Source: Comamonadaceae bacterium CD01 (lineage in GTDB: Bacteria > Pseudomonadota > Gammaproteobacteria > Burkholderiales > Burkholderiaceae_C). From it: a stretch of 44,873 nt of DNA. Shown here piece by piece: positions 1-44,873 of the stretch. Both the position numbers and the translations under genes were made by a program. The first letter of the stretch is position 1; every line of letters begins with the position of its first letter. The notes under the pieces were generated by a model. That model saw nothing but the letters and a program-made list of their open reading frames with translations. It ran no database searches and was not told the DNA's origin. The DNA lies in NCBI GenBank assembly GCA_002894305.1, contig PGEI01000014.1, positions 1 to 44,873 of the forward strand. The letters are read 5' to 3'.

Positions 1-51
1 AAAATCCATCGGTTTTATTTGTCACATCAAGCATCGAACACTGCACTAGCG

Positions 52-1092
52 TCAGACGTAGCCCAGATCCTTCATCAGGGCGGTGAGCTTCTCGCCCATC
101 TCCTTGGCCTTGGGGCCGCCGGCCATGTCCTTGGCCAGAATGTCCTTGGACGCCTGGGCCATGCGCTTTTGCACGTCTTCGGGATAGGGCACCAGTTCCA
201 GGCCGTACTTGGTGACGCCGGTGTTGGTTGCCACCGCCTCCTGGTGCTGGTATTCGATGGTGCGGCGGAAATAGCGCTCCTGCACCAGCATCGTGAAGGT
301 CTCGCGCAGATCGTCGGGCAGCTTGTTGTAGGCGTCCAGATTGATCACGAACACGTCGTTGGCGATCAGCACCGCCGGCTTCATCTGGAACTTGGCCACC
401 TCCCAGAATTTCATCGACAGCGCGCCGACGGCCGCGCCCCAGTGCGCACCATCGATCACGCCGGTGGCCAGCGCCTGGTACAGCTCGGGGCCATCGATGT
501 TCTGCGGCACGAAGCCGGCAGCGGCAAAGTAGTCGACCAGGTTGCCCGCCGAGCGGATCTTGATGCGCGAGAGATCCTCGCCGGGTGCGATCTTCTTCTT
601 GAGCACCAGCTCGGTCGGATACGACTTCTCGGCCATCATGAACACGCCGCGCGCCTTGAGCTGCTCGTTGAGCGCCGCCTCCAGCCCCAGGTTCTTGACC
701 AGGTGCATCATCTCCCAGGGATGACGCAGCGTCCCCGGAATGCCGAAATACTGGTTCATCAGCTCGGACTCATCGGGGTTGTAGCTGGGCGCGGTCGAGC
801 CCATCTGCACCACGCCACGGCGCACGATGTTGAAAATCTCGCTGCCCTTGGCAATCTCGCCCGCCCCCATGGCCTGCAGCTTGAAGCGCCCCTTGGTGCG
901 CTCCTCCAGTTCCTTGGCCAGCGGCACCAGGCTGCCGTTGAACGAGCCCGACGCCTTGGGCCAGTGCGACTGCACCCGCCAGCTGACCTTGGCCTGCGCA
1001 TGCGCCGACGTGATGATGGCCGGTGCGGCCGCGGCGGCCAGCACGCCCTTCAGGGCATTGCGGCGATTGGATGTGCGATGGGTGGGCTGCAT
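52..1092 (-). CDS. TRAP transporter solute-binding protein, DctP family
   Basis: Predicted periplasmic receptor of a tripartite ATP-independent (TRAP) transporter for an organic acid, 346 aa. The chosen ATG at 1092 has GGAG six bases upstream; an in-frame ATG at 1104 is less well placed. The N-terminus carries twin arginines at residues 10-11 (SNRRNALKG) followed by an alanine-rich segment and a likely cleavage site after AHA near residue 32, so Tat export is plausible. The mature part has the DctP pattern: an early WPK segment, a central IKIRSAGNLVDYFAAAG region where the family places its ligand-binding arginine, and an EYQHQEAVA helix near the C-terminus. The DctQ and DctM membrane partners are not in the window; they could lie beyond position 1 or be missing. 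The ligand is unknown. Confidence 0.88.
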   Translation of the reverse strand: MQPTHRTSNRRNALKGVLAAAAAPAIITSAHAQAKVSWRVQSHWPKASGSFNGSLVPLAKELEERTKGRFKLQAMGAGEIAKGSEIFNIVRRGVVQMGSTAPSYNPDESELMNQYFGIPGTLRHPWEMMHLVKNLGLEAALNEQLKARGVFMMAEKSYPTELVLKKKIAPGEDLSRIKIRSAGNLVDYFAAAGFVPQNIDGPELYQALATGVIDGAHWGAAVGALSMKFWEVAKFQMKPAVLIANDVFVINLDAYNKLPDDLRETFTMLVQERYFRRTIEYQHQEAVATNTGVTKYGLELVPYPEDVQKRMAQASKDILAKDMAGGPKAKEMGEKLTALMKDLGYV

Positions 1093-1381
1093 GGTGGTCT
1101 CCATAAGAGTCGTCGTGGTGTGGCGCGCCCGCCGCTGTCTCGCGCGGCCGCACGCCTCGAAGGCGAGAGCCATCGTGCAGACTCCAGCGCAACTTGTGAA
1201 TAGGTTTTTTCCAAACCCGGGGTTTATCCCTGCCGATTGCGCGTTTTCCCGAAGAAAGCCGCCCATCTCGCTGGATCGGCGCGCACCGCAATCTGCCAGG
1301 CACTCCACAGCATCAAGGCCTGGGTACAAACGGAGGACGCCTCAACCTTGCTGCAAAACGACAGCAGCGATTGCTTTCTGC
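1093..1381. other. Intergenic region without recognised gene
   Basis: This 289-base gap separates two minus-strand binding-protein genes. Reading frames continue upstream of the DctP start but show no family pattern, and I see no strong hairpin-plus-T terminator. It presumably holds the promoter of the TRAP binding-protein gene, which therefore need not be transcribed with the ligase and Bug genes. Confidence 0.4.
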
Positions 1382-2368
1382 TTATCCCGCCGTGATCCCC
1401 GCCGTCTTGATCACCTGGGCCCACTTGTCGATTTCGGCGCGCAAAAATTGGCGCATTTCCTGCTGGGTTCCCGGCGCGGCTTGCGCGCCCGCATCCAACA
1501 GGCGTTGGCGTACGACGGGGTCGTTGAAGGCGGTGTTGAAGTCGGTGGTGATCTTGTCGAGCACGGTCTGGGGCGTCTTGGCCGGGGCAAACAACGCAGC
1601 CCAGGAATAGGCCTCGTAGCCGGCCAACCCCGCCTCGGCCGCCGTGGGCACGTCCGGCAGCATGGCCGAGCGCTCGCGACTGGCCACGGCCAATACCTTG
1701 ACGCGGCCGCCCTTGACGTGTGGCAGCACCGTGGGTGCGTCGCTGAACATCAGCTGCACCTGGCCGCCCAGCAGATCGTTCATGGCCGGGGCGCTGCCCT
1801 TGTAGGGCACGTGCTGCAGCTTCGTGCCCGCCTCCATGTTAAACAGCTCACCCGCCAGGTGCGTGCCGCCGCCGTTGCCTGATGAGCCATAGCTCAGATC
1901 ACTGCCCGAGCGCCTGGCCAGCGCAATGAGCTCCTTGAGATCATTGGCCGGCACCGCGGCATGGGCCACGATGAACACCGGAAACATGGCTGCGAAGCTG
2001 ATCGGTGCGAAGTCTTTCTCGATGTCATAGGGCAGATTGCCCATCAGCGTGGGGTTGACCGCGTGGTGGATGGCGCCCATGAACAGTGCGTGGCCGTCGG
2101 GCGCCTCGCGCGCCGCCGCTTGCGCACCCACCACGCCGCCTGCGCCGGCGCGGTTGTCGATCACCGTGGGCGTCTTCCAGATCTCGGACAGCTTCAGGCT
2201 CGCGGCGCGGGCCGTGGTGTCCACGGGGCCGCCCGCCGGGAAGGGCACGATGAAACGCACGGGCTTGCTGGGCCAGGCGCCATTCGCCAGTGCGGCAAGG
2301 GGCTGCGTGGCGACGGCCAGCAGGCCGGCGGCGACGAGTTGGCGGCGGGTGATGGGATGCATGGTCAT
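1382..2368 (-). CDS. Bug/TctC-family tripartite tricarboxylate transporter binding protein
   Basis: Periplasmic solute-binding protein of the Bug (TctC) family, 328 aa, the usual length. The ATG at 2368 follows GAGG at about eight bases. The N-terminus (ITRRQLVAAG) has paired arginines and a hydrophobic stretch ending near ALA at residues 26-28, so a Tat-like signal is possible. Family motifs follow in order: WPSKPVRFIVPFPAGGPVD, VIDNRAGAGGVVGAQAAA, the SYGSSGNGGGTHLAGELF region and LQHVPYKGSAPAMNDLLGG. It begins 10 bases after the stop of the upstream acyl-CoA ligase, so the two are almost certainly one operon and the ligand may be the acid the ligase activates. No TctA or TctB partner is nearby. 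Ligand unknown; members bind carboxylates, amides and related small molecules. Confidence 0.92.
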   Translation of the reverse strand: MTMHPITRRQLVAAGLLAVATQPLAALANGAWPSKPVRFIVPFPAGGPVDTTARAASLKLSEIWKTPTVIDNRAGAGGVVGAQAAAREAPDGHALFMGAIHHAVNPTLMGNLPYDIEKDFAPISFAAMFPVFIVAHAAVPANDLKELIALARRSGSDLSYGSSGNGGGTHLAGELFNMEAGTKLQHVPYKGSAPAMNDLLGGQVQLMFSDAPTVLPHVKGGRVKVLAVASRERSAMLPDVPTAAEAGLAGYEAYSWAALFAPAKTPQTVLDKITTDFNTAFNDPVVRQRLLDAGAQAAPGTQQEMRQFLRAEIDKWAQVIKTAGITAG

Positions 2369-2378
2369 ATGGGTTTCC

Positions 2379-4013
2379 TCAAAAATGGGCAGCCAGTTCC
2401 TGCAACTGGCGCTTGAGCACCTTGCCGTTGTGGCTGGTGGGCAACTCGGCCACGGTCACGATGTGGCTGGGCAGCTTGTAGGGCGCCAGCTGCCCGCGCA
2501 GCCGCGCGCGGGCGGCGGTCTCGTCAAAACTGGCGCCGGGGCTGAGTTCCACGAATGCGATGACCTCCTCGTTGCCGTCCTTCTCCGGGCGGCCGACGAC
2601 GGCGCTGCGCTGCACGCCGGGCAGCTGGTTGAGCGCCAGCTCGACCTCGGCCGGGTAGACGTTGAAGCCCGAGCGGATGATCATCTCCTTGAGGCGCCCG
2701 ACGACGAACAGCGCGCCATCGGCATGCAGTTCGCCCAGGTCGCCGCTGGCGTACCAGCCGCCGTCGCGCATCACGGCGTTCGTGGCCTGCGGGTCGCGGA
2801 AATAGCCGCGCATCAGGCCGCGGCCGCGTATCCACAGCTCGCCGCGCTCGCCCGTGGGCACGGGCCGGCCGCTGGCCGGGTCGGTGACCTGCACCTCGGC
2901 GTCCTCCACCACATAGCCCACGCTGGTGTCGGGGCGCTGCTCGTCCATGCGCGTCAAATGCACCGAGCCTGCATATTCCGACAGGCCGTAGCCGTGATGC
3001 AACGCCTGGCCGAAGGCGGCCTCGACGCGATTTTTGAGCGTCAAATCCAGCGGCCCAGCGCCGGTGTAGACGTAGCGCAGCGCCGGCGCGACAGGGTGCG
3101 CAATGTGTTGCTCCTGCAGATAGGCCAGCAGGCGTGAGAACAGCGCCGGCGGGCCCTGCAGCTGCGTCACGCCGTGATGCGCCAGCGTATCCAGCAAATC
3201 CGCCGGGGCGAATTGCGGGCGCAGCACCAGCTGCGCGCCGGCATACAGCGAGGTCAGCAACACCGTGGCCAGGCCAAAGACATGCGTCATGGGCACGAAG
3301 GCATAGCAACGATCCTGCGGGCCCAGTGCGCGCGATGCGGCCGAGACGCGCGCGAAGTGGATCAGCGCCTCGTGCGTGACCATCACGCCCTTGGGTGCGC
3401 CCGTGGTGCCCGAGGTGAAGATCAGCGCCGCTACCTCACCCTGCAGCGGCGGCGGCTCCACTGTGGCCTGCCCGCGCACCGCGCCGTGCTGCATGCCGGG
3501 CAGCACGCTGTCCACGCCCGCGTGGCGACGTGCATGCTCGGCGGCGGCGCGCGAGCCGCTTGCGGTGAAGTACAGCAGGCGCGCATCGGCCTTGGCGGCA
3601 AAGGCATCGACCTCGCCCGGCGCCATGCGCGCGTTCACACCGCACGACCAGGCGCCGACGCGGCTCGCGGCCAGGATCAGCGCGGCGTGCTCGGGGCAGT
3701 TCTCGGCCACCACCAGCACACGGTCGCCGGCGCACACGCCCAGGGTGCGCAGCTCTTCTTCAGCCGCATCGGTGAGCGCGCCCAGCTCGGCAAAGCTCAG
3801 GCTGCGGCCATCGGGCAGGTGGATGAAGGGGTGATCCGGCGCCTCGACCAGCCAGCGATCGAGCAACTGGTGGATACGCTCGGCCGGGGCGGCCAAAAGC
3901 GCCGCGCCCGGAAGCGGGCCCGTACGAGCCGCAAGTGTTTGCGCGCTGGCGCGAGGCTTGCCGTCGCTCACCGCTGGTGCGGCCACGGCCTGCCGACGGG
4001 AAAGCGTGGGCAT
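2379..4013 (-). CDS. AMP-dependent acyl-CoA synthetase/ligase
   Basis: ANL-superfamily acyl-CoA ligase, 544 aa from the ATG at 4013, which has GGAG six bases upstream. It converts a carboxylic acid, ATP and CoA to an acyl-CoA via an acyl-adenylate in the cytoplasm. Visible motifs are the P-loop-like LIFTSGTTGAPKGVMVTH (about residues 198-214), GYGLSEYAGS, the YASGDLG and GRLKEMIIRSGFNVYPAEVE hinge region, and the catalytic lysine in NGKVLKR (Lys531). The closest general class is long-chain-fatty-acid or 4-coumarate-type ligases; the substrate cannot be read. The first 40 residues are an extra segment that starts with MPTLSRRQAVAA, resembling the signal start of the neighbouring binding proteins. 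A GTG at 3971 is an alternative start. First gene of a two-gene operon with the Bug gene. Confidence 0.9.
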   Translation of the reverse strand: MPTLSRRQAVAAPAVSDGKPRASAQTLAARTGPLPGAALLAAPAERIHQLLDRWLVEAPDHPFIHLPDGRSLSFAELGALTDAAEEELRTLGVCAGDRVLVVAENCPEHAALILAASRVGAWSCGVNARMAPGEVDAFAAKADARLLYFTASGSRAAAEHARRHAGVDSVLPGMQHGAVRGQATVEPPPLQGEVAALIFTSGTTGAPKGVMVTHEALIHFARVSAASRALGPQDRCYAFVPMTHVFGLATVLLTSLYAGAQLVLRPQFAPADLLDTLAHHGVTQLQGPPALFSRLLAYLQEQHIAHPVAPALRYVYTGAGPLDLTLKNRVEAAFGQALHHGYGLSEYAGSVHLTRMDEQRPDTSVGYVVEDAEVQVTDPASGRPVPTGERGELWIRGRGLMRGYFRDPQATNAVMRDGGWYASGDLGELHADGALFVVGRLKEMIIRSGFNVYPAEVELALNQLPGVQRSAVVGRPEKDGNEEVIAFVELSPGASFDETAARARLRGQLAPYKLPSHIVTVAELPTSHNGKVLKRQLQELAAHF

Positions 4014-4241
4014 CTGTGTCTCCATCAAACATCGCATCGGCCGCTGCATGCAGCCGTGGCCGCGATGGTCACTGAACGCCCTGGGCGTGTGAATTGGCAT
4101 TTGCCAAAGAGCTGCTTCGGGTGTTGTTAAGGCAACGCCTTCTTTGCGCGCCTACGGTCTCCTTCTGCAGCCGCGCGCCCCCCGGTCACGCCCGCCACCC
4201 GCGACAGCGGACGCGCATGAATCGCAATCTCCATATATTTA

Positions 4242-4269
4242 TTGAATAAAAAAATACGTTATATATATT
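4242..4269 (+). promoter_or_regulatory. Candidate sigma-70 promoter for the Bug-amidohydrolase-GTPase unit
   Basis: TTGAAT at 4242-4247 and TATATT at 4264-4269 are separated by 16 bases and lie about 75 bases before the Bug start at 4343. The match to consensus is good and the AT-rich context supports it. Not experimentally shown. Confidence 0.45.
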
Positions 4270-4273
4270 AGAC

Positions 4274-4288
4274 ATTGCGATAAGCAAT
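4274..4288. promoter_or_regulatory. Inverted repeat ATTGC-N5-GCAAT, possible LysR-type box
   Basis: The dyad ATTGC (4274-4278), five bases, GCAAT (4284-4288) contains a T-N11-A core, the usual form of a LysR-type site. It sits just downstream of the candidate -10 box. No LysR gene is adjacent, so the regulator would be elsewhere. Confidence 0.3.
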
Positions 4289-4342
4289 TTCTAGACTGCG
4301 CGCTCCTATCACAAAAACCCGTCCTCAAAGGAGCCAGGAGAC

Positions 4343-5326
4343 ATGTTGCAGTCATCGATCGTCAAAATTGCCGCCCTCGCCTGCGCCGCCGCGCTGGCGT
4401 GCACCACGGCCAGCGCGCAGGCGCCCTCCAATGCCCCGGTCAAGATCATCATCGGCTTTTCCGCCGGCGGCGCGCTCGACAGCATGGCGCGCGCCATGTC
4501 CGAGAAGCTGCGCACCGACCTGGGCAGAACGGTCATCGTCGACAACAAGCCCGGCGCCAGCACCCAGATTGCGCTGGGTGCGGTCAAGCGCGCGCCCGCC
4601 GATGGCAACACCATCTTGATCAGCCCGGCCTCGCCATTCGTCCTGCAGCCGCTGACCTACGACAAGCTGCCCTTCGATCCCGACAAGGATTTCATCCCCG
4701 TGGCGCATCTGGCCGACACGCCGCTGGTGGCGACGACCGCCACGGGCAGTCCCTTTTCCTCGATGCGGGAATATGTCGACTGGGTCAAGAAAAACCCCAA
4801 CGACACCGGCGTGGGCATGGTGACACTGGGCGGCGTACTGCATTTCGGCCTGCTGCAGCTGAACCAGGAAATGGGCCTGGATCTGACGCCCATCGCCTAC
4901 AAAGGCGCGCCGCCCATGCTGACCGACGAGATCGGCGGCGCGCTGCCGGTGGGCATGGACATCGTCGCCTCCGCCAGCGAGTTGGTGAAAGCCGGAAAAA
5001 TCAAATACCTCGGCGTTCCCGGCATGGAGCGCACCCAACTTGCCCCCGAGGTGCCGACCTTCATCGAACAGGGGGTCAAGGGCTTTGAAATTGCGCCTGC
5101 CTGGTTTGCCGCCTTTGTTCCTGCGGGCACGCCTGCGAATGTGGTGAGCGCCCTGGCCAAGGCGATGACCGCCATCGTCCAAGACCCCGAGTTTTCCGCA
5201 AAGATGGCCCAACTTGGCATGGTGACCACGGGCCGGCCGGGCAGCGACGTGACCGAGTTGATCGCGACGCAGCGCGAGGCACTGCGCCCCATCGTCGAAA
5301 AATCGGGCTTTCGCGCAACGCAATAG
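4343..5326 (+). CDS. Bug/TctC-family binding protein
   Basis: Periplasmic Bug (TctC) receptor, 327 aa. The ATG at 4343 has AGGAG just upstream in CAGGAGACATG. The signal is of ordinary Sec type (MLQSSIVKIAALACAAALAC..., cleavage near ASA-Q at residues 23-26) and has no twin arginine. Family motifs are VKIIIGFSAGGALDSMARAM, VIVDNKPGAST, the GDGNTI-like ADGNTILI turn and LTPIAYKGAPPMLTDEIGG. The next gene, a metal-dependent amidohydrolase, starts 53 bases downstream on the same strand, so the ligand could be an amide, lactam or other hydrolysable compound; this is inference from position. No TctAB proteins are in the window. Confidence 0.92.
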   Translation: MLQSSIVKIAALACAAALACTTASAQAPSNAPVKIIIGFSAGGALDSMARAMSEKLRTDLGRTVIVDNKPGASTQIALGAVKRAPADGNTILISPASPFVLQPLTYDKLPFDPDKDFIPVAHLADTPLVATTATGSPFSSMREYVDWVKKNPNDTGVGMVTLGGVLHFGLLQLNQEMGLDLTPIAYKGAPPMLTDEIGGALPVGMDIVASASELVKAGKIKYLGVPGMERTQLAPEVPTFIEQGVKGFEIAPAWFAAFVPAGTPANVVSALAKAMTAIVQDPEFSAKMAQLGMVTTGRPGSDVTELIATQREALRPIVEKSGFRATQ

Positions 5327-5379
5327 CCTTCAGGGCACCCCTTCCCCGCGGGCCTACGGCTAGTTTTGAGAGCAGCGAC

Positions 5380-7038
5380 ATGACACAGGCAGACACCACG
5401 ACGACGATTTTTCAGGCCCGAAAAATCATCACCATGAACCCCATGCAGCCCGAGGCCACCCACGTGGCCGTGCGCGACGGCCGCATCCTGGGCGTGGGCA
5501 GCGCGGGCGAGCTGCAGGGCTGGGGGCCCGCCACCCTCGACACCCGGTTTGCCGACAAGGTGCTGATGCCCGGGCTGGTGGAGGGCCATGCGCATCTGCT
5601 CGATGGCGGCATGTGGAACTTCGTCTACACAGGCTTTCACGACCGCCGCGGCCCCGACGGCACCCTGTGGCCCGGGGTGCAAAGCTTCGAGGCGCTGATC
5701 GAGCGCCTGCGCGAGGCCGAGGCGCGACTGCCAGACCCGACGCAGCCGCTGCTGGCCTGGGGGTTCGACCCCATCCATTTCGGCACCACCCGCATGACGG
5801 TCAATGAGCTCGACCAGGTCTCTGTCACCCGCCCGGTGGTGGTGCTGCATGCCAGCGTGCACCTGCTCAACGTCAACAGCGCCATGCTGCAGTTGGCGGG
5901 CATAGACGCCGCCACCGAGACCGAGGGCGTGGCCAAGGATGCGCAGGGTCAGCCCACCGGCGAGCTGCAGGAGATGGCGGCCATGTTCCCGGTCTTTGCC
6001 ATCATTGGCAACGCCTACTTCGCCGCCGGCCAGTCCGAGCAAGGCATACGCAACTTCGGCCGCCTGGCCCAGCTGGCGGGGGTGACCACGGCGGCCGACC
6101 TGTCCAACAACCTGGCGGACGATGCCGTCGCCAACCTGGTGAAAATCACCAGCGAGGCGCAGTTTCCGCTGCGCCTGGTGCCGGCCTACAACCCCATGCG
6201 CGGCGCGGCCGAGGGCGGGCCCGAGCGCGTACGCCGGGCGATGCAATACAACACCGACAAGCTGCACTTCGGCCTCATCAAGATGGTGGTGGACGGCTCC
6301 ATCCAGGGCTTTACCGCACGCCTGCGCTGGCCGCATTACTACAACGGCAGCGCCAATGGCATCTGGGTGATACCGCCGCAAAAGACGCTGGAACTGATCG
6401 ATGAATACCACCGCGCCGGCTTCACCATCCACATCCACACCAACGGCGACGAGGCCACGGACATGGTGCTGGACGCGGTGGAGGCCGTGCTGCGCCAGCA
6501 CCCGCGCTGGGACCACCGCCACACCCTGCAGCACTGCCAGCTGGCCGATGCCGCGCAGTTCAAGCGCATGGTGACGCTGGGCATGGCGGTGAACCTGTTT
6601 GCCAACCATTTGTACTACTGGGGCGACGCCCACTACGGCATCACCGTCGGCCCCGACCGCGCCAACCGCATGAACGCGGCGGGCACGGCGCTGCGCCACG
6701 GCGTGCCCTTCTCGCTGCATTCCGACGCGCCCATCACCCCCATCGCCCCGCTGTTCACCGCATGGTGCGCGGTGAACCGGCAGACGGCCAGCGGCCGCGT
6801 CCTGGGCGAGAGCGAGCGCATTTCCGCCTATGACGCACTGCGCGCCGTCACCCTGGGCGCCGCCCACACGCTGCGCCTGGACCACTGCATAGGCAGTATC
6901 GAGGTGGGCAAGTTCGCCGACTTCGCGGTGCTGGAGCAAGACCCGCTGGAGGTACCGGCCCAGGCCCTGCGCGACGTGCCGGTGTGGGGCACGGTGCTGG
7001 GCGGCCAGGTCTTCCAGGCGCCGGCCCATCCATGCTGA
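5380..7038 (+). CDS. Metal-dependent amidohydrolase, Amidohydro_3 (YtcJ-like)
   Basis: Amidohydrolase-superfamily enzyme of 552 aa, hydrolysing a C-N or ester bond in an unidentified substrate, presumably in the cytoplasm as no signal peptide is seen. The metal-binding HxH is GHAHLLDGG (His70, His72). Further ligand positions are IHIHTNGDEA (His353), HTLQHCQL (His381) and the aspartate of HSDAPITP (following His447). The small N- and C-terminal beta domains (VAVRDGRILGVG and GSIEVGKFADFAVLE) are those of the YtcJ group, which is usually 530-570 aa. The start ATG is only weakly preceded by GAGAG. The gene overlaps the following G3E GTPase gene by seven bases, so the two are translationally coupled. 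Substrate is not predictable; YtcJ-like proteins are mostly uncharacterised. Confidence 0.9.
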   Translation: MTQADTTTTIFQARKIITMNPMQPEATHVAVRDGRILGVGSAGELQGWGPATLDTRFADKVLMPGLVEGHAHLLDGGMWNFVYTGFHDRRGPDGTLWPGVQSFEALIERLREAEARLPDPTQPLLAWGFDPIHFGTTRMTVNELDQVSVTRPVVVLHASVHLLNVNSAMLQLAGIDAATETEGVAKDAQGQPTGELQEMAAMFPVFAIIGNAYFAAGQSEQGIRNFGRLAQLAGVTTAADLSNNLADDAVANLVKITSEAQFPLRLVPAYNPMRGAAEGGPERVRRAMQYNTDKLHFGLIKMVVDGSIQGFTARLRWPHYYNGSANGIWVIPPQKTLELIDEYHRAGFTIHIHTNGDEATDMVLDAVEAVLRQHPRWDHRHTLQHCQLADAAQFKRMVTLGMAVNLFANHLYYWGDAHYGITVGPDRANRMNAAGTALRHGVPFSLHSDAPITPIAPLFTAWCAVNRQTASGRVLGESERISAYDALRAVTLGAAHTLRLDHCIGSIEVGKFADFAVLEQDPLEVPAQALRDVPVWGTVLGGQVFQAPAHPC

Positions 7039-8009
7039 CGCCCCGCCCGCCCATTGCCCTGACCGTGCTGGGCGGCTTTCTGGGGGCCGGCAAGACCACG
7101 CTGCTCAACCACCTGCTGCGCACCCAGCAGCGCGAGCGCGTGCTGGTGATGGTCAACGACTTCGGCTCCATCAACATCGATGCCCAGCTGATCGCCCAGG
7201 GCGCTCCCGGCCTGCCCGACGGCATCATCAACCTGGCCAATGGCTGCGCCTGCTGCGCGATTGGCGGCGACCTGATGCAGGCCTTCCTGAAGGTGCTGTC
7301 GCTGCCCGTGCCGCCCGACCGCGTGGTGGTGGAGGCCAGCGGCGTGGGCGACCCCGCCCGCATCGCGGCCATGGGCCGTTCGGGCGGGCGCTTTCGCAGC
7401 GACGGCGTGATCACCGTGGTCGATGCCCAGGCCGTGCAGACGCTGGCCCAGGATCGTTACGTCGGCGACACGGTGCTGGCCCAGTTGCGCTCGGCCGACC
7501 TTCTGCTGCTGAGCAAGACCGATCTCGTCACGCCCGAAGACCTCGCCACACTGCACGCCTGGCTGTGCACGCAAGCCCCCGGCGTGCCCGCGCTGGAGAG
7601 CCACCACGGCGAGATCGATCCCAGCCTGATCCTGGGGCCAGTCCTTGGCGCGGCGCAAGCAGAAAACGCCGTCGCACCCTCCCCCACCGGGCCGGAGATC
7701 GACCATGCGGCCCGGTTTGCCAGCCACAGCTTCACCACCGCCCACCCCCTGCAGCGCCAGGCCCTGGAGGCTGCGCTCGATGCCCTGCCCGTGCATGTGA
7801 TGCGCGCCAAGGGCATGGTGTTCCTGGAGGGCGAGGACGCCCCGCGCGTTCTGCAGCTGTGCGGCAGGCGCTGGAGCATCGAGCGCCCCGGCGCGGCGCA
7901 AAACAACCGCCGTTCACGCATCGTGCTGATCGCGGCGCGCCGCCGGCCCGATGTGACGCCTTTCAACGCGTGGAGCCACTTCGAGGGGGCGCTGGCAACT
8001 TCGTCGTGA
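7032..8009 (+). CDS. G3E-family GTPase, CobW/COG0523 putative metallochaperone
   Basis: P-loop GTPase of the CobW/P47K/COG0523 group, 325 aa. Walker A is GGFLGAGKT (residues 14-22), the family's metal-binding GCxCC motif is GCACC (Cys72, Cys74, Cys75), a Walker B-like region with the glutamate is VVVEASGVGDP (Glu101), and the guanine-specificity motif is SKTD (161-164) rather than NKxD. The CobW C-terminal domain follows from about residue 235 (HSFTTAHPLQRQALEAALDA). Members move zinc, cobalt or nickel-type metals to target proteins or help insert them, using GTP. The ATG overlaps the amidohydrolase stop in ATGCTGA; this coupling to a metalloenzyme suggests the amidohydrolase is the client. 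That partnership is inference. Confidence 0.92.
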   Translation: MLTPRPPIALTVLGGFLGAGKTTLLNHLLRTQQRERVLVMVNDFGSINIDAQLIAQGAPGLPDGIINLANGCACCAIGGDLMQAFLKVLSLPVPPDRVVVEASGVGDPARIAAMGRSGGRFRSDGVITVVDAQAVQTLAQDRYVGDTVLAQLRSADLLLLSKTDLVTPEDLATLHAWLCTQAPGVPALESHHGEIDPSLILGPVLGAAQAENAVAPSPTGPEIDHAARFASHSFTTAHPLQRQALEAALDALPVHVMRAKGMVFLEGEDAPRVLQLCGRRWSIERPGAAQNNRRSRIVLIAARRRPDVTPFNAWSHFEGALATSS

Positions 8010-8057
8010 TGCGCCTGCAGCCGGCCCGCCCGCTCCGGCGGGCGACTGCAGTGCACC

Positions 8058-9266
8058 TCACACCCGCTCGAACACCGCCGCAATCCCCTGCCCGCCGCCT
8101 ATGCACATGGTCTCCAGCCCATAGCGGCCCTTACGGCGCTGCAGCTCGTGCAGCAGCGTGGCCAGGATGCGCACGCCGGTGGCGCCTATGGGATGGCCCA
8201 GCGAGATGCCCGAGCCGTTGACGTTGAGCTTGGCCTCGATCGCGTCCTGGTCCTGCCAGTCCCAGCCCTTGAGCACGGCCAGCACCTGGCAGGCGAAGGC
8301 CTCGTTGAGCTCGACCAGGTCCATGTCGTCGATCTTCAATTGCAGGCGCGCCAGCAGCTTCTGCACGGCCGGCACCGGGCCTATGCCCATATGCGAAGGC
8401 TCGCAGCCCGCCGCCGCCCAGCCCACCAGCGTGGCCATGGGGGTGAGATTCAGCTCGGCCAGCTTGTCCTCGGCCACGATCAGGCAGGCGGCGCTGGCAT
8501 CGTTTTGCTGGCTGGCGTTGCCGGCCGTCACCGTGCCGTTCGGTGTCAAGACGCGCAGCTTGCCCAGGCTCTCCAGCGTGGCGTCGGCGCGAAAACCCTC
8601 ATCCTTGGCAAAGATGATGGGCTCGCCCTTGCGCTGGGGCACTTGCACCGGGACGATTTCGTCGGCAAAGCGCCCCGCGGCCCAGGCAGCCGCCGCCTTC
8701 TGGTGGCTGCGCAGGGCGAAGGCGTCGGCTTCATCCTTGGTGATGGCGTAGTCGCGCGCCAGGTTCTCGGCCGTCTCGATCATCCCGGATATCTTGCCAA
8801 AACGCTCCACGGGCTGTGAGCGCTCGCGCCCGCGGTCCAGCCGGTCGTAGAAGCGCACGTTGCCCGAGCGCGCGCCCCAGCGCATGTCGGTGCTGTAGTA
8901 CTCGATGTTGCTCATGCTCTCCACGCCGCCCGCGATGACCGCGTCGGCGGCGCCGCTCTGCACCATCATCGCGGCCGTGACGATGGCCTGCAGGCCGCCG
9001 CCGCAGCGCCGGTCCAGCTGCATGCCGGGCACCGACACCGGCAGGCCCGCCTGCAATGCCGCCCAGCGGCCGACGCAGGGCACCTCGCTGTTGGCGTAGG
9101 ACTGGGCCATGACGACGTCGTCGATGCGCGCGGGGTCAATGCCGCTTCTCGTGACCACGGCGCGTACCGTGGTGGCGGCAAGTTCTTCGACGGGCACGGG
9201 GCGAAGGCTTCCACCGAAGGTGCCGACGGGGGTACGGACAGGGGTGACGATGGCGGCTCTGCGCAT
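8058..9266 (-). CDS. Acetyl-CoA acetyltransferase (thiolase)
   Basis: Thiolase of 402 aa. The ATG at 9266 has AGGAG seven bases upstream; an open frame runs further upstream into the repeat but has no thiolase similarity. The nucleophilic cysteine is in DRRCGGGLQAI (Cys88); the other active-site elements are NEAFA, GHPIGATG (His358) and CIGGGQG (Cys388). It cleaves a 3-ketoacyl-CoA to acetyl-CoA and a shortened acyl-CoA, or the reverse. It is the last gene of a minus-strand operon that also carries a CoA-transferase, crotonase, MaoC hydratase and SDR, which supply activation and the preceding beta-oxidation steps. The GGG after the cysteine, in place of the more common GSG, is a mild variant. 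Substrate chain unknown. Confidence 0.93.
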   Translation of the reverse strand: MRRAAIVTPVRTPVGTFGGSLRPVPVEELAATTVRAVVTRSGIDPARIDDVVMAQSYANSEVPCVGRWAALQAGLPVSVPGMQLDRRCGGGLQAIVTAAMMVQSGAADAVIAGGVESMSNIEYYSTDMRWGARSGNVRFYDRLDRGRERSQPVERFGKISGMIETAENLARDYAITKDEADAFALRSHQKAAAAWAAGRFADEIVPVQVPQRKGEPIIFAKDEGFRADATLESLGKLRVLTPNGTVTAGNASQQNDASAACLIVAEDKLAELNLTPMATLVGWAAAGCEPSHMGIGPVPAVQKLLARLQLKIDDMDLVELNEAFACQVLAVLKGWDWQDQDAIEAKLNVNGSGISLGHPIGATGVRILATLLHELQRRKGRYGLETMCIGGGQGIAAVFERV

Positions 9267-9303
9267 GGTGTTTCTCCTTCGGGTTGACGAGCTGACTGTG
9301 AGG

Positions 9304-9383
9304 AGGAGCGCCGGCATCTTGCCGGCACCGGGGTGTGAGCGTCGCCGGCCCTCACCCCTGCCCTCTCCCAGGGGGAGAGGGAG
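9304..9383 (+). repeat. Nested-palindrome repeat, copy 1 (right half)
   Basis: A half copy of the dispersed element: GCCGGCATCTTGCCGGCA, then GCGTCGCCGGCCCTCACCCC and a terminal hairpin CCCTCTCCCAGGGGGAGAGGG. It lies between thiolase and CoA-transferase genes. The last codons and the stop (9352-9354) of the CoA-transferase lie inside it. No T-tract follows, so it is not a classical terminator. Confidence 0.8.
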
Positions 9384-10665
9384 TAAAGAACGCCGCGCCG
9401 CAGCGGCGCAGCAGTTCATGCGCCTGGCGCTCCAGGGCCTCGCGGTGTTCGGGCGCGGCAATGTCTATCAGCCGGCGCACGCGGCGCGACAGCGGCTGGC
9501 CGCGCAGGTCGGCCACGCCGTGCTCGGTGACGATCAGGCCGGCGTCGCTGCGCGGCGTGCTCACCGGGCCGGACAGGTTGGCGACGATGCGGCTCGCGCC
9601 CTTGGCCGTGGCGGGCAGCGCAACGATGGGCAGGCCGCCCCTGCTGCGCGCGGCTCCGCGCAGAAAATCCACCGCGCCGCCGACGGCGCCGACGTAGCAG
9701 CCGGCGGCCACCTCGGCGTTGATCTGACCCGTCAAGTCCACCTCGACGGCGGCGTTGATGGCGGCCAGCTTGTGGCTGGCGGCCAGCACGTCGGGGTTGT
9801 GGGTGTAGTCGGTGGGGCGCAGCTCGATCTGCGGATTGCGGTGCGCCCAGCGGCGCAGGCACTCGCCGCCCATCAGGATGCCGCCTATGCCCACGCCGGT
9901 GTCGATGCTCTTCCTCGCGTTGGTCAGCACGCCGGCCTCGGCGAGCCGGGCGATGCCGTCGCCCACTGCGCCGCTGTGCAGGCCCAGGTCGCGGTGGTGG
10001 TGCAGGGCGGCCAGCACCGCCTCGGGCAGGTTGCCCACGCCCAGCTGCAGCGTGGCGCCGTCCTCGATCAGGCCGGCGATGTGGCGCGCGATGGCCTGCT
10101 CGGCCGGGCCGATGCGGCTGGGCGGCTGGTCCAGCGGCGCGTGTTCGGCGTCGACCAGCAGCGCGAAGTCGCCGGCCGTCAGGTGCAGGCCGCCATGCGT
10201 CCACGGCACGCAGGGGTTGACCTCGCCAATCACGACGCGCGCCCGCTCGCGCACTGCCGGCAGGTATTCCTGCACCTGCCCCAGGCTATAGCGGCCTTGT
10301 TCATCGGGCTTTGACACCTGCAGCAGCAGCACGTCGGCCGGCAACACGCCCGCGCGAACCAGCCCGGGCAGGTGCGAATAGTGGCTGGGCACGATGTCGA
10401 GCACGCCCGCGTCGGCCAGCTTGCGGTGCGCGCCGCCCGCGGCGTAGCCGAAGAAGTCGAGCACGTCGGCCTGCTCTGGCGCCAGCGTGTCGGATGCGGC
10501 CATGCCGACGAACACGCCGAGGCGCCCTCCCCGCGCCAGCGCATGGCGGTGCGCGGTGACTGCGCGCGTCAGCGTCAACGGCTCGGCCGTCGCCTGGCCC
10601 CACCACAGCGTGTCGCCGGGGCGGATCAGCCGCTGCAGCTGCTGGGCCAGGTCGCCTTCGCTCAT
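9352..10665 (-). CDS. Acetyl-CoA hydrolase/transferase family protein (class I CoA-transferase)
   Basis: Member of the acetyl-CoA hydrolase/4-hydroxybutyrate CoA-transferase family, 437 aa, predicted to move CoA between carboxylates. N-terminal domain from residue 1 (DTLWWGQATAEPLTL), C-terminal domain from about residue 190 (LEDGATLQLGVGNLPEAVL-like segment near 200-218) and the EHGVADLRG motif near 390. In characterised relatives the catalytic glutamate lies in a (H/T)-(S/T)-E motif; here the sequence reads LHSGAVGDG with Gly232 in that place, so the usual Glu-CoA thioester may not form. The ATG at 10665 overlaps the crotonase stop by four bases (ATGA). The C-terminal tail PSPPGRGQG and the stop are encoded by repeat copy 1, suggesting the original end was replaced. 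Could be a hydrolase, an altered transferase, or a non-catalytic member. Confidence 0.85.
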   Translation of the reverse strand: MSEGDLAQQLQRLIRPGDTLWWGQATAEPLTLTRAVTAHRHALARGGRLGVFVGMAASDTLAPEQADVLDFFGYAAGGAHRKLADAGVLDIVPSHYSHLPGLVRAGVLPADVLLLQVSKPDEQGRYSLGQVQEYLPAVRERARVVIGEVNPCVPWTHGGLHLTAGDFALLVDAEHAPLDQPPSRIGPAEQAIARHIAGLIEDGATLQLGVGNLPEAVLAALHHHRDLGLHSGAVGDGIARLAEAGVLTNARKSIDTGVGIGGILMGGECLRRWAHRNPQIELRPTDYTHNPDVLAASHKLAAINAAVEVDLTGQINAEVAAGCYVGAVGGAVDFLRGAARSRGGLPIVALPATAKGASRIVANLSGPVSTPRSDAGLIVTEHGVADLRGQPLSRRVRRLIDIAAPEHREALERQAHELLRRCGAAFFTPSPPGRGQG

Positions 10666-11459
10666 GCCTTGCGATCCCAGTCGAAGCGCAGCGGCTGCTT
10701 GTCCTTGAAGCGCCGCACCGCGTCCTGGTGGTAGGCGGAGCCGCGGGCCATGGCCTGGCCGTAGGACTCCAGCTCGGCGATGGTGCGCGCATCGCTCTCG
10801 AAAGACTGGTTCATGATGGTCTTGGCCATGCCGATGGCGGCCGTCGATGCCTCGCCGAAGCGCCGCGCGAGCGCCTGCGCTGCCTGCTGCAACGCGGCTG
10901 CATCCTCGACGACGTCGTAGACCATGCCGAGCTGTCTGGCCTCATCCACATCGACGGTGCGCGCGGTGAAGACCAGCTCCTTGGCCTTTTGCATGCCGAC
11001 GATGCGCGGCAGCAGATGCAGGGCACCCAGGTCGGGGATCAGGCCGATGCGGCCGAACACGGCGCAGAACCTGGCGCGGCGCGTGGCCAGCACGAAGTCG
11101 GCCGCCAGCGCCAGGCTCAGGCCTGCGCCGAAGGCCGGGCCGTCCACGGCGGCGATGACGGGCTTCTCCAGGTTCACCAGCTCGGGAAACCACTGGTGCA
11201 GCTCGCGCATGCCGGCGCGAAATGTCAGGCCCGTGCGGCTGGTGTCGAGCATGGCCGAGATGTCGCCGCCCGAGCAGAAGGCGCCGCCCGCGCCGGTGAG
11301 GATGACGGCGTAGACCTCCTTGTCGTCGCGCATCTGCGTGACGGCGGCGGCCAGTGCCGGGCGCATGTCCTGGCTCAGGGCGTTGCGCGCCTCGGGGCGG
11401 TTCAGGGTGATGGTGCCTATGCCGTCCTGCACAGAGGTCAACACGGGGGATGCGGTCAT
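10662..11459 (-). CDS. Crotonase-superfamily enoyl-CoA hydratase/isomerase, PaaG-like
   Basis: Crotonase-fold enzyme, 265 aa, ATG at 11459 preceded by GGAG with good spacing. CoA-binding and oxyanion-hole segments are AGGAFCSGGDIS (58-69) and DGPAFGAGLSLALAAD (106-121). The two hydratase glutamates of rat crotonase (Glu144 and Glu164) correspond to Ser115 and Phe135, so a standard hydratase is unlikely. Asp143 in IGLIPDLGA matches the catalytic aspartate of PaaG-type enoyl-CoA isomerases, so double-bond isomerisation is the better guess. It overlaps the CoA-transferase by four bases. The separate MaoC protein next upstream can do the hydration step, which fits a division of labour in one operon. 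Confidence 0.9.
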   Translation of the reverse strand: MTASPVLTSVQDGIGTITLNRPEARNALSQDMRPALAAAVTQMRDDKEVYAVILTGAGGAFCSGGDISAMLDTSRTGLTFRAGMRELHQWFPELVNLEKPVIAAVDGPAFGAGLSLALAADFVLATRRARFCAVFGRIGLIPDLGALHLLPRIVGMQKAKELVFTARTVDVDEARQLGMVYDVVEDAAALQQAAQALARRFGEASTAAIGMAKTIMNQSFESDARTIAELESYGQAMARGSAYHQDAVRRFKDKQPLRFDWDRKA

Positions 11460-11477
11460 GGTGTCTCCTGGTTGTTG

Positions 11478-11593
11478 CTCCTTCCCCCTCTGGGGGAAGG
11501 TTGGGATGGGGGCTGGGAGCGCTGGGATCTTGCCGGCACAAAGCGCAAGCGTCGCCGGCCCCCACCCCTCCCTCCCCCAAAGGGGGAGGGGGA
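11478..11593 (+). repeat. Nested-palindrome repeat, copy 2 (complete short form)
   Basis: The clearest short copy. Left hairpin CCTTCCCCCTCTGGGGGAAGG; then GGGATGGGGGC, a variable middle with TTGCCGGCA and GCGTCGCCGGC, then GCCCCCACCCC pairing with the earlier G-run, and a right hairpin CTCCCCCAAAGGGGGAG. The element sits between the crotonase and MaoC genes. No coding function. Confidence 0.85.
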
Positions 11594-11600
11594 AAATCGC

Positions 11601-12494
11601 TCAAGCCAGTTCGGCAAAGCCGTGGCTCAACACCACTTTGTCGCGCTCCGCAACACGGGCGCGCAGCTGGAATTGCTTGCCATCGCCCGGCACGCGCCAG
11701 ATCTCGGTCACCAGCGTCTCGCCCGGATAGACGGGCGCGGCAAAGCGTATGTCCAGTGCCTTGAGACGTGCCGGATCGCCGTCCGCGCATTGGCGCAAGA
11801 GCGCATGCGCCACCAGGCCATAGCTCGCCAACCCGTGCAATATGGGCCGCTCGAAACCAGCCTTCACCGCCACGGCCGGGTCGGCGTGCAGGGGGTTGTA
11901 GTCGCCCATCAGGCGGTACAGCAGCGCCGCCTCGGGGCGAATCGCTTGCGTGTCGCTGAAGTCGGGCGCGCGGTCCTGCGGCGTGGGCTGCAGCGCGGGC
12001 AGCGCCTCGTCGCTGGGCTGGCCGCCGCCTTGCTGGCTGTAGCCGCCATCGCCGCGCAGAAAGGTCACCTGCTGCAGCGTGGCCAGCAGCTCGCCGGCCC
12101 GGGTCTCCAGCAGCCGCTCGGTCACCAGGATGGCGCCCTTGCCCTCGCCCTTGTCGATCAGGTGGGTGATGCGGCTCTTGCCGACCACCTCGCAGTCGGC
12201 CGGCAGCGGCCGGTGCCAGCGCACGCGCTGCTCGCCGTGCAGCAGCTTGACCCAGTCGATGCCCGTGTCCGCCTCGCGCGCCCAGAAGCCCGGGTAGCCC
12301 AGCACCACGGCCAGCGTGGGCAGCGCACGCAGGCCGCTGGACATACCCTCGTAGACGAAGGGCAGGGCCGCGGCGTCGAGCGGGTCGTTGCCCAGCCCGA
12401 GACTGAGCGCGTAGAGCATGGTGTCGCGCTCGGTGTAGTGCTGGTGCACGGGCGCGAAGGTCCGGTTCTTGAGGTGGTGGTAGTCGATCGCCAT
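11601..12494 (-). CDS. MaoC-family (R)-specific enoyl-CoA hydratase, MFE-2 hydratase-2 type
   Basis: Double-hotdog hydratase of 297 aa that adds water to trans-2-enoyl-CoA to give a (3R)-hydroxyacyl-CoA. The N-terminal hotdog half spans about 1-150. The C-terminal half carries the hydratase-2 signature YRLMGDYNPLHADPAVA with Asp198, Asn200 and His203, and FERPILHGLASYG (His220). The layout and length match the hydratase-2 domain of peroxisomal multifunctional enzyme type 2. The gene begins three bases after the stop of an SDR resembling the dehydrogenase domain of the same enzyme, so the pair looks like a split MFE-2. Downstream (towards lower coordinates) a repeat copy separates it from the crotonase. 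Confidence 0.92.
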   Translation of the reverse strand: MAIDYHHLKNRTFAPVHQHYTERDTMLYALSLGLGNDPLDAAALPFVYEGMSSGLRALPTLAVVLGYPGFWAREADTGIDWVKLLHGEQRVRWHRPLPADCEVVGKSRITHLIDKGEGKGAILVTERLLETRAGELLATLQQVTFLRGDGGYSQQGGGQPSDEALPALQPTPQDRAPDFSDTQAIRPEAALLYRLMGDYNPLHADPAVAVKAGFERPILHGLASYGLVAHALLRQCADGDPARLKALDIRFAAPVYPGETLVTEIWRVPGDGKQFQLRARVAERDKVVLSHGFAELA

Positions 12495-12497
12495 GGC

Positions 12498-13415
12498 TTA
12501 CACCGGATCCCAGCTGAACACGTCGCCCGAGCGCTCCATGGGCACGAAGCTGCTCTTGAGCGCCGGCATGCCGTGCTCGGCGATGAACTCGGGCGTCCAG
12601 CCCTCGCTGCGGTGCACCGAGCGCAGTGGGCGCGGCTGGCTCATCAAAAAGATCTCGTTGTTGCGCACGGCGAACACCTGGGCGTTCACGTCCCTGGCGG
12701 CGTCCGACAGCAGGTACACGGCCAGCGGCGCGATCTTGTTGGGCGTCATCTGCTGGATCTTGGCCACGCGCGCCTGCTGCTCGGGCGTGTCGGTGGGGAT
12801 GGAGCCGATCATGCGGCTCCAGGCGAACGGCGCGATGCAGTTGGAGCGCACGTTGAACTTCTGCATGTCCAGCGCGATGGACTTGGACAGGGCGACGAGC
12901 CCCAGCTTGGCCGCGCTGTAGTTGGCCTGGCCAAAGTTGCCGATCAGGCCCGAGGTGGAGGTCATGTGCACGAAGGCGCCGCTCTCCTGCTCCTTGAAGT
13001 GAGTGGCCGCCGCGCGCGCCATGTAGTAGCTGCCGTACAGGTGCACCTTGAGCACGCCGTCCCACTCGTCCACGCTCATTTTGTGGAAGAACCGGTCGCG
13101 CAGGATGCCGGCGTTGTTGACCACGCCGTCGATACGCCCAAAGGTGTCGACCGCGCATTGCACGATGCGCCCGGCGGCCGCGGCTTCGGCCACGCTGTCG
13201 GTGCTGGCCACGGCCTGGCCGCCGGCGGCCTTGATTTCCTCGACCACCTTCTGCGCGGGGCCGGCGTCCTGGCCCTCGCCGCTGGTCGACGTGCCAATGT
13301 CGTTGACCACCACCTTGGCGCCGGCGGCCGCCATGGCCAGCGCCATGTCGCGCCCGATGCCGCCGCCCGCACCCGTCACCACCACCACCTTGCCGTCCAT
13401 CATTTTTTGCGTCAT
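12498..13415 (-). CDS. SDR-family 3-hydroxyacyl-CoA dehydrogenase, MFE-2 type
   Basis: Short-chain dehydrogenase/reductase, 305 aa from ATG 13415 (AAGGA about 12 bases upstream; ATGs at 13403 and 13400 are alternatives). The Rossmann motif is TGAGGGIG (14-21), NNAG is at 100-103, and the catalytic triad is Ser153, Tyr166 and Lys170 (YSAAK). The sequence resembles the N-terminal dehydrogenase domain of peroxisomal MFE-2, including VVVNDIG and a C-terminal extension (LRSVHRSEGWTPEFIAEHG) beyond the normal 250-aa SDR length. It should oxidise (3R)-hydroxyacyl-CoA with NAD. First gene of the operon that continues with MaoC, crotonase, CoA-transferase and thiolase, and divergent from the C5-acid operon. 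Confidence 0.9.
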   Translation of the reverse strand: MTQKMMDGKVVVVTGAGGGIGRDMALAMAAAGAKVVVNDIGTSTSGEGQDAGPAQKVVEEIKAAGGQAVASTDSVAEAAAAGRIVQCAVDTFGRIDGVVNNAGILRDRFFHKMSVDEWDGVLKVHLYGSYYMARAAATHFKEQESGAFVHMTSTSGLIGNFGQANYSAAKLGLVALSKSIALDMQKFNVRSNCIAPFAWSRMIGSIPTDTPEQQARVAKIQQMTPNKIAPLAVYLLSDAARDVNAQVFAVRNNEIFLMSQPRPLRSVHRSEGWTPEFIAEHGMPALKSSFVPMERSGDVFSWDPV

Positions 13416-13608
13416 AGCCTGGTCATCCTTGGTTGATATCGACTCGAAAACGAACCCAGCATGCCGAAAAACCGCACTGCGCGCCATTCGGCAATGACGA
13501 GGGCGGGCTTTGCCTTCCTGAAACCACCGCCGGTCTTCCGGCCCGGCGAAGGCCTGCTTTCACAAACGCGGATTGCCCGCCGCAACGCAAACCGCGACCA
13601 TTGCCGCC
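13416..13608. promoter_or_regulatory. Divergent intergenic region of two catabolic operons
   Basis: This 193-base gap must hold promoters for the SDR operon (-) and the C5-acid operon (+). A short hairpin GCCGG-TCTT-CCGGC is at 13529-13542. No clear -35/-10 pair or operator could be called. No regulator gene is adjacent. Confidence 0.4.
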
Positions 13609-14496
13609 ATGCCTGACACACCCGCCATCGACGCCGCCCAGCTCGCCCACCTGCAAACCTGGCAGGGCAGGAGCGAGACGCTGACCGACTTGATCACCGC
13701 TTCGCCCGTCGACGCGCTCAGCGCCACGCTCGACCGCGACGATCCCGCGCCGCAAGACGCCAGCGTGCTGCCCGGGCTGTGGCACTGGATGTATTTCCTG
13801 CCCCACGCCCGCGCCGGCGAGGTCGGGCCCGACGGGCATCCGAAACGCGGCGGCTTTCTGCCTCCCGTGCCGCTGCCGCGGCGCATGTGGGCCGGCGCGC
13901 GGCTGGCGTGGGAGCCGGGCAACCCGCTGCGCGTGGGCCAGAAGGTGCAGCGCCAGTCCACCATCCGCTCGGTCACGCACAAGGCCGGACGATCGGGCGA
14001 GCTGCTGTTCGTGCTGGTCGAGCACCAGTACCGCAACGCGCACGGCCTGGCGCTGACCGAGGAGCACGACATCGTCTACCGCGCCGCTGCCCGGCCGGGC
14101 GACCCTGCGCCTGCGCCGCAAAAACCGCCGCTGGCCGGGCAGGCCGCCTGGTCGCGCACCATCACGCCCGACCCGGTGCTGCTGTTTCGCTACTCGGCAC
14201 TGACCTTCAATGGCCACCGCATCCACTACGACCGCAAGTACGTGACCGAGGTCGAGGGCTATGCCGGCCTGGTGGTGCACGGCCCGCTGATCGCCACGCT
14301 GCTGCTCGACCTGCTGCGCCGCCAGATGCCGGATGCGCAGCTGGCGCGCTTTGACTTTCGCGCGGTGCGGCCGACGACCGACCTGCACCCGTTCAGCGTG
14401 CACGGCAAGCCGTCAAGCGACGGCAAGACCGTGGAGCTGTGGGCACAAGACCACGAGGGCTGGCTGACCATGCAGGCCACGGCCACATTGCTTTGA
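13609..14496 (+). CDS. MaoC-like itaconyl-CoA / mesaconyl-C4-CoA hydratase
   Basis: Hydratase of the FAS1-like/MaoC family, 295 aa from ATG 13609; a TTG at 13573 in frame is a weaker alternative. It should add water to itaconyl-CoA or mesaconyl-C4-CoA to give (S)-citramalyl-CoA. The N-terminal hotdog includes PLPRRMWAGARL (88-99); the C-terminal hotdog has FRYSALTFNGHRIHYD (193-208) with the HxxD-type catalytic positions His206 and Asp208, and GLVVHGPLIATLLLD (220 onward). This is the pattern of the P. aeruginosa Ich (itaconate) and Chloroflexus Meh proteins. It opens an operon with acyl-CoA dehydrogenase, type III CoA-transferase, MmgE/PrpD and CitE-like lyase, the same functional set as the itaconate cluster. 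The exact C5 isomer is not settled by sequence. Confidence 0.82.
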   Translation: MPDTPAIDAAQLAHLQTWQGRSETLTDLITASPVDALSATLDRDDPAPQDASVLPGLWHWMYFLPHARAGEVGPDGHPKRGGFLPPVPLPRRMWAGARLAWEPGNPLRVGQKVQRQSTIRSVTHKAGRSGELLFVLVEHQYRNAHGLALTEEHDIVYRAAARPGDPAPAPQKPPLAGQAAWSRTITPDPVLLFRYSALTFNGHRIHYDRKYVTEVEGYAGLVVHGPLIATLLLDLLRRQMPDAQLARFDFRAVRPTTDLHPFSVHGKPSSDGKTVELWAQDHEGWLTMQATATLL

Positions 14497-14545
14497 ACCA
14501 CTGAGAGGGTGAGACCTCCGTTTTTTTTATCGATATCCCATTGCC

Positions 14546-15706
14546 ATGATCCACCAGCCCGACCAGTACCAGGAAATCCGCGACGCCGTCCGCGCCCTCT
14601 GTGCACAGTTCCCCGACGAATACTTCCGCAAGGTCGACGAGGCCCGCGCCTACCCCGAGGAGTTCGTCGATGCACTGACGAAAGCCGGCTGGATGGCCGC
14701 GCTGATCCCGCAGGAATACGGCGGCTCGGGCCTGACCATGGCAGAGGCCTCGGTCATCATGGAAGAAATCAACCGCAGCGGCGGCAACTCCGGCGCCTGC
14801 CACGGCCAGATGTACGTGATGAACGCCATCGTGCGCAGCGGATCGCAGGCGCAGAAAGACCTGTACCTGCCCAAGATTGCCTCGGGCGAGCTGCGCATCC
14901 AGTCCATGGGCGTGACCGAGCCCACCACGGGCAGCGACACCACCAAGCTCAAGACCACTGCGGTGAAGAAGGATGGCCGCTGGGTCATCAACGGGCAAAA
15001 GGTGTGGATCTCGCGCATCCAGCACAGCGATCTGATGATTTTGCTGGCACGCACCACGCCCGTCGACCAGGTAAAAAAGCGCTCCGATGGCCTGTCCTGC
15101 TTCCTGATCGACCTGCACAAGGCGATTGGCAATGGCCTGACGGTGCGCCCCATCCTGAACATGGTCAACCATGAGACCAACGAACTGTTCTTCGACAACC
15201 TCGAAATTCCCGAAGACGCGCTGCTGGGCGAAGAAGGCAAGGGTTTCAAGACCCTGCTGGACGGCCTGAACGCCGAGCGCACCCTGATTGCCGCCGAGTG
15301 CATTGGCGATGGCTACTGGTTCATCGACCGCGCCACCAAATACGCCAACGAGCGCGTGGTGTTCAACCGCCCCATCGGCCAGAACCAGGGCGTGCAGTTC
15401 CCGATTGCCGATGCCTTCATCGAGCTGGAAGCCGCCAACCTGATGCGCTGGAAGGCCTGCGAAAAAATCGACGCCCACCAGAACGCAGGCGCCGAGGCCA
15501 ACATGGCCAAGTACCTGGCCGCCAAGGCCAGCTGGGAGGCGGCCAACGTCTGCCTGCAGACCCACGGCGGCTTCGGCTTTGCCTGCGAGTACGACATCGA
15601 GCGCAAATTCCGCGAGACGCGCCTGTACCAGGTGGCGCCGATTTCGACCAACATGATCTACAGCTACGTGGCCGAGCACATCCTGAAACTGCCGCGGTCG
15701 TTTTGA
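14546..15706 (+). CDS. Acyl-CoA dehydrogenase of the C5-acid operon
   Basis: FAD-dependent acyl-CoA dehydrogenase, 386 aa. The three ACAD domains are present: N-terminal helices, the beta domain with MGVTEPTTGSDTTKLKT (121-137) and WVINGQKVWISRIQHSD (146-162), and the C-terminal helices with QTHGGFGFACEYDIERKFRE. At the position of the usual C-terminal catalytic glutamate the sequence has QVAPIST (Ala364). The base is more likely Glu244 in GLNAERTLIAAE, the site used in isovaleryl-CoA and long-chain dehydrogenases. A dehydrogenase is also part of the P. aeruginosa itaconate cluster without an assigned step. A plausible but unproven role is methylsuccinyl-CoA to mesaconyl- or itaconyl-CoA. Starts 49 bases after the hydratase. 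Confidence 0.9.
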   Translation: MIHQPDQYQEIRDAVRALCAQFPDEYFRKVDEARAYPEEFVDALTKAGWMAALIPQEYGGSGLTMAEASVIMEEINRSGGNSGACHGQMYVMNAIVRSGSQAQKDLYLPKIASGELRIQSMGVTEPTTGSDTTKLKTTAVKKDGRWVINGQKVWISRIQHSDLMILLARTTPVDQVKKRSDGLSCFLIDLHKAIGNGLTVRPILNMVNHETNELFFDNLEIPEDALLGEEGKGFKTLLDGLNAERTLIAAECIGDGYWFIDRATKYANERVVFNRPIGQNQGVQFPIADAFIELEAANLMRWKACEKIDAHQNAGAEANMAKYLAAKASWEAANVCLQTHGGFGFACEYDIERKFRETRLYQVAPISTNMIYSYVAEHILKLPRSF

Positions 15707-15714
15707 TTGCCTTG

Positions 15715-15741
15715 CTCCTTCCCCCTCTGGGGCTGAGGGAG
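15715..15741 (+). repeat. Nested-palindrome repeat, copy 3 (left fragment)
   Basis: Only the left end is kept: CTCCTTCCCCCTCTGGGG followed by CTGAGGGAG. The junction TGGGGCTGAGGG is the one found in the long copies 5 and 6, so this is a truncated long form. It lies between the acyl-CoA dehydrogenase and CoA-transferase genes. Confidence 0.7.
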
Positions 15742-15764
15742 TTGTTTACCGGAGCCACACACCC

Positions 15765-16952
15765 ATGACCCGCCCCCTCGACGGCATCACCGTCATCTCC
15801 CTGGAACACGCCGTCGCCGCGCCGTTTGCCACGCGCCAGCTTGCCGACCTGGGCGCGCGCGTGATCAAGGTCGAGCGCCCCGGCAGCGGCGACTTTGCGC
15901 GCGGCTACGACCAGCGCGTGCGCGGCCAGTCCTCGCACTTCACCTGGATCAACCGCAGCAAGGAAAGCCTGGCGCTGGACGTCAAGCAGCCGCAGGCCAA
16001 GGCCGCGCTGCTGCAGCTGCTCAAGACCGCCGACGTGCTGGTGCAAAACCTCGCACCCGGCGCGGCCGCACGCATGGGGCTGTCGTATGAAACCCTGAAG
16101 GCGCACAACCCCAGGCTGATCGTCTGTGACATCAGCGGCTACGGCGCCGACGGCCCGTACCGCGACAAAAAAGCCTATGACCTGCTGATCCAGAGCGAGG
16201 CGGGCTTTCTGTCGGTGACCGGCACGCCCGAGACGCCCAGCAAATCCGGCATCTCGGTGGCCGACATTGCTGCCGGCATGTACGCCTACAGCTGCATCCT
16301 CTCGGCCCTGCTGCTGCGCGGCAGGACGGGGAGCGGCAGCCATATCGACGTCTCCATGCTCGAAGCCATGGGCGAGTGGATGGGCTACCCGCTGTACTAC
16401 GCCTTCGACGGCGCACCGCCGCCGCCGCGCACCGGCGCCAGCCACGCCAGCATCTACCCCTATGGCCCGTTCACCGCCGGCGATGGAGGAACAGTGATGC
16501 TGGGCCTGCAGAACGAGCGCGAGTGGAAAAGCTTTTGCGACCAGGTGCTGCAGCGCCCCGAGGTGGCGACCGACCCGCGCTTCTGTTCCAACGCCCAGCG
16601 CAATACGCACCGCACCGAACTGCAGGCGCTGATCCTGCAGGAGTTCGCCGCGCTGACCGCCGCCCAGGTGGTCGAGCGCCTGGAAGCAGCGGCCATCGCC
16701 AACGCCCGCGTCAACGACATGGCCGACCTGTGGGCCCACCCGCAGCTGAAGGCGCGCGATCGCTGGCGCGAAGTGGATTCCCCCGTGGGCCGCATCCCCG
16801 CCCTGCTGCCGCCAGGTGTGAACAGCGCGTTTGACTACCGCATGGATGCCGTGCCCGCCGTGGGCCAGCACAACGCCGCCATCCTGGCTGAGCTGGGGTG
16901 GAGCGCGGAGCAGATCGCTGGAGTTTCTCCCTCCCCCTCTGGGGGAGGGTAG
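15765..16952 (+). CDS. Type III (CaiB/BaiF) CoA-transferase, probable itaconate/C5-dicarboxylate CoA-transferase
   Basis: Family III CoA-transferase, 395 aa. It should transfer CoA, typically from succinyl-CoA, to a C5 dicarboxylate. The catalytic aspartate is Asp139 in KKAYDLLIQSEAG; other family segments are TRQLADLGARVIKVERPG (23-40) and GSHIDVSMLEAMGEWMG. Its place next to an Ich-like hydratase and a CitE-like lyase matches Ict of P. aeruginosa (PA0882). The last residues GVSPSPSGGG and the stop TAG at 16950-16952 are encoded by repeat copy 4, so the native C-terminus has probably been replaced by insertion of the element. The next gene begins beyond the repeat. Confidence 0.88.
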   Translation: MTRPLDGITVISLEHAVAAPFATRQLADLGARVIKVERPGSGDFARGYDQRVRGQSSHFTWINRSKESLALDVKQPQAKAALLQLLKTADVLVQNLAPGAAARMGLSYETLKAHNPRLIVCDISGYGADGPYRDKKAYDLLIQSEAGFLSVTGTPETPSKSGISVADIAAGMYAYSCILSALLLRGRTGSGSHIDVSMLEAMGEWMGYPLYYAFDGAPPPPRTGASHASIYPYGPFTAGDGGTVMLGLQNEREWKSFCDQVLQRPEVATDPRFCSNAQRNTHRTELQALILQEFAALTAAQVVERLEAAAIANARVNDMADLWAHPQLKARDRWREVDSPVGRIPALLPPGVNSAFDYRMDAVPAVGQHNAAILAELGWSAEQIAGVSPSPSGGG

Positions 16953-17042
16953 GGGTGGGGGCCAGCGACGCTCGCGCCCCGAGGCCGGCACGATGCCGGC
17001 GCACCCGCCCCCATCCCAACCTTCCCCCAGAGGGGGAAGGAG
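16927..17042 (-). repeat. Nested-palindrome repeat, copy 4 (inverted)
   Basis: A complete short copy in the opposite orientation to copy 2: on the minus strand it reads CTCCTTCCCCCTCTGGGG, GGTTGGGATGGGGGC, a variable middle with GCCGGCATCGTGCCGGC, then GGCCCCCACCCCTACCC and CTCCCCCAGAGGGGGAG. It supplies the stop codon of the CoA-transferase gene and ends 26 bases before the MmgE/PrpD start. Confidence 0.85.
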
Positions 17043-17068
17043 TGAAAACCAACACCCCGGAGCCCCCC

Positions 17069-18445
17069 ATGAAACAAGAACCCCAAGCCACCATCCACCC
17101 CCTGGCCCAGTTCGCCGCCACCCTGCAGTGGAGCGATGTGCCCACGCCAGTGCAGCGCCGCACCGAAGACCTGTGGGTCGACTGGTTCGGCTCCGTGCTG
17201 GCCGGCTGCAAGGCGCGGCCCGTCGCCAGCATCGTGCGCTTTGCCTTGTCGCAAGGGCCGGCGCAAGGCCCCAGCGAGGTCATCGCCCAGGGCGCGACCA
17301 GCTCGCCCATGATGGCGGCGCTGGCCAACGCCGCCGCCTCGCATTTCGCCGAGCAGGACGACGTGCACAACGGCTCGGTGTTCCACCCCGCGGCCGTGGT
17401 CTTCCCTCCGGCCCTGGCCGTGGCGCAAAGCATAGGCGCCAGCGGAGAGCAGCTGATGGCCGCCTGCGTGGCGGGCTACGAGGTCGGCATACGCGTGGGC
17501 GAATTCCTCGGCCGCAGCCACTACCGCATCTTCCACACCACGGCCACGGCCGGCACGCTGGCTGCGGCCGCCGCCGTGGGGCGGCTGCTGGGGCTCACGC
17601 CCGCGCAGATGCAGCACGCCTTCGGCTCGGCCGGCACGCAGTCGGCGGGGCTGTGGGAATTTTTGCGCACCGCCGCCGACAGCAAGCAGCTGCACACGGC
17701 CCACGCCGCCGCCGCCGGCCTGATGGCCGCTTACCTGGCGCAGGACGGCTTTACCGGCGCGCAGGACATCTTCACCGGCCCGCAGGGCATGGCGGCCGGC
17801 ATGTCCAGCGACGCCAACCCAGCCAAGTTGGCGGACGGCCTGGGCACGCGCTGGGCCACGGCCGAGACATCGTTCAAGTGGCATGCCTCCTGCCGCCACA
17901 CCCACCCCGCCGCCGACGCGCTCTTGCAGGTCATGCAGCAGCACGGCTTGCGGATCGAAGACATCGCCCGGGTAACCTGCCACGTGCACCAGGGCGCCAT
18001 CGACGTGCTGGGCCCGGTGACATCGCCCAGCACGGTGCACCAGTCCAAGTTCTCCATGGGCACGGTGCTGGCCCTGGCAGCGCGCTTTGGCCATGCGGGC
18101 CTGACCGAGTTCGACGCCGAATTTCTTGCCGCCGATACCGTGGCCCTGCGCGACAAAGTGGCCATGGCGCTCGACCCCGAGGTGGACGCCGCCTACCCCC
18201 AGCGCTGGATCGGCAAGGTCACCGTGCAGACCACCGACGGCCGCGTACTGCACGGCCGCGTCGACGAACCCAAGGGCGACCCGGGCAACACGCTGTCACG
18301 CGAAGAAATCACCGCCAAGGCGCTGCGCCTGGCCGACTACGGCGGCGCCGTGGGCGCGCAAGCAGCCCAGGCGGCCGTGGCGCGGCTGTGGCAGGTCGGC
18401 AGCTGGCCGCGTGTGGGCACGCTGGTGGGCGACGCCACGCACTGA
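17069..18445 (+). CDS. MmgE/PrpD family protein
   Basis: MmgE/PrpD-family protein, 458 aa, the usual length. ATG 17069 has GGAG six bases upstream; the frame open upstream is repeat sequence. The family includes 2-methylcitrate dehydratase and cis-aconitate decarboxylase. Visible family parts are the helical domain with ASHFAEQDDVHNGSVFHPAA (residues about 92-111), HTTATAGTLAAAAAVGRLLG, FKWHASCRHTHPAADALLQ and the smaller C-terminal domain from about 270 with KVTVQTTDGRVLHGRV. In this setting it might isomerise, dehydrate or decarboxylate a C5 or C6 acid entering the itaconate-type route. A PrpD-like gene sits in the P. aeruginosa itaconate cluster too, with no assigned reaction. Followed after 9 bases by the lyase. 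Confidence 0.9.
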   Translation: MKQEPQATIHPLAQFAATLQWSDVPTPVQRRTEDLWVDWFGSVLAGCKARPVASIVRFALSQGPAQGPSEVIAQGATSSPMMAALANAAASHFAEQDDVHNGSVFHPAAVVFPPALAVAQSIGASGEQLMAACVAGYEVGIRVGEFLGRSHYRIFHTTATAGTLAAAAAVGRLLGLTPAQMQHAFGSAGTQSAGLWEFLRTAADSKQLHTAHAAAAGLMAAYLAQDGFTGAQDIFTGPQGMAAGMSSDANPAKLADGLGTRWATAETSFKWHASCRHTHPAADALLQVMQQHGLRIEDIARVTCHVHQGAIDVLGPVTSPSTVHQSKFSMGTVLALAARFGHAGLTEFDAEFLAADTVALRDKVAMALDPEVDAAYPQRWIGKVTVQTTDGRVLHGRVDEPKGDPGNTLSREEITAKALRLADYGGAVGAQAAQAAVARLWQVGSWPRVGTLVGDATH

Positions 18446-18454
18446 GGAAGAGGC

Positions 18455-19321
18455 ATGCAACACCACCGCGTCCACGAGGCCTGCTCCTTCCTCTTCGTCC
18501 CCGCCACCCATCCCCAGCGCCTGCCCAAGGCGCTGGCCAGCGGCGCCGACATGGTGATTGCCGACTGGGAGGACGCCGTGGCGCCGGCCGACAAGGCGCG
18601 CGCACGCGGCGCCCTGCTGGAAGCCGCAGGCGCTCTCGACGGTGCGCAGCGCGCGCGCCTGCTGGTGCGCATCAACGCCGAGGGCACGCCCTGGTTTGCC
18701 GACGACCTGCAGGCGCTGGCGCAGCTCACCGCACTGGGCCTGGCCGGCGCCGTGATTCCGAAAGCCGAGCGCGCCGAGACACTGCTGGCCGTGGCGCGCG
18801 CCGCAGGGAGCGGGGCGGCGCTGCTGGCGCTGGTCGAATCCGTGGCCGGGTTGCATGCCGTGGACACGTTGGCCGCCGCGCCCCAGGTCGCGCGCCTGGC
18901 CTTTGGCCACCTGGACTTCCAGGTCGACGCCGGCATGGCCTGCGGCCCGGACGAAGCCGAGCTGCTGCCGATGCGCATGGCCGTGGTGCTGTCCGCGCGC
19001 CGCGCCGGCATGGCCGCGCCCATCGACGGCGTGACCGTGGACACGAAAAATCCCGAGCGCATGACTCTTGATGCCGCACGCGCGCGACGCATGGGCTTTG
19101 GCGGCAAGCTGTGCATCCACCCGGCGCAGGTCGCCCCGCTGCACGCGGCGTTCGACCCGGGCGACGCCGCCGTGGCCCACGCGCAACGCGTGCAGCAGGC
19201 CCTGCAGGCAGCAGGCGGCGGCGTCTGCGTGCTCGACGGCCGCATGGTCGACGCGCCCGTGCTGGCGCAGGCCGAACGAACCCTGGCGCACCACGCAAGG
19301 GCCATGGCGCGCCGCACATGA
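18455..19321 (+). CDS. HpcH/HpaI-family CitE-like lyase, probable (S)-citramalyl-CoA lyase
   Basis: CitE-like TIM-barrel lyase, 288 aa, ATG 18455 preceded by GAGG. It should split citramalyl-CoA to acetyl-CoA and pyruvate with Mg2+. Motifs in order: SFLFVPATHPQRLPKAL (11-27), GADMVIADWEDAV (30-42), LLVRINAEGTPWF with Arg72, ALVESVAGL with the metal-binding Glu128, FGHLDFQVDAG with the second metal ligand Asp154, and GKLCIHPAQV in the C-terminal part. Together with the hydratase and type III CoA-transferase this completes a three-step C5-dicarboxylate route like Ict-Ich-Ccl. The nearest alternatives in the family are malyl-CoA and beta-methylmalyl-CoA lyases. Confidence 0.87.
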   Translation: MQHHRVHEACSFLFVPATHPQRLPKALASGADMVIADWEDAVAPADKARARGALLEAAGALDGAQRARLLVRINAEGTPWFADDLQALAQLTALGLAGAVIPKAERAETLLAVARAAGSGAALLALVESVAGLHAVDTLAAAPQVARLAFGHLDFQVDAGMACGPDEAELLPMRMAVVLSARRAGMAAPIDGVTVDTKNPERMTLDAARARRMGFGGKLCIHPAQVAPLHAAFDPGDAAVAHAQRVQQALQAAGGGVCVLDGRMVDAPVLAQAERTLAHHARAMARRT

Positions 19322-19340
19322 GACCTGCGGATCGCGCCTT

Positions 19341-19530
19341 CACTCCCTCCCCCTTTGGGGCTGAGGGCTGCGGCTCTAGTGGCGCCTGCGCGCAACTGGA
19401 CAGCCCGAAGAGCGGCGGCGTCCCGCCGCCAGCACTGGGGTTGGGGTGGGGGCCAGCGGCGCTTGGGTTCTCTATGCCGGCAAAATGCCTGCGCTCCCGG
19501 CTCCGTCCACCCCCCAAAACGGAAGGGATC
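19341..19530 (+). repeat. Nested-palindrome repeat, copy 5 (long form with inner stem-loop)
   Basis: Long form of the element. After the left arm ending TTTGGGG it has an insert of about 75 bases with an outer stem GGGCTG (19365-19370) / CAGCCC (19401-19406), an inner imperfect stem CTAGTGGCGC / GCGCAACTGG, and a third hairpin GGCGGCGTCCCGCCGCC. The core then resumes with GGGGTGGGGGCC and a degenerate right arm. It fills most of the 248-base gap between the lyase and MFS genes. The stems covary with copy 6. Confidence 0.8.
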
Positions 19531-19569
19531 TGAACGCCGCAGGCATGTAAACCGCCAAAAATCATCAAT

Positions 19570-20838
19570 GTGAATTCTGTCGCTACGCCCCCCTCCTCCG
19601 CCCCCTCCCGCTCCCGCCCGCTGTGGGTCATGCTGCTGGCCCTGCTGTCGGGCTTTGCGCTGAGCCAGTCCTACCGCACCGTCACCGCCATCGTCGCGCA
19701 GGATCTGCAGCACGACTTCGGCCTGTCCGTGCAGGCGCTGGGGGCCTTTGCCGGGCTGTTCGGCCTGTCGTTCGGCGTCGCGCAGCTCTTGATGGGCATT
19801 GCCATGGACCGCTACGGCCTGCGCCGCACGGTGCTGGCGGCCGCGCCGCTGTCGATCGCGGGCGCGGCGCTGTCGGCGCTGGCGCCCGACCATGGCTGGC
19901 TGATGGTCGGGCAGCTGCTGATCGGCGTGGGCTGCTCGCCCGCGTTCCTGGCGTGCACCGTGCTGATCTCGCGCCACTTCCCCAGCGACCGCTTCGCCTT
20001 CTTCTCAGGCCTGAGCCTGGGCATGGGCGGCCTCGGGCTGATGCTGACCGGCACGCCGCTGGCCTGGGTGGTGCAGCACTGGGGCTGGCGCGTGGGCTTT
20101 GGCCTGCTGGCCGGGCTCAGCGCGCTGTCGTGGGTCATCGTCTACGCGCTGGTACGCGAGCCCGAACTGCCGGGCGATGCGCAGCAACCGCGCGAGAGCC
20201 TGCGCCGCTCGCTGCTGGGCCTGCTGGAAATTTTCACGCTGCGCCACACCTGGGGCATCCTGATTCTGGGCATGTCGGGCTACGCGGCCTTTCTGTCGCT
20301 GCGCGGCCTGTGGATGGGCCCGCTGTTGATGAACCGCTTCGGCTTCTCGCTGGTCGACAGCGGCAACGTCGCGCTGGTGCTTTCGGTCATCTCGCTGTTC
20401 GCCCCCGGCAGCTTTGGCCGCATCGACCCCGGGCCGCTGCGCCGGCGCGCCTGGATCGCCAACGCATCACTCGTCATGGCCGGCATGTTTGCCGTGCTGG
20501 CGCTGCTGCAACACGCGGGCGCCGCGGTGGCGCTGATGATCGTGCTGGGCATGGTGTGGGGCTACAGCGTGCTGCAGTACGCCGACGCGCGCGCCTCCTA
20601 CTCCAGCGCGCTCACCGGACGCGCTCTGTCGCTCTACACCATGTCGATGTTCCTGGGCGTGGCGCTGATGCAGTCGGCCACCGGCGCCGTCGCCGCCTGG
20701 GCCGAAACCCAGGAAATCGACCCCTACCGCGCCGTGCTGCTGGCGATTGCACTCTGGCTGGCGCTGGCGTCGATGGCGTTCCGGTTTTTGCCGGCGTCAC
20801 CGCTACTCAAGGCAGCCGCCTCGCCCGACCGACACTGA
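19570..20838 (+). CDS. MFS transporter
   Basis: Major facilitator superfamily permease, 422 aa, about 12 hydrophobic helices in the inner membrane. Recognisable elements are a polar proline- and serine-rich start, TM1 at about 18-38, the loop motif MDRYGLRRTV (about residues 78-87) of the family's GxxxDRxGRR type, and a central loop near 200 with VREPELPGDAQQPRESLRRS. The start is GTG at 19570 with no clear ribosome site; later starts are possible. It follows the C5-acid operon, separated only by repeat copy 5, so uptake of the C5 acid is a reasonable guess, but MFS substrates cannot be read from sequence. It is convergent with the IclR gene. Confidence 0.88.
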   Translation: MNSVATPPSSAPSRSRPLWVMLLALLSGFALSQSYRTVTAIVAQDLQHDFGLSVQALGAFAGLFGLSFGVAQLLMGIAMDRYGLRRTVLAAAPLSIAGAALSALAPDHGWLMVGQLLIGVGCSPAFLACTVLISRHFPSDRFAFFSGLSLGMGGLGLMLTGTPLAWVVQHWGWRVGFGLLAGLSALSWVIVYALVREPELPGDAQQPRESLRRSLLGLLEIFTLRHTWGILILGMSGYAAFLSLRGLWMGPLLMNRFGFSLVDSGNVALVLSVISLFAPGSFGRIDPGPLRRRAWIANASLVMAGMFAVLALLQHAGAAVALMIVLGMVWGYSVLQYADARASYSSALTGRALSLYTMSMFLGVALMQSATGAVAAWAETQEIDPYRAVLLAIALWLALASMAFRFLPASPLLKAAASPDRH

Positions 20839-20854
20839 GCGGAGGGCGCAACCC

Positions 20855-21619
20855 TCAAACCCCCAGCACCCCCTCGACCGAGCGCACCAGCGTGCGCAGG
20901 CGCGGGCCCAGATCGGATTCGAGCTTGCCGTACAGCGGGCTGAACACCGGCACCGACAGCGCGAAGATCCACAGCTCGCTGTCCTGGGGCTGGCTCATCG
21001 GCACGGCAATCGACTCGATCTCGCTGTGCAGGTCGCCGTGGCTGCGGCAAAAACCGTACTGCGCCATGTCTTCGCGCGCGTTCACCAGGCGCTGCTCCAG
21101 CCAGGCGGCGCGCTGCGGGTTGCGTGCCTGCAGGTCGCGCAGGTAGGCCGCGCGCTCGTCCTCGGCCATGCCCAGCAGATAGGCGCGGCCCGTGGCGGTG
21201 CGCGACAGCGACATGGACACGCCCACCTCCTGGCGGAACACCGTGTTGCCCATGCCATTGGCCAGTTCCACCAGGCACAGCTCGCGGCGGTGGCCCACGG
21301 CCAGTTGCACCTGGCCCTCGGTCAGGTCGGCCAGGGCCTGCATGTGGGGGCGGGCGAACTGGCGCAGCGCCATGCGCGTGAGCACGGGCGACGACAGCTG
21401 CAGCAGGCCCAGGCCGGGTACGTACTTGGACAGGCGCTCCGAATAGCGCAGCAGGCCGAGCTCGCACAGCGTCTCGGTCAGGCGAAACAGCGTGGGCTTG
21501 GGCAGGCCGGTCAGATCCATCAGCTCCTTGGCACTGAGCTCCTGGCATTTGTTGGAGAAGCAACGCAGCACGGAAATACCGCGCACCAGGGCGCTGACCA
21601 GTTTGCCGTCCGCTTCCAT
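20855..21619 (-). CDS. IclR-family transcriptional regulator
   Basis: IclR-type regulator, 254 aa from ATG 21619, with an in-frame GTG at 21625. The N-terminal winged HTH covers about residues 7-68, with ELSAKELMDLTGLPKPTLFRLTETL as the helix-turn-helix. The C-terminal ligand-binding domain starts near residue 85 and contains SLSRTATGRAYLLGM, the typical gate to the effector pocket. Members sense small organic acids and control nearby catabolic operons as activator or repressor. It lies 91 bases after the DECR-type SDR and is convergent with the MFS gene. The likely targets are the 21711-29975 beta-oxidation locus or the C5-acid operon; which one cannot be told here. Confidence 0.92.
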   Translation of the reverse strand: MEADGKLVSALVRGISVLRCFSNKCQELSAKELMDLTGLPKPTLFRLTETLCELGLLRYSERLSKYVPGLGLLQLSSPVLTRMALRQFARPHMQALADLTEGQVQLAVGHRRELCLVELANGMGNTVFRQEVGVSMSLSRTATGRAYLLGMAEDERAAYLRDLQARNPQRAAWLEQRLVNAREDMAQYGFCRSHGDLHSEIESIAVPMSQPQDSELWIFALSVPVFSPLYGKLESDLGPRLRTLVRSVEGVLGV

Positions 21620-21710
21620 GTTCACTGTCTATCGATCCCAAAAAGCCTGGATTCTCGCCTGATTCACGTGCCGGCGCGGCTGCGCCAAAGCGCGCGCGCA
21701 GGCCCGGTGC

Positions 21711-22517
21711 TCATGCCCCGTCCCGCGGGACGTAGGACGCGCGCATGTCGCGCCCGCCGCGCAGCGACGAGCCGCCGTCGACCGGGATGACCGCGCCCGT
21801 CACGTAGCCGGCCTGGGGTGACGACAGGAACAGCGCCATGTGGGCGATATCGTCGAGCGTGCCCATGCGCTGCAGCGGCACGCCGGCGACCGCGTCGGCC
21901 AGCGCCTCGGGCGAGGGAGCGAGGCGGCGCATGCCCTCGGTGCCCTCGATCGGCCCGGGCGCGATGGCGTTCACGCGCACGCCCGCCTCGCCCCACTCCA
22001 TGGCCAGCACGCGCGTCATCATGTCGATGCCGGCCTTGGCGGCGCAGGCATGCACCTGGTACATGGTGGGGTTGACGCCCTGCGGCGCCGAGATGTTGAT
22101 GACGCTGGCGCCGGGTTTCTTCAGCATCGGGTAGGCCAGGCGCAGCACGTGGAAGGTGCCGTTCAGGTCGATGTCCACCACGGTCTTGAAGCCATTGGGC
22201 GACAAGTCCTTGGCCGGCGCGATGAAATTACCGGCCGCCCCGGAGACGAGCACGTCAATGTCGCCAAAGCGTTCATGCGCCTGGCGCAGCGCCGCCTCCA
22301 CCGCCGCCGCATCGCGCACGTCGGCGCTGATGCCCAGCGCCTGCGCCCCGAGCGCGCGCAGCCCCTCGGTGGCCTGCTGCACCTTGTCGGGCGAGCGGCT
22401 CATGACGGTGACATGGGCGCCAGCGCGGGCGAACGCCTGGGCAATGCCAAGGTTGATGCCGCTGGTACCGCCGGCGACGAAGACATGGTGGCCTGTGAAG
22501 GAGTGGGTATCGGGCAT
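21711..22517 (-). CDS. SDR-family protein, 2,4-dienoyl-CoA reductase (DECR2) type
   Basis: Short-chain dehydrogenase, 268 aa, resembling peroxisomal 2,4-dienoyl-CoA reductase. The cofactor motif is GGTSGINLGI (16-25). The SDR YxxxK motif is absent: Lys161 is present in YQVHACAAKAG but position 157 is alanine, exactly as in the DECR group. Other DECR features are GAAGNFIAPAKDLSPNGFKT (93-112), DIDLNGTF (115-122), and APGPIEGTEGMRRL. DECR enzymes reduce 2,4-dienoyl-CoA with NADPH to a 3-enoyl-CoA, so the locus may handle unsaturated acids. It starts 9 bases after the stop of the Bug gene and is the last metabolic gene before the IclR regulator. Confidence 0.88.
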   Translation of the reverse strand: MPDTHSFTGHHVFVAGGTSGINLGIAQAFARAGAHVTVMSRSPDKVQQATEGLRALGAQALGISADVRDAAAVEAALRQAHERFGDIDVLVSGAAGNFIAPAKDLSPNGFKTVVDIDLNGTFHVLRLAYPMLKKPGASVINISAPQGVNPTMYQVHACAAKAGIDMMTRVLAMEWGEAGVRVNAIAPGPIEGTEGMRRLAPSPEALADAVAGVPLQRMGTLDDIAHMALFLSSPQAGYVTGAVIPVDGGSSLRGGRDMRASYVPRDGA

Positions 22518-22526
22518 GGCGCGTCC

Positions 22527-23525
22527 TCAGTCGAGCTGCAGCTTCTGGCTGCGGATCAGCTCGCCCCAGTCCTTGCGGTCGCGCTCGACCATCTGCGTGA
22601 ATTGCGCGCTGTCCATGCCGCCGGGCCGGCCACCGAGTTCCTGGTAGCGCTGCACCACGGCCGGATCCTTGAGCTCGGCGATCAGGCCGTCGGTGAGTTT
22701 TTTGACGATCCCGGGCGGCGTCCCGGCGGGCAGGAAGAAACCCATCCAGCCAACCTTGTCGAAGTCCTTCATGCCCAGTTCGGTCATGGTGGGCACGTCG
22801 GGCAGCTCGGGCTCGCGCGTGGCGCCGGTCACGGCCAGGGCGCGTAGCTTGCCGTCCTTGACGTGGACCAGCGAGCCCGTGAGGTTGTCGAACATGAACT
22901 GCGTCTCGCCCGCCACGATGGCCAACGTCGCCGGGGCCGAGCCCCGGTACGGAACGTGCACCACGTCGACCCCCGCGCGCTGGCGAAACAGCTCGCCCAT
23001 CAGGTGCGTGGTCTGGCCCACGCCGGCGGACGAGAACGCCAGCTTGCCGGGCTCCTTCCTGGCCTCGGCGATCAGATCTGCCAGACTTTTGATGGGGGAC
23101 TTCACGGGCACCACCAGCACGTTGGCGAACGAGATCATGTCGGTCAGCGCGATGAAGTCGCCCGGCTTGTAGTTGAGCTTCTGGTAGGCCGTGTAGTTGA
23201 TGGCATTGGAGCCGGTGTTGCCCACCAGTACGGTGTAGCCGTCGGGCTGCGCGCGCGCCACCAGGTTGGCGCCCAGCATGCCGCCCGCGCCGGGCTTGTT
23301 GTCCACCACGATGGGCTGGCCCAGGCGCTCGCCCAGGCGTTGCGCCAAAAAGCGCACCGGCGTGTCGGTGGTGCCGCCGGCCGCGCCCGGCACGACGAAG
23401 GTGATGGGGCGCTGGGGCCAGGCGGCGTCCGCCCAGGCGGCCGGGGCCGCCATCAGGGCGCCCAAGCCCAGCAGAGTGCCGGCTGCGGCCAGGCGCAACG
23501 CGCGGCGGCGGTTGTAGAGGGGCAT
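22527..23525 (-). CDS. Bug/TctC-family binding protein
   Basis: Periplasmic Bug (TctC) receptor, 332 aa. ATG 23525 follows AAGGAG with good spacing. The N-terminus (MPLYNRRRALRLAAAG) has an arginine triplet before a hydrophobic segment and a cleavage site near AWA-D at residues 31-33, so a Tat-like signal is possible. Motifs: WPQRPITFVVPGAAGGTTD, IVVDNKPGAGGMLGANLVA, SSAGVGQTTHLMGELF, VVHVPYRGSAPATLAIV. It lies inside the thiolase, HSD10-type SDR, Bug, DECR-type SDR operon, so its ligand is probably the acid broken down by this locus. No TctAB present. Confidence 0.92.
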   Translation of the reverse strand: MPLYNRRRALRLAAAGTLLGLGALMAAPAAWADAAWPQRPITFVVPGAAGGTTDTPVRFLAQRLGERLGQPIVVDNKPGAGGMLGANLVARAQPDGYTVLVGNTGSNAINYTAYQKLNYKPGDFIALTDMISFANVLVVPVKSPIKSLADLIAEARKEPGKLAFSSAGVGQTTHLMGELFRQRAGVDVVHVPYRGSAPATLAIVAGETQFMFDNLTGSLVHVKDGKLRALAVTGATREPELPDVPTMTELGMKDFDKVGWMGFFLPAGTPPGIVKKLTDGLIAELKDPAVVQRYQELGGRPGGMDSAQFTQMVERDRKDWGELIRSQKLQLD

Positions 23526-23624
23526 GTGTGTCTCCTTGTGCTTGGGCGGCGCGACGGCCGCCTGCGCAATTCACTCGAAAAAGTGAGCTGCTGACGCTTT
23601 ACGGATAAGCGCGAAGGCCGGATG

Positions 23625-24392
23625 TCACCGCGGCTGCATGCGGATCGCCCCATCCAGGCGAATCGTCTCGCCATTGAGCATGGGGTTCTCCAGGATGTGC
23701 AGCGCGGTCATCGCGTATTCGGACGGGTGGCCCAGGCGCGCCGGGTTGGGTACGGAGGCGGCCAGCGACTGGCGGATGTTGTCGGGCAGCTTGGCCAGGA
23801 TGGGCGTGTCGAACAGGCCCGGGGCGATGGTGCACACGCGGATGAACTTGGTCGCCAGGTCGCGCGCGGCGACGATAGTCATGCCGATCACGCCGGCCTT
23901 GGACGATGCGTAGGGAATCTGGCCGATCTGCCCCTCGTAGCCCGCGACCGATGCGGTGAGCACGCAGGCGCCGCGCTCGCCGTCGATCGGCTCGTTCTTG
24001 GCCATGGCGACGGCCGCCAGGCGCAGCGTGTTGAAGCTGCCGATCTGGTTGACGCGGATGATGTTGGTGTATTTCTCCAGCGATCCGGCGCTGCCGTCCT
24101 TCTCGATCAGGCGCACCGGGCCGCCTATGCCGGCGCAATGCACGAGCGCGCGGAAGTTGCCGAAGGCTTCGGCCGCCGCAACGGCCTGCTGCATCTGGGC
24201 CTCGTCGGAGACGTCGGCCTTGACGTAGCGCAGGCGGCCGGCGTACTTCTGTTCCATCGCCTGGCCGCGCTCGTCGTTCAGGTCGACGGCGACGACATTC
24301 AGCCCGCGCTCCAGCAGCGCGATGGCCGTGGCCTCGCCCAGGCCCGAGACGCCGCCGGTGACGAGGGCGGTCATTCCTTGTTGCAGTTTCAT
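23625..24392 (-). CDS. SDR-family 3-hydroxyacyl-CoA dehydrogenase, HSD17B10 type
   Basis: Short-chain dehydrogenase of 255 aa closely resembling mitochondrial type 10 hydroxysteroid dehydrogenase (2-methyl-3-hydroxybutyryl-CoA dehydrogenase). The cofactor motif is VTGGVSGLG (11-19) and the catalytic residues are Ser148, Tyr161 and Lys165 (YASSK). The C-terminus TIAPGLFDTPILAKLP, LGHPSEYAMTALHILENP and LNGETIRLDGAIRMQPR is the HSD10 hallmark. The enzyme oxidises (3S)-hydroxyacyl-CoA, including 2-methyl-branched forms, with NAD. It sits between thiolase (upstream, across repeat copy 7) and Bug genes, so it supplies the dehydrogenation step before thiolysis. Confidence 0.93.
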   Translation of the reverse strand: MKLQQGMTALVTGGVSGLGEATAIALLERGLNVVAVDLNDERGQAMEQKYAGRLRYVKADVSDEAQMQQAVAAAEAFGNFRALVHCAGIGGPVRLIEKDGSAGSLEKYTNIIRVNQIGSFNTLRLAAVAMAKNEPIDGERGACVLTASVAGYEGQIGQIPYASSKAGVIGMTIVAARDLATKFIRVCTIAPGLFDTPILAKLPDNIRQSLAASVPNPARLGHPSEYAMTALHILENPMLNGETIRLDGAIRMQPR

Positions 24393-24420
24393 GTTTACTC
24401 CTTTTGGGGTCCGTGTTCGG

Positions 24421-24545
24421 CTCCTTCCCCCTCTGGGGGAAGGTGGGGATGGGGGCCTGGCTTGCGCTACCCAGGTATGTGCGGGCGCGAGCGCCGCCGG
24501 CCCCCACCCCTGCCCTCCCCTCCCCTCCCCCAGAGGGGGAGGGAG
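24421..24545 (+). repeat. Nested-palindrome repeat, copy 7
   Basis: Complete short form: CTCCTTCCCCCTCTGGGG with GGTGGGGATGGGGGCC, a variable middle, GCGCCGCCGGCCCCCACCCC, a CCTCC run and the hairpin CTCCCCCAGAGGGGGAG. It occupies nearly the whole gap between the thiolase stop and the HSD10-type SDR start. Confidence 0.85.
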
Positions 24546-24557
24546 TCATGCGCAAAA

Positions 24558-25736
24558 TTACAGTCGTTCGATGATGGTGGCGTTGGCCATGCCGCCCGCC
24601 TCGCACATCGACTGCAGGCCGTAGCGCCCGCCGCTGTCTTCCAGCGCATGCAGCATGGTGGTCATCAGGCGAATGCCGGATGCACCCAGCGGGTGACCCA
24701 GGGCGATGGCGCCGCCGCGCGGGTTCAGGCGTTCGCCGTCGGCTTTGAGCTCTTTCTGCCAGGCCATGGGCACGCTGGCGAAGGCCTCGTTGATCTCGTA
24801 GTGGTGGATGGCGTCCAGCGTCATCTTCGCCTTGGCCAGCACGCGCTGGGTGGCGGGGATGGGGGCGGTCAGCATGTAGAGCGGGTCGTCGCCCACCACG
24901 TCAAACGCGACGAAGCGCGCGCGCGGCGTGAGGCCCAGCTGCAGCGCGCGCTCCTCGCTCATGATGAGCATGGCGCTGGCGCCGTCGGTCATCTGCGAGG
25001 CGTTGCCGGCCGTGGTGCTCCATTGGATCTGCGGGAAGCGCGCCGACAGCTCGTCGTTCTGGAACACGGCCTTGAGGCCGGCGAGCTTTTCCACCGTGGT
25101 GCTGGCACGGATGGTCTCGTCCTGCGTCACGCGGCCAGCGGGGGTGTCGATGCCGACGATCTCGCGGGAAAAGCGGCCGGCCGACTGGGCGGCATGGGCG
25201 CGCTGGTGCGAGCGTGCGGCGTAGCCGTCCAGGTCGGTGCGGGGCAGCCCCCACTTGGCGGCGACGAGGTCGGCCGATACACCCTGGCCCACCAGGCCGG
25301 GCGCGTAGCGCGCGTCGAAGCGCGCGCCAGTGGTGTTCTTGCCCATGCGCGAGCTGCCCATGGGCACGCGGCTCATCGATTCCACACCGCAGGCAATGAC
25401 GATGTCCTGCGCGCCGGCCATGATGGCCTGGGCCGCAAAGTGCACCGCCTGCTGGCTGGAGCCGCATTTGCGGTCGATGGTGGTCGACGGCACATGCGTG
25501 GGCAGGCCGGCGGCCAGCCAGGCCAGGCGGCCGGGCGTGCCGGCCTGCTCGCCGGCCTGGCTCACGCAGCCGCAGATCACGTCATCGACCTGGCCGGGGT
25601 CGATCTTGCTCCGCTCCACCAACTGCTGCAGCACCTGCGACAGCAGATCCACGGGATGCAACTCGGCCAGCGCGCCATCAGGCTTGGCCCGGGCCATGGG
25701 ACTGCGAATGGCGTCGACGATGACTGGATTCCTCAT
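24558..25736 (-). CDS. Acetyl-CoA C-acyltransferase (thiolase)
   Basis: Thiolase of 392 aa. ATG 25736 is preceded by GGAG at five bases; an in-frame GTG at 25742 would overlap that site, so the ATG is preferred. The nucleophilic cysteine is Cys91 in DRKCGSSQQAV; His348 is in GHPLGASG and Cys378 in CEAGGMAN; NEAFA is present. The CEAGGMAN ending is a variant of the usual C-x-G-G-G-x-G. It cleaves a 3-ketoacyl-CoA made by the HSD10-type SDR downstream. First gene of a minus-strand operon divergent from the acyl-CoA ligase at 25944. Confidence 0.93.
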   Translation of the reverse strand: MRNPVIVDAIRSPMARAKPDGALAELHPVDLLSQVLQQLVERSKIDPGQVDDVICGCVSQAGEQAGTPGRLAWLAAGLPTHVPSTTIDRKCGSSQQAVHFAAQAIMAGAQDIVIACGVESMSRVPMGSSRMGKNTTGARFDARYAPGLVGQGVSADLVAAKWGLPRTDLDGYAARSHQRAHAAQSAGRFSREIVGIDTPAGRVTQDETIRASTTVEKLAGLKAVFQNDELSARFPQIQWSTTAGNASQMTDGASAMLIMSEERALQLGLTPRARFVAFDVVGDDPLYMLTAPIPATQRVLAKAKMTLDAIHHYEINEAFASVPMAWQKELKADGERLNPRGGAIALGHPLGASGIRLMTTMLHALEDSGGRYGLQSMCEAGGMANATIIERL

Positions 25737-25749
25737 ATTCACTCCATAC

Positions 25750-25787
25750 GGTTAATGAAACGAATGATCCATTAAAACCAATTTCAT
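25750..25787. promoter_or_regulatory. Overlapping inverted repeats in a divergent promoter region
   Basis: Two dyads overlap upstream of the thiolase gene: GGTTAATG (25750-25757) with CATTAAAACC (25770-25779), a match except for a two-base bulge, and ATGAAA (25755-25760) with TTTCAT (25782-25787). The 207-base region between the divergent thiolase and ligase is locally AT-rich. A regulator such as the IclR protein could bind here, but no family consensus is recognised. Confidence 0.3.
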
Positions 25788-25943
25788 GGCTGTTAGTTTG
25801 TCCTTAACAGCGTGTTTACCCCATGCTTCTTGAACTGTTTGCCTGAAAGAATTCACTGGAGTATCAGATTTACGAGACATGAAGTCCGTATTTCCCGAAT
25901 GCGCCACCATCCCGGCGGCGCGTGCAAACCACGGGTGACAGGC

Positions 25944-27491
25944 ATGCAGGATTTCTTTGGCCGCGCCGCAGCGGCCCCCGATCGGACGGTGGTGTTCATG
26001 GCCGACCAGGGCCGCGACACCACCGCCGGCGCGCTGGCGCAGCAGGCGCAGCAGATGGCGCAATGGCTGGCGGCCCAGGGGCTGCAGGCAGGCGAGCGCT
26101 TTGCCGTGCTGCTGGAGAACCGCGTCGAGATCCTGGCGCTGGCGCTGGCCGCGCGCGAGGCCGGCCTGTACGCCGCCGTGCTCAGCACCCACCTGACGGT
26201 CGACGAGGTGGCCTACATAGTGCAGGACTGCGGCGCGCGCCTGGTCGTGGCCTCCGCCAAGACCCTGCCCCAGCTCGAAGGCTGCACCCTGCCCTGCTGG
26301 AGCGTGGACGAGGCAGCGCCCCAGGCGCCATCGCTGCATGCGGCACTGGCCGCGCTGCAAGGCCCGCCGGTGGATTTTTCCGACCGGCCGATCGGGCGCG
26401 ACCTGCTGTATTCCTCTGGCACCACGGGCCGGCCCAAGGGTGTGCTCAAACCGCTGTGGCCCGCCCAGCTGCGCGGCCAGGCAGACCCCGAGGCCGAAGG
26501 CACGGCGCAGCGCCTGGGCATGGGCGAGGACACGGTCTACCTGTCGCCCGCGCCGCTGTACCACGCCGCGCCGCTGCGCTACACGCTGCGCGTGCTCGAA
26601 CTCGGTGGGCAGGCCGTGATCATGGAGCGCTTCGATGCTGCAGGCGCGCTGGCCCTCATCGAACGCCACCGCGTCACCCACAGCCAGTGGGTGCCCACGA
26701 TGTTCGGGCGCCTGCTGAAACTGCCCGAGGAGGTGCGCAAGCGCTACGACCTGTCCAGCCACCGCATGGCCATACACGCCGCCGCGCCCTGCCCGGTTCA
26801 TGTCAAGCACGCGATGCTCGACTGGTGGGGCGACATATTGCTGGAGTACTACGCCGGCTCCGAGGGCTGCGGCACGACGATGATCAATTCCGCCGAATGG
26901 CGGCAGCGCCCCGGCTCGGTGGGCCGCGCCACGACGGGCCAGTTGCACATCGTCGACGACCAGGGCCAGGAACTGCCCGCGGGCGAGATCGGCCAGGTGT
27001 ATTTCTCGGGCGGCGGGCAGTTCAGCTACTTGAACGACCCCGAGAAGACGCGCCAGGCCATCGACGAGCGCGGCTGGGTGACCTATGGCGACATAGGCCA
27101 TGTGGACGCCGAGGGCTATCTGTTCCTGAGCGACCGGCGCGCCGACCTGATCCTGTCGGGCGGCGTCAACCTCTACCCGCAGGAGATAGAGAACGCGCTG
27201 GCGCGCCACCCCGGCGTGCAGGAGCTGGCCGTGGTCGGCGTGCCCGACGCCGACTTTGGCGAGGTGCCGCTGGCCGCCGTCGTGCTGCGCCCGGGCGCCG
27301 AGGCCACGCAGCAGACGGCCCGCGCCATTGCCGACCAGGCCGCCGAGGTGCTCGCGCGCCTGAAGCTGCCGCAGCGCATGGTCTTCGTCGACGCCCTGCC
27401 GCGACTGGAGACCGGCAAGCTGCTGCGCCGCAAGCTCAAGGAGCAGTACCGCGACGCGCCGCAGGCCGGATTCGCCCTGAGGGACTCTTAA
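25944..27491 (+). CDS. AMP-dependent acyl-CoA synthetase/ligase
   Basis: ANL-superfamily acyl-CoA ligase, 515 aa from ATG 25944; the open frame upstream to 25812 has no family similarity and the ribosome site is weak. Motifs: LLYSSGTTGRPKGVLKP (residues 154-170), the YYAGSEGCGTTMI A5 region, GWVTYGDIGHVDAEGYLFL, DLILSGGVNLYPQEIENAL and the catalytic Lys492 in LETGKLLRR. It activates a carboxylic acid for the LCAD-like dehydrogenase downstream and the divergent thiolase and SDR genes. The sequence is of the fatty-acid/bile-acid-CoA ligase type, substrate not determined. Confidence 0.9.
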   Translation: MQDFFGRAAAAPDRTVVFMADQGRDTTAGALAQQAQQMAQWLAAQGLQAGERFAVLLENRVEILALALAAREAGLYAAVLSTHLTVDEVAYIVQDCGARLVVASAKTLPQLEGCTLPCWSVDEAAPQAPSLHAALAALQGPPVDFSDRPIGRDLLYSSGTTGRPKGVLKPLWPAQLRGQADPEAEGTAQRLGMGEDTVYLSPAPLYHAAPLRYTLRVLELGGQAVIMERFDAAGALALIERHRVTHSQWVPTMFGRLLKLPEEVRKRYDLSSHRMAIHAAAPCPVHVKHAMLDWWGDILLEYYAGSEGCGTTMINSAEWRQRPGSVGRATTGQLHIVDDQGQELPAGEIGQVYFSGGGQFSYLNDPEKTRQAIDERGWVTYGDIGHVDAEGYLFLSDRRADLILSGGVNLYPQEIENALARHPGVQELAVVGVPDADFGEVPLAAVVLRPGAEATQQTARAIADQAAEVLARLKLPQRMVFVDALPRLETGKLLRRKLKEQYRDAPQAGFALRDS

Positions 27492-27804
27492 AACAATGGC
27501 TACCTGCGCTTACTTGATAAGCGTTGCAGCCTGGTTTGACGTGAATATGCACACACTCCTACGCACGCCCGCCTTACTCCTTCCCCCTCTGGGGCTGAAG
27601 GCCGCGGCTCCAGTTCCGCCAATGCGGAACTGGACGGCCTGAAGAGCGGTGGCGTCCCGCCGCCAGCACCGAGGTGGGGATGGGGGCCAGCCATGCCAAG
27701 AAAGGCCTTGCCCTTGGCTCAAGCGCCGCCGGCCCCACCCCTGCCCTCCCCCAGAGGGGGAGGGAGAAACAGCCGCTGTTCAGCCAAGTTCTTCAACCCC
27801 ATCA
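27492..27804. other. Intergenic gap filled mainly by repeat copy 6
   Basis: This 313-base gap between ligase and acyl-CoA dehydrogenase carries repeat copy 6 at 27577-27766. The rest (27492-27576 and 27767-27804) shows nothing recognisable and no Shine-Dalgarno in front of the dehydrogenase start. Confidence 0.6.
27577..27766 (+). repeat. Nested-palindrome repeat, copy 6 (long form with perfect inner stem-loop)
   Basis: Best-preserved long copy. After CTCCTTCCCCCTCTGGGG the insert forms an outer stem AGGCCG (27599-27604) / CGGCCT (27635-27640), enclosing a perfect 10-bp stem CCAGTTCCGC (27610-27619) / GCGGAACTGG (27624-27633) with loop CAAT. A third hairpin GGTGGCGTCCCGCCGCC follows, then GGTGGGGATGGGGGCC, a variable middle, GCCGGCCCCACCCC and the right hairpin CTCCCCCAGAGGGGGAG. 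Insert length is the same as in copy 5. Confidence 0.85.
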
Positions 27805-28959
27805 ATGAGTCCCACCATGCAAGACCTGATCACCCGCACCATCTACCGCGAAGACCACGAGCAATTGCGCGAGCAGGCGCGGCGCTTTTTCGAACGTGAA
27901 GTCGAACCCTTCCACGACCAGTGGGAGCGCGACGGCATCGTGCCCAAGGAGGTCTGGCGCAAAGCCGGGCGCGAGGGGCTGCTCAACCCCATGCTGCCCG
28001 AGCCCTACGGCGGCGGCGGCGACTTCGGCCATGCCGCAGTGCTGCTCGAAGAAATCGCCCGCGCCGGCGCCAGCGGCCTCGGCTTTCCGCTGCACTCGGA
28101 CATCGTCGCGCCGTACATCTTTGCCTATGGCAGCAAGGAGCAGAAAGACCGCTGGCTGCCGCGCATGGCCGCGGGCGAGCTGATCGGCGCCATCGCCATG
28201 ACCGAGCCCGGCGCGGGCAGCGACCTCAAGTCCGTGCGCACCACGGCCAGGCGCGAGGGTGATGAATACGTCATCAACGGCAGCAAGACCTTCATCACCA
28301 ACGGCATCAACAGCGAGATCGTCATCGTCGTCGCCAAGACCGCGCCCGAGCTGGGCGCCAAGGGCGTGTCGCTGATCGTCGTCGAGGACGGCACGCCCGG
28401 CTTCAGCAAGGGCCGCAAGCTGGAGAAGATCGGCCTGATGGCGCAGGACACCTCCGAGCTGTTCTTCGACAACGTGCGCGTGCCCGTGGGCAACCTGCTG
28501 GGCGAGGAGAACCTGGGCTTCAAGTATTTGATGAAGGAGCTGGCCCAGGAGCGCCTGGTGGTGGCGGTGCGCGCCGCCGCGTCGGTCGAGGCGTTCCTGC
28601 AGAAAACCGTGGACTACACGCGCGAACGCAAGGCCTTCGGCCAGAGCGTGTTCGAGTTCCAGAACACGCGCTTCAAGCTGGCCGAAGCCAAGGCCCAGGC
28701 CACCATGCTGCGCGTCTTCGTCGACGACTGCATGGCGCTGCACATGCGCCGCGAGCTCACGCCCGAGCGCGCGGCCATGGTCAAGCTCAACGCCACGGCG
28801 CTGCAGAACAAGCTGCTCGACGAGTTCCTGCAGTTGCACGGCGGCTACGGCTACATGACCGAATACCAGGTGGGCCGCGCCTGGACCGACGCGCGCATCG
28901 GCCGCATCTACGGCGGCAGCGACGAGATCATGAAAGAGATCATCGCCCGCACGCTGTGA
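27805..28959 (+). CDS. Acyl-CoA dehydrogenase, long-chain (LCAD/ACADL)-like
   Basis: FAD-dependent acyl-CoA dehydrogenase, 384 aa from ATG 27805 (ATG 27817 is an alternative; neither has a clear ribosome site). It oxidises acyl-CoA to trans-2-enoyl-CoA, passing electrons to ETF. Motifs: AIAMTEPGAGSDLKSVRT (129-146), YVINGSKTFITNGINSE (155-171), QLHGGYGYMTEYQVGRAW and IYGGSDEIMKEIIAR at the C-terminus. As in mammalian LCAD the C-terminal site is IYGGx rather than IYEGT, and the catalytic base should be Glu249 in LAQERLVVA. Upstream lies the ligase, downstream (23 bases) a Bug gene, so the three form one unit interrupted by repeat copy 6. Confidence 0.92.
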   Translation: MSPTMQDLITRTIYREDHEQLREQARRFFEREVEPFHDQWERDGIVPKEVWRKAGREGLLNPMLPEPYGGGGDFGHAAVLLEEIARAGASGLGFPLHSDIVAPYIFAYGSKEQKDRWLPRMAAGELIGAIAMTEPGAGSDLKSVRTTARREGDEYVINGSKTFITNGINSEIVIVVAKTAPELGAKGVSLIVVEDGTPGFSKGRKLEKIGLMAQDTSELFFDNVRVPVGNLLGEENLGFKYLMKELAQERLVVAVRAAASVEAFLQKTVDYTRERKAFGQSVFEFQNTRFKLAEAKAQATMLRVFVDDCMALHMRRELTPERAAMVKLNATALQNKLLDEFLQLHGGYGYMTEYQVGRAWTDARIGRIYGGSDEIMKEIIARTL

Positions 28960-28982
28960 ACCCAAACCCAACGGAGACAAAC

Positions 28983-29975
28983 ATGGCATTCACCCGACGC
29001 AAGGCCCTGGCCCTGCCCCTCATCGCGCTGGCCACAGCCTGCGCCATCGGCACCGCGCAGGCGCAGACGCAGGTGCAGGACAGCTACCCGGGCAAGCCCA
29101 TCCGCCTCATCGTGCCCTACCCGGCCGGCGGCGGCACCGACACCATTGCCCGCCTGATCGGCACGCAGCTGGCCCAGCGCTGGGGCCAGCCCGTGGTGGT
29201 GGAGAACAAGCCCGGCGCCAGCGGCATCCTGGGCAACGACATCGTGGCCAAGGCGCCCGGCGACGGCTACACGGTGCTGCTGGGCATCACGACCGTGGTG
29301 CAGATTCCGTCGCTGTACAAAAAAGTGCCGTACAAGCTGGCCGACCTCGCGCCCGTCTCGCAGATCGCCCGCTCCGCCGACGTCATCTTCACGCCGCGCA
29401 GCACCGGCATCAAGACCATCCAGGAACTCGTCGCCCGCGCCAAGGCCCAGCCCGGCACGCTCAGCGCCGCCAGCTACGGCAACGCCACGTCGTCGCACCT
29501 GCACATCGAGCAGTTCAACATGAAGGCCGGCACCGACCTGATGCACGTCCCCTACCAGGGCTCGGGCCCGGAGATGGCGGCGGTGCTCGGTGAGCAGGTC
29601 ACGGCGGCCTTTGTCGATGCCACGGCCGCCTACCCTCAGCTGCGCTCCGACAAGCTGCGGGTGCTCGCCGTCACCGGCTCGCAGCGCCACCCGGCACTGC
29701 CGGACACCCCCATGCTAGGCGAAGTCGGCTACCCCGGCTTTGAAGCCAACGGCTGGTTCGGCGTCTTCCTGCCTGCCAGCACGCCGCAGGCCATCGTCGA
29801 CAAGCTGGGGCGCGAGGTGGCGTCCATCGTGCATACGCCGGACATGAACCGGCGCCTGTCCGAAATGGGTCTGATCCCCGTGGGCTCGCTGCCGCAGGAA
29901 TTCAAGCCCGTACTCGAACGCGACGCGGCGCACTGGAAGTCCATCGTCGACGCGGCGCAGATTTCGCTGGACTGA
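28983..29975 (+). CDS. Bug/TctC-family binding protein
   Basis: Periplasmic Bug (TctC) receptor, 330 aa from ATG 28983, with GGAG six bases upstream. Signal: MAFTRRKALALPLIALATAC with twin arginines and likely cleavage at AQA-Q near residue 20-28. Motifs: YPGKPIRLIVPYPAGGGTD, VVVENKPGASGILGNDIVA, SYGNATSSHLHIEQF, LMHVPYQGSGPEMAAVLG. It closes the ligase and LCAD-like dehydrogenase unit, so it probably supplies that pathway's acid. The 174 bases after it contain GC-rich imperfect repeats but no clear terminator. Confidence 0.92.
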   Translation: MAFTRRKALALPLIALATACAIGTAQAQTQVQDSYPGKPIRLIVPYPAGGGTDTIARLIGTQLAQRWGQPVVVENKPGASGILGNDIVAKAPGDGYTVLLGITTVVQIPSLYKKVPYKLADLAPVSQIARSADVIFTPRSTGIKTIQELVARAKAQPGTLSAASYGNATSSHLHIEQFNMKAGTDLMHVPYQGSGPEMAAVLGEQVTAAFVDATAAYPQLRSDKLRVLAVTGSQRHPALPDTPMLGEVGYPGFEANGWFGVFLPASTPQAIVDKLGREVASIVHTPDMNRRLSEMGLIPVGSLPQEFKPVLERDAAHWKSIVDAAQISLD

Positions 29976-30149
29976 GACCACCCCCGCCGGCGCCCTGTCA
30001 TCGCAGGCGCGCCAGCATCCAATCACTGTCAGCGATGGCTCCAGGCCGCTGGCGACGCCACCGCCGTCACACCCTGCAACACGCCTTTGCTCTGACCTGC
30101 GCGCGGCCGTGACGGAGGTAGGCAAAGCAACCTGCTCGTCTCGGAAAGC

Positions 30150-30641
30150 TCAGGCCCCACTGGCGGCCGGGGTGCGCGGCATCAGCTTGAAGCTGCCGGT
30201 GGCCGTGGCCACCAGCGCACCGGCGGCGTCGCGCACCTCGCCGCGGGCAAAGCTGATCGAGCGCCCGCGCCGGTCGCAGTGCGCGCTGGCGGTCAGCGTG
30301 CCGCTGCCGGTCGCCACGAAGTGCAGCGTCATGTCGATGGTCGCCACGCCGTGGCCGGCCGGGTCGTGGGCGCGCACGGCCGCGGCCAGCGTGCAGTCCA
30401 GCAGCGTGGCGATGGCGCCGCCGTGGGCCTGGCCGCGGCTGTTGCTCATGTCTGCCTGGGTATCCATGGACACCTGCGCCTGGTCGCCTCCAACGCTCAC
30501 GCCGCGCAGCCCCATGGCGCGCGCCATCGGCATGGGCAGGCCAAAGAGCACGCCGGGCGGCTCGCCGGCAAAGGAGTTGGGGGCGTGATTGGCGGTGGCG
30601 GCCGGCGCACCGGTCGGATTGGAAGCAGAAGTTTTTGTCAT
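30150..30641 (-). CDS. PaaI-family hotdog thioesterase
   Basis: Hotdog-fold acyl-CoA thioesterase of the PaaI/YiiD group, 163 aa. The family motif is NSRGQAHGGAIATLLDCTLA (residues 67-86), with His73 and the catalytic aspartate Asp82. The first 25 residues are low-complexity (alanine, threonine, asparagine) and are probably disordered. It would hydrolyse an acyl-CoA and so release CoA or rescue a dead-end intermediate. It starts 5 bases after the stop of a type III CoA-transferase and ends the operon 34741-30150. Confidence 0.88.
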   Translation of the reverse strand: MTKTSASNPTGAPAATANHAPNSFAGEPPGVLFGLPMPMARAMGLRGVSVGGDQAQVSMDTQADMSNSRGQAHGGAIATLLDCTLAAAVRAHDPAGHGVATIDMTLHFVATGSGTLTASAHCDRRGRSISFARGEVRDAAGALVATATGSFKLMPRTPAASGA

Positions 30642-30646
30642 GCGTC

Positions 30647-31771
30647 CTAGTCTAAGAAATCCTCGCCCTCGCTCAGCGGCGGCAGGCGGTAGCTGGCTGG
30701 CGTGCGGCTGAGCTTGACCGGCGCGCCCAGGCCCCGGCTACCGTCCTGCATTTGCACCACCATGGCGCGGTGCTGGGTGTGCGGGTGCTGCAGCGCCTGC
30801 TGCACGTCGAGCACCGGCGCCGCGGGCACGCCGATTGCCATCAGCGCGTCGGCCAGCTCCTGGCCATCGCGATCCTTGAAGGCTTCGGTGAGCAGCGGCT
30901 TCAACTCGGCGCGGTGCACCGAGCGCTGCCCCGCCGTGGTGAAGCGCGCATCGTCGGCCAGCGCGCCCTGGCCGATGTAGTCGCACAGCAGCCTGAACTG
31001 CCGATCGTTGCCGACGGCCAGGAAGATGGGCGCGCCGCCGGTGTGGATCACGTCATAGGGGTAGATGTTGGGGTGGGCGTTGCCGGTGCGCTGCGGCACC
31101 TTGCCGCTCATGAACCAATTGGCCGCATGCGGGTGCAGGAGCGACAGGCCGCTGTCGTACAGCGCCGCGTCGACCAGCTGGCCCAGGCCGCTCCTGGCGC
31201 GCTCGTGCAGCGCCAGCAGCACGCCGATCACCGCGTTCATGCCGGTCACCATGTCGACCACCGGCAGGCCGACGCGCAGCGGATCGCCGTCAGCGTCGCC
31301 GTTGATGCTCATCAACCCGGCCATGGCCTGGATGGCGGCGTCGTAGCCGGGCAGCGCGCCCAGCGGGCCGTCGGCGCCAAAGCCGGTCACGCGGCACCAG
31401 ACGAGGTGCGGAAACTCATGGCGCATCTGCTCGTAGCCAATGCCCCATTTCTCCATGGTGCCGACCTTGAAGTTCTCCACCACCACGTCGGCCTGCGCCA
31501 TCAGCGCGCGCACGCGCTGCTGGCCCTCGGCGCCAGACAGGTCGAGGAACTGGATGCGCTTGTTGCGGTTGAGCCCGTAGTAGTAAGACGCCACGCCGTC
31601 CTTGAACGGCGGGCCCCAGGCGCGCGTGTCGTCGCCCTGGGGCGGCTCGACCTTGAGCACGTCGGCGCCGTGGTCGCCCAGGATCTGGCCGCACAGCGGC
31701 CCGCCGAGGATGCGCGACAGATCCAGTACCTTGATGCCGGCAAGCGCGCCCGGATTGATTGGCATGGTCAT
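30647..31771 (-). CDS. Type III (CaiB/BaiF) CoA-transferase
   Basis: Family III CoA-transferase, 374 aa. ATG 31771 has GGAG nine bases upstream; that site overlaps the end of the Bug gene, leaving a 14-base gap. The catalytic aspartate is Asp144 in LPGYDAAIQAM. Other family parts: VLDLSRILGGPLCGQILGD (15-33), DVLKVEPPQGDDTRAWGPP (37-55) and QLVDAALYDSGLSLL. It should activate an acid by CoA transfer. The context, directly after a periplasmic binding protein and before a thioesterase, suggests its substrate is what the Bug protein captures. It is a little shorter than most members but no domain seems missing. Confidence 0.93.
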   Translation of the reverse strand: MTMPINPGALAGIKVLDLSRILGGPLCGQILGDHGADVLKVEPPQGDDTRAWGPPFKDGVASYYYGLNRNKRIQFLDLSGAEGQQRVRALMAQADVVVENFKVGTMEKWGIGYEQMRHEFPHLVWCRVTGFGADGPLGALPGYDAAIQAMAGLMSINGDADGDPLRVGLPVVDMVTGMNAVIGVLLALHERARSGLGQLVDAALYDSGLSLLHPHAANWFMSGKVPQRTGNAHPNIYPYDVIHTGGAPIFLAVGNDRQFRLLCDYIGQGALADDARFTTAGQRSVHRAELKPLLTEAFKDRDGQELADALMAIGVPAAPVLDVQQALQHPHTQHRAMVVQMQDGSRGLGAPVKLSRTPASYRLPPLSEGEDFLD

Positions 31772-31785
31772 TTCAGGTTTCTCCA

Positions 31786-32763
31786 TCAATCGAGCCGCAC
31801 GCCGGCCTGCTGCACCACCTTGGCCCATTTGTCGACCTCGGTGCGAATGAATTGGCCCAGATAGGCGGGCGTGTGGTCGGGCGATGCCTCCAGCCCCTGC
31901 TTGGCAAAGCTGCTGCGCACCCTGTCCGAGTCGAGCGCGCGGGCAAACGCCTGGTTGAGCACCTGGATGCGATCGGCCGGCGTGCCCTTGGGCGCCACGA
32001 CGCCAAAGAAGACGCTGACGTCATAGCCCTTGACGCCCTGCTCCGCAATCGTCGGAATATCGGGCAGCGCGCTGGAGCGCTTGGCCGTGGCCACGCCCAG
32101 CGGCTTGACCTTGCCGCCCTCGATGTAGGGCATGGCAGTGAGGATGTCGGTGAACGTCATGTCCACCTGTCCGCCCAGCAAGTCGTTGAGCGCCGGCCCC
32201 GTGCCCTTGTAGGGCACGTGCAGCAGCTGCGTTCCGGTCATCTCGTTGAACAGCACGCCCGCCAGGTGCGACGACGCACCGTTGCCCGACGAGGCGTAGC
32301 TGAGCGTGCCGGGCTTGGCCTTCTCCTTGGCGATCAGCTCCTGCACGCTGCTCACTCCCAGGCCGGGGCGCACCACCAGGATGTTGGGCAGGTAGCCGAC
32401 GTAGATGACGGGCTCGAAGCTGGTGCGTGCATCGTATTTCTGCCCCTTGTACAGGCTCTGGTTGATGGCCAGCGGCCCCGAGGTGCCGAACATGATGGTG
32501 TAGCCGTCGGGCGTGGCGCGCGCCACGGCGTCGGCGCCGATGTTGCCGCCAGCGCCCGCCTTGTTGTCGACGATGACGCTCTGGCCCAGCTCCTTGGTCA
32601 GCTCGGTCGCCAGGATGCGCGCCATGGCGTCCGTAGGCCCGCCCGGCGGGAAGGGCACGACGAAGGTGAGCGGCTTGTCAGGGAAAGTGGCTTGCGCCTG
32701 AACCGGCAGCGCCGCCAAAAGGGCGGCGCCAGCGGCCAGGGCGAGAAGGCTGCGTTTGAGCAT
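31786..32763 (-). CDS. Bug/TctC-family binding protein
   Basis: Periplasmic Bug (TctC) receptor, 325 aa, ATG 32763 after AGGAG. The signal is a plain Sec type (MLKRSLLALAAGAALLAALP, cleavage near VQA-Q). Motifs: FPDKPLTFVVPFPPGGPTD, VIVDNKAGAGGNIGADAVA, SYASSGNGASSHLAGVLF and LLHVPYKGTGPALNDLLGG. It is the second gene of the AidB-like dehydrogenase operon, 271 bases downstream of it across repeat copy 8, and is closely followed by the CoA-transferase. No TctAB. Confidence 0.93.
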   Translation of the reverse strand: MLKRSLLALAAGAALLAALPVQAQATFPDKPLTFVVPFPPGGPTDAMARILATELTKELGQSVIVDNKAGAGGNIGADAVARATPDGYTIMFGTSGPLAINQSLYKGQKYDARTSFEPVIYVGYLPNILVVRPGLGVSSVQELIAKEKAKPGTLSYASSGNGASSHLAGVLFNEMTGTQLLHVPYKGTGPALNDLLGGQVDMTFTDILTAMPYIEGGKVKPLGVATAKRSSALPDIPTIAEQGVKGYDVSVFFGVVAPKGTPADRIQVLNQAFARALDSDRVRSSFAKQGLEASPDHTPAYLGQFIRTEVDKWAKVVQQAGVRLD

Positions 32764-32835
32764 GGTGTGTCTCCTGTTATTGATTGGATGGCTGGTGGCG
32801 CTTTATGCATGGGCGCCGTAACGTGTATTTGCAAA

Positions 32836-32940
32836 CTCCTTCCCCCTTTGGAGGAAGGTAGGGATGGGGGCTTCGGCTGGCTTGCCAGCGGCGCGCAAGG
32901 TCTAACCCCCACCCCTGCCCTCCCCCAGAGGGGGAGGGAG
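32836..32940 (+). repeat. Nested-palindrome repeat, copy 8
   Basis: Short form with some decay: CTCCTTCCCCCTTTGGAGG, GGTAGGGATGGGGGC, a variable middle, CCCCCACCCCTGCCC and the hairpin CTCCCCCAGAGGGGGAG. It lies in the 271-base gap between the acyl-CoA dehydrogenase and Bug genes; the remaining bases of the gap show nothing. Confidence 0.82.
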
Positions 32941-33034
32941 AAGCAGCCTCAAACCCTGCCCATGCGGCGTAACCCACTCTCATCACAAAGACGTGGATAT
33001 GGGTAACCAAGGGGGCGAGGGGGTTATCGAGCGC

Positions 33035-34741
33035 TTACTGCACCCACTCGGCCGGCACGCCGCCTTCGCTCAAGGGGTTGCGCGGCAGCACGCGGTGGGC
33101 GATGACCAGCTGCGACAGGCGCAGGCGTTCGGTCGATCCGGTCTTGCCCGCCTCCCAGGCCATGGCAATCGCCGTGGTGCAGTTGTACAGGGCGGTGGCG
33201 GCCTGGCGCACCAGGTACTCGCCGTCGTCCTGCACGGCACGCTCGGCCAGCTTGGCGGCCCCGGCCAGCGCATCGGTGAGCGCCTGGCGGTAGGCGGGGG
33301 TGATGCCCTGGGTATCCGCCAGCAGCCCCAGCAGGTGCTCTTGCAGCACCGGCAGCGAGCCCTCCCTCTTGATGGCGCGCTTGACGTCCAGCGCGACGAT
33401 GTTGCTCGTGCCCTCCCAGATCGAGCCCAGGTGGGCGTCGCGCACCAGGCGCGGGTCGGCCCATTCCTCAATGTAGCCGCAGCCGCCGCGCACTTCCATC
33501 GCATCGGCCGTCACCTTGCGCGCATCGCGGCAGGCGCGGAACTTGATCATCGGCGTGAGGATGCGCAGCAGCGCGTAGGCCGTCTTGTCGCCGGCGTCCG
33601 AGCGGGCCAGCGTGGCCGCGGTCTGGAACACCATGGTGCGGGCCTGCTCGGCCGGCACCCGCATCTTGTCGAGCTGCACCTTCATGAGCGGCAGATCCTG
33701 CAGCTGCTTGCCGAAGGCCCAGCGCTCGCGGGCGATGTATTCGGCCTCGGCCACGGCGCGGCGCATCATGCCGGCCGAGCGCATGCCGTTGGACAGGCGC
33801 GAGTTGTTCACCATGTCGGCGATCTGCACAAAGCCCCGGCCCTGCTCGCCCACCAGATAGGCCACGGCGCCTTCCATGCGGATCTCGCCGCTGGCCATGG
33901 AGCGCGTGCCCATCTTGTCCTTCAGGCGCACGATGTGGTACTGGTTGGTGCTGCCATCGTCCAGGTAGCGCGGCAGCAGGAAGAGCGAGATGCCCTTCAT
34001 GCCGGCGGGGCCGCCGTCGACGCGCGCCAGGACCATGCCAAAGCCCGCGTCGGGGTTGGAGCAGAACCACTTCTCGCCATACAGACGCCAGCTGCCGTCC
34101 TCCTGCGGGTAGGCCATCGTCAGCGTGTTGGCAATGTCCGAGCCCGCGGCCTGCTCGGTCATGAACATCGAACCCTGCACGCTGTGGTCGAAGTCCATCG
34201 CCAGCAGCTTGGGCAGGTATTTGTCGACCAGTTTCTGCTCGCCGTATTTCTTCAGCGTGCGCGTGAGCGAGTCGGTCATCGACAGCGGGCAGCACAGGCC
34301 GAACTCCGACTGCACGAACAGATAGGTCAGCGCGTACTTGACGATGGGCGGCATCTTGCCCTTCCAGCCCAGCATGTCCTCGCGGTGCGAGATGGCGGCC
34401 AGGCCGAACTGCTGGTAGGCCACCTTCTCCATCTCGACATAGGCCGGGTGCTTGACGATGCGCTGCACTTCCTTGCCACTGCGGCTGCGCATCTCCAGCG
34501 TCGGCGGGTTGCGGTCGGCCTCCAGCGCCCAGTCATCGACGGCGCCGCCTGCCAGTTCGCCCATGCGCTCGAAGTAGGGCTGCAGGTGGGCATACAGGTC
34601 GGCCGGCAGGTACAGCGCCAGCAGCTGCTGCAGCTCCTTGTCCTCGGCGTAGTTGTTGACGTGGCCGCGGTCGGGCACCGGATGGGCTGCTGCGCTGGCC
34701 TTGGCCAAGGCGGTGATTTGCTGGGCGTCGTTGGCGGACAT
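33035..34741 (-). CDS. Acyl-CoA dehydrogenase, AidB-like/large ACAD subfamily
   Basis: FAD-dependent acyl-CoA dehydrogenase-like protein, 568 aa, well above the 380-390 aa of ordinary members and close to the AidB group. Visible parts: an N-terminal helical region (about 1-185), MFMTEQAAGSDIANT in the beta domain (192-206), RLYGEKWFCSNPDAGFGMV, the C-terminal RGGCGYIEEWADPRLVRD and IWEGTSNIVALD with the catalytic Glu443, then an extra C-terminal helical tail of about 120 residues. AidB itself is linked to DNA alkylation stress, but the operon here (Bug, CoA-transferase, thioesterase) favours acyl-CoA oxidation. ATG 34741 is preceded by AAGGAGAAA. Divergent from a LysR gene that probably controls it. 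Confidence 0.9.
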   Translation of the reverse strand: MSANDAQQITALAKASAAAHPVPDRGHVNNYAEDKELQQLLALYLPADLYAHLQPYFERMGELAGGAVDDWALEADRNPPTLEMRSRSGKEVQRIVKHPAYVEMEKVAYQQFGLAAISHREDMLGWKGKMPPIVKYALTYLFVQSEFGLCCPLSMTDSLTRTLKKYGEQKLVDKYLPKLLAMDFDHSVQGSMFMTEQAAGSDIANTLTMAYPQEDGSWRLYGEKWFCSNPDAGFGMVLARVDGGPAGMKGISLFLLPRYLDDGSTNQYHIVRLKDKMGTRSMASGEIRMEGAVAYLVGEQGRGFVQIADMVNNSRLSNGMRSAGMMRRAVAEAEYIARERWAFGKQLQDLPLMKVQLDKMRVPAEQARTMVFQTAATLARSDAGDKTAYALLRILTPMIKFRACRDARKVTADAMEVRGGCGYIEEWADPRLVRDAHLGSIWEGTSNIVALDVKRAIKREGSLPVLQEHLLGLLADTQGITPAYRQALTDALAGAAKLAERAVQDDGEYLVRQAATALYNCTTAIAMAWEAGKTGSTERLRLSQLVIAHRVLPRNPLSEGGVPAEWVQ

Positions 34742-34810
34742 GGCTTTCTCCTTCAGTCGATCGTGTCTCTAGGTACCGATTGAAACCCACGGGACGATAC
34801 AAGTCCAATA

Positions 34811-34825
34811 TCATTAAACTTATGA
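34811..34825. promoter_or_regulatory. Inverted repeat TCAT-N7-ATGA, possible LysR operator
   Basis: TCAT (34811-34814) and ATGA (34822-34825) flank TAAACTT in the AT-rich 111-base gap between the AidB-like gene and the divergent lysR gene. The position suits a shared operator; the match to the T-N11-A form is not exact. Confidence 0.3.
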
Positions 34826-34852
34826 ACAATACACATCACCAATGGACACGTC

Positions 34853-35767
34853 ATGGAACTGCGTCTGCTGCACTACTTCGTCACGCTGGCCGAGGAGCTT
34901 CACTTCGGCCGCGCCGCCCAGCGGCTGCACATCTCGCAGCCACCGCTGTCGGTGGCCATCCGCCAGCTGGAGGACGAGCTGCAGGCCCAGCTGTTCGAGC
35001 GCAACAGCCGCGGCGTGCGCCTGACGGCCGCGGGCGAGCACCTGCTCGCGCGCGCCCGCCAGCTGCTGGACCTGAGCCGCCAGGCGGCGCAGGAAACGCG
35101 CGACGTCGCCCAGGGCAGCACCGGCCACCTGCGCCTGGGCTTCGTCGGCTCCAGCCTGTACCGCGGGCTGCCGCAGGCGCTGGCCCAGTTACAGCGCAGC
35201 CACCCCGGCGTGCGCGTGGACATGCTCGAAGCCAACAGCGCCGAGCAACTACAAGGCCTGCTGCAACTGCGCCTGGACATGGCGCTGGTGCATTCCATCC
35301 AGCCGCCGCAGGACATCGCCAGCGAGCTGATCGTGGCCGAGCCCTTCGTCGCCTGCCTGCCGGCAGACCACCCGTTGAGTGGGCACAGCGCCATCGATCT
35401 GGCGGCGCTCAAGAATGAACGGTTGATCCTGTTCTCCAGCCTGGTCTCGCCCACCTACCACCAGCGCATCTACGACCTGTGCCTGGCCCACGGCTTCGCC
35501 CCCGAGGTGCGCCACGAAGTGCGCCACTGGCTGTCGGTCATCGCGTTGGTATCGCTCGGCCAAGGCGTGTCGCTGGTACCCGCCGCCATGCAGCGCGCCG
35601 GCCTGCCGCGCCTGGTCTTTTGCCCGCTGCTGGGCGAGCACCCCCACTCGGAAATGCTCGCCATGTGGCGCAAGACGCCCGACAACCCGCTGGTGCAGAC
35701 GCTGCTGGCATGCCTTCACGCGGCGGCGCAATCACCCGGCGAGAGGCTTGACGCTACGCTGCGCTGA
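34853..35767 (+). CDS. LysR-family transcriptional regulator
   Basis: LysR-type regulator, 304 aa. N-terminal HTH: MELRLLHYFVTLAEELHFGR, AAQRLHISQPPLSVAIRQLE and LFERNSRGVRLTAAG (residues 1-62), then a linker helix and an effector domain from about residue 90. The HYFVTLAEELHFGRAA start is of the CatR/BenM/TfdR-like subgroup that responds to aromatic or organic acid intermediates. It is divergent from the acyl-CoA dehydrogenase, Bug, CoA-transferase, thioesterase operon, with 111 bases between, so it most likely regulates that operon with an effector from the pathway. Confidence 0.95.
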   Translation: MELRLLHYFVTLAEELHFGRAAQRLHISQPPLSVAIRQLEDELQAQLFERNSRGVRLTAAGEHLLARARQLLDLSRQAAQETRDVAQGSTGHLRLGFVGSSLYRGLPQALAQLQRSHPGVRVDMLEANSAEQLQGLLQLRLDMALVHSIQPPQDIASELIVAEPFVACLPADHPLSGHSAIDLAALKNERLILFSSLVSPTYHQRIYDLCLAHGFAPEVRHEVRHWLSVIALVSLGQGVSLVPAAMQRAGLPRLVFCPLLGEHPHSEMLAMWRKTPDNPLVQTLLACLHAAAQSPGERLDATLR

Positions 35768-35798
35768 CCCCGGCAAGGCAGCGCTGCCAGCAGGGTCA
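35765..35798. terminator. GC-rich hairpin over the lysR stop codon, possible terminator
   Basis: TGACCC (35765-35770, including the stop codon) pairs with GGGTCA (35793-35798), and inside is the palindrome GGCAGCGCTGCC (35777-35788). There is no T-tract, so it may only slow or stabilise the transcript end rather than terminate. Confidence 0.35.
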
Positions 35799-35826
35799 CA
35801 GGCCCCAGGAAACCGCCGTCGCTGCG

Positions 35827-35856
35827 TATACTGAAAATTCATTTTCAATGCATCTT
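35827..35856 (+). promoter_or_regulatory. Promoter with overlapping NsrR-like operator
   Basis: A -10-like TATACT (35827-35832) is followed at 35834-35856 by AAAATTCATTT-T-CAATGCATCTT. This agrees at 19 of 22 defined positions with the two-armed NsrR site AAGATGCATTT-N-AAATGCATCTT of proteobacteria. It lies between the -10 box and the ATG at 35865, the usual place for repression by NsrR, a nitric-oxide-sensing [Fe-S] repressor. No convincing -35 box was found. Confidence 0.6.
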
Positions 35857-35864
35857 TAAACACC

Positions 35865-36113
35865 ATGCACGACCACTCCACCCCCGAGGCGATCTACCCC
35901 TTCGACGCGCGCGGCGTTGCCCGGCGCTTTCGCCACTCGGCCATCTTCGGCGCGCTCGACGCGCTGCATCCTGGCGAGACCATGCGCTTCCTGAACGACC
36001 ACGACCCCATTCCGCTGCTCAACCAAATGGTCGAACGCTACGGCGAGGGCGTGCGCATCGAATACGTGCAGCGCGAACCGGGCGCGATCATGATCGACTT
36101 CATCCGCCAGTAA
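35865..36113 (+). CDS. DUF2249 domain protein, probably nitric-oxide responsive
   Basis: Small cytoplasmic protein, 82 aa, a single DUF2249 domain: DARGVARRFRHSAIFGALDAL (residues 14-34), LHPGETMRFLNDHDPIPLLNQM (33-54) and a C-terminal beta strand ending IMIDFIRQ. The function is unknown; DUF2249 proteins often occur with hemerythrin-like, nitrite reductase or other nitrogen-oxide genes. The NsrR-like operator immediately upstream supports a role under nitric oxide or low oxygen. The gene stands alone between two LysR genes and ends at a strong terminator. There is no Shine-Dalgarno; the leader is only about 25 bases. It is functionally separate from the CoA pathways on both sides. Confidence 0.85.
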   Translation: MHDHSTPEAIYPFDARGVARRFRHSAIFGALDALHPGETMRFLNDHDPIPLLNQMVERYGEGVRIEYVQREPGAIMIDFIRQ

Positions 36114-36120
36114 TTCCTTC

Positions 36121-36179
36121 CCCACAAAGCCGCGGCGCCAGCGTTCAACACGCCGGCGCCGCGGTATCTTTTTTGTGGG
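36121..36179 (+). terminator. Strong Rho-independent terminator, embedded in the convergent lysR gene
   Basis: CCGCGGCGCC (36130-36139) pairs perfectly with GGCGCCGCGG (36155-36164) and is followed by TATCTTTTTT. An outer pair CCCACAAA (36121-36128) with TTTTGTGGG (36171-36179) extends it. It ends the DUF2249 transcript. The right arm lies within the last codons of the convergent lysR gene (stop at 36145-36147), which read APAC. Confidence 0.85.
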
Positions 36180-37128
36180 CTTGCGCGGCGGCCAGCGTCG
36201 CGTGCGGCCAGCGCTGGCCGGTCACCTGCGCTGCGATGGTGGCAAGCAGCTGCCGATGCACCTTGGCCGCGGCCGTCGACATGGGCAAGGTCGCCGAGCG
36301 GCAGACGTAAATCGACCGCGCCATCGCCGGGCGAACCAGGGGCAGCGCCACCAACCGATGGATTGCCAGCAAGTCGCTCACCGCGGCATACGACAGAATC
36401 GTCGCGCCCATGCCGGCGGCCACCAGCGCCAGGATTTCATGGATGGTGTTGACCTCGACCGCAATGCGCGGCTCCACACCCGCCTGGACCATGTAGCCGT
36501 CGATGACTCGGCGCAGGCTTTGCGCCGTGGTGGGCAGCACCATGGCAAAGCGCGCCACGTCCTGCACTGCAATGGAGGAAGGCTGGCCGGCTGCGGTGCC
36601 TAGCTGCTGCGCCGACGTGACAAACACCAACTGCTCATCGAGCACATGCGTGAAACGCATGCGGGCATCGTTTTCCGTGCCAAAAGTCATCCCGATATCG
36701 ACCAGACCATGCAGCAACTGCTGCGGGATGTAGCCCGAGCTCAGCTCCACCATTTGCAGCGCAATCGAAGGCCACTGGCGCACCACCGCCTGCACCAGCG
36801 GCACGGTGACGAACTTGGCCACCGATTGCGGCAGCGCGACGGCCACCCGGCCGCTGGGCTGATCTGCCGCCTGGCGCACATCGTCATAGGCCACGTCGAC
36901 ACGCCGAAGAATGTCCACCGCGTGGCCCAGCAGGCGCTCGCCCATGGCCGTCAGCGCCACGCCGCGCGGGTGCCGGTCAAACAGCGCAGTGCCCAGCTGT
37001 TCCTCGAGCTGCTTGATCTGCACGCTCAAGGCCGGCTGGGCAATGTGCAGGCTTTGCGCGGCCGACGAAATCGAGCCGGCCGAGGCCACGGCGACAAAAC
37101 TGCGCAAGCTGCGAAGGTCGAGGTGCAT
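36145..37128 (-). CDS. LysR-family transcriptional regulator
   Basis: LysR-type regulator, 327 aa. HTH region: MHLDLRSLRSFVAVASAGSI, SSAAQSLHIAQPALSVQIKQ and LFDRHPRGVALTAMGE (residues 1-66), then the effector domain starting near RVAVALPQSVAKFVTVPL (about residue 94). The start is of the Nac/CynR-like subgroup. It has a longer polar C-terminal tail (TLAAAQAHKKDTAAPAC). Divergent from the Bug, CoA-transferase, crotonase operon with a 117-base gap, hence its probable target. The 3' end is shared with the DUF2249 terminator. Confidence 0.94.
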   Translation of the reverse strand: MHLDLRSLRSFVAVASAGSISSAAQSLHIAQPALSVQIKQLEEQLGTALFDRHPRGVALTAMGERLLGHAVDILRRVDVAYDDVRQAADQPSGRVAVALPQSVAKFVTVPLVQAVVRQWPSIALQMVELSSGYIPQQLLHGLVDIGMTFGTENDARMRFTHVLDEQLVFVTSAQQLGTAAGQPSSIAVQDVARFAMVLPTTAQSLRRVIDGYMVQAGVEPRIAVEVNTIHEILALVAAGMGATILSYAAVSDLLAIHRLVALPLVRPAMARSIYVCRSATLPMSTAAAKVHRQLLATIAAQVTGQRWPHATLAAAQAHKKDTAAPAC

Positions 37129-37245
37129 GGTAAGAAGTGCTCAGCTATACGTTTTTATTATGCGTGAGATACAAAACAAGTCTTTGTCAAATACCTCTGC
37201 ATCGCCCAGACTGACGCCATCGCAATGCAATACCAGGAGACAACC

Positions 37246-38220
37246 ATGCATCCGATGACACGCAGAATTTGGCTGGCCGCAGCCTTGGCCGCCATCCCAC
37301 CCATGCAAGCCATGGCGCAGCCGGGCGGCGGCAAGACCACCACGCTGGTCGTGCCCTTTGCCGCTGCCGGCCCGACCGATTTCATGGCGCGGCTGCTGGC
37401 CCAGCCGCTGGGGCGTGAATTGGGTACGCAAGTCATCATCGACAACCGCCCGGGCGCCAGCGGCAACATCGGCACCAAGCAAGTCATGGCCGCCAGGCCC
37501 GACGGACTGACCCTGGTGCACACCACGGTTGCCATGCAGGCGATCAACCCGCTGATGTACCCGGATCAAAACTTCCACCCCGAGCGCGACCTGGTGCCGG
37601 TGGGCATTACCGGCGCGCTGCCCAACGTGCTGGTCGTTCACCCGTCGGCGGGCATCAAGACGCTTGCCGAGCTGGTCGCCAAGGGCCAACAAAAAAATGC
37701 ACGGCTCAATTTCGCCACCTTCGGCCCCGGGAGCTCGCCGCACTTCTACGGCACGCTGTTCCAGAAACTCACCCAGGTCGTTGCCGAACCCATCGCCTAC
37801 AAGGGCAGCGGCGACGCGGCCAAGGACATGCTGGCCGGGCGCATCGACTACATGTTCGACAGCATGACGACGGCGCTGCCCAACGCGAAGGCCGACAAAC
37901 TGGTCGCGCTGGCGATCACCTCACCCGAACGCTCGGCACTGCTGCCGGACGTCCCCACACTCAAGGAACTGGGCTATGGCGCAGCCAACCTGGACTTCTG
38001 GCTGACGCTGCAAGTGCCCGCCAAGACCCCGCCCGAGATCGTGCAAGCCCTGCGCCAGGCGGTGTCCAAGGCGGTGCAAGATCCTCAATACCAGAAGAAC
38101 GTCGCCGCCCGTGGCGTCGTGAACCTGTACGTCGCTCCCGACCAGCTGGACGCCTTCTTCACCAGCGAAACCGCCAAGTGGCGCGACACCGCGCTGTCCA
38201 TCGGCATCAAAGCCGAGTGA
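37246..38220 (+). CDS. Bug/TctC-family binding protein
   Basis: Periplasmic Bug (TctC) receptor, 324 aa from ATG 37246, which follows AGGAG at six bases; an in-frame ATG at 37225 is unlikely as it precedes this site. Signal: MHPMTRRIWLAAALAAIPPM with twin arginines, cleavage near AMA-Q. Motifs: TTTLVVPFAAAGPTDFMARL, VIIDNRPGASGNIGTKQVM, NFATFGPGSSPHFYGTLF and VAEPIAYKGSGDAAKDMLAG. This sequence is more divergent in the ligand loops than the other copies (FGPGSSPHFYG). First gene of a three-gene operon with CoA-transferase and crotonase. Confidence 0.92.
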   Translation: MHPMTRRIWLAAALAAIPPMQAMAQPGGGKTTTLVVPFAAAGPTDFMARLLAQPLGRELGTQVIIDNRPGASGNIGTKQVMAARPDGLTLVHTTVAMQAINPLMYPDQNFHPERDLVPVGITGALPNVLVVHPSAGIKTLAELVAKGQQKNARLNFATFGPGSSPHFYGTLFQKLTQVVAEPIAYKGSGDAAKDMLAGRIDYMFDSMTTALPNAKADKLVALAITSPERSALLPDVPTLKELGYGAANLDFWLTLQVPAKTPPEIVQALRQAVSKAVQDPQYQKNVAARGVVNLYVAPDQLDAFFTSETAKWRDTALSIGIKAE

Positions 38221-38247
38221 ACGGCGCGCACCGCACAGGAGAAACAC

Positions 38248-39441
38248 ATGCAGCCGCTGCAGGGGATGAAGGTGGTCGATCTGACCAAGGTGCTGGCCGG
38301 CCCGCTGTGCGGCCAATACCTGGGCGAATACGGCGCCGACGTGATCAAGGTGGAGACCGTGGGCGGCGACGACACCCGCCGCTGGCTGCCCCAGTCACAG
38401 GGGCAATCGGCGGTTTTCGTCGCCGTCAACCACAACAAGCGCAGCCTTGCGGTCGACCTGAAGACACTCGAAGGCAGGGACATCGTCCACCGTCTGGTGC
38501 GTGACGCCGACATCGTGCTGCAAGGCTTTGCCGGCGGTACGGCAAAAAAGCTGGCGGTGGACCATGAGACCCTGTCTGCGCTCAACGAGCGGCTGATCTA
38601 CTGCGAAATCTCGGGCTACGGGCGCAACGGCCCGCTGGGCAACGCGCCCGGCTATGACGTCATGCTGCAGGCCTTCAGCGGCATGCTCAGCACCATGGGC
38701 CAGCCCGGCGGAGCGCTTGCCCGCGCCAGTTTTTCGCCGGTGGACATCGGAACGGCAATGAACGCTCTGAGCGGCGTGCTGGCGGCCGTGATCGAGCGCG
38801 CTCGCACCGGCGAGGGCGTTTACCTGGAAGTGTCGCTGCTCGATACCGCCCTGGGCTTCATGACCTATATGGCGCAAAGCCATTGGCAAAGCGGCGTCGA
38901 GCCCCAGCCCATGGGCACGGCCCACCCGTCGATGGTGCCCTACCAGGCCTTCGACGTGCAGGACGGCGCCATCATGCTGGGGGCGGGCAATGATGCGCAG
39001 TGGCAGCGCTTTTGCGCCGTGGCGGAGCTGCAGGACTGGGTAGATCACCCGGAGTTCGCGACCAACGCCCTGCGCGTGGCCAACCACGCGCAGGTGGTGG
39101 CGCTGCTTGCGCCCGTGATGAAGCGCAAAACGGCGGCGCAGTGGCTGGCTGCGCTGGAACAGGCGGGCGTTCCCTGCGCGCCCATCCACACCTTGGGCCA
39201 GGCACTGGCCCACCCCCAGGTACAGGCGCGCGCCATCCTGACCGAGACGGCGCACCCGGTGCTCGGGCGGGTACACAACATCGGCCATCCGGTGCAGTTC
39301 GCGCACCAGCCGCGCGCGGCTTCGCGCCCGGCGCCCCTGCTGGGCGAGCACACACGCGACATCCTGCGCCAGCTCGGCTACGACACGCAGGACATCGCGC
39401 GGCTGCAACAGCAAGGCACGGTCGCGGCAGTGCCTCTTTAA
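38248..39441 (+). CDS. Type III (CaiB/BaiF) CoA-transferase
   Basis: Family III CoA-transferase, 397 aa, ATG 38248 after AGGAG. Catalytic Asp137 in APGYDVMLQAF. Other segments: VVDLTKVLAGPLCGQYLGE (9-27), DVIKVETVGGDDTRRW (31-46) and VYLEVSLLDTALGFM. It lies 27 bases after the Bug gene and 22 bases before the crotonase. The reaction is CoA transfer to an unidentified acid, probably the Bug ligand, with the crotonase acting on the product. Confidence 0.94.
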   Translation: MQPLQGMKVVDLTKVLAGPLCGQYLGEYGADVIKVETVGGDDTRRWLPQSQGQSAVFVAVNHNKRSLAVDLKTLEGRDIVHRLVRDADIVLQGFAGGTAKKLAVDHETLSALNERLIYCEISGYGRNGPLGNAPGYDVMLQAFSGMLSTMGQPGGALARASFSPVDIGTAMNALSGVLAAVIERARTGEGVYLEVSLLDTALGFMTYMAQSHWQSGVEPQPMGTAHPSMVPYQAFDVQDGAIMLGAGNDAQWQRFCAVAELQDWVDHPEFATNALRVANHAQVVALLAPVMKRKTAAQWLAALEQAGVPCAPIHTLGQALAHPQVQARAILTETAHPVLGRVHNIGHPVQFAHQPRAASRPAPLLGEHTRDILRQLGYDTQDIARLQQQGTVAAVPL

Positions 39442-39463
39442 CGTGAAAAGCAAAGGGAACGAA

Positions 39464-40228
39464 ATGTCTTTATTCAGCTACGAAATCAGGAAACAGGTAG
39501 CAGAAATCCTGTTCGACAACCCGCCCGTCAATGCCTTGACCGAAGCCATGCTGGGCGACTTCCTCGACACGCTCGAACGCGCCGGACGCGACCCCGGGGT
39601 GCGCGCCGTCATCATCGGCAGCCATGTGCCGGGGCGGTTTTCGGCCGGCCTCGACCTCACGGCGGTGCACGAGGGCGCGCACCAGAAGGTGCGTGCGCTG
39701 CTCGACCGGTTGTACGTGCGCATGACCGAGGTGCAGTTCCGGATGGGCAAGCCGACGATCGCGGCGGTGGGCGGCACGGCGCGCGGGGGCGGCATGACGA
39801 TTGCCATTTCCTGCGACATGATCGTCGCCTCGGCCGACGCCACCTTCGGCTACCCCGAGATCGACGCCGGCGTGCTGCCCTCCATCCATTTCACCCACTT
39901 GCCGCGCATCGTCGGCAGGCACCGCGCCTTCGAGCTGCTGTTCACCGGCCGCGCCTTCGACGCGCAGGAGGCGCAGGCGCTCGGCCTCATCTCGCGCCTG
40001 ACCGAGCCGGGCCAGGCACTTGAGGGCGCACGCGCGCTGGCGCAGACGCTGTGCGGCAAGTCGCCCGAGGTGGTGCGCTTTGGCCGCAACGCCTTCATGC
40101 TGGCCAACGACAACGGCTACCGCCAGGCGGTGGCGGCCGCGGCCGACAGCTTTTGCAGCGTGGCCATGACCGACGCGGCGCGCGAGGGGATTGCCGCCTT
40201 CGTGGAGAAGCGCAAGCCACGCTGGTAA
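39464..40228 (+). CDS. Crotonase-superfamily enoyl-CoA hydratase/isomerase
   Basis: Crotonase-fold enzyme, 254 aa from ATG 39464 (AAGGGAA upstream). Segments: NPPVNALTEAML (19-30), the first oxyanion-hole loop FSAGLDLTAV (59-68) and the second GGTARGGGMTIAISCD (103-118). Of the two hydratase glutamates, the Glu164 equivalent is kept as Glu132 (FGYPEIDAG), while the Glu144 equivalent is Thr112. That is compatible with a hydratase of reduced mechanism, an isomerase or a hydrolase. End of the Bug, CoA-transferase, crotonase operon; the next gene, ribD, is 70 bases on and unrelated. Confidence 0.92.
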   Translation: MSLFSYEIRKQVAEILFDNPPVNALTEAMLGDFLDTLERAGRDPGVRAVIIGSHVPGRFSAGLDLTAVHEGAHQKVRALLDRLYVRMTEVQFRMGKPTIAAVGGTARGGGMTIAISCDMIVASADATFGYPEIDAGVLPSIHFTHLPRIVGRHRAFELLFTGRAFDAQEAQALGLISRLTEPGQALEGARALAQTLCGKSPEVVRFGRNAFMLANDNGYRQAVAAAADSFCSVAMTDAAREGIAAFVEKRKPRW

Positions 40229-40298
40229 TGCCTGTCATCGCTGGGCGCCATTCCAACCACGCGAACCCGGCCCTTGCGCGCGCTACCATTGCCGCGCC

Positions 40299-41402
40299 AT
40301 GCCTACTGCCCTGCCCTTGATGGATCGCGCCCTGGCTCTTGCCGCCCGGGCGCTCACGCTCTCCAACCCCAACCCCCGCGTCGGCTGCGTCATTGCGACG
40401 GCCGGCGGCGAAGTGCTTGGCGAGGGCTTCACGCAGCAGGCCGGCGGCGCCCACGCCGAGGTCATGGCGCTGCGCGATGCGGCGGCGCGCGGCCATGACG
40501 TGCGCGGCGCCACCGCCTATGTGACGCTGGAGCCCTGCGCCCACCAGGGCCGCACCGGCCCGTGTTGCGACGCGCTGGCTGCCGCCGGCGTCGCCCACGT
40601 CATCGCCTCCATCGCCGACCCCAACCCGCTGGTGGCCGGCCAGGGCTTTGCGCGCCTGCGCGCCGCCGGCGTGCGCGTCGACGTGGGCGCGGGCGCCGAT
40701 GCCACGCGCGAGCTCAACATCGGCTTTTTCAGCCGCATGCAGCGCGGACTGCCCTGGATGCGGCTGAAGGCGGCCACCTCGCTCGACGGCGCGACAGCGC
40801 TGGCCAACGGCACAAGCCAGTGGATCACCGGCGAGGCCGCGCGCGCCGACACCCACGCCTGGCGCGCGCGCGCCTGCGCGGTGGTGACCGGCATCGGCAC
40901 GGTGCTGGCCGACGACCCGCTGCTGAACGTGCGCGGCGTCGACACGCCGCGCCAGCCACACCTGGTCATCGTCGACAGCCAGCTGCGCACGCCGCCCACG
41001 GCGCGGCTGTGGGGCGTGCCCGGCCGCCAGATCTGGATTGCCCACGCCAGCCAGGCCGACAGCCCCGCCGCCCAGGCGCTGCAGGCGCGCGGCGCCCAGC
41101 TCGTCGCCCTGCCCGGCGCCGACGGCCAGGTCGATCTGGCTGCGCTGCTGCGCTGGCTGGCGCAGCAGCTGCAGGTCAATGAACTGCATGTGGAAGCCGG
41201 CCAGCGCCTGAACGGCGCCTTCATCGCGCACAGGCTGGTCGACGAGCTGCTGCTCTACCTGGCGCCCACACTGCTGGGCAGCGGCGCCATGGGGCTGGCC
41301 AGCTGGGGGCCGCTCACCCGCCTCGACCAGGGCCTTGCGCTGCACTGGCACAGCGTCGAGCGCGTCGGCGCCGACCTGCGCGTGCTGGCGCGGACGCGGT
41401 AA
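40299..41402 (+). CDS. ribD: Riboflavin biosynthesis bifunctional deaminase/reductase RibD
   Basis: RibD, 367 aa, carries out the second and third steps of riboflavin synthesis: deamination of the GTP-derived pyrimidine and reduction of its ribosyl side chain. N-terminal cytidine-deaminase-type domain with zinc ligands His52 and catalytic Glu54 (HAE), Cys80 ([11 protein letters not shown]) and Cys89. C-terminal NADPH reductase domain from about residue 150 ([21 protein letters not shown]-type start near 149, [20 protein letters not shown]). ATG 40299 has no clear ribosome site. Standalone housekeeping gene at the right border of the catabolic region; no riboswitch visible in the 70 bases before it. 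Convergent with dusC. Confidence 0.95.
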
Positions 41403-41410
41403 ACGGCCAA

Positions 41411-41468
41411 GAGCGGCGCCCGCCCTGTGGGATCGGCGCCCTGTGGGAGCGGCGCCCCCGCCGCGATC
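41411..41468. repeat. GTGG-headed REP element with partial tandem copies
   Basis: GTGGGAGCGGCGCCCCCGCC followed by GCGATC at 41443-41468 has a GCGGC / GCCGC stem and a GTGG head, the form of REP elements. Partial copies precede it: GTGGGATCGGCGCC (41427-41440) and GAGCGGCGCC (41411-41420). It fills the gap between the convergent ribD and dusC genes. A second copy lies at 43439-43463. Confidence 0.7.
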
Positions 41469-41469
41469 G

Positions 41470-42447
41470 TCAAGCTACCAAACCCAGCTCAGACACATCT
41501 CCCGCCGTGCGCCGCACCCAGTCGCTCACGTCCTGCTGGCGGGTGAGCAGGCGCACCGTGTCGAACGCCTGCTGCGCCTGCGGATAGTGGCGCCGCAGCA
41601 GGTTGAGCCACTGCTTGAGTCGCCCGGCGTGCTGGCCCGGCTCCAGTTGCACACACACCTGCTCCCAGAAATGCTGCAGATGCGGCACCAGGCGCTCCCA
41701 GGGCAGCGGCTCGCCGCCGGGCAAGCCCGCATCGTGCGCCCGCAGCGCCAGCGCCAGCCCCGGGTGGGCGACGATGCCGCGCCCGAGCATCAGCGCGGCG
41801 CAGCCCGATGCGGCGCGGCAGCGCTGCGCGTCCTGCACATTCCAGACTTCGCCATTGGCGACGACGGCAATCGCCAGCCGTTCGCGCAGCGGTGCCACCT
41901 GCTCCCAGTAGGCGGGCGGGCGGTAGCCGTCGGCCTTGGTGCGGGCGTGCACCACCAGCTCGTCCGCCCCCGCCTCCTGCACGGCCAGCGCGCAATCGAG
42001 CGCCAGCACCGCGTCGTCCCAGCCCAGGCGCATCTTGGCCGACACCGGCAGCCGCGCCGGCACCGCCCGGCGCACCGCGGCGACGATGGCTGCCATGGTT
42101 TCGGGCTCGCGCAGCAGCGCCGCGCCGCCGCCATGGCGGTTGACCACCTTGGCCGGACAACCAAAATTCAGATCCACACCCTCGGCGCCCAGCGCAGCCA
42201 GGCGGGCGGCGTTGTCGGCCATGCAGGCGGCGTCCGAGCCCAGCAGCTGCGGGCGCACCGGCACGCCCGCCGCCGTGCGGCAGCCGTGGGCCAGCTCGGG
42301 CACGATGCGCAAAAAAACCCTGTCGGGCAGCAGGTGGCCGGTCACGCGGATGAACTCGCTCACGCAGCGATCCACGCCGCCGATGCGGGTGAGCACGTCG
42401 CGCAGCACACAGTCGAGCAGCCCCTCCATGGGCGCGAGCAGCAGCAT
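41470..42447 (-). CDS. dusC: tRNA-dihydrouridine(16) synthase DusC
   Basis: FMN-dependent tRNA dihydrouridine synthase, 325 aa, reducing U16 in the D-loop of tRNAs. ATG 42447 ([12 protein letters not shown]) matches the E. coli DusC start. Catalytic Cys97 in [19 protein letters not shown]-binding segments [34 protein letters not shown] and [12 protein letters not shown]. The C-terminal helical domain follows from about 240. The specificity to position 16 rests on overall similarity to DusC rather than DusA or DusB. Divergent from queF, another tRNA-modification gene, with 111 bases between. Confidence 0.93.
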
Positions 42448-42558
42448 CAGAGCACCCCCGCATGGGGCGCGGCCATCGCCCCAGCCGCGACAATGGTCGG
42501 CCAATCCATCAACCAATTGGCCAGCCTATTTTTCTGCGTGCGCGTCCGCACCACTTCC

Positions 42559-43404
42559 ATGACGACTCCCGAACAATCCCAACTGGGCAAGACCACCGCC
42601 TACGCCGACCAATACGACCCCGGCCTGCTGTTCCCCATCGCGCGCGCTCCGGCGCGTGCCCAAATCGGCATTGTGCAGGCCCTGCCCTTCTTCGGCGCCG
42701 ACCTGTGGACGGCCTACGAGCTGTCCTGGCTGAACCCGCGCGGCAAGCCGCAGGTGGCGATTGCGCAGATCACCGTGCCGTGCGAGACGCCCAATCTGAT
42801 CGAGAGCAAGTCGCTCAAGCTGTACCTGAACAGTTTCAACGGCACGCGCTTTGCCAGCAGCGAAGCGGTGCGCGAGCGCCTGCGCACCGACCTGGCCGCC
42901 TGCGCCTGGATCGGCAGCAGCCAGTCGGGCAGTGTCGGCGTGCGCCTGATCGGCCCCGACGAGTTCGCCGCCCAGCCGATCCGCGAGCTGGACGGTCTGC
43001 TGCTCGACCGCCTGGATCTGGAGTGCACGCACTACCACCCCGCGCCCGAGCTGCTGCACGCTGCGCACGACGAGGCACCGGTAAGCGAGACGCTGGTGAG
43101 CCACCTGCTCAAGAGCAACTGCCCGGTGACCGGCCAGCCCGACTGGGGCAGCGTGCAGATCCGCTACAGCGGCGCGCCCATAGCCCAGGCGGGGCTGTTG
43201 CAATACATCGTGAGCTTTCGCAACCACGACGGCTTTCACGAGCAGTGCGTGGAGCGCATGTTCATCGACATCTGGCAGCGCTGCCGCCCGATCGAGCTCG
43301 CCGTCTACGCGCGCTACACGCGCCGCGGCGGGCTGGACATCAACCCGCTGCGCACCAGCGCACCGCTGGCCATGCCGCCCAACCTGCGCACCGCGCGCCA
43401 GTAG
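42559..43404 (+). CDS. queF: NADPH-dependent 7-cyano-7-deazaguanine reductase QueF
   Basis: QueF of the bimodular (E. coli YqcD) type, 281 aa against 282 in E. coli. It reduces preQ0 to preQ1 in queuosine synthesis, making the only nitrile-to-amine reduction known in biology. Substrate-binding motif [14 protein letters not shown] (81-94), the catalytic Cys188 in [14 protein letters not shown] and Asp195 are present. ATG 42559 begins [15 protein letters not shown]. No preQ1 riboswitch pattern is visible upstream. Convergent with dinB. Confidence 0.96.
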
Positions 43405-43438
43405 GCGGGCGCGGCCGTCAGGGCCTGTTCAAGCACCC

Positions 43439-43463
43439 ATCGCGGCGAGGGCGCCGCTCCCAC
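43439..43463 (-). repeat. GTGG-headed REP element, second copy
   Basis: On the minus strand GTGGGAGCGGCGCCCTCGCC followed by GCGAT, nearly identical to the copy at 41443-41468 and opposite in orientation. It lies in the convergent gap between queF and dinB. Confidence 0.7.
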
Positions 43464-43466
43464 GGA

Positions 43467-43517
43467 GTGCCTCAGGCACCGTAGAGGCCAGCCCTCTGGC
43501 CGATAAAGCCATCGGCC
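43467..43517. other. Chain of hairpins between queF and dinB
   Basis: Three hairpins follow the REP: GTGCC-TCA-GGCAC (43467-43479), GGCCAG-CCCT-CTGGCC (43486-43501) and GGCCGAT-N6-ATCGGCC (43498-43517). The second and third share GGCC at 43498-43501 and cannot form together. They may act as a bidirectional transcript end; there is no T-tract. Confidence 0.5.
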
Positions 43518-43551
43518 AGCGGCGGCCCCGACAAAAGCCACGCACAGGCGC

Positions 43552-44775
43552 TCAAAACAACTCAGGCGTCACCGGCACGGGCGGCGCCGTCGCTGCGGCG
43601 GCCTGCGCCGGCATCAGCGCGCCCACGCGCACCCCCAGCAGCCGCAGGCGCCGCTCCAGCGGCACGCGCTTGAGGCACAGGCCGGCGATGCGGCGGATCA
43701 GCGCCGCATCCTGCGTGGGCTGCTCTATGGTCTGGTCGCGCGTGGCGATCTTGAAGTCCTCGTAGCGCAGCTTGATGCCGATGGTGCGGCCCGCATAGCC
43801 CTTGCGCTGCAGGTCGGCGGCCACCTGCTGGCACAGCTCGGTGAAGATTTGCCCCAGCAGCGCACGGTCGCGCACCGCGTGCAGGTCGCGCTCGAAGGTC
43901 GTCTCGCGGCTCATGCTGACCGGCTCGCTCTCGGTGACCACCGGGCGCTCGTCACGGCCCCAGGCAGCAGCGTGCAGCCAGGCGCCGGTGCTCTTGCCAA
44001 ACTGCGCCACCAGCCAGTCGCGCGGGCGTGCGGCCAGTTCGCCAATCGTCGTGATGCCATGGCCGTGCAGCTTCTCGTTGGTCTTGGGGCCAATGCCGTT
44101 GATCTTGCGGCAGGCCAGCGGCCAGATGCGCTCCTGCAAATCCTCGGGCCAGACGATGGCGATGCCATTGGGCTTGTTGAACTCGCTGGCCATCTTGGCA
44201 ATCAGCTTGTTGGGCGCCACGCCGATCGAGCAGGTCAGGCCGGTGGCATCATGAATGCATTTCTGCAGCAGCCGCGCCAGTACGCGCCCACCTTCGCGCT
44301 GCCCGCCGGGAACGTCGGTGAAGTCGATGTAGACCTCGTCCACGCCGCGATCCTCCATCACCGGCGCGATCGACAGGATGACCTCCTTGAAGCGGCGCGA
44401 ATAGCGCCGGTACTCGGCAAAGTCCACCGGCAGCAGGATGGCCTGCGGGCACAGGCGTGCCGCCTTCATCATGCCCATCGCCGATCCCACGCCGAACGCG
44501 CGCGCAGCGTAGGTGGCGGTGGTGATCACGCCGCGCCCCACATAGTCCTTGAGCACGGAAAAGGCGGCCAGCGGAATCTCGCCCAGCCGCCCGGCGTAGG
44601 CCTTGACCAGCACATCGTCCTCATCCCTGCGCCCACCGCCAATCACCACGGGCAGGCCGGCAAGCTGCGGGTAGCGCAGCAACTCGACCGACGCGTAGAA
44701 GGCGTCCATGTCCAGATGTGCGATGCGGCGGGGCGGTGGAGCAGCGGGTACGGATACGGCGGCGAGATCGGTCAC
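43552..44775 (-). CDS. dinB: DNA polymerase IV (DinB)
   Basis: Y-family error-prone translesion polymerase, 407 aa from GTG 44775; a TTG at 44799 in frame is the alternative. Palm motifs: HLDMDAFYASVE (catalytic Asp22, Asp24) and RGVDEVYIDFTD (Asp146, Glu147). Then TCSIGVAPNKLIAKMASEFN, the helix-hairpin-helix INGIGPKTNEKLHGHGI, and the little-finger domain from about 255. The C-terminal PELF fits a beta-clamp-binding tail. Compared with E. coli DinB there are about 30 extra residues after VVIGGG before RGVITTATYAARAFGV. No LexA box was seen upstream. Convergent with queF. Confidence 0.95.
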   Translation of the reverse strand: MTDLAAVSVPAAPPPRRIAHLDMDAFYASVELLRYPQLAGLPVVIGGGRRDEDDVLVKAYAGRLGEIPLAAFSVLKDYVGRGVITTATYAARAFGVGSAMGMMKAARLCPQAILLPVDFAEYRRYSRRFKEVILSIAPVMEDRGVDEVYIDFTDVPGGQREGGRVLARLLQKCIHDATGLTCSIGVAPNKLIAKMASEFNKPNGIAIVWPEDLQERIWPLACRKINGIGPKTNEKLHGHGITTIGELAARPRDWLVAQFGKSTGAWLHAAAWGRDERPVVTESEPVSMSRETTFERDLHAVRDRALLGQIFTELCQQVAADLQRKGYAGRTIGIKLRYEDFKIATRDQTIEQPTQDAALIRRIAGLCLKRVPLERRLRLLGVRVGALMPAQAAAATAPPVPVTPELF

Positions 44776-44873
44776 ACCCGTGATTGTCGCGTGGCGCAAA
44801 CAACCTCAGGGCGCGTCCACACTCTCATTCCGTTTTTATATCAATCGAGTACGCGAAGGTGAAGCGCAGACAG

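What the first reader, a model, noticed from the sequence alone, without database searches (positions are those of the whole stretch)
19341..27766. Long repeat copies 5 and 6 share an inner stem-loop with three compensatory base-pair changes
The inserts at 19361-19435 and 27594-27668 align without gaps. In the outer stem, pair A-T (27599/27640) becomes G-C (19365/19406) and C-G (27603/27636) becomes T-A (19369/19402). In the inner 10-bp stem a C-G pair becomes G-C. Other changes are in the loop, are one G-T wobble, or are one mismatch. Compensatory changes in three pairs between only two copies suggest the structure is kept by selection or by its mobility, as RNA or single-stranded DNA. The insert sits at a fixed point (after TGGGG) inside a short palindromic element, so it behaves like a cassette.
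Basis: seen in the sequence. Interest (0 to 1): 0.72.

Follow-up and report, generated by a model that had tools for sequence, protein, structure and literature searches.

The report
Folded mini-element inside bacterial palindromic repeats
A 76-letter piece of DNA without a gene of its own, whose folded shape is kept by paired changes, sits at one exact point beside hairpins in several kinds of short repeats of a bacterial family, and comparison of related species shows that it was inserted there.

Summary
In detail: the named base changes are real (second insert shifted by one base); three double changes arise in 0.1% of random placements. The suggested test with many copies was run: 21 of 24 pairs in three helices show double-sided changes (79 diverse copies, 0 of 500 shuffles); in my R-scape-like test all 11 significant pairs were helix pairs (96 copies). 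G.T outnumbers A.C 69 to 20, so one strand is the folding strand. The 76-nt cassette occurs in 118 of 399 family genomes sampled, directly behind a short CCCC-GGGG hairpin in 105 of 150 copies (4.7% of 1664 control sites), in several unrelated host palindromes. Three orthologous loci show the host with and without cassette, each with the same junction (GGGG|GAAG to GGGG|CTGA..CACC|GAG). It is an inserted, structure-conserved mini-element. What moves it, and whether DNA or RNA acts, is open. It is probably the beta-proteobacterial repeat element (BRE) named in 2011 (PMC3110155) with no known function, but no BRE letters were available. Orthologous cassettes diverge less than their flanks, so function or homogenisation in place is not excluded.

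The parts
19361..19436 (+). cassette copy 1 (76 nt, CTGA..CACT)
   Evidence: CM hit 19342-19453 to R1 with 115.1 bits, 19357-19437 to R2 with 88.6 bits
27595..27670 (+). cassette copy 2 (76 nt, CTGA..CACC)
   Evidence: CM hit 27576-27687 to R1 with 128.7 bits
19361..19410 (+). helix 1 of copy 1: 19361-19362, 19365-19369 with 19402-19406, 19409-19410; GA/GA between the two parts (possible tandem sheared G.A, inferred)
   Evidence: 7 of 7 pairs with double-sided changes in A4
19376..19399 (+). helix 2 of copy 1: 19376-19385 with 19390-19399
   Evidence: 7 of 10 pairs with double-sided changes
19414..19430 (+). helix 3 of copy 1: 19414-19420 with 19424-19430
   Evidence: 7 of 7 pairs with double-sided changes
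27595..27644 (+). helix 1 of copy 2: 27595-27596, 27599-27603 with 27636-27640, 27643-27644
27610..27633 (+). helix 2 of copy 2: 27610-27619 with 27624-27633
27648..27664 (+). helix 3 of copy 2: 27648-27654 with 27658-27664
19342..19453 (+). host palindromic arm of copy 1 (19342-19360 and 19437-19453), interrupted by the cassette
27576..27687 (+). host palindromic arm of copy 2 (27576-27594 and 27671-27687), interrupted by the cassette
27717..27766 (-). short arm without cassette, inverted partner of copy 2's arm (REPIN-like pair)
15716..15740 (+). truncated long copy: arm plus first bases of the cassette only
11478..11513 (+). example of a short (empty) host arm

Best explanation
The insert is a miniature, gene-less mobile cassette of about 76 nt, probably a Comamonadaceae branch of the BRE repeats. 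One strand (GGGG-CTGA...CACC) folds into a three-helix shape with nearly invariant unpaired stretches (GCGGCTCC, GGAC, GAA, the first base of the last loop). It inserts right 3' of the GGGG strand of CCCC-n-GGGG hairpins in REP/REPIN-like palindromes, replacing GAAG by CTGA..CACC-GAG. SHOWN: structure kept by covariation; one folding strand; precise insertion; several host repeats; presence/absence at orthologous sites. INFERRED: an enzyme acting in trans recognises the folded single strand (more likely DNA than RNA) and joins it to the hairpin foot, so selection for being moved keeps the shape; the host repeat then supplies further targets.
For: Covariation: 21 of 24 pairs with double-sided changes, 97.3% of cells paired, 0 of 500 shuffles reach any of the five measures, slid structures fall to 31-41% paired; own R-scape-like test 11 of 11 significant pairs in structure with 96 copies, 12 of 12 with the 56 rows from loci L082 on, outside the window's genus. 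Strand: G.T 69 cells against A.C 20, tree events 60 against 18; still 29 against 8 where both neighbouring genes lie on the other strand (55 copies). Target: C4-(2-8)-G4 hairpin directly before the cassette in 105 of 150 flanked copies against 4.7% of 1664 control GGGG sites in the same loci; the looser test CCC..GGG within 60 nt gives 142 of 150 but 60% of controls, so it says little. Several host types; in some the cassette is inverted relative to the host but still abuts a GGGG. Insertion: L090 locus filled in 1 of 30 species, host present without cassette in 20, no host in 6, unresolved 3; L234 locus of 10: filled 2, partly deleted cassette 1, host empty 2, no host 3, unresolved 2; L221 locus of 10: filled 1, host empty 2, no host or synteny 7. 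Local host letters are kept to within about 4 nt on the left and 3 nt on the right; for example GAGCCGCGCAGCGGCTC at L221 matches its empty orthologues and none of the other 19 loci fetched with it, though one other filled copy of the genus, L092, has it too. In G207 five copies share one score; the four of them that were read are identical.
Against: No enzyme found: the only Y1 transposase gene in the window's genome is flanked by other, GTAG-type repeats (by eye). Orthologous cassettes differ by 3.4% while the host DNA beside them differs by 11.9% and 9.7% (14 pairs, not all independent), and only 9 of 46 differences fall in the 31 family-conserved columns (18.3 expected if uniform, 3.7 from family rates): partial constraint in place, homogenisation, or bias because copies were found by similarity. 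RNA from a BRE region was seen in B. pertussis (PMC3110155).
Confidence: 0.58

Rival explanations
1. A structured RNA: the cassette is transcribed (own promoter or read-through) and its folded RNA binds a protein or regulates; spread is secondary.
For: Covarying helices plus invariant unpaired bases; G.U-tolerant strand; cassette more conserved in place than its flanks; PMC3110155 reports 80-nt and about 200-nt transcripts at a BRE locus of B. pertussis; PMC2864571 lists an ambiguous Burkholderiales-1 motif.
Against: The folding strand is antisense to the nearest right-hand gene in 79 of 99 placed copies, and in 55 both neighbours lie on the other strand (simple codon-usage gene caller); no sigma-70-like promoter in window 19200-28000 (GC-rich promoters may be missed); no Rfam match at gathering score in the window and none convincing on 12 loci; many precise absences at orthologous sites.
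Confidence: 0.24
2. No mobility now: one old insertion into a host repeat, then spread by gene conversion and by copying of the filled host repeats.
For: The three filled loci carry the same one-base loss (GAG for GAAG); cassettes at orthologous loci are less diverged than their flanks; host arms supply homology; one other filled copy (L092) shares the letters beside the L221 junction.
Against: Filled sites keep local host letters to within about 4 nt and 3 nt of the junction; the cassette sits in host types that share little but the G-rich hairpin and in both orientations to the host.
Confidence: 0.13
3. Template switching between hairpin arms makes the compensatory changes without any selection.
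For: The arms are quasi-palindromes, and such mutations are known (recalled, no call).
Against: Unpaired columns are among the most conserved (GGCTCC, GGAC, GAA); G.T against A.C asymmetry is not expected; 18 of 20 orthologous pairs (two misaligned ones left out) show 18 breaks, 7 wobbles, one other double change and no compensatory double change.
Confidence: 0.03

Closest known systems
Beta-proteobacterial repeat element, BRE (Hot et al. 2011, PMC3110155; section 14 and passages read)
   Same: 75-91 bp, GC-rich, dispersed mainly between genes, Comamonadaceae (Polaromonas 29 and 4 copies, Delftia 13, Acidovorax 4 and 1, Rhodoferax 4), tandem copies in Bordetella, not co-oriented with replication, mobility suspected; found by a structure-aware search
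   Different: The parts read describe no position inside hairpin repeats, no empty sites, no base-pair covariation, no folding strand. Letters not available here, so identity is likely but untested.
GTAG-23 REP elements in T. roseum palindromes (Di Nocera et al. 2013, PMC3733652; section 7 and passages read)
   Same: A small repeat sits in small palindromes CCGSSCC(n3,4)GGSSCGG that occur in hundreds of copies in that genome
   Different: A tagged REP; here three helices, no GTAG or CGTC tag at the ends, entry at the hairpin foot
REPINs and RAYT transposases (PMC3116915; passages read)
   Same: The host arms of the window are inverted pairs of palindromes; compensatory changes were noted in the REPIN hairpin there
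   Different: Those lie in the spacer between the two REPs; here a separate cassette interrupts an arm, and no RAYT gene flanked by these arms was seen in the window's genome
ERIC elements with about 70-bp internal insertions (recalled; one search found no paper on it)
   Same: Short palindromic repeat with a site-specific internal insert
   Different: Enterobacteria, no known homology; not tested

Membership tests
BRE | Sequence similarity to Bordetella BRE | not testable with these tools
   No BRE letters in the text read; supplement look-ups are 0; no named Bordetella genome was reached
BRE | Length 75-91 bp, dispersed, several copies per genome, in Comamonadaceae | tested here: met
   76 nt; 2-17 copies in 8 single-contig genomes; 118 of 399 family genomes
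BRE | Tandem arrays in some genomes; no co-orientation with replication | tested here: inconclusive
   Five weak tandem matches 159 nt apart in G686, another family of the order; 9 of 12 and 5 of 10 copies on the lagging side
REP (GTAG/CGTC tagged) | 20-40 bp hairpin with a GTAG or CGTC tag at one end | tested here: not met
   Cassette has three helices and ends CTGA..CACC
REP/REPIN | Linked to a RAYT (Y1) transposase gene flanked by the same repeat | tested here: not met
   The only PF01797 match in the window's genome is flanked by a GTAG-type repeat (by eye); other genomes not searched for it
MITE | Terminal inverted repeats and target duplication | tested here: not met
   Three filled/empty loci show no simple duplication, one A fewer
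Rfam 15 families | Covariance model match | tested here: not met
   None in the window at gathering score; nothing convincing on the cassettes of 12 loci up to E 5

The most novel reading that the evidence does not exclude
A new class of gene-less mobile element that moves as a folded single strand and is joined to the foot of hairpins, thus living on other small repeats (REPIN-like arms) across a bacterial family, with an unknown enzyme in trans; relatives outside the family near tRNA and tmRNA genes may show an older target.
Probability: 0.3. Interest if true: 0.82.

Novelty: new variant of a known kind. Interest (0 to 1): 0.6.

Why it matters
How REP-like and other tiny repeats spread in bacteria is largely inferred. 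Here a nested cassette gives exact empty sites, an exact junction, a named folding strand and a covariance model, so the mobilising enzyme and the acting form (ssDNA or RNA) can be sought directly. If it is BRE, it gives that unexplained repeat a structure, a target and a mode of spread.

Tried and rejected
Not fruitful: orthologous sites within the window's genus (matches outside the repeat only about 66-79% alike and scattered, no shared site seen); a rigid DNA pattern across the phylum (0 of 200, but it also misses the window's own copies, so it says nothing); plasmids and phages: no match covered more than 36% of a query; of those on plasmids, three were read as empty host repeats, a fourth lies inside an annotated transposase ORF, the rest were not read; viral contigs (3 and 0 stretches, the 3 carry host and cassette). 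Literature searches: no listing or passage that I saw shows this cassette inside palindromes; BRE appeared only.

Corrected on re-check: 'CCC..GGG within 60 nt' (142 of 150) is weak, since 60% of control sites pass; the short-hairpin count replaces it. The first hand count of replication sides was replaced. The first G.T/A.C count (129 to 16) used an RNAalifold structure with a misplaced third helix; one search replaces it. The first gene caller made 14 improbable 'inside gene' calls and gave 71 of 86 right-hand genes on the other strand; one search replaces it. In one search the two pairs with L379 slip at an inserted base and were left out of the stated counts (20 pairs in all: 32 breaks, 7 wobbles, 2 compensatory, 1 other double). 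One search used 14 of the 20 pairs; one search used 15. The paralogue comparison at few differences does not discriminate. In the test on A1 2 of 4 significant pairs lay outside the structure: one extends helix 1, one is an R-R correlation in the host arm. In one search the stretch shown for L302 was not the match, so that hit is unexamined. Whether single-contig genomes start at dnaA was tested by a Walker-motif look (found in 1 of 10), so GC skew was used instead.
Full report
What is there. The two stretches in the window are 112-nt long forms of a palindromic arm that also occurs in a short form of about 36 nt. Short and long forms share CTCC-Y-TCCCCC-TYT-GGGG and GGG-R-TGGGGGC; the long form carries 76 extra bases, CTGA..CACC, right after GGGG. 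Arms are often paired head to head, as in REPINs (27576 with 27766; 11478 with 11592; 16927 with 17042; 24421 with 24545; 32836 with 32940). The genome is a relative of Comamonas badia: named hits with the same repeat come from Comamonas badia DSM 17552 and Comamonas sp. SCN 65-56, whose contig lengths equal those of G004 and G002, two genomes of the window's genus.

Check of the observation.

Many copies. 47 copies, from the window's genus, from two unnamed-genus MAGs (one of them, JAFEER, is G383 of genus g5) and one from G022, were aligned; RNAalifold gave 16 pairs with double-sided changes. The covariance model R1 matched 118 of 399 genomes of the family, 59 of 141 genera (at most 9 candidates per genome scored). 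In many of them only model positions 16-95 match, so the cassette stands in other surroundings there. With 96 distinct cores aligned by MAFFT without structure, my own R-scape-like test (null alignments by re-placing substitutions along a FastTree tree; not R-scape itself) found 11 significant pairs, all in the helices; the 56 rows from loci L082 on gave 12 of 12. With 139 cores, 10 of 12 lay in the RNAalifold structure and the other two extend its helices. On the 47-copy alignment it was 2 of 4. On 79 diverse copies (A4) the three-helix structure has 21 of 24 pairs changed on both sides and 97.3% of cells paired, against 31-41% when slid; no shuffle of 500 reaches it. Unpaired bases are conserved: GGCTCC, GGAC, GAA and the first loop base of helix 3 hardly vary. 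Columns 6-9 TGAR facing 50-53 YGAA suggest tandem sheared G.A pairs (inference).

Which strand. In the 22 pairs tested, G.T cells number 69 and A.C cells 20; gains on a tree 60 and 18. The strand written here is therefore the one that folds. This fits RNA or ssDNA. The nearest right-hand gene lies on the opposite strand in 79 of 99 placed copies (one more could not be placed), and in the 55 copies with both neighbours on the opposite strand the asymmetry persists, 29 to 8. Transcripts of those neighbours would carry the other strand; an own promoter is not excluded.

Where it sits. A C4-(2-8)-G4 hairpin directly precedes 105 of 150 copies with flanks, against 4.7% of 1664 control GGGG sites of the same loci. 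By a simple motif sort of 152 copies, 43 are in the window's CTCC arm, 5 in a CGCCCTCGCCCC arm, 45 in a host with a GGAACCGGC hairpin, 23 in a GGGCCGCCCC host, 7 and 4 have those host motifs on the right (cassette inverted relative to the host), 23 other, 2 without flanks. Empty hosts of the GGAACCGGC kind lie on named plasmids of Comamonas testosteroni, Diaphorobacter and Variovorax (by eye).

Insertion shown by relatives. In genus g110 the gene neighbourhood of one filled copy (L090) was followed in 30 species: filled in 1 (G411), host without cassette in 20 (4 of them with another insert, 1 truncated), no host in 6, unresolved 3. G625, whose neighbouring gene is 99-100% identical, is empty. 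A second locus (L234) in 10 genomes: filled in G411 and G625, partly deleted in G218, empty host in G640 and G643, no host in 3, unresolved 2. A third (L221) in 10: filled in G625, empty in G411 and G117, the other 7 without host or synteny. Each time GGGG|GAAG became GGGG|CTGA..CACC|GAG, while host letters a few bases away stayed those of the locus. Many BLAST matches to hosts elsewhere end at this point (query 497, 551; not read one by one). Homologous gene conversion with such short tracts is unlikely but not excluded.

Does it work in place? Results are mixed. Twenty orthologous filled pairs gave, without two misaligned ones, 18 broken pairs, 7 wobbles, no compensatory double change and one other double change: the remaining changes look unselected. 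Yet in 14 such pairs the cassette differs by 3.4% against 11.9% and 9.7% for the adjoining host DNA and 8.0% further right, and 9 of 46 differences (15 pairs) hit family-conserved columns, between the uniform and the family expectation. Homogenisation, partial function, or the bias of finding copies by similarity can each explain this.

Replication. Judged from GC skew, the folding strand is on the lagging side in 9 of 12 G207 copies and in 5 of 10 G221 copies, copies near a skew change left out. No general bias.

Range. A second model (R2) matched 12 of 399 genomes of the order, 6 of them outside the family. One (G951) is a clear cassette after CCCCCGAGGGGG. In four further genomes outside the family (G686, G803, G833, G899) weaker matches lie near a tRNA-His, tRNA-Met or tmRNA gene; the sixth was not examined.

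Known? The most similar description is BRE (PMC3110155, section 14 and passages read): 75-91 bp, GC-rich, in Bordetella and Comamonadaceae, mobility suspected, function unknown, with 80-nt and about 200-nt RNAs at one locus. Taxa, length and copy number agree, but no BRE letters were available, so membership is likely, not tested. Burkholderiales-1 of PMC2864571 (passages read) has no Rfam number in that table and could not be compared. The precedent for a small repeat nested in palindromes is GTAG-23 in T. roseum (PMC3733652, section 7 read).

Verdict. A real, structure-conserved, precisely inserted mini-element; its target and strand are shown here; its enzyme and acting form are not.

Noticed in passing
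L199, L203, L205, L206 (orthologues of the L090 locus): A different insert of about 158 nt sits in the other hairpin of the same host repeat in 4 of 30 species, so these hosts attract more than one kind of insert.
   Followed up: no
L301 1039-1611, L303, L304, L305, L311 (outside the family): Divergent cassette relatives lie next to tmRNA, tRNA-His and tRNA-Met genes; at the tmRNA the 3' end is repeated (25 nt, 192 nt apart), and in G686 a 159-nt unit with cassette and tRNA start is repeated in tandem.
   Followed up: partly
L145 about 245-440 and 1338-1450: Two near-identical filled host repeats about 1 kb apart, inverted; the first seems to lie inside a CoA-transferase-like coding sequence (by eye).
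   Followed up: no
L009 around 1500-2100: The only Y1 transposase gene found in the window's genome is flanked by GTAG-type repeats unlike the window's arms.
   Followed up: partly
window 15716-15740: A long copy cut off after the first bases of the cassette, just before a gene start.
   Followed up: no
A1 columns 11, 102 and 110 (host arm): The host arm has two subfamilies: Y in CTCC-Y-TCC goes with R in GRGG and R in GGG-R-TGGGG (102-110 significant, the rest by eye).
   Followed up: partly
L126, L127, L128, L129, L130, L131, L132, L133, L136, L139, L264, L267, L276: A cassette subfamily that ends in an extra hairpin GGCCTGCAAGGC; mostly inverted in its host where that could be told, but forward in L276.
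   Followed up: partly
G002:C25:403976-416782 (L036): Four filled copies within 13 kb, a local cluster.
   Followed up: no
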